A stretch of DNA of 21,359 nucleotides from a virus: IMG/VR virus record IMGVR_UViG_3300017751_000297, positions 1 to 21,359 of that record, one strand, 5' to 3'. Of this stretch, positions 1 through 21,359 are shown piece after piece. Positions within the stretch are counted from its first letter, which is position 1. Every line of letters starts with the position of its first letter. The notes beneath the pieces are model-generated. The model was not told the DNA's origin. It worked only from the letters and a program-made list of their open reading frames with translations, and searched no databases. The translations under genes and the position numbers were made by a program.

Positions 1-1
1 A

Positions 2-1408
2 AGATCTGATTGGAGCGGTGATTTATCCGATGAACAGTTGGATTACGCTGCTAATGATGTCGTCGCTTTGATGCAGTTAGACGAAATACTTGATCACAGA
101 ATAGGTAGAGACAGACTTAGAGGTGCTTATCGTTTGGAATGCGATGCGCTTCCTGCTATGGCTCAGATGTGGCGCACTGGTTTACCCTGGAACGCCGCTA
201 ATCTGCAGCAACGCAAGGAAGATTATCAGGTAGATATAAAAGCCCTAGAGAAAGACTTTATCCTTCAGTTGGATCATGCCCTTCCTGAAGATAAGAAACT
301 ACCAAGAGATGAGGATGGCAGTTTTAATCTACGCGCCAAGGATGAAGGCAAACTTCGCGATAACACTAAAAGGTACAAAGGGTTTAATCTCAACAGCCCA
401 AAACAGTTACTGGAAAAGTTGACTGACCTTTTAAATGAAACGCCTAAAGATGCAAACGGTAAACCCAGTGCGTCACGCCAGGTTTTGCGTAGTTATGCCG
501 CAGACCATGAGGTTGTTCAAATTTATTTGGAGTGGAAAAGGGCAGACAAGCGCCGTCAAATGATCAACTCCATTCAAGAAAAGATGGATGGTGACGGTTT
601 TGTACGTGCCAGCTACATGCAGCTTGGTGCGGAGTCCGGGAGGATGTCCTGTATTAAGCCGAACAACCAGCAGATTCCTCGTGACCCACAGTTTCGTGGG
701 TGTGTAGAAGCGCCGGAAGGTTACCTCTTAGTAGACGCTGATTTTGGTCAGATGGAGTTGAGGCTTGCGGCTGCTATTGCAGGTGATGAACGGATGATTT
801 CTGCGTTCCAGCGTGGGGAAGATCTCCATACTGTTACCGCCGAAACTATTGGGTGCAGCAGGCAGATAGCTAAGTCTGCAAACTTTGGTTTGCTTTACGG
901 CTCAGGGGCCAAGGGTTTGCGTAACTACGCCGGTGGATCAGGTATCACCATGACGGTTGAGCGTGCTGGTGAAATCCGCAAAGATTGGCTAAATGCTTTT
1001 TCTGGGATTGCTGAGTGGCAACAGGAAATGGCAAAGGAGTCACAAGAAACTGAAGGGGATAAATGGGCTGAGACCCGGATCCCGGTTTCTGGTATGCGGC
1101 GGTATTTACAGGGTGATATGAACCGGTTGACTGTGAGGTGCAATACACCGATCCAGGGAGCTGGCGCGGCCATTCTTAAATGCGCCCTTGGCAAGCTTTG
1201 GCCCTTGGTGCATGAGGCAGGTGAAGAGACAGTGCGGATTGCAGCCGCAGTGCATGACGAAATTTTGTTGCTGGTGCGTGAAGATGCTGCTGAAGAGTGG
1301 GCCGCTTGCCTAAAACAAGTGATGGAGGAGGCTGAAGCCAAGTGGTTGGGGGACATCCCCGCATTAGCTGAGGTTTCTATCGGTAAAACTTGGATGGAGA
1401 CCCATTGA
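2..1408 (+). CDS. polA: Family A DNA polymerase (Pol I type), 5' end cut by window edge
   Basis: This is the phage replicative DNA polymerase. Residue numbers count from the first full codon at base 2. The frame is open to the left edge, and the TTG at 38 is only an internal codon. The first residues carry the Exo III motif of the 3'-5' proofreading domain (YAAND, about 15-19). The thumb and palm follow, with ESGRMS and PNNQQIPRD, polymerase motif A (DFGQMELR from about 247), motif B (R287, K291, F295, Y299 in RQIAKSANFGLLYG) and motif C (HDE, 418-420). The catalytic aspartates are D247 and D419. F295 sits at the position called 762 in E. coli Pol I, so this is the Phe type. The linker between the HTVTAETIG helix and motif B is about nine residues shorter than in bacterial Pol I, as in T7-like phage enzymes. 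No 5'-3' exonuclease domain is visible, but it could lie outside the window. The family call is very sure. Confidence 0.96.
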   Translation, partial: RSDWSGDLSDEQLDYAANDVVALMQLDEILDHRIGRDRLRGAYRLECDALPAMAQMWRTGLPWNAANLQQRKEDYQVDIKALEKDFILQLDHALPEDKKLPRDEDGSFNLRAKDEGKLRDNTKRYKGFNLNSPKQLLEKLTDLLNETPKDANGKPSASRQVLRSYAADHEVVQIYLEWKRADKRRQMINSIQEKMDGDGFVRASYMQLGAESGRMSCIKPNNQQIPRDPQFRGCVEAPEGYLLVDADFGQMELRLAAAIAGDERMISAFQRGEDLHTVTAETIGCSRQIAKSANFGLLYGSGAKGLRNYAGGSGITMTVERAGEIRKDWLNAFSGIAEWQQEMAKESQETEGDKWAETRIPVSGMRRYLQGDMNRLTVRCNTPIQGAGAAILKCALGKLWPLVHEAGEETVRIAAAVHDEILLLVREDAAEEWAACLKQVMEEAEAKWLGDIPALAEVSIGKTWMETH

Positions 1409-1495
1409 TGACACGTGTTTTTTCCACAACCAAAGGATGGTGTTGTCTAAGTTCTTCGGGGCTAACGTATTACACACATCTAACTGGGGCGATGG

Positions 1496-1699
1496 ATGCC
1501 GCGTACCGGCAGGCAAATAGCGATGGAACGTCTAAACAAAGCAATTCAAACCGCAGTTACGGGTGATTTGCAAAGAGCAGCCATGTTCTTAGAACGTGCC
1601 AGGGAAGTTAGGGCAGGTTGCACAAAACAGCGTGCCCAGTCTCGTCGTGCTCAAACAAATGCGTGGAAAAAGAAGGTCGATTCTCCAGCTACGTGGTAG
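1496..1699 (+). CDS. Small basic hypothetical protein
   Basis: This gene encodes 67 residues, strongly basic, with predicted helices (RLNKAIQTAV, LQRAAMFLERAREV) and a Lys/Arg-rich C-terminal half. I do not recognise the family; the composition would suit a nucleic-acid-binding or DNA-associated protein, but that is a guess. The start at 1496 follows a GGGG run about 6 bases upstream. An in-frame ATG at 1523 (58 residues) is a credible alternative. It lies 87 bases after the polymerase stop and reads in the same direction as the next three small genes, so it probably belongs to the same early transcript. Confidence 0.55.
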   Translation: MPRTGRQIAMERLNKAIQTAVTGDLQRAAMFLERAREVRAGCTKQRAQSRRAQTNAWKKKVDSPATW

Positions 1700-1723
1700 T
1701 GTAGTTGTAGTAGTCTAGAGTTA

Positions 1724-1999
1724 ATGGCTTTACGGCACGGCAACAAAACTTACTTTCAGATATTGCTAGACCCGCATCGAGCTGAGCTGCTGCAGTTTTT
1801 AGCCAAAAAGGAAGAGGTTCGCGCTACTGCGTGGATTCGAGATGTTTTGTATGAGCGTATAGAAGAAGACTGCGGCACTACAACCTATACAGAAGCCCTG
1901 GACAAGGACAAAGCTACTTGGAAGACTTCAATAGAAAATCGTGTAGCGGGTCGAGTGGGCAAAAAGGCAGCTGCAGAACAAAGTACAACTGAGTCTTGA
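1724..1999 (+). CDS. Probable ribbon-helix-helix DNA-binding protein
   Basis: This gene encodes 91 residues. The first 50 have the ribbon-helix-helix pattern: one short beta strand (KTYFQILLD, about 8-16), helix A (about 17-32, HRAELLQFLAKKEEV), a short turn, then helix B starting with a small polar residue (ATAWIRDVLYERIEED, about 34-49). Such proteins bind DNA as dimers with the strand in the major groove and are usually transcriptional regulators. The C-terminal 40 residues are charged and probably disordered. The gene stops one base before the next start codon, so the two are likely translated together. No autoregulatory operator could be picked out upstream. The fold assignment is from pattern only; the target is unknown. 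Confidence 0.7.
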   Translation: MALRHGNKTYFQILLDPHRAELLQFLAKKEEVRATAWIRDVLYERIEEDCGTTTYTEALDKDKATWKTSIENRVAGRVGKKAAAEQSTTES

Positions 2000-2000
2000 C

Positions 2001-2207
2001 ATGAGATACATCCTAAAAACGCACCAGGATGAAGCTCTGTACTTGGCAGCCTTCTACAGAAATCCTAGACAGGTTTGTCTGTTTACCCCTTTCCTAGAGG
2101 ATGCCTGTAGCTATAAAGATGAAAGTATGGCTTTGGACTCTGCACGACACCTTAAAGATCTGTTTGACATTGACGCAGAACTACTGAACTCGCCTGAAAA
2201 TGACTAA
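2001..2207 (+). CDS. Small hypothetical protein
   Basis: This gene encodes 68 residues and is acidic in its second half (EDACSYKDESMALDSARHLKDLFDIDAELL). I do not recognise it. It starts one base after the stop of the ribbon-helix-helix gene and overlaps the next gene by 8 bases, so it sits inside a tightly packed, probably co-translated set. No signal peptide or membrane segment is present, so it is presumably cytoplasmic. Confidence 0.6.
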   Translation: MRYILKTHQDEALYLAAFYRNPRQVCLFTPFLEDACSYKDESMALDSARHLKDLFDIDAELLNSPEND

Positions 2208-2382
2208 TCCGAACTGGACTACAAGACCCCAGGACAATATCGAAGCGGCAAAAGCAAGGGTAGAGGCCACGTTGCATGAGCCTGCTCCAAAACTAACGAC
2301 ACTTGAAAAATCTTTTAGACAGGCTGCTCTACGCCAGAAAGCACGGCGTCCATCAGGGCAATGCGGCCAACGGCCTGCTTAA
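2200..2382 (+). CDS. Small hypothetical protein, last gene of the left plus-strand block
   Basis: This gene encodes 60 residues, mostly helical and basic towards the end (TLEKSFRQAALRQKARR). It overlaps the preceding gene by 8 bases. Its last 68 bases run through the 3' end of the convergent minus-strand gene that ends at 2315. I rate the minus-strand frame as the stronger of the two in the overlap, so the C-terminal part of this protein may be unconstrained or the gene may not be real. No terminator hairpin was found just after it. Confidence 0.42.
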   Translation: MTNPNWTTRPQDNIEAAKARVEATLHEPAPKLTTLEKSFRQAALRQKARRPSGQCGQRPA

Positions 2383-2572
2383 GTAATTTACCCTGATGCC
2401 ACTGTTGACGTGCCATCGCAACACATAGCTGAGATAGGACATCGATGTTGTCGCAGTCTTCTATAGACCTAATGCTGCGCTCTAGTGTCAATTCTTCTTC
2501 AAGGCTTTGTTCCACCACCATCCAATCCATCGTTTCGTTGAATGAGTCGTAAGACTCGCTTTTCGGAGGCAT
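2315..2572 (-). CDS. Small two-helix hypothetical protein
   Basis: This gene encodes 85 residues from the ATG at 2572. The frame is also open to an ATG at 2605, but the later start has an AGGA ribosome-binding site five bases upstream and begins MPPKSESYDSF. The body is two predicted helices joined by a short acidic turn: SLEEELTLERSIRSIEDCD, then about 30 residues including RQQWHQGKLLKQAVGRI. The shape and the opening SLEEE recall NblA, the small adaptor that targets phycobilisomes for degradation, but identity is low and any helical hairpin could look this way. It is the last gene of the minus-strand cassette containing the peptidase, and its 3' end overlaps the convergent plus-strand gene by 68 bases. 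Confidence 0.65.
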   Translation of the reverse strand: MPPKSESYDSFNETMDWMVVEQSLEEELTLERSIRSIEDCDNIDVLSQLCVAMARQQWHQGKLLKQAVGRIALMDAVLSGVEQPV

Positions 2573-2717
2573 AAGGTTCCTCTGTCCTAAACCGAATGTA
2601 ATCATGCACAGCAGGAAATAACCAGTCCTGCACTGGTAAACATGCTTCCCAGTTCAACGGATGCACACAGTTCATCACGACTGTTGTCCAAAACGCCGTG
2701 ATGTAGCCCCAGTTCAT
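2499..2717 (-). CDS. Small hypothetical protein coupled to the C39 peptidase gene
   Basis: This gene encodes 72 residues. Its ATG overlaps the stop codon of the upstream peptidase gene (ATGA), which suggests translational coupling. The first 20 residues are aromatic and hydrophobic (YITAFWTTVVMNCV) but too short to be a confident membrane helix; a Trp-rich stretch and a basic tail follow. The last 74 bases overlap the next gene in another frame on the same strand. Either both frames are used or this one is a long spurious opening. I do not recognise the family. Confidence 0.5.
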   Translation of the reverse strand: MNWGYITAFWTTVVMNCVHPLNWEACLPVQDWLFPAVHDYIRFRTEEPYASEKRVLRLIQRNDGLDGGGTKP

Positions 2718-3451
2718 CGATCAACAAATATGGCCCAGCCGCTTGCTTCTCCTTCTATAGACCAACGTTGATAGAAGGCAGGACGCGACATCTTGATCAG
2801 TTCACCTGATTTCTTGGGGTTATGACCGCCAGTCTCCATATATGGCATACCCATTGGATCCATGGCGATGAAATCATCTTTGTCGTAACCGACAATTACG
2901 CTCCAATGACCACAACCTTCGCTGTCGCACACTGCTGGTTGGCCTTTAGTGAGATCACCTCTATGTAGCCAACCAACCAAGATCGGCCTACCTGCATCAA
3001 TTTCAATTTCAATGTCCTCAACCCTGGCATCCCTGCGAAAATCAGCATCCAAGCCAAGTGATCTCAACGCAGAAACCTGAGCATGGACTGCTGTCGTATC
3101 ACCAAACTTTCGCCGTACATGCCGATAAGCGTCTTGACTTTTTACACCATGGTGGAATGCAACGACCATTGCAGCCGCTGCATCAAAGCATTCTCGATAG
3201 CCGTAGCCAGTCTGGCTGTCTAGCTGGCTGTAATACGGGACTCCGTAAACCTCTTGGTGAATGCCGCTGGTCTTCCAGGTCTGGAACCATTCCGCTTCTT
3301 CATCAAGCAATGCTGGATCGGTAATTGAATCCTCTAACTGCTTGATCGCTGCCATTTGGTGCGGTGTTTCTCGAAACCACTTGAAGAAGGGCAGCAGACT
3401 CAACGACACAACGCTAAACAGCAAAACTACTTGGATAATGCCGTAGAACAT
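2714..3451 (-). CDS. Membrane-anchored C39-like cysteine peptidase
   Basis: This gene encodes 245 residues. A hydrophobic N-terminal segment (about 4-23) followed by basic residues should act as a signal anchor, placing the rest outside the cytoplasmic membrane. The catalytic domain starts near VPYYSQLD (71-78), a typical opening of the peptidase C39-like (papain-fold) family. The apparent triad is C88 in YRECFDA, H182 in CGHWSVIVGYD and D198 in AMDPMG. Family members cleave Gly-Gly leaders or peptide cross-links. Its place among tiny membrane proteins, and the absence of any other lysin in the window, make a role in host wall lysis or envelope processing reasonable, but this is inference. 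The start overlaps the upstream 39-codon gene by 25 bases. The enzyme-family call is firmer than the role. Confidence 0.85.
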   Translation of the reverse strand: MFYGIIQVVLLFSVVSLSLLPFFKWFRETPHQMAAIKQLEDSITDPALLDEEAEWFQTWKTSGIHQEVYGVPYYSQLDSQTGYGYRECFDAAAAMVVAFHHGVKSQDAYRHVRRKFGDTTAVHAQVSALRSLGLDADFRRDARVEDIEIEIDAGRPILVGWLHRGDLTKGQPAVCDSEGCGHWSVIVGYDKDDFIAMDPMGMPYMETGGHNPKKSGELIKMSRPAFYQRWSIEGEASGWAIFVDR

Positions 3452-3546
3452 TGTGAATGACTAGCTGCAAAACCGCTCATAAACATTGCGCCGCTACCAA
3501 ACAGGACAATCAAGACGCTGATCACGACAGCTAATACGGATGGCAT
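3427..3546 (-). CDS. Tiny single-span membrane protein
   Basis: This gene encodes 39 residues, reading MPSVLAVVISVLIVLFGSG at the start, so residues 3-27 form one clear membrane helix with a very short hydrophilic tail. It begins 4 bases after the stop of the preceding 57-codon gene and overlaps the peptidase start by 25 bases, so its position in the cassette looks deliberate. A GAGAAG-like sequence lies about 8 bases upstream of the start. A small holin, antiholin or peptidase partner are possibilities; there is no sequence evidence to choose among them. Confidence 0.62.
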   Translation of the reverse strand: MPSVLAVVISVLIVLFGSGAMFMSGFAASHSQCSTALSK

Positions 3547-3550
3547 GGAA

Positions 3551-3724
3551 CTACTTCTCTACCCTTTCGGCTGGAAAAAGCAGGTTCTTTAAGTACGTGC
3601 AAGCCACATCGTCAAGCTCGTTATCAGTCTGCTCGCTGACTTTGACCAGACAGTCGAGCAACAACTGTTTTACAGCCTTTGATTTGATGAATCCAAACAG
3701 AATTGGCTTTAGTAGTAAAACCAT
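3551..3724 (-). CDS. Small protein with hydrophobic N-terminus, lysis-cassette position
   Basis: This gene encodes 57 residues. The N-terminus MVLLLKPILFGFIKSKAVK is hydrophobic and then basic, followed by an amphipathic helical part ending in LKNLLFPAERVEK. It starts 24 bases after the stop of the upstream gene and stops 4 bases before the next start, in line with the other minus-strand genes here. Small proteins of this kind occur, as far as I remember, beside holin-type genes in marine phages. The length and hydrophobic start would suit a membrane-associated lysis accessory protein, but no function can be assigned from sequence. A plus-strand frame over the same bases is rejected as a shadow. 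Confidence 0.6.
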   Translation of the reverse strand: MVLLLKPILFGFIKSKAVKQLLLDCLVKVSEQTDNELDDVACTYLKNLLFPAERVEK

Positions 3725-3748
3725 GAGATCACTGTGTATGCCAAAATT

Positions 3749-4003
3749 CTAGACCCGGTTTTGGTGGCCCTCAAGCCTGGCGACATTTTGCTCTAGGTCT
3801 GAGATTCGAGCGAATAATTCCTGATCCCTTACGCGCAGATCAGCGTGGAGCACATCCATCCGTGACGCTAAATTATCGACAGCTGAGGTCAAACGCACCA
3901 GGGAATCACGTCCATGCTGGCTTTCGCGGTTGGCTCCTTTGATGCCAGAAGCCGCTACGCCTATTGACGCTCCAGCAACAGCAGCCCAGATTTCAACCAC
4001 CAT
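3749..4003 (-). CDS. Small membrane protein with coiled-coil tail
   Basis: This gene encodes 84 residues. Residues 3-22 (IWAAVAGASIGVAASG) form a small-residue-rich membrane helix. The rest (about 33-80) shows regular hydrophobic spacing typical of a coiled coil: LVRLTSAVDNLASRMDVL, then ELFARISDLEQNVARLEGH. This layout is common in phage lysis cassettes, in small membrane or spanin-like partners. It is the first gene of the minus-strand block; only 23 bases separate its start from the divergent plus-strand gene, and no ribosome-binding site is visible. Function is inferred from layout only. Confidence 0.7.
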   Translation of the reverse strand: MVVEIWAAVAGASIGVAASGIKGANRESQHGRDSLVRLTSAVDNLASRMDVLHADLRVRDQELFARISDLEQNVARLEGHQNRV

Positions 4004-4026
4004 TCGACCAATAGCGTTGTTTCATC

Positions 4027-4296
4027 ATGGCAGAAGAACAGGTTAAGCAAGAACAGGAGCAAGAATCCGAATCAACGCCGTTGGCGGATTTCGTAAAGCT
4101 AGCTGTTCTTACGTGGTCTATTGCAATGCTGACCCTTAATTACTTGGGTCACGTCAAAGCCATGGATCCGACTTTCCCAGCAAGTTTGTTGACTGGGACG
4201 TTGAGTTCCGTAGGAGTCAACATCAAACGCGCCAATGGCAAGAAAAAAGAAGACCCTACAATTAAAGAACAAACCCCTACGTCCAAGCCAAAATGA
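4027..4296 (+). CDS. Small membrane protein, holin candidate
   Basis: This gene encodes 89 residues. The N-terminus is very acidic (EQVKQEQEQESES), followed by a clear membrane segment (about 22-41, DFVKLAVLTWSIAMLTLNYL), a weaker hydrophobic stretch (about 48-65) and a Lys-rich C-terminus. One or two membrane spans with a basic tail, next to a peptidase cassette, suits a holin, the protein that permeabilises the cytoplasmic membrane at lysis. The ATG follows no ribosome-binding site, and the divergent gene starts 23 bases away. The stop overlaps the next start (ATGA). The holin role is inferred from topology and place. Confidence 0.7.
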   Translation: MAEEQVKQEQEQESESTPLADFVKLAVLTWSIAMLTLNYLGHVKAMDPTFPASLLTGTLSSVGVNIKRANGKKKEDPTIKEQTPTSKPK

Positions 4297-4784
4297 GACG
4301 TTTTTTCTTTGTATCCTGCCTAACGTTTTTTGCGGTGAATCCTGCTTCGGCAGATATTCAACATCAAATTCAGTCCTCAATTCAGTTGACTGTAAATGGA
4401 GCAGCCTCCCAAGCAACAAGACTTCCTTCTACCTATAGCGTTTCTGGTTCTGGCATCAATCTGGACACTGTTGGTGGTCTTGGCACCCTTACTGCAGGTT
4501 CAGCTGTTGGTTACACTCCTGCCGCTTACAGCCTTGCTAATGATGGCGACAGCTTTAGCTTTGCAGAAACGTATATCGAAGGAGACGACGCACAAAGCGC
4601 CACCGAATTGACAGATGGCGCTACTGCTGGATTGCCTGCTTTCGGAAGTGTCACGACTACTGCTGCTGGTTCTGCAGGCGACCTTGCTGGAACGATCACA
4701 GGTGGTGGAGTTCTTGAATTGACTCCTGGCGGACCTGGCACAACAGCCACAGGCCAAGTAATTCTTTCAATTACTACGAACTAA
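4293..4784 (+). CDS. Secreted, beta-rich protein of unknown function
   Basis: This gene encodes 163 residues. A standard signal peptide (MRRFFFVSCLTFFAVNPASA, cut after ASA) precedes a mature chain rich in Thr, Ser, Gly and Ala with beta-strand spacing, including SVSGSGINLDTVGG, FSFAETYIEGDD and a C-terminal GQVILSITTN. There are no Cys residues in the mature part. It resembles, from memory, exported proteins encoded by marine cyanophages; virion decoration and host-surface roles are both possible. It is coupled to its neighbours on both sides by ATGA and TAATG overlaps. It shares the pattern F-x-F-x-E-T plus a following acidic or Gly turn with the next gene, so the two may be distant relatives. 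Confidence 0.78.
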   Translation: MRRFFFVSCLTFFAVNPASADIQHQIQSSIQLTVNGAASQATRLPSTYSVSGSGINLDTVGGLGTLTAGSAVGYTPAAYSLANDGDSFSFAETYIEGDDAQSATELTDGATAGLPAFGSVTTTAAGSAGDLAGTITGGGVLELTPGGPGTTATGQVILSITTN

Positions 4785-5179
4785 TGCGCTGGTTTTTGTT
4801 GCTGCTTGCTTTTGCTCCTGCAGCTAATGCAGTCCCTGTAATCCCAAATTTCACACAAGGTTCACTTACGTCCCACACAGAAACAACTAGCAAAGTTTCT
4901 GAAACAATCGTGAGCGATAATTATATGACTGGCTTTCAATATTCTGCGAGTGGCACCAATATCAAACCTGATGATTCTTCAATTAACCCCCCTACTTCTA
5001 GCACTGTTAACGGATGGACTACTTTGGGAGAACGGCCAAACTGGTCAATCGTGGATCAAGGGCAACCGTTTCAGTTCGTAGAAACTTTTCAAGGGCCGGG
5101 GCTATCGTCAAGGACGACAATCCAGAGAGAAACGGAGGTAAAAAGTATCGTCAACTCGGTTTCTGTCTTCTCTCAATAA
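4784..5179 (+). CDS. Secreted protein of unknown function
   Basis: This gene encodes 131 residues. The signal peptide MRWFLLLLAFAPAANA is followed by a Ser/Thr-rich chain of beta character with motifs GWTTLGERPNWSIVDQGQ and FQFVETFQGPG. It begins on the last base of the preceding stop codon (TAATG). The C-terminal half overlaps an alternative frame on the same strand from 5014, but this frame looks like the genuine one through 5179 because the FQFVETF block parallels FSFAETY in the upstream protein. It lacks Cys and membrane segments after the signal. Function is unknown; secretion is well supported. Confidence 0.75.
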   Translation: MRWFLLLLAFAPAANAVPVIPNFTQGSLTSHTETTSKVSETIVSDNYMTGFQYSASGTNIKPDDSSINPPTSSTVNGWTTLGERPNWSIVDQGQPFQFVETFQGPGLSSRTTIQRETEVKSIVNSVSVFSQ

Positions 5180-5826
5180 TCCTTTGCGCTCCAGTGCAGG
5201 CTGAGGGTATTGGAGGTATTTCTGCAACCGCATCTCCAACTGCCACATCGTCTGGGTCAGTAAGCAACCAAGCTGTGCAGATCTTGCAAGGAACAGCAGT
5301 AACCAACAGCTATGGCGGACAGATTCAGTGTCAAGGGCCAACACTAACGACTACGGGTTACGTCAACCGCGCCAAATCATTTGGTCTCCCGTATGAGCCC
5401 TTTTATTGGGATCCTGTTTATGACCTCAGCGATTTAGACGAAGACGGATTGCTTGATAATCCAGGCGACGTGCTGTTCTTTAAAAAAACTAGAACAGGGC
5501 AGAAGGATAACCACAACTGGAACGTTGGTTTATCAATACAAGCCACAATTCCGCTTGATGGTGGATTGCAAGAACGCTGTAAAACCGCAGTAGATACGCA
5601 GCTAAAATTGCAACAACAAGTCCTAGCCAATAGAAGATTGGATTTTGAAGTTTCGCGTCTGAAACATTGTGGAGAGCTGATGCTTAAAGGCATTCGTTTT
5701 GCGCCTAAGTCACCTTTTGCGAAGGTCTGCGCTGACGTAAAAATCAACTACCCAACGCCCCATACACATCCTATTTCCGTCGTGCCCGCTGCAGCTTCCT
5801 CCGCTGCCAAGAAGACTCAACCTTGA
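5014..5826 (+). CDS. Secreted protein of unknown function, start uncertain
   Basis: The open frame from the ATG at 5014 gives 270 residues, but the convincing protein begins near residue 43 with a signal-peptide-like segment (KKYRQLGFCLLSIILCAPVQA, cut after VQA). The mature part has GGISATASPTATSSGSVSNQ and YGGQIQCQGPTL, an acidic Asp-rich stretch (DLSDLDEDGLLDNPGD) that resembles a calcium-binding loop, a helical region with LKLQQQVLANRRLDFEVSRLKHCGE, and paired Cys residues. A strong GGAGGT sits at 5134-5139, where a ribosome-binding site would be needed, but no ATG, GTG or TTG lies in frame after it until 5194, inside the signal region. The first 40 residues overlap the previous gene and are probably not native. 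A hairpin terminator overlaps the stop. Secretion is likely; function is unknown. Confidence 0.72.
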   Translation: MDYFGRTAKLVNRGSRATVSVRRNFSRAGAIVKDDNPERNGGKKYRQLGFCLLSIILCAPVQAEGIGGISATASPTATSSGSVSNQAVQILQGTAVTNSYGGQIQCQGPTLTTTGYVNRAKSFGLPYEPFYWDPVYDLSDLDEDGLLDNPGDVLFFKKTRTGQKDNHNWNVGLSIQATIPLDGGLQERCKTAVDTQLKLQQQVLANRRLDFEVSRLKHCGELMLKGIRFAPKSPFAKVCADVKINYPTPHTHPISVVPAAASSAAKKTQP

Positions 5827-6289
5827 CCTGACGGCCCAAGGTTTTTTGAATCTTGACCATTACCTTTTTGACGATTGGTTTGATCAGCTTTAAAAGGAAT
5901 GGTGTTGCCAAAGCGGCTGATACACCAATCACAGATGACGCCGCAACTGTTGTTGCCTGCGGAATTGTTGGGATAGCCTCCACTACCTGCTGAATCAACG
6001 GCTTTGCCTCCTCTACTTCAACCGGCTTTGGTTGCTCAGGCTGCTTTCTTGGAAGCTTTACTTCTGGCGTAAGGGGTGATTCTGGTGGCTTTGGTTTTGA
6101 CGGTTTAACTTTTGGCGGCTTAACATCCGGCTCAAAATCCAATGGACTAAAAGCAGGCATATCAATTACCGGCACACCAATCTCAACCGTTACCGGTGGA
6201 GCATTAGGAACTGATGGTGGAGCCGCTAGCCAAGTGCGAATTTCTGGGATGTCTACGTCATTGATTTCAATGTCGTGTATTTGTGGCAC
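5771..6289 (-). CDS. Proline-rich protein with C-terminal membrane segment
   Basis: This gene encodes 172 residues from a GTG start. An acidic N-terminus leads into a long Pro/Lys/Val region (about 45-95, with VKPPKVKPSKPKPPESP and QPEQPKPVEVEEAKP), then a membrane segment (about 112-136, TTVAASSVIGVSAALATPF), then a strongly basic tail (VKKVMVKIQ and RRKLQRARRK). A rigid Pro-rich arm joined to a membrane helix recalls TonB-like spanning proteins, but the order is reversed (the membrane part is near the C-terminus) and no TonB domain is seen. Its 3' end overlaps the convergent secreted-protein gene by 56 bases. It follows the small membrane protein gene by 4 bases, so the two are probably one transcript. 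Confidence 0.72.
   Translation of the reverse strand: MPQIHDIEINDVDIPEIRTWLAAPPSVPNAPPVTVEIGVPVIDMPAFSPLDFEPDVKPPKVKPSKPKPPESPLTPEVKLPRKQPEQPKPVEVEEAKPLIQQVVEAIPTIPQATTVAASSVIGVSAALATPFLLKLIKPIVKKVMVKIQKTLGRQVKVESSWQRRKLQRARRK
5819..5847 (+). terminator. Hairpin terminator of the plus-strand secreted-protein operon
   Basis: A perfect 7-base stem (AACCTTG at 5819-5825 with CAAGGTT at 5837-5843) encloses an 11-base loop and runs into six T residues (5842-5847). This has the form of an intrinsic terminator on the plus strand. It overlaps the stop codon of the last secreted-protein gene and lies inside the 3' coding end of the convergent minus-strand gene. Confidence 0.62.
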
Positions 6290-6293
6290 TTAA

Positions 6294-6536
6294 TCAAAAT
6301 GGCGATTTCATGCCGCCTGGAATTGCTGGACCTGTTGATGTCGGCAGTTCAGGCATCACATCATCGATCTTGGTTGGCACCATTTCCATCACCAACTCAG
6401 TCAGTTCAAGCTTTAGCTCACTCATATAAAGCTTGGTCAAAGATGGAATGCGCGTATAAAGCAAGACGCCACCGACCATCATCGTCCCAGACATGACAAA
6501 CGCGGAAACCGCCAACAGGTTGCAGATCTTTTGCAC
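6294..6536 (-). CDS. Small single-span membrane protein
   Basis: This gene encodes 80 residues from a GTG start, which is supported by a GAGGT ribosome-binding site about five bases upstream. Residues 6-27 (NLLAVSAFVMSGTMMVGGVLL) form a membrane helix or uncut signal. An amphipathic helical part follows (KLYMSELKLELTELVMEMV), and the C-terminus ends in VMPELPTSTGPAIPGG. Similar small proteins with a Pro-rich ELPTxTGPA ending are, as far as I recall, common in marine cyanophages and have no known function. It lies 3 bases after the CxxC-repeat gene. Confidence 0.75.
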   Translation of the reverse strand: MQKICNLLAVSAFVMSGTMMVGGVLLYTRIPSLTKLYMSELKLELTELVMEMVPTKIDDVMPELPTSTGPAIPGGMKSPF

Positions 6537-6539
6537 GGC

Positions 6540-6746
6540 TTACCTCAAACCTCTTGGCATTGGAGTGCCAAAATTAATTGGGGGCTTGGGTTTTTGACAA
6601 AGGTTGCAACGCTTTGGCCTTTTGGGTTTTTGGCAAAGGTTGCAAACCCTGCCGCCGTTCAAACGTCTATTTTTCTTTGCCTCAGCCTCTGGCGGCAATG
6701 CCACCAACGGCAAAAGCAACGCGCCTGCAAGAAGAAGTTTGATCAT
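6540..6746 (-). CDS. Secreted small protein with tandem CNLCQKPK repeat
   Basis: This gene encodes 68 residues. The signal peptide (MIKLLLAGALLLPLVALPPEAEA) is followed by a basic mature chain of about 45 residues with two copies of a 12-residue unit beginning CNLCQKPK, ending in PPINFGTPMPRGLR. Each copy supplies one CxxC pair, so the mature protein has four Cys that could bind a metal such as zinc or form disulphides. The repeat is nearly exact at DNA level too (24 bases with one difference, 36 bases apart). I do not know a matching family. The start lies only 4 bases downstream of the T-run of the terminator of the upstream gene, and no ribosome-binding site is seen. Confidence 0.7.
   Translation of the reverse strand: MIKLLLAGALLLPLVALPPEAEAKKNRRLNGGRVCNLCQKPKRPKRCNLCQKPKPPINFGTPMPRGLR
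6586..6645. repeat. Tandem 36-base-period repeat inside the CxxC gene
   Basis: A 24-base block at 6586-6609 recurs at 6622-6645 with one difference. The period of 36 bases keeps the reading frame and encodes the repeated CNLCQKPK unit. It probably arose by local duplication, and copy number could vary between relatives. Confidence 0.85.
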
Positions 6747-6750
6747 GGTG

Positions 6751-6796
6751 GCCTAAAGAAAAAGCCCCTTCCCTGGTGTGAGGACAGGGAAGAGGC
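6751..6796 (-). terminator. Hairpin terminator after the outer-membrane-like gene
   Basis: A long stem pairs 6764-6775 with 6785-6796 (11 pairs, one C/A mismatch, 9-base loop GTGTGAGGA on the plus strand). On the minus strand the hairpin is followed directly by TTTTTCTTT (6763-6755), the form of an intrinsic terminator. It lies 25 bases beyond the stop of the barrel-like gene and ends just before the start of the next gene. Confidence 0.82.
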
Positions 6797-6821
6797 ATGT
6801 GTCTCCCTATTGGAGACTAGC

Positions 6822-7187
6822 TCAGAAGCTGTACTTCGTTCCGATTTTTAACCCATAGCCTGCGTCGATGTCTTCGTACTTAGCAAAGGACACTTCCCCG
6901 TAAGCACTCAGGTTTGACGAAACAGCAGCAGATACACCGGCCTTGCCAGAAAAGCCAACTTCAGTTTCGCCACCATCGACCCAGAGCACTGATGGGCCAA
7001 TCTGGGCGTAGAAGCCGCCGTCTTCGTAACCAATTCCGGCGTCCAACACGGAACCTGTATAGTCCGAACCGCTAAAACCAGCGTTGTACTCAGGATTCAA
7101 AAAGAACCCCTCTGCATTGACTTGGGCAGGAGATGCCAGCGCAGCAGCGCCAACGACGGCAGAACTCACAATTAATGCTTTGATCAT
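6822..7187 (-). CDS. Small outer-membrane beta-barrel-like protein
   Basis: This gene encodes 121 residues. A signal peptide of about 25 residues (MIKALIVSSAVVGAAALASP..., cut after VNA) precedes alternating polar/hydrophobic strands with Gly and aromatic residues: FFLNPEYNAGFSG, GFYAQIGPSVLWVDGG, EVGFSGKAGVSAAV, SAYGEVSFAKYED. The protein ends GLKIGTKYSF; a terminal Phe after an aromatic strand is the usual recognition signal of outer-membrane barrel proteins. At about 95 mature residues it could form six to eight short strands. Carriage of such a gene by a phage suggests alteration of the host surface, but a virion role is possible. It has its own terminator. A TTGACT at about -55 to -50 could be part of a promoter, but no good -10 box is seen. 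Confidence 0.75.
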   Translation of the reverse strand: MIKALIVSSAVVGAAALASPAQVNAEGFFLNPEYNAGFSGSDYTGSVLDAGIGYEDGGFYAQIGPSVLWVDGGETEVGFSGKAGVSAAVSSNLSAYGEVSFAKYEDIDAGYGLKIGTKYSF

Positions 7188-7258
7188 TTTTTGGAAGAGA
7201 AAACGTTTCCGTAGGTAGATTAACCGCCCCAGTCAATGGACAGTTAGGAATCTGCTCC

Positions 7259-7453
7259 TTAATTTTCATCCGTTCCAGGGAACGTTGAGAAGTGCTTTTT
7301 ATGTAATCCGGTGTATAGACCACGCTTTGGATGGTCTGGCTTGTCGCGGCCTTCCAGCAGGTAAAGCATCGTGATCCAGGAATTTCTATTATTCATTGCA
7401 GTTAAATCCTCTGCTCCTGGCTTGCAGGGGATCATTGGGTCAGGTCTTTGCAT
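7259..7453 (-). CDS. Small hypothetical protein
   Basis: This gene encodes 64 residues. It starts on the last base of the preceding stop codon (TGATG), so it is probably translated by re-initiation. The part from residue 20 (MNNRNSWITMLYLLEGRDKP, then HPKRGLYTGLHKK) looks the most protein-like and could be the true start. It is basic and polar, with no signal or membrane segment. I do not know its function. A same-strand overlapping frame at 7090-7323 is treated as a shadow. Confidence 0.6.
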   Translation of the reverse strand: MQRPDPMIPCKPGAEDLTAMNNRNSWITMLYLLEGRDKPDHPKRGLYTGLHKKHFSTFPGTDEN

Positions 7454-7779
7454 CAGGCGGACCAGGGCAATCCAGCACCTACGGTTGGGGTGCGTTTTTC
7501 TGTGAGCTGATTATCCAAAGCAGTTTGGATTTCAGTGACCTTTTCATCACCGCCAAGTGCAGCCTGCAGCCAAGAAATGCAATCTGCCTCGCTCACGCTG
7601 TCATACGCAATCATCGTTTCAGCTTCAGGGGCTTCAAGGCCGATCGAGCCATACGCACCAGCGGAATACACTTCGTCTTCAGTTACTGCTGTGACGGTGT
7701 AGTGGAGCGTGGTGATGACGCCATCAGCCAAAGTGCGATCGCACTGACCGACTTTCCAGGTGTAAGTGTTTGCCATCAA
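7453..7779 (-). CDS. Small phage protein, DUF7936-like
   Basis: This gene encodes 108 residues. The pattern begins MANTYTWKVGQCDRTLADG, continues with HYTVTAVTEDE, AYGSIGLEAPE and ISWLQAALGGDEKVTEIQTAL, and ends TPTVGAGLPW. This matches, from memory, a widespread small phage family (DUF7936) whose members often lie next to tail fibre genes and have a beta-sheet N-terminal half and a helical C-terminal half. Its role is not known to me. An ATG one codon later (second Met) is an equally good start. It follows the fibre gene by 60 bases that contain a GC-rich hairpin. Confidence 0.75.
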   Translation of the reverse strand: MMANTYTWKVGQCDRTLADGVITTLHYTVTAVTEDEVYSAGAYGSIGLEAPEAETMIAYDSVSEADCISWLQAALGGDEKVTEIQTALDNQLTEKRTPTVGAGLPWSA

Positions 7780-7809
7780 AAAGAAGCAATAGGGTCAGTG
7801 TAACTTGAG

Positions 7810-7831
7810 CGCCCCACGTTGCCATGGGGCG
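7810..7831. other. GC-rich hairpin between fibre gene and next gene
   Basis: A perfect 7-base stem (CGCCCCA at 7810-7816 with TGGGGCG at 7825-7831) encloses an 8-base loop in the 60-base gap after the fibre gene. There is no T-run on either strand, so this is at best a weak terminator or an mRNA-protecting 3' structure. Confidence 0.45.
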
Positions 7832-7839
7832 GTTGCTGA

Positions 7840-9396
7840 TCAACAAGCCATCAATACGCAAGGCACGCAATAGCTGCTGTCTGAATATGTTTCTGACACC
7901 GTGGTGCTAGTCACCTTTGCAATTGTGTTGGAACGAACGATGTCATCGTCTTGAGGCTTGGCCGTTCCATCACCAGCAGACATCAATAGATCTCCACGAG
8001 CAACTGTTGTGCCTTGTGCAATACGAATAACAAAGTCACCCGTCATCGCGCAATAGAAGTCGTTGACGTAGGTGTCGTCGTCATCGTCCCAAGCTTGGAA
8101 CACACCAGAGACGTTCTTATCGCCTTCGACATCGCTCACCTGCATACGGTTCAGTTGTTCGTTATCTTCTTCGCCCCACTCACACATTTCATCAAGGTTA
8201 CTTAATACAGAGCCGCGTAAGATTTCTGTGCGTGCTGCACCACTTTCAAGTTGTGACCAGCGTGAAAGGTGAGCGCCGTTGTATGAAACAGTGGTGCCAG
8301 ATACAGAAATAGTACCCTCGTTGCTATCGTCTTGATAGAAGGCGGCAAGTGTTCCGTCATTGCCTAACCTGTTGACATTGAGTACTACTCCGGTGTTTCT
8401 TGTAAAATTCACCCTACCACTAGCAAAAAACGTATGACCTGTAGTTCCTAAACCAGTAACAGTTTTCCCCACCATCAGATTGCCCGAGCTGTCAATACGC
8501 ATTGCCTCACGTTTTGTGTTGCTGCCTTCAACAACAAAAGCCATCTCATTGGAACCATTACCTGTCCGAATAGCAGCAATCCGTGCGATGGACTGATTAC
8601 TATTTGCAGTGTCGAATACTAACTGGCTAAAGCTATTATTTGAATTATCATGATTGGTAATAGACAAACTAGCTGTTCCAGACCTTTGAGCGCCGTCATC
8701 AGAAGAATCAAATGCAGTGCTGGAATTATGTAGGATTTCAAACTTCGCTGATGGCGACGATGTTCCAATTCCGACTAGACCAGCTGAGCTAATGCTGACT
8801 CTTTCAGTTGTATCTGAAGATATACTTAGGCCACTGGCATTATTAGCAGCATTGCCTGCCAGCTGCTGAAATTTCCATCCAACATTGCTAAGATCTCCAA
8901 CAGCTCCAGTGGTATCGGTAAGTCTTATGGAACCGCTATTTTGCCCAGCAATTTGCAACCCTTCACTAGGATTTTGGATTCCTATACCCACGCTTCCTGT
9001 ACTGGTTATTCTTAATCTCTCTGTAGCGTTGGTAGAGAGCTGCATATAGTCCCCATTATGGTCATAAACGACCTGTCCTCGCAGTTCCGCGTCGCCTGAT
9101 TCGCCATCAGAAAAATAAACTGACCCCTGACCTGCCGTTCCGCAGCGAATTGTTATCCCGCAGTTATTAGTAGTGCTTGCATCATTATTAACTGTCAAAT
9201 TATCCGCACGTGACTGACCTACAACCGTCGTTCCAATGGCAATCGCAGGAGTGCCTTTAAAGAAATCTCCAAACGTCATCTTCTTGTTTTTATCTACCGC
9301 AGCAGCCTCACTAACGTCAACAAGCGTCAGCAAATCGCCCGTTGCCTGACTGCCTGCAGCCAGTGCGTTCAATTCAGTAATTTTGAGGTCGGCCAT
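7840..9396 (-). CDS. Tail fibre protein with repeated beta modules
   Basis: This gene encodes 518 residues. A short N-terminal attachment part (about 1-45, DLKITELNALAAGSQATGD) leads into a shaft with three copies of a fibre unit: ERLRITSTGSVGIGI at about 127-140, ERVSISSAGLVGIGT at about 198-212 and EAMRIDSSGNLMVGK at about 297-311. Such units occur in phage fibres and build trimeric beta structures. The last 150 residues (from about 368, VSYNGAHLSRWSQ, WGEEDNEQLNRMQVSDVEGDKN, QAWDDDDDTY, GDGTAKPQDDD) form a compact domain that I remember from many marine phage fibres. It may be an intramolecular chaperone (peptidase G2-like), but I cannot identify catalytic residues. Three Cys lie in the last nine residues. 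It starts 5 bases after the collar-fibre stop. It probably contacts the host receptor. Confidence 0.85.
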   Translation of the reverse strand: MADLKITELNALAAGSQATGDLLTLVDVSEAAAVDKNKKMTFGDFFKGTPAIAIGTTVVGQSRADNLTVNNDASTTNNCGITIRCGTAGQGSVYFSDGESGDAELRGQVVYDHNGDYMQLSTNATERLRITSTGSVGIGIQNPSEGLQIAGQNSGSIRLTDTTGAVGDLSNVGWKFQQLAGNAANNASGLSISSDTTERVSISSAGLVGIGTSSPSAKFEILHNSSTAFDSSDDGAQRSGTASLSITNHDNSNNSFSQLVFDTANSNQSIARIAAIRTGNGSNEMAFVVEGSNTKREAMRIDSSGNLMVGKTVTGLGTTGHTFFASGRVNFTRNTGVVLNVNRLGNDGTLAAFYQDDSNEGTISVSGTTVSYNGAHLSRWSQLESGAARTEILRGSVLSNLDEMCEWGEEDNEQLNRMQVSDVEGDKNVSGVFQAWDDDDDTYVNDFYCAMTGDFVIRIAQGTTVARGDLLMSAGDGTAKPQDDDIVRSNTIAKVTSTTVSETYSDSSYCVPCVLMAC

Positions 9397-9401
9397 GGTA
9401 G

Positions 9402-10520
9402 TTAAGTCTTGATGACGTACATCATTGCAATATTACGCGGCTTTGCCTCATTGCCGCCCTGGTTGGAAATACTGACTGACGTTGAGACCGAAATGCCAGT
9501 TGTAGCGGTTTCCATGCCACCACTTATAGTTCCATTGTGACGACCGCCAGGTGGTAGATCACCAGCAAGGGCTGGATCCCCACTACCGTTAAGGGTGTGT
9601 AAATGGCCAGGGTCAGTAACGGTCGAAGTTGCCGACGCTGTGTGATTGTGCTGTTTGTTGCTGTCGCTCTGTGACGTAGCAAAGTTGCGGTTGTTATCTA
9701 CGCCGCGACCATCGTCCCAACCACGAACAAATTCACCACGTAAATCTGGAACGTTGAACGTGCTGCTGCCATTGCCTGCACCCCATGTCGTTCCAATAAT
9801 CGCGAACAAGGCAGCGTAAGTTGTTCTGTTGCGTGCCGAACCATCACATTTCAAATATCCCGATGGCGCAGTAGTCGTTGCCATTAGGTGAACTGAACCA
9901 GCTGGCACAGCCGATGGCACAGCAGCAAAACTTAAATTACCGCTGCCATCTGACTGCAATACATCATTTGCATTGCCGCTATCGCTTGGCAGAGTCAGCG
10001 TGATGTCGTTGCTTAAATTTGATGGGGCGCGAATCGCAACAAAGTTGCTATTGCTGGTGTCGCGCAGCCTTAGTGCTTTGCGATCCCGAATCGTAATGCC
10101 GTTGCCATCAACGTGAGCACGCCGCGTCCCGGCAGTAACAAAGCTGAAATCGTTTGCGTTGTTGCTGTATAACCCTGTGTTGCCGTCTCCGGTAAACCTG
10201 ATCGACAGACTGCTGACCGTTCCAGCAGGTACGTTGACGTTGCCCGTAAAAGCTGGACTAGCAATCTTCGCCAGCCCAAGGTTGGTTTCGTTTAGAGAAC
10301 CAATGGTGATGAACGATGTATTAGTGCTGTTTCTGATCTTCAACTCATTACTGCTTTCATCTGCCCAAATCATCCGGGCAACAGAATTGGCAGCGGTGGG
10401 TGTAGACGAACTCGCATTCAGGCTGTAAATCGCAGCCATATTGGAATTAATATCCGCCCGGACGTTCGCTCCAGCGTCATTCTGGATCGGAGTGGATTTT
10501 GTCTCGTTTACAAAGGACAT
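9402..10520 (-). CDS. Tail fibre with phage tail-collar domain
   Basis: This gene encodes 372 residues. The N-terminal half is a fibre shaft (IRFTGDGNTGLYSNN, IRDRKALRLRDTSNSNFVAI, TLTLPSDSGNANDVLQSDGS). Residues about 206-265 are a clear tail-collar domain (AVPAGSVHLMATTTAPSGYL, GTTWGAGNGSSTFNVPDLRG). The tip continues EFVRGWDDGRGVD and ends GGNEAKPRNIAMMYVIKT, the usual ending of short-fibre proteins. Two HxH pairs (HNH at 291-293 and HLH at 307-309) resemble the metal-binding histidine motifs of T4-type fibre tips, where they lie along the trimer axis. The gene starts on the stop codon of J (TGATG), so it is coupled to it, and is followed by the second fibre. The role is adsorption; the receptor is unknown. 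Confidence 0.93.
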   Translation of the reverse strand: MSFVNETKSTPIQNDAGANVRADINSNMAAIYSLNASSSTPTAANSVARMIWADESSNELKIRNSTNTSFITIGSLNETNLGLAKIASPAFTGNVNVPAGTVSSLSIRFTGDGNTGLYSNNANDFSFVTAGTRRAHVDGNGITIRDRKALRLRDTSNSNFVAIRAPSNLSNDITLTLPSDSGNANDVLQSDGSGNLSFAAVPSAVPAGSVHLMATTTAPSGYLKCDGSARNRTTYAALFAIIGTTWGAGNGSSTFNVPDLRGEFVRGWDDGRGVDNNRNFATSQSDSNKQHNHTASATSTVTDPGHLHTLNGSGDPALAGDLPPGGRHNGTISGGMETATTGISVSTSVSISNQGGNEAKPRNIAMMYVIKT

Positions 10521-13500
10521 CAGCCAATTCCGTAACCAACGGCAGTCCAGTTCACCACTTTGGCGAGCCGGCTATTACTGGAATTGTAGACCGACACGTC
10601 GAATCCGGTAGCAGAAGAATTGCTGATGACGTAATAATCACCTGATGCGTTAGTCGTGAAAACAATGCCAACAGACGGGGCAACGTAAAACTTGTTGCCG
10701 GTGCCGTAAGCCACCGACACGTTTGCGCTAGCACTGGTCGTCACCGATCCAGTTACTGAACGCCTTGGCATTGCAGCTTGAATACGCAGCTGATCGACAG
10801 CAATTTGCTCTTGCGAACTTCCAGTGCTGAACTCTGCCTTGACTTGGTAGCCACGAGCCTTGAACTCTGCATTGTTGAAAGGACGCCAACTTGTAAACGT
10901 GGGGGAGCCTGCTGGATCGTCCTGCGTTGTGCGGATATACAACTCAACGTCACAATTATCTGGCTCACCACCATCAAAGTCGATCATCGAGTCGAAATCG
11001 GGCACATCATCAATGCGTTCGCCATACGGGTAAAAGGCACGAGCCCGAACAGTGCTGTTCAGTCTGATGCTAAAAACATCGCTCAATACAAACGTATTCC
11101 CACCGTTAAAGACATATGTCCCTGATGTATGCAACTTGTTGTTGCCCTGTTGCAAAAGTAGGCTGTCATCTTCGAGCGCCAACGCAGAGTTACTATCTTC
11201 TGAGATAAAAAGACCATTAGTGAACCCCTCGTCGCCGCTTGCGGCCAGCTCTAACTCATTGTTTACGGTGTCAACCGTTAAATTAGTCTTGGTGCCAGCA
11301 AATGACGGATCTTCTGTAGAACTCAAAGCCCCAACAACTTCAACGCTGTCCAGATCAGCTTTCGTAAATTCGATTAATGCTGCGACCAAGCTTTCGCGGC
11401 CACCAGAATCAACAAACTTGGCACTGTACGTGCCAGATTTAAGGTCCGCGTATGCTTCAGTCGCAGAACCTGAAAGCCGCTTAGAAATGCTGGTTGATTT
11501 CTGCCACGTAACCCCACTCAAATCGGGCGAATGACGAAGGCGGACATAGCCACCAACACGAACATCTAAATCAGTAGATTGCGTCCAAGTCAAACGCGCT
11601 TGTCCGTTGACCGGAATCATGCTGAAGTCAGCTACATTTGCTGGTGCAGCAGTTTTTCCTTCCAGTTGGAAATCTGCAGACGTAATTTGACTGCCTTTAC
11701 CCAAGGAATTTTTCGCTTGAATCTGAACATACAGACGCCCTGCACGCAGCCTCCGCAGCGTTACTGAAGGCGAAGCCGTCATCAGGGCTTCCCAATTGTC
11801 ATCGTCAATTCGATACTGAACACGAAAATCGTTGAGATTAGCGCGATCGTGTTTCCAGCTAACTAACGCACCAACAAGCACACTGTTAGATTGTTGATAC
11901 AAAAATTCTTCAAAGCTAATGCTATCAACCGGATCAGGAATTATAGACAGGTCGCTAATGTCTCGGTCGGTTAACTCGTTATCAGTCTCAACTGCGTCAT
12001 AAATCGTGCTGTTATAGGCAACAGCACTAACGCCATAAATACCCTCTCCAGATTCAACTACAGATACAACCCGAAACTGTTGGGACTGAATATCGTCGTT
12101 CTGGAATAAGAATACTGATCCAACAGCAGGTTTTTCACTAAATGCACTAGTAACGTCAATCTCTGCCCCATCAGGAATTAAATCGCCTTGCAATGCGTAA
12201 TCGTTACCGTCCTCAAGCAATAAAACATCCCCGTTTTCAAGGTGAAAATCTCCGACAGAATCAGTCTCTTGACCTCCCACAACCGTGATGCCACCAACAG
12301 GAACATCTCTTTGCTCAACTAATCCAGTCGGTAAAATTACTGACAGCTTCGGATTATTAGCAGCTGCCAATGATGTAACCAGATTATCAGCACTGTCTGT
12401 TGTAATTTTTGTTTTAGTTGCATGAATAACGCGACCAGAGCGACGCACTCCAGCGCGAACAGGATCAGCAATATCAATGACCATGCCAGGCCGCAAAACA
12501 ATGCCGCTTTCAATTGCAACGCTGAACTGAATCGTTTCGGTAAGGTTTTGTTCGCTTAATAGAGTCCATTTGCCAATTCGATGCGCCTGCCCTTGGCTAT
12601 AACAACCAATCGCCTTGATGTCTTTTTTAATAATGCCGTACTTGGCAACCGCATCATGGTCCTCAACGTATTCATACTCAATATCTCCACGGGTGTCATA
12701 TGACTGCCAAGCCACAACAACTACGGTATGCCGTGCTTTCTGGGACGTACCTTGATATTGAAAAAGACCGTCAACAACATTGCTAGGACCAAGCAGGTAC
12801 TGCGGGTCAGATGGCTTGTCTTGCAGCAGCTGTAACGTTCCAGCGCCGTAATACGCAATGCCACGGAAGATGGCCGTCATCTGCTGGATAACGTTATAAA
12901 CCTCATCCCTGCTATTAATCAGCATGTTGAGGCTGAAACGTGGCTCTTGATCGCCCGCTCCATCATCAACAAGTTCATTGCAATACTGACTAATTGCAAA
13001 AAAGTCGTATTTATCAAGCGTTGACTCTGGAACGCCTGCGCCATAACGCTCACTAATCAGCAAGTCGTATAAACACCAAGCCGGATCGTTTGTCCATGTC
13101 GCAGCTTGAAACGTGCCGTCCCAGATGCCGGAATATGTCAACCGGCCAAGATGCGTAGTGGTGTCTACCGTCGCATTACTTGGAATCTTGACCTTGATTC
13201 CACGGATCAAATATTTACGAGTTGGAATGCTACTGAACTGGCTCGAATCAAACCGCAGGCCAACTAATGCTGAGTTTGGATAGCGAAATTTCTCATCAAT
13301 AATCTCAGTAAAGCTTTGAAAAATTGTTGTGCTAGACCGTTTCTGAGTTGTTTCGTCGGCACTTACCCGCACCATCCGCACATCAACAGGGAAATCCCCA
13401 GTTAGGCTGACTAAATAATCTCGTTGATAAAGGCTGCTGCTCTTGCCTCTGATTGTGTCAGTAATAACGTCGTTATATCCGCCGTTGTTGTATTGAATCT

Positions 13501-13963
13501 GAATTTTAATTTCAACGCTGTTGCCAACAATGTCCCCGTCGTCTTTAAGTCTCTGTAACGATGGAATCGTCAGCGTGAGACGCAAGCGATCGACATCTGT
13601 GTCTGTGATAGAGCGAGTTACTGAGGTGTCTTTAGTAACTTCAACGCCAACGCTTGTTTCTCGTTCAGTTGTATTAAATGACCCAGAAAGATGAGTCTGG
13701 CCTTGCGTTCCAACACGGGTAACAACACTAAAGCCCTCAAAGTTGTTACTGCCGTCAGCGGCCTCAATTGGTGTGTTATCTAAGAAAATACTTTTGTTCC
13801 CGTCCTCAAGGCCGCCAATTTCGCCTTCGCTAATTGCGTCAAGGACACTGGCAAACTGTTTCGACTGGAGCGTATCATCCGCCTCAGTTGGCGTGCCACC
13901 ACCACCGGTTTTACCGCCACCACCACCACCACCAGCACCAACAACGTATTTGGTCTGAGTCAT
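10520..13963 (-). CDS. J: Tail tip / host specificity protein, lambda gpJ family
   Basis: This gene encodes 1147 residues, the usual size for lambda gpJ. After a Gly run (about 9-21) comes the conserved start of the family (KQFASVLDAISEGEIGGL), then the tip-attachment core with FLDNTPIEAADGS, WDGTFQAATWTNDPAWCLYDLL and SERYGAG (about 280-315), and further blocks such as QMTAIFRGIAYYGAG. A fibronectin type III-like region follows (about 690-880, with WKHDRANLNDFRVQYRIDD and PVNGQARLTWTQSTDLDVRV). The C-terminal part is probably the receptor-binding end. The trimer forms the central tip of the tail baseplate and contacts the host outer membrane. The gene is coupled by ATGA to I upstream and by TGATG to the collar fibre downstream. 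The last 230 residues are expected to vary between relatives. Confidence 0.95.
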   Translation of the reverse strand: MTQTKYVVGAGGGGGGGKTGGGGTPTEADDTLQSKQFASVLDAISEGEIGGLEDGNKSIFLDNTPIEAADGSNNFEGFSVVTRVGTQGQTHLSGSFNTTERETSVGVEVTKDTSVTRSITDTDVDRLRLTLTIPSLQRLKDDGDIVGNSVEIKIQIQYNNGGYNDVITDTIRGKSSSLYQRDYLVSLTGDFPVDVRMVRVSADETTQKRSSTTIFQSFTEIIDEKFRYPNSALVGLRFDSSQFSSIPTRKYLIRGIKVKIPSNATVDTTTHLGRLTYSGIWDGTFQAATWTNDPAWCLYDLLISERYGAGVPESTLDKYDFFAISQYCNELVDDGAGDQEPRFSLNMLINSRDEVYNVIQQMTAIFRGIAYYGAGTLQLLQDKPSDPQYLLGPSNVVDGLFQYQGTSQKARHTVVVVAWQSYDTRGDIEYEYVEDHDAVAKYGIIKKDIKAIGCYSQGQAHRIGKWTLLSEQNLTETIQFSVAIESGIVLRPGMVIDIADPVRAGVRRSGRVIHATKTKITTDSADNLVTSLAAANNPKLSVILPTGLVEQRDVPVGGITVVGGQETDSVGDFHLENGDVLLLEDGNDYALQGDLIPDGAEIDVTSAFSEKPAVGSVFLFQNDDIQSQQFRVVSVVESGEGIYGVSAVAYNSTIYDAVETDNELTDRDISDLSIIPDPVDSISFEEFLYQQSNSVLVGALVSWKHDRANLNDFRVQYRIDDDNWEALMTASPSVTLRRLRAGRLYVQIQAKNSLGKGSQITSADFQLEGKTAAPANVADFSMIPVNGQARLTWTQSTDLDVRVGGYVRLRHSPDLSGVTWQKSTSISKRLSGSATEAYADLKSGTYSAKFVDSGGRESLVAALIEFTKADLDSVEVVGALSSTEDPSFAGTKTNLTVDTVNNELELAASGDEGFTNGLFISEDSNSALALEDDSLLLQQGNNKLHTSGTYVFNGGNTFVLSDVFSIRLNSTVRARAFYPYGERIDDVPDFDSMIDFDGGEPDNCDVELYIRTTQDDPAGSPTFTSWRPFNNAEFKARGYQVKAEFSTGSSQEQIAVDQLRIQAAMPRRSVTGSVTTSASANVSVAYGTGNKFYVAPSVGIVFTTNASGDYYVISNSSATGFDVSVYNSSNSRLAKVVNWTAVGYGIG

Positions 13964-14616
13964 GCCTGCACCTGATCAACGTCGAGACCGCTGGACAGCA
14001 CTGCTGATCCAACGAACACTCGCCCATAAGCTATAGGCAGTGGCAGACCTTGGCGCGATGTATTGAGCACGTTAGAGAAGGTGAACGACTCCAACTGCGC
14101 TGATTCGTCAAACGAACCTAACTTAGGCTGCGGCGAGATCATTTGAGCTACGCCAGTAAGCACCAAAGCAATTCCAAGATTGCCAGCCGCTGCGGCAAGA
14201 GTGGCCCCAAGAGTTACAGATGTTGCACTTCCAACAACACCTGCACCAAAACCACCAGCGCCGCCCAACCCAAATCCCACAGCAGGGTTTGCGATAGCAA
14301 CAGCGATCAACGCAACTCCAAGCAAAATCTGACCAACCCCACGACCCGCACCAGCAACCACAGGCGTAATACTAAAAACCTCACGGTCACTAAACGGCAT
14401 TAACAAAGGAGCGACATTTTCTTCAGTGGCTTTTTCTTTACCTACCGTCACTCGATAACCAACACCGTCTTGTTCGCTATCAATCAACCATTTATCTAAC
14501 CCTGGAAAATTGACACATAACGCTTTAATTGCTTGCGCTGGTGTCGCTACCTCAAATTCAAATCGACACTGGCCTAGCCGCTTCCTAAGTGCGCCGTAGA
14601 CCTTAACGACTTTCAT
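13960..14616 (-). CDS. I: Tail tip assembly protein, lambda gpI family
   Basis: This gene encodes 218 residues. It opens MKVVKVYGALRKRLGQCRFE, the characteristic ubiquitin-like start of gpI, with the block ATPAQAIKALCVNFPGLDKW at about 25-44. The second half is a long Gly/Ala-rich hydrophobic region (about 92-160, GQILLGVALIAVAIANPAVG and LAAAAGNLGIALVLTGVAQM), then ISPQPKLGSFDES and a C-terminal PLPIAYGRVFVGSAVLSSG that resembles the linking segment of gpI/gpJ proteins. In lambda, gpI is needed to build the tail tip but is not retained in the virion. The gene overlaps K by 14 bases and J by 4 bases. Confidence 0.9.
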   Translation of the reverse strand: MKVVKVYGALRKRLGQCRFEFEVATPAQAIKALCVNFPGLDKWLIDSEQDGVGYRVTVGKEKATEENVAPLLMPFSDREVFSITPVVAGAGRGVGQILLGVALIAVAIANPAVGFGLGGAGGFGAGVVGSATSVTLGATLAAAAGNLGIALVLTGVAQMISPQPKLGSFDESAQLESFTFSNVLNTSRQGLPLPIAYGRVFVGSAVLSSGLDVDQVQA

Positions 14617-15316
14617 GCCTCAAGGCGCAAGCAGTGCTCTTCCCATAATAGCTGCCAAGCCCGTAAACATCCCTACTAGACAGCCTTCCCTGCACATGAT
14701 GCAGAATTTGCGAGTCACCCAGGTAAATTGCGGCATGGTTCGGCAACGACGAAACTAGTTGCATCAACAGCAGATCACCACGTTGCACCTCTGCAACCGG
14801 GATCTTATAAAAGCCTTCCACCGCAAAGTTATCCATATATAAGCTCTCGCCACGCTCCCAAAATTTGTCACGCCGTTCATAGTCACGCAACGCAATGCCG
14901 TATTCCCTTGCGTACCAATCACGCACAAGCGTGTAGCAATCCACTACGCCAAACACAAACCCACGCCCCACATACGGCAACTCGAAGCCATCTGGCTCGC
15001 AGTAACCCCAGCCCTCAGTGTTGGGATTAACGATGAACCATGGCAACTCTGACTTTTCGCAAGCCACACGGTCAGCTGTAGATGGCTCAGGGTTGGTTGT
15101 TGGGTGGCTGTGGACAATAGCGATCACCTCGCCTTGATCTTCTACAACGTTCCAACCGCTAAGGATGAAGTGCTCATCCGGTGTTTCAGCAATGTTCTGG
15201 CACGGAAAATACTTGCGCCGCCCTTTGACGACAGCAACCAAGCCACAGCACTCGCGTGGTGTTTCAGTTTTCGCGTGTTCCAAGATCTCAGCCTTCATGG
15301 CTACTGACAGATGCAT
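14603..15316 (-). CDS. K: Tail assembly protein, JAMM + NlpC/P60 domains (lambda gpK family)
   Basis: This gene encodes 237 residues from the ATG at 15316, which forms the same TGATG overlap with L seen in its neighbours; the frame also allows a GTG one codon earlier. Two enzyme domains are in the usual gpK order. The first is a JAMM/MPN metallopeptidase with Glu about 22 (RECCGLV), HSHP at about 69-72 and the downstream Ser and Asp of PSTADR, all the zinc-binding and catalytic residues. The second is an NlpC/P60 cysteine peptidase with Cys about 127 (VVDCYTLVRDWY), His about 194 (PNHAAIYLGD) and a His pair about 206-207. Family members cut peptidoglycan cross-links during DNA entry or act in tail tip assembly. 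Both active sites look intact. Confidence 0.95.
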   Translation of the reverse strand: MHLSVAMKAEILEHAKTETPRECCGLVAVVKGRRKYFPCQNIAETPDEHFILSGWNVVEDQGEVIAIVHSHPTTNPEPSTADRVACEKSELPWFIVNPNTEGWGYCEPDGFELPYVGRGFVFGVVDCYTLVRDWYAREYGIALRDYERRDKFWERGESLYMDNFAVEGFYKIPVAEVQRGDLLLMQLVSSLPNHAAIYLGDSQILHHVQGRLSSRDVYGLGSYYGKSTACALRHESR

Positions 15317-16209
15317 CACTTGGTCAGACCCGCTCCAGGGAATGAGCCAAACGGCAGTTCAGCATTATTGCCAAACCGTAGCTTGCAACTAGACACTCGC
15401 TTTCCGCAAACGTCCTGAGCCAACGTGCTGACGGTGTTGCCATTGGCATCAAAAAAGTTGCTGCCGGTGTAGCTGCACTCGCTGCTGCGATACTTCCACT
15501 GGCAAACGTTGGCAATAATCTGACGCCGTGGGATCTTTTGACCAGCCAGATCAAACTTGCTCGCTAGTTCAAACGTCACAACATCTCGCGTTTCGCTTGA
15601 TTTGCGGTCAATAAACCAACGTTCCTGCGGGAACTGAGCATTTGGATCCGCTGCGCTTTCGCCATCAAGATACTTTTTCAAAGTCCTGATTCGACGCACT
15701 TCCGCTCCACCAAGGTCATTCCCGCTCGTTGTAGCGTTGACCAGCAACAGCAATGCTGAAATCGTGCTGTCAAGATTACTGACAGCCAATGTTGGCCGAG
15801 GCAGCGTACCGGTGTTTGTGTATTCAAAGCCGTCAGCTTTGATAGGAACGCGGCTATACGTTTGACTGTTAAAAACAATATTGCCAGTCACATCGGCATT
15901 GGATCCCGCATGAAACCGATATACGTCATTGCTGCCATGCAACGCTGACTCCAGCCTTAGCTCAAATAACTCGATAATTGCACTGGGGTTGACCTTGGCA
16001 AGCTCTTCATACGCTGAGACAATGCCTGTCCATAAACAAGTGTTATCAGTGACGGTATCGCCAGGGTTGTTCGGCCAGCTCGGTTCTGTTGCCGCTGACG
16101 TACCAGCAGTCGTACACCGAAAGAACAATCCAGATGCTTGCTCTGTTGTGGCGCGACGAATGTCACCAACAGAAAATGCGGTACTAGCGGCCCAAGCAGC
16201 AACAGCCAT
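15316..16209 (-). CDS. L: Minor tail protein, lambda gpL family, with extra N-terminal domain
   Basis: This gene encodes 297 residues, longer than lambda gpL (232 from memory). The first 62 residues are an added small domain (AAWAASTAFSVGDIRRA, FFRCTTAGTSA, EPSWPNNPG, CLWTGI) of a type seen in phage and carbohydrate-binding proteins. The gpL part starts near 65 (AYEELAKVNPSAIIELFEL). Four Cys at 236, 245, 268 and 275 have spacings of 9, 23 and 7 residues. As I remember it, this is exactly the spacing of the cysteines that hold a [4Fe-4S] cluster in lambda gpL (173, 182, 205, 212), so a cluster is likely here too. The protein sits in the tail tip. The gene is coupled to M by TAATG and to K by TGATG. 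Confidence 0.93.
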   Translation of the reverse strand: MAVAAWAASTAFSVGDIRRATTEQASGLFFRCTTAGTSAATEPSWPNNPGDTVTDNTCLWTGIVSAYEELAKVNPSAIIELFELRLESALHGSNDVYRFHAGSNADVTGNIVFNSQTYSRVPIKADGFEYTNTGTLPRPTLAVSNLDSTISALLLLVNATTSGNDLGGAEVRRIRTLKKYLDGESAADPNAQFPQERWFIDRKSSETRDVVTFELASKFDLAGQKIPRRQIIANVCQWKYRSSECSYTGSNFFDANGNTVSTLAQDVCGKRVSSCKLRFGNNAELPFGSFPGAGLTK

Positions 16210-16550
16210 TACGGTTCAAATACTTCGCGGAATGTTGTTTGGATTGTGGCGCGGTTCAAATAAGGAATCGACTTACTCCACTGCTCACAAACAAATTTAG
16301 AGCTGCTGCCTTCACCGGGTGGTGTGAAATCGAAACTTGCGTTATCAGCAGCCCGTGCATCTAAAAACGTTTCGATAGTGTCGGAATCCGTCTCAGATAC
16401 CTCAAACGTCAGGTTGTAAGTCTTGGGGTTTTGGTTCAGCCCCATCGTCAATCTGGTTTCGTAGCCATCACCAAACTGCACTCTTCGCACCACAGGGGCG
16501 CTGCTCTTTTGCACGCCATAGGTCGGTGCAATTGAAGGAAAATTAGCCAT
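16209..16550 (-). CDS. M: Minor tail protein, lambda gpM family
   Basis: This gene encodes 113 residues, the normal length for the family. It has the typical pattern: an N-terminal YGVQKSSAPVVRRVQFGDGYE, then TRLTMGLNQNPKTYNLTFEV (about 34-53), an ETFLDARAAD helix, and a C-terminal FDFTPPGEGSSSKFVCEQW followed by NRATIQTTFREVFEP. gpM joins the tail tip complex between the tape measure and gpL. It starts on the stop of H (TAATG) and its stop overlaps the start of L, so all three are co-translated. Confidence 0.95.
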   Translation of the reverse strand: MANFPSIAPTYGVQKSSAPVVRRVQFGDGYETRLTMGLNQNPKTYNLTFEVSETDSDTIETFLDARAADNASFDFTPPGEGSSSKFVCEQWSKSIPYLNRATIQTTFREVFEP

Positions 16551-19252
16551 TAGCGGGTCAACAAGCCTCCAGGTCGTTTTTGCTTGATTAGTTCTTGCTG
16601 TACTGCAATGCCAATCGCCTTGCCAAGTTGCGCGGCTTGATCGCCATCACCTTCAACAGAAGAGCCAGAAGCATCAACGTTCACAGTCACACTAGCGCCA
16701 CCGCCCATTGCATTATTTGGAACGATATTACCTTGCGCTCCAGGGACAAACAACTCAGGACCACGCTCGCCAACCATATAAGGACGACCCGCTGCAACCG
16801 CCCCGCCACGCGCCATCCCAGGGATAGGCGGTAGTGGCGGTGGTGTTGGAGCTAACGGGCCAGGCTGTCCTGCATAACGGCCACCAGGAGCCATTAAGCC
16901 GCCAAACGGATTAAAGAAATTCATAAACAGGTTTACCGCCTGCATCTTGATCTGAGCTGCAATCATTTGTGCAGCCATATCCAAGAAGTGATCTGCTGTG
17001 CGTCGGAACAGGTTGGCCAACGCTTGCTGAGCAGTCATGCTTCCTGAAACAATCCCCTTGAATGACTCACTAAACGCTCCACCAAGTGTTTCAGCAAGTC
17101 CAGTTATTTGCTTTACCGGATCGTTTAAGTCGTTGAGCTGCTCCTGAAGCTTGACTAAATACGCTTGTAAACGTTCACGGTCACTCTTAGGGGCTAACGC
17201 TTCAAGAATTGCCCCTTCCGCGTCTTCTTTTTTGCCGGGAAGACTGTCAATTTTGTTTAAAAGGTCGGCTAAGTCTTTGTTTAACGCATCTAGTTCTGTG
17301 CCTGAAGCTCCTCTTGCTTTCGCTGTCAAAATAGCTGCTTTAGCAACTTCTAATTGCAGAACCAACTGCTCTTTCAACTTTTCAAAGTTACGGTCCAGTT
17401 CTACTTGTTGTTTTTTAAGTTCAATGGCCTGTTTAGCAGCAGCAGGCGTGCTGCCGTTGTTAATTAACTCGGCGTATTCACGCTCAAAGGCCATCTTGTC
17501 TTCATTTTTCTGAATAATTTTGTCCAGCTGGTCGTTAGCGCGATTAAAAGCTTTGTCAGCACGTTCCAGCTCACGATCTGCTCCCTTAATTGCTCTTTCA
17601 ATAGCTCGTTCTTTTTTCTTGGTTAGTCGCTCAGTTTCTTTACCTTGACGCTCTAACTCCCGCGTTTGCTTCTCTTGTTCACGCGTTGCAGCAGCTTGTA
17701 CTTGTCCGTCTAGACGACTCAAAGCAAGGGTTTTCTCCTTCTCTGCTAAGTCGCGTTCGCCGTCCGTTATACCCTCCTCACGCATTTTAGCTAAATATTC
17801 TTCTTGAATAATCCTTTGTCTAGTTATAACAACTGTATCGTCCAACAAATTATTACCAGCCTGTAAAGCCTCAATTTGAGCATCAACTATAAATCCTGCT
17901 TCTCTAGCAGCTGTATCTGCGTCTATTCTGCTTGTTATTTTTTCTGCAGACGCATCTTCGGTGGCAAGCCTTACGGATTCGGGGATTCCCGGCTCCCCAG
18001 TTGGCGCTCCAACAGCCTGCAAACCTTGGAAAGCTTTTTCCGTAATACCTAATCCCGGAAATAGATTAAAGGCACCTTGTTTTGCTCCTTGTATAAATAG
18101 TTTTCCTAGCGGGCTGTTTGCAAATTGATCAAATGCAGATTTTGTACCTAAAATAACACGAATAAGTCCCGTAAACACAGGCAATAGTTCGCTCTTAAGA
18201 GAACCAGTAACTTTTTCAATCTCGGCCTGTAGATTGTCAGTTTCTTCTTTGTAAGCAGCAAGTTTTGCAGCCCCATCAGGGCCTAAAACACGACTAATTT
18301 CTTCAAGAGCTATAGCGTAAGCATCAGCAAATAAACCTGCATCTTCGTAAGAATTTATTACACTTTTTGTAGAGTCAGAAACTTCATACCCAGCTTCTTC
18401 TAAACCGCTAAGAATACCTTGAGTAGATTCTAAACTATCTGCAAGAGACGTTAGTTGTGCCACATAAGTGTCTACAGCCCCGCCAAGTACCTGAAGCGCG
18501 ATGGAGGCTGGTCCAAAAGTAGACCCTGTAATAGCTCCGCCAAACGCACCACCAATCGCCATGCCTGGACCGCCGCCAAACAACAGTGGAAACGCACCGG
18601 CACTGACAGCCGCACCAGCTCTTTCCTTACCAGTAGCGTCCCCAAAAAGGCTGTTTTTACGCTTAGTAATTCTATTGTTTAATCGTCTGTCAAAATCTTT
18701 TAAAGCTTCAGCATTTGTAGTTTTAGCAGCATTCAATTCTGCGTCTGCTGCTTGATCAATTTGGGCTAATTTTTGTCTAAACACAACGTCATCGTTCGCA
18801 AGCTCTATTTTGGTTACATTGTTGTCGTGCGCCTTAGCAACCGAAGTTAGTTGGGTATAAGCAGCAAAAGCAGCTTTTGTAAGCTGCTCTACTTCCTGCA
18901 TTTGACGGATTCTTCCGCCAACAGGGCTTGCAGGGCCTGGACCTATTGGCCCCGCATACTGCTGCAAGCCCTGCATACGTTGCTGACGTTCCAGTCGTAC
19001 TCCCCTAAGCAAATCTGCGCGTCTAGCGCTTTCCGCTCTCTTTAGATCATTTGTAAGTCTTATCTGATCTTTTATTTGATCCTTTTCGTCTTGTCGTGCT
19101 TTTGATCTAGCCCTAAACCCAGATGGATCAAAAGTATCTAATTTTGATATTCTTTCAAGCGCTTGTTCAACAGCATCTAACTCTTTTTTAAGCGCTTTAA
19201 TAGTATTTAGGTTTTTTACCGCAAGCTGAATATCTACGTCGTAGGCGGCCAC
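16550..19252 (-). CDS. H: Tail tape measure protein (lambda gpH role)
   Basis: This gene encodes 900 residues from a GTG start. It reads as N-terminal coiled coil (about 15-80), a Gly/Ala-rich hydrophobic region (about 212-262, AGAAVSAGAFPLLFGGGPGM), a long charged coiled coil (about 520-700) and a C-terminal part with a Pro-rich stretch (GPLAPTPPPLPPIPG) and the common block GRPYMVGERGPELFVPGAQG. This order is typical of siphovirus tape measures, which fix tail length at about 0.15 nm per residue, so a tail of roughly 135 nm is expected. In lambda the protein is cut near the C-terminus during assembly; the block before GERGPELF could be such a region here, but this is inference. H follows the T frame by 30 bases and is coupled to M. 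Confidence 0.95.
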   Translation of the reverse strand: MAAYDVDIQLAVKNLNTIKALKKELDAVEQALERISKLDTFDPSGFRARSKARQDEKDQIKDQIRLTNDLKRAESARRADLLRGVRLERQQRMQGLQQYAGPIGPGPASPVGGRIRQMQEVEQLTKAAFAAYTQLTSVAKAHDNNVTKIELANDDVVFRQKLAQIDQAADAELNAAKTTNAEALKDFDRRLNNRITKRKNSLFGDATGKERAGAAVSAGAFPLLFGGGPGMAIGGAFGGAITGSTFGPASIALQVLGGAVDTYVAQLTSLADSLESTQGILSGLEEAGYEVSDSTKSVINSYEDAGLFADAYAIALEEISRVLGPDGAAKLAAYKEETDNLQAEIEKVTGSLKSELLPVFTGLIRVILGTKSAFDQFANSPLGKLFIQGAKQGAFNLFPGLGITEKAFQGLQAVGAPTGEPGIPESVRLATEDASAEKITSRIDADTAAREAGFIVDAQIEALQAGNNLLDDTVVITRQRIIQEEYLAKMREEGITDGERDLAEKEKTLALSRLDGQVQAAATREQEKQTRELERQGKETERLTKKKERAIERAIKGADRELERADKAFNRANDQLDKIIQKNEDKMAFEREYAELINNGSTPAAAKQAIELKKQQVELDRNFEKLKEQLVLQLEVAKAAILTAKARGASGTELDALNKDLADLLNKIDSLPGKKEDAEGAILEALAPKSDRERLQAYLVKLQEQLNDLNDPVKQITGLAETLGGAFSESFKGIVSGSMTAQQALANLFRRTADHFLDMAAQMIAAQIKMQAVNLFMNFFNPFGGLMAPGGRYAGQPGPLAPTPPPLPPIPGMARGGAVAAGRPYMVGERGPELFVPGAQGNIVPNNAMGGGASVTVNVDASGSSVEGDGDQAAQLGKAIGIAVQQELIKQKRPGGLLTR

Positions 19253-19282
19253 AGCACAACACGTAAAGTCTTACGGCTCAGT

Positions 19283-19480
19283 CTACCGTGCGCCCATTGA
19301 TCGTGCTCTGGAGCCGGTCTTAGCGTTTTGAACGGCTTTTTCTTGCTGCTCGGTGTGCAGCTCAAAGTAAGCGGCCCAGCCAACCAGCTCTTCTTGTGTC
19401 AGGTGTTGGGTTAGCTGAGCGACCGTGGTTCCTAGTTCCTTGGCAAGAAAATAGATGAAGTACCAATCGCTATTAGCTTT
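19283..19480 (-). CDS. T: Tail chaperone extension (T part of GT), reached by +1 frameshift
   Basis: This is a 64-codon frame without its own start codon. It reads ANSDWYFIYFLAKELGTT, then LTQEELVGWAAYFELH, and ends GSRARSMGAR. It has the WxF and WAAYFEL features of gpT-type extensions that bind the tape measure. Its only entry is from G: the frame opens at the AAA of 19480-19478 and the in-frame stop TGA lies directly before it, while G stops at 19473. The two frames overlap for only nine bases (AAA AGC TAA), within which AAA-A allows the lysyl-tRNA to re-pair one base forward. The fusion would be G residues 1-115 plus 64 residues, about 179 in all. The frame is too short and starts too irregularly to be found by ordinary gene callers. 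Confidence 0.85.
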   Translation of the reverse strand, partial: KANSDWYFIYFLAKELGTTVAQLTQHLTQEELVGWAAYFELHTEQQEKAVQNAKTGSRARSMGAR

Positions 19481-19823
19481 TCAAGGCTGCTTTCGCGTCC
19501 TCCACCTTGTTTTCTGCGCCAGAAGACAGCATCGCTAGCTGAATGTCTTGCAGCACTGCAGCTTCAACAGCGTTCTTAAGCACTGCTTTTTCGCCGTCTT
19601 GGAACAGGCGCTTGCCATCTGCGTCTAGTGCTTTTTCAATCAGCATTCCGAGCGCAAAATCGTTGGCGTCGTCAGAGCCTGCTTTTTTCTGAATGGCTTC
19701 GCGTTCAGCGATGGTAAGAGGGTGCCAATAAATCTCTAACGCAGTTTCGTCGCCATCTTTGACTTCGTGCTTGTATAGCTGACTGACGCCAAACTTATTA
19801 CGGAGTAACTCAGAGGCACGCAT
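19473..19823 (-). CDS. G: Tail assembly chaperone, lambda gpG role
   Basis: This gene encodes 116 residues, mostly helical, acidic in the middle. It has the usual position just before the tape measure and a pattern seen in siphovirus chaperones (EIYWHPLTIAEREAIQKKAG, then LGMLIEKALDADGKRLF). It ends ALKS followed by two stops in a row (TAA TAG). In lambda, gpG and the longer gpGT coat the tape measure before the tube polymerises and are absent from the mature virion. The 26 bases before the ATG contain no clear ribosome-binding site. It follows the tail terminator gene directly, with no tail tube gene in between. Confidence 0.88.
   Translation of the reverse strand: MRASELLRNKFGVSQLYKHEVKDGDETALEIYWHPLTIAEREAIQKKAGSDDANDFALGMLIEKALDADGKRLFQDGEKAVLKNAVEAAVLQDIQLAMLSSGAENKVEDAKAALKS
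19477..19481 (-). promoter_or_regulatory. Probable +1 ribosomal frameshift site
   Basis: The minus-strand sequence TTG AAA AGC TAA TAG ends G. A slip of one base forward on AAA-A (19481-19478) moves the ribosome into the T frame (AAA GCT AAT). No other re-pairing in the nine-base overlap works, and a -1 shift would not reach the T frame. A GGTGGAGG lies about 17 bases upstream, probably too far to help. The doubled stop may slow the ribosome. Confidence 0.68.
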
Positions 19824-19849
19824 ACAGTAGTAGCATTTATCTGAATATA

Positions 19850-20278
19850 CTACACAACTGCTGTGAATTGGCAGGAGATAATGCCAATAAAGTGCGAACG
19901 GTCTTCTAACTCCAACGGAGTTGGGCCGGAAACGTCGGATACACGCGGAGCTACATTAAAAGTATCGCTATAGCCCGAAGCGTTGACTGAAGTAAGCCCA
20001 TCAATAACCGCTTCGCTTATGGATGACAACACAGCCGTACCAGCAGATTTAGGTACATAAACGTTGCACTGGATAACCCCAGAGTAGTAATCCTGAGCAG
20101 CCCCTTGGTTTTGTAATGTAGAGCGGTTGAAGTTTATGGTCATCAAAATGTATTTTTTAGTCTTCCCAGGTACGGTGTAGCGAACGTTGTCGTACACCAT
20201 AAGCACTGTGGCGTCAGCAGCTGAAACAGCGTCAGTAACTGCTTTTTCAAAAGCAGCGCGGGCGTTTACAAGTGTCAT
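19850..20278 (-). CDS. U: Tail terminator protein, lambda gpU role (DUF4128-like)
   Basis: This gene encodes 142 residues. The pattern of a helix (VNARAAFEKAVTDAV), TVLMVYDNVRYTVPGK, KYILMTINFNRS, then a central beta block GVIQCNVYVPKSAGT, a helix AVLSSISEAVIDGL and a C-terminal HFIGIISCQF is typical of tail terminators of the DUF4128 type. Rings of this protein cap the tail tube at its full length and form the joining surface for the head. It starts 3 bases after the stop of the upstream gene. Confidence 0.82.
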   Translation of the reverse strand: MTLVNARAAFEKAVTDAVSAADATVLMVYDNVRYTVPGKTKKYILMTINFNRSTLQNQGAAQDYYSGVIQCNVYVPKSAGTAVLSSISEAVIDGLTSVNASGYSDTFNVAPRVSDVSGPTPLELEDRSHFIGIISCQFTAVV

Positions 20279-20281
20279 AAT

Positions 20282-20824
20282 TTAGAGCCTGGTGTACGAA
20301 CCAAACACACTGCTACTGGATCCGGTTCTAGTAAAGATACGCCCAGGTGCTTTCTCTTTGAAGGTTTGTTGGACCAACGAACGCATTTCTCCCTGGATAA
20401 AGTTTGCTACTTTTGGTGACTCAAGAGCGTAACCTGCGTACTCAGCGGTGTTACCAATATATACCGTTGGCTGACGTTTGAAGTTGAACTCTGGAACGGC
20501 AAAACGCGGTTTAATTTGACCTCCCACTGGTTTTTTGTCAGTGTGTACCCACTGGTTACCGATACTGCTCCAGGTAGTTGCTCCGCCAGGTGCGCGAGTT
20601 TCGTAAATTTTTGACCATGGGGCATGGTCTTCTCTTTTATCCTCAGCACGGATTTTTTGAGTACCTGTTTTCCAGCTTGATGCGAAAAAGCCTGTGTCCA
20701 CAGGACTGTTTTCTTTTGTGCTCAAGCCTTCAACAGTGAGCTGAATCAAGGCGTTGTAATCGTCATTAAGCTGACGTTCCAGGTCAGTGACGATTTGCCC
20801 GATACCCTTTTTGCGGCCCGCCAT
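20282..20824 (-). CDS. Z: Tail completion / HK97 gp10-like protein, lambda gpZ role
   Basis: This gene encodes 180 residues. The family signature NSPVDTGFFASSWKTG lies at about 39-54, followed by a beta region and a C-terminal helical part with GNTAEYAGYALES and GEMRSLVQQTFKEK. HK97 gp10-like proteins act at the head-tail junction or in tail completion, and the place between the connector gene and the tail terminator agrees. It starts on the stop codon of the upstream gene (TAATG) and is therefore coupled to it. Confidence 0.85.
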   Translation of the reverse strand: MAGRKKGIGQIVTDLERQLNDDYNALIQLTVEGLSTKENSPVDTGFFASSWKTGTQKIRAEDKREDHAPWSKIYETRAPGGATTWSSIGNQWVHTDKKPVGGQIKPRFAVPEFNFKRQPTVYIGNTAEYAGYALESPKVANFIQGEMRSLVQQTFKEKAPGRIFTRTGSSSSVFGSYTRL

Positions 20825-21207
20825 TAGAACCTCACCTGAATAATAAATAGGTACTCTTGATCGCCTTTGTACGTGCGAATGTCTGTAATTTGTGCAACGC
20901 GGTTTGACCCTGCGTACTTGAGTGTGATCGTGTCTTCAAGTGTGGGTTGGCTATCGCCTATAAGATCCGGGGTTATGTAGAGCTTACCCTTGCGTTCTTC
21001 GCGACCCTCTTCTTCTTCAGAATCGACAAATTCGATTGGTGCGTCAAAAGAGTAAGACGTGTCTGTCGTCGTTAACGCACCAGTGCTGGTGTTATACGTT
21101 GGCGACACCTTGCGGGTGTAAGTGATTGTCGTGTCAAGGGATTTGCCCAGATCAGCGACAACTGATTTAGCAACGTTTTTGAATAAACTGTCTAGTGCTC
21201 CTGGCAT
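20824..21207 (-). CDS. Head-tail joining protein, probable head closure
   Basis: This gene encodes 127 residues with a beta-barrel pattern: TITYTRKVSPTYNTSTGA, FDAPIEFVDSE, a charged loop EEEEGREERKGK, KLYITPDLI and C-terminal YLFIIQVRF. Short beta proteins of this size between the connector and the gp10-like gene usually close the head or adapt it to the tail. The exact family is not certain. The gene starts one base after the stop of the next upstream gene and is coupled to the following gene by TAATG. Confidence 0.72.
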   Translation of the reverse strand: MPGALDSLFKNVAKSVVADLGKSLDTTITYTRKVSPTYNTSTGALTTTDTSYSFDAPIEFVDSEEEEGREERKGKLYITPDLIGDSQPTLEDTITLKYAGSNRVAQITDIRTYKGDQEYLFIIQVRF

Positions 21208-21208
21208 C

Positions 21209-21359
21209 TCAACCCCTCACAGTACGTACTTGATAGCTACCACTACCTCCAAGGCAATAAGCACCAAGATAAGACTGCAGCCAAGGGTAAACGTCGAATA
21301 CGTTATTGACAGTTCCAGTAGCTTGGCTAGAAGTGTTGTACTTGACTTCGAGTTCTCCG
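21209..21359 (-). CDS. C-terminal end of a head-tail connector-region protein (cut by window edge)
   Basis: Fifty codons including the stop remain. They read GELEVKYNTSSQATGT and VFDVYPWLQSYLGAYCLGGS, ending SYQVRTVRG. The frame is open to the right edge, so the start lies outside the window. Its place, one base before the head closure gene, suggests an adaptor or connector component such as a head-to-tail adaptor. The part seen is too short to name a family. Confidence 0.65.
   Translation of the reverse strand, partial: GELEVKYNTSSQATGTVNNVFDVYPWLQSYLGAYCLGGSGSYQVRTVRG

Follow-up and report, generated by a model that had tools for sequence, protein, structure and literature searches.

The window, that is, the whole stretch of 21,359 nucleotides analysed here (a 21.4 kb virus record consisting of one metagenomic contig), very probably carries a lambda-type pair of tail assembly chaperones, G and GT, the longer of which is produced by programmed +1 ribosomal frameshifting. 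As far as comparisons of related loci can tell, the same +1 slip at AAA-AGC appears to yield GT in large groups of phages from aquatic habitats, most of them cyanobacterial.

The G/GT pair adjoins the tape measure gene on the upstream side, within a tail cluster of which the rest is also lambda-like, with M-, L-, K-, I- and J-like proteins encoded after the tape measure gene. The features of the locus are as follows.

19850-20278, minus strand: tail terminator gene, upstream of G (PF13554, E 0.0013; phrog_179, E 7e-11)
19473-19823, minus strand: G, coding for a G-like tail assembly chaperone of 116 amino acids (116 codons, zero frame; 3' end GCC TTG AAA AGC TAA TAG)
19483-19481, minus strand: TGA in the T frame, abutting the slip site on its upstream side
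19481-19476, minus strand: putative slip site AAA AGC, the slip AAA being 19481-19479, followed by AGC
19470-19475, minus strand: G stop TAA followed by TAG, neither the position nor the identity of which is kept in relatives
19286-19480, minus strand: T extension, 65 codons in the +1 frame relative to G, with the stop TAG at 19285-19283
16550-19252, minus strand: tape measure gene, downstream of T (phrog_1538, E 4e-14)

The first-pass annotation of this DNA had described T as a frame without a start codon that follows G in the +1 frame between a tail terminator and a tape measure gene, and both the frame and the family matches of the two neighbours agree with that description. In the window, the T frame contains no ATG, GTG or TTG except for one ATG near its end, and, as had also been stated, it shares only AAA AGC TAA with G. 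Since the TGA at 19483-19481 closes the T frame, no earlier entry into T is possible. A +1 step after AAA leads to a predicted GT of 179 residues (...ALK-ANSDWYFIYFLAKELGTTVAQL... in the translation of the window), and we infer that a protein of this length is made from G and T. The order of terminator, G, T and tape measure is the same in a contig from a Prochlorococcus single cell (L282).

According to the mechanism that we propose, most ribosomes would read through to the G stop and release G. In a fraction of the ribosomes, when AAA occupies the P site and AGC the A site, peptidyl tRNA-Lys(UUU) would slide one base forward, where it can pair perfectly with AAA again; GCU would be decoded next, and translation of T would yield the 179-residue GT (...ALK-ANSDWYF...). 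By analogy with lambda, many copies of G and a few of GT may coat the tape measure protein, with the T part recruiting the tail tube subunits. The comparisons below establish the frame structure, the lack of a start codon, the conservation of frame relation and slip codons, the selection on T, and the chaperone family and fold; that ribosomes do the shifting, where precisely and how often they do so, and what the two products do in tail assembly is inferred.

We scanned IMG/VR using as queries G and T of the window and G of AG-345-A17, KBS-S-2A, HTVC202P and a freshwater relative; seven reference G proteins jointly aligned were too divergent to serve as a query. The scans gave >400 loci, to which one contig from a Prochlorococcus single cell was added, and a script read G, T, their frame relation and the codons preceding the G stop, which left 322 distinct G-T regions. 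Relative to G, T is offset by +1 in 228 of these regions and by -1 in 94, counts that come from related sequences rather than independent events, almost all of the -1 loci belonging to two clades. G and T were fused in frame in none of the 322 regions. Three clades make up the +1 loci, namely W (the window's), AG (that of AG-345-A17) and F (freshwater and KBS-like +1 loci), and T is in the +1 frame at all W-clade and AG-clade loci with both genes readable. The phage collection searched held no isolated, annotated phage with the +1 form, the known cultured relatives being -1. T is unannotated in reference genomes such as that of KBS-S-2A and in the AG-345-A17 contig; thus, pipelines that consider -1 heptamers only miss half of the gene pair in abundant marine phages.

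Among 107 distinct W-clade loci, median dN/dS values were 0.055 for G, 0.11 for the T frame, and 1.5 and 2.0 when the T region was read in its two remaining frames; T is 65 codons long, counted from the slip, in 104 of the 107. Judged by these substitution rates, T is a genuine protein, which purifying selection preserves in its own frame. A frame that was broken in relatives, or a base gained or lost in sequencing, had been named in the first-pass annotation as grounds for giving up the reading, and neither is borne out. The window as a lone metagenomic contig might well invite the suspicion that the layout reflects a mistake in sequencing or assembly, or the decay of a second gene; nevertheless, the same frame relation recurs in 228 distinct loci from many metagenomes and in single-cell contigs (the virus contig AG-345-A17 and the Prochlorococcus contig), and T is under purifying selection. 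We regard the probability of such an artefact as practically negligible.

G matched phrog_20784 (E 5e-25) and, more weakly, phrog_344 (tail assembly chaperone; E 5e-4), and T matched phrog_26456 (E 4e-9) and phrog_337 (tail protein; E 8e-5). Fused GT aligned, unbroken across the junction, to phrog_16513 (tail assembly chaperone; residues 33-154 vs 37-155 of 160, E 2.8e-6), to which G alone gave E 0.011, and phrog_14766 spans the junction in four different GT proteins (residues 52-152). Pfam and NCBIfam searches with G, T and GT yielded nothing that reached curated cut-offs or gathering scores, and a PDB sequence search with the GT profile yielded no match. An AlphaFold model of G alone, built from a G-only alignment (mean pLDDT 78), found its best solved match in 2OB9, the tail assembly chaperone of HK97 (Foldseek probability 1.00, E 0.006; VIA Z 8.6, rmsd 4.2 over 96 residues) and scored high against YqbN (3KLU) as well; the sequence identity of G to both is ~10%, and the match is a statement on the fold. 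The modelled fold places G in the tail assembly chaperone superfamily.

In lambda-like clusters, the major tail tube gene sits between the tail terminator and G. No such gene was found between the two in the window (19823-20278) or in the Prochlorococcus contig (L282:5540-5995), and KBS-S-2A has a 252-residue gene at this place. The tube protein may be encoded elsewhere, or the 142-aa tail terminator protein may serve both roles. Outside the tail cluster, we noticed that two genes on the plus strand of the window, 4784-5179 (phrog_650) and 5014-5826 (phrog_848), overlap by 166 nt (5014-5179) in different frames. Each of them matches its family across almost the full length, and the overlap may be genuine dual coding.

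The codons at the end of G separate the two directions of shift. All 228 +1 loci have an in-phase AAA AGN 1-8 codons before the G stop (AGC in 215, AGT in 9, AGA in 2 and AGG in 2), and AAA A is invariant among them, so that the P codon is able to re-pair in the +1 frame throughout. The motif occurs near the end of G in 0 of the 94 -1 loci, 91 of which carry A AAA AAC or A AAA AAA there, and A AAA AAN, the classical -1 heptamer, was found near the G stop in 0 of the 228 +1 loci. Elsewhere within the same G genes, AAA AGN accounts for 12 of 24,134 codon pairs. Without exception, AAA encodes the slip lysine in the three +1 clades, with most other conserved lysine columns mixing AAA and AAG. In the AG clade (33% GC), AGC makes up 6% of the serine codons in the loci, yet it is found at the slip site in 66 of 71. 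A pause at a rare (hungry) codon was considered as a general cause and rejected, as AGC is rare in the AG clade and not in the window's clade.

A T-frame stop directly abuts the slip AAA in 140 of the 228 +1 loci. As the T frame is closed right before AAA, the shift is possible only at AAA or AGC in the shortest overlaps, and of these two codons only AAA can re-pair one base on; AAA-A as the sole place of re-pairing, previously read from the window alone, therefore holds. The A-site codon, AGC, is a sense codon. The G stop follows the slip AAA at a distance of 1-8 codons, is TAA, TGA or TAG and is frequently single in the +1 relatives, and the doubled stop of the window, which had been remarked on together with the shift, is incidental and no part of the signal. 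The first-pass annotation had also called a +1 shift unusual and had suggested a comparison of G/T junctions in relatives. The shift does differ from the -1 heptamer, but it is a trait of whole clades rather than a peculiarity of the window phage, with close homologues using a -1 heptamer; AAAA and the +1 relation are kept in 228 of 228 +1 loci, and the 94 other related loci are -1.

The frame of T would also be reached by a -2 shift, with one extra residue in the product. Phage Mu uses a -2 shift for its tail chaperone gene pair, and far-upstream Shine-Dalgarno elements are usually tied to backward shifts (PMC5009743). Nevertheless, the codon before AAA varies among TTG, CTC, TTA, ATG, CTG, CTT, TCC, GCC, AGC, TCT, ATC, CTA and ACG, and its last two bases vary freely in the +1 loci (TG, TC, TA, TT, CC, GC and CG). 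Because of this variation, re-pairing two bases back is ruled out for both tRNA-Lys and tRNA-Ser, and the invariant AAAA is what forward slippage of tRNA-Lys requires; a -2 shift is thus unsupported, and we consider it very unlikely. RNA polymerase, which can slip on A-rich runs, might instead produce an mRNA that fuses G and T. The window offers just four A, whereas the runs described are longer (A_n, n > 7; PMC3711429), and polymerase needs no AGC, yet the AGC codon that follows is conserved. Transcriptional slippage is extremely unlikely on these grounds, and a +1 slip of the ribosome is the reading that we retain.

Two further features lie upstream of the slip site.

19505-19498, minus strand: Shine-Dalgarno-like element GTGGAGGA, 16 nt upstream of the slip AAA, each base fixed in 107 W-clade relatives
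19489-19496, minus strand: candidate mini hairpin GC-GAAA-GC, with the counterpart GGC-UAAA-GCC at the shared position in the sister clade

The element GTGGAGGA is fixed at the level of codons (GTG, GAG), while in conserved columns of the W clade the most frequent codon has an average share of 0.68. The element is predicted to pair with the 3' end of 16S rRNA at -9.3 kcal/mol, as against -0.9 on average over the remainder of G, and 16 nt separate its own 3' end from the slip codon in all 107 W-clade loci. The strongest Shine-Dalgarno-like element is 22-23 nt from the slip in the AG clade, mostly 16 or 19 nt in the freshwater clade and mostly 6-10 nt in the -1 KBS clade. For +1 shifts, Shine-Dalgarno stimulators are described 3 nt away, and for -1 shifts, 9-14 nt away (Atkins et al. 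review, PMC5009743), and the 16-23 nt of the +1 clades fall outside both windows. The conserved element is probably a stimulator or a pause element; at this distance, we conjecture, it might act through a pause or through a hybrid that is stretched until it comes apart close to the slip site.

A strong and conserved Shine-Dalgarno-like sequence close upstream could be taken to indicate that T is translated independently, either by ribosomes that re-initiate once they have passed the G stop or from a start codon of a non-standard kind. At the usual spacing, however, the element points to T-frame codons without a start. A start codon for T in relatives, named in the first-pass annotation as grounds against frameshifting, was looked for, and no ATG, GTG or TTG is conserved. 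Moreover, the T frame is closed directly before AAA in the 140 loci mentioned above, and fused GT aligns unbroken to chaperone families. Independent translation of T is therefore most unlikely, and we continue to favour its synthesis as part of GT by frameshifting.

The mini hairpin (GC-GAAA-GC / GGC-UAAA-GCC) upstream of the slip is a possible, weak candidate, its sequence being largely forced by conserved Ala-Lys-Ala. In the AG clade, codon -3 before the slip is GCC in 71 of 71 (e.g., L157 and L282), though GCC represents ~5% of alanine codons there, and this GCC can form GGC-UAAA-GCC with GAG GCT directly upstream of the slip site. A conserved downstream stem-loop or pseudoknot received no support in any of the three clades (alifold vs column-shuffled controls).

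When mapped onto a maximum-likelihood tree built from 79 G proteins, the direction of shift (+1 or -1) requires four changes, at least two of which fall on well supported branches; the tree has few alignment columns, and the very long branches (MED4-184 and S-2L) are unsure. Both directions occur in the KBS-S-2A-like clade: some members have T in the -1 frame and A AAA AAC, others have it in the +1 frame and ATG AAA AGC. Within this clade, L265, L266, L268 and L274 differ in direction from L244-L264, a natural experiment. T is in the -1 frame and A AAA AAN is absent near the G stop in L162, L163 (MED4-184, MED4-117) and L159 (S-2L). The tree and the sequences suggest that homologous chaperones have changed the direction of their frameshift at least twice. 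We are moderately inclined to a more general proposal: that AAA-AGC and, 16-23 nt upstream of it, a Shine-Dalgarno-like element jointly constitute a general, undescribed bacterial-type +1 signal in large aquatic phage clades, and that the direction flipped at least twice between A AAA AAC (-1) and AAA AGC (+1), the two hence being interchangeable in evolution if the G:GT ratio is kept.

Xu, Hendrix and Duda are said to have described, in 2004, a conserved set of G/GT tail assembly chaperones. The present pair resembles that of phage lambda in its position before the tape measure gene, in having a short G and a longer GT formed by a late frameshift near the G stop, and in the homology of G and T to chaperone families. 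The two differ in that the shift here is +1 at AAA-AGC, with a Shine-Dalgarno-like element 16-23 nt upstream and no downstream structure found, and is -1 on an X XXY YYZ heptamer in lambda. The cyanophages KBS-S-2A and S-H1 and the pelagiphages HTVC202P and HTVC026P have homologous G and/or T in the same order, with T unannotated or listed as a stray ORF; these phages differ in having T in the -1 frame and A AAA AAC, the classical heptamer.

Forward shifts are established for prfB (release factor 2), which shifts +1 at CUU UGA C with a Shine-Dalgarno sequence 3 nt away, and for structural genes of Listeria phage PSA and of SPP1 at CCC UGA and CCC UAA. These cases from bacteria and phages share with ours the P-site tRNA that slips one base forward. 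They mostly have a stop codon in the A site, whereas here the A site holds the sense codon AGC, the P site holds AAA and the position of the stop is free. Tailed phages use -1, -2 and +1 shifts for their tail chaperones, and +1 is very likely in the haloarchaeal virus HSTV-2 (PMC5009743). HSTV-2 and phage Mu (-2) thus likewise have tail chaperone pairs with shifts other than -1 according to that review; they involve unrelated hosts and phages, and the likeness is drawn from the review's description.

The G/GT principle itself has long been known, and +1 was noted before for HSTV-2. The PRFect paper states that forward shifts lack a known general motif. The literature that we searched, which covered few subscription papers, names no AAA-AGC slip site in phages, and the absence of a report is no proof of novelty. 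What appears to be new is AAA-AGC as a widely conserved +1 slip site of phages, the repeated change of direction (two times or more) among homologous chaperones, and a Shine-Dalgarno-like element that is fixed by nucleotide 16-23 nt upstream, outside the spacings described. The conserved position of this element outside both spacing windows poses a testable problem, and the motif in 228 distinct loci, set beside homologous -1 controls, provides a natural comparison of forward and backward slippage on lysine codons.
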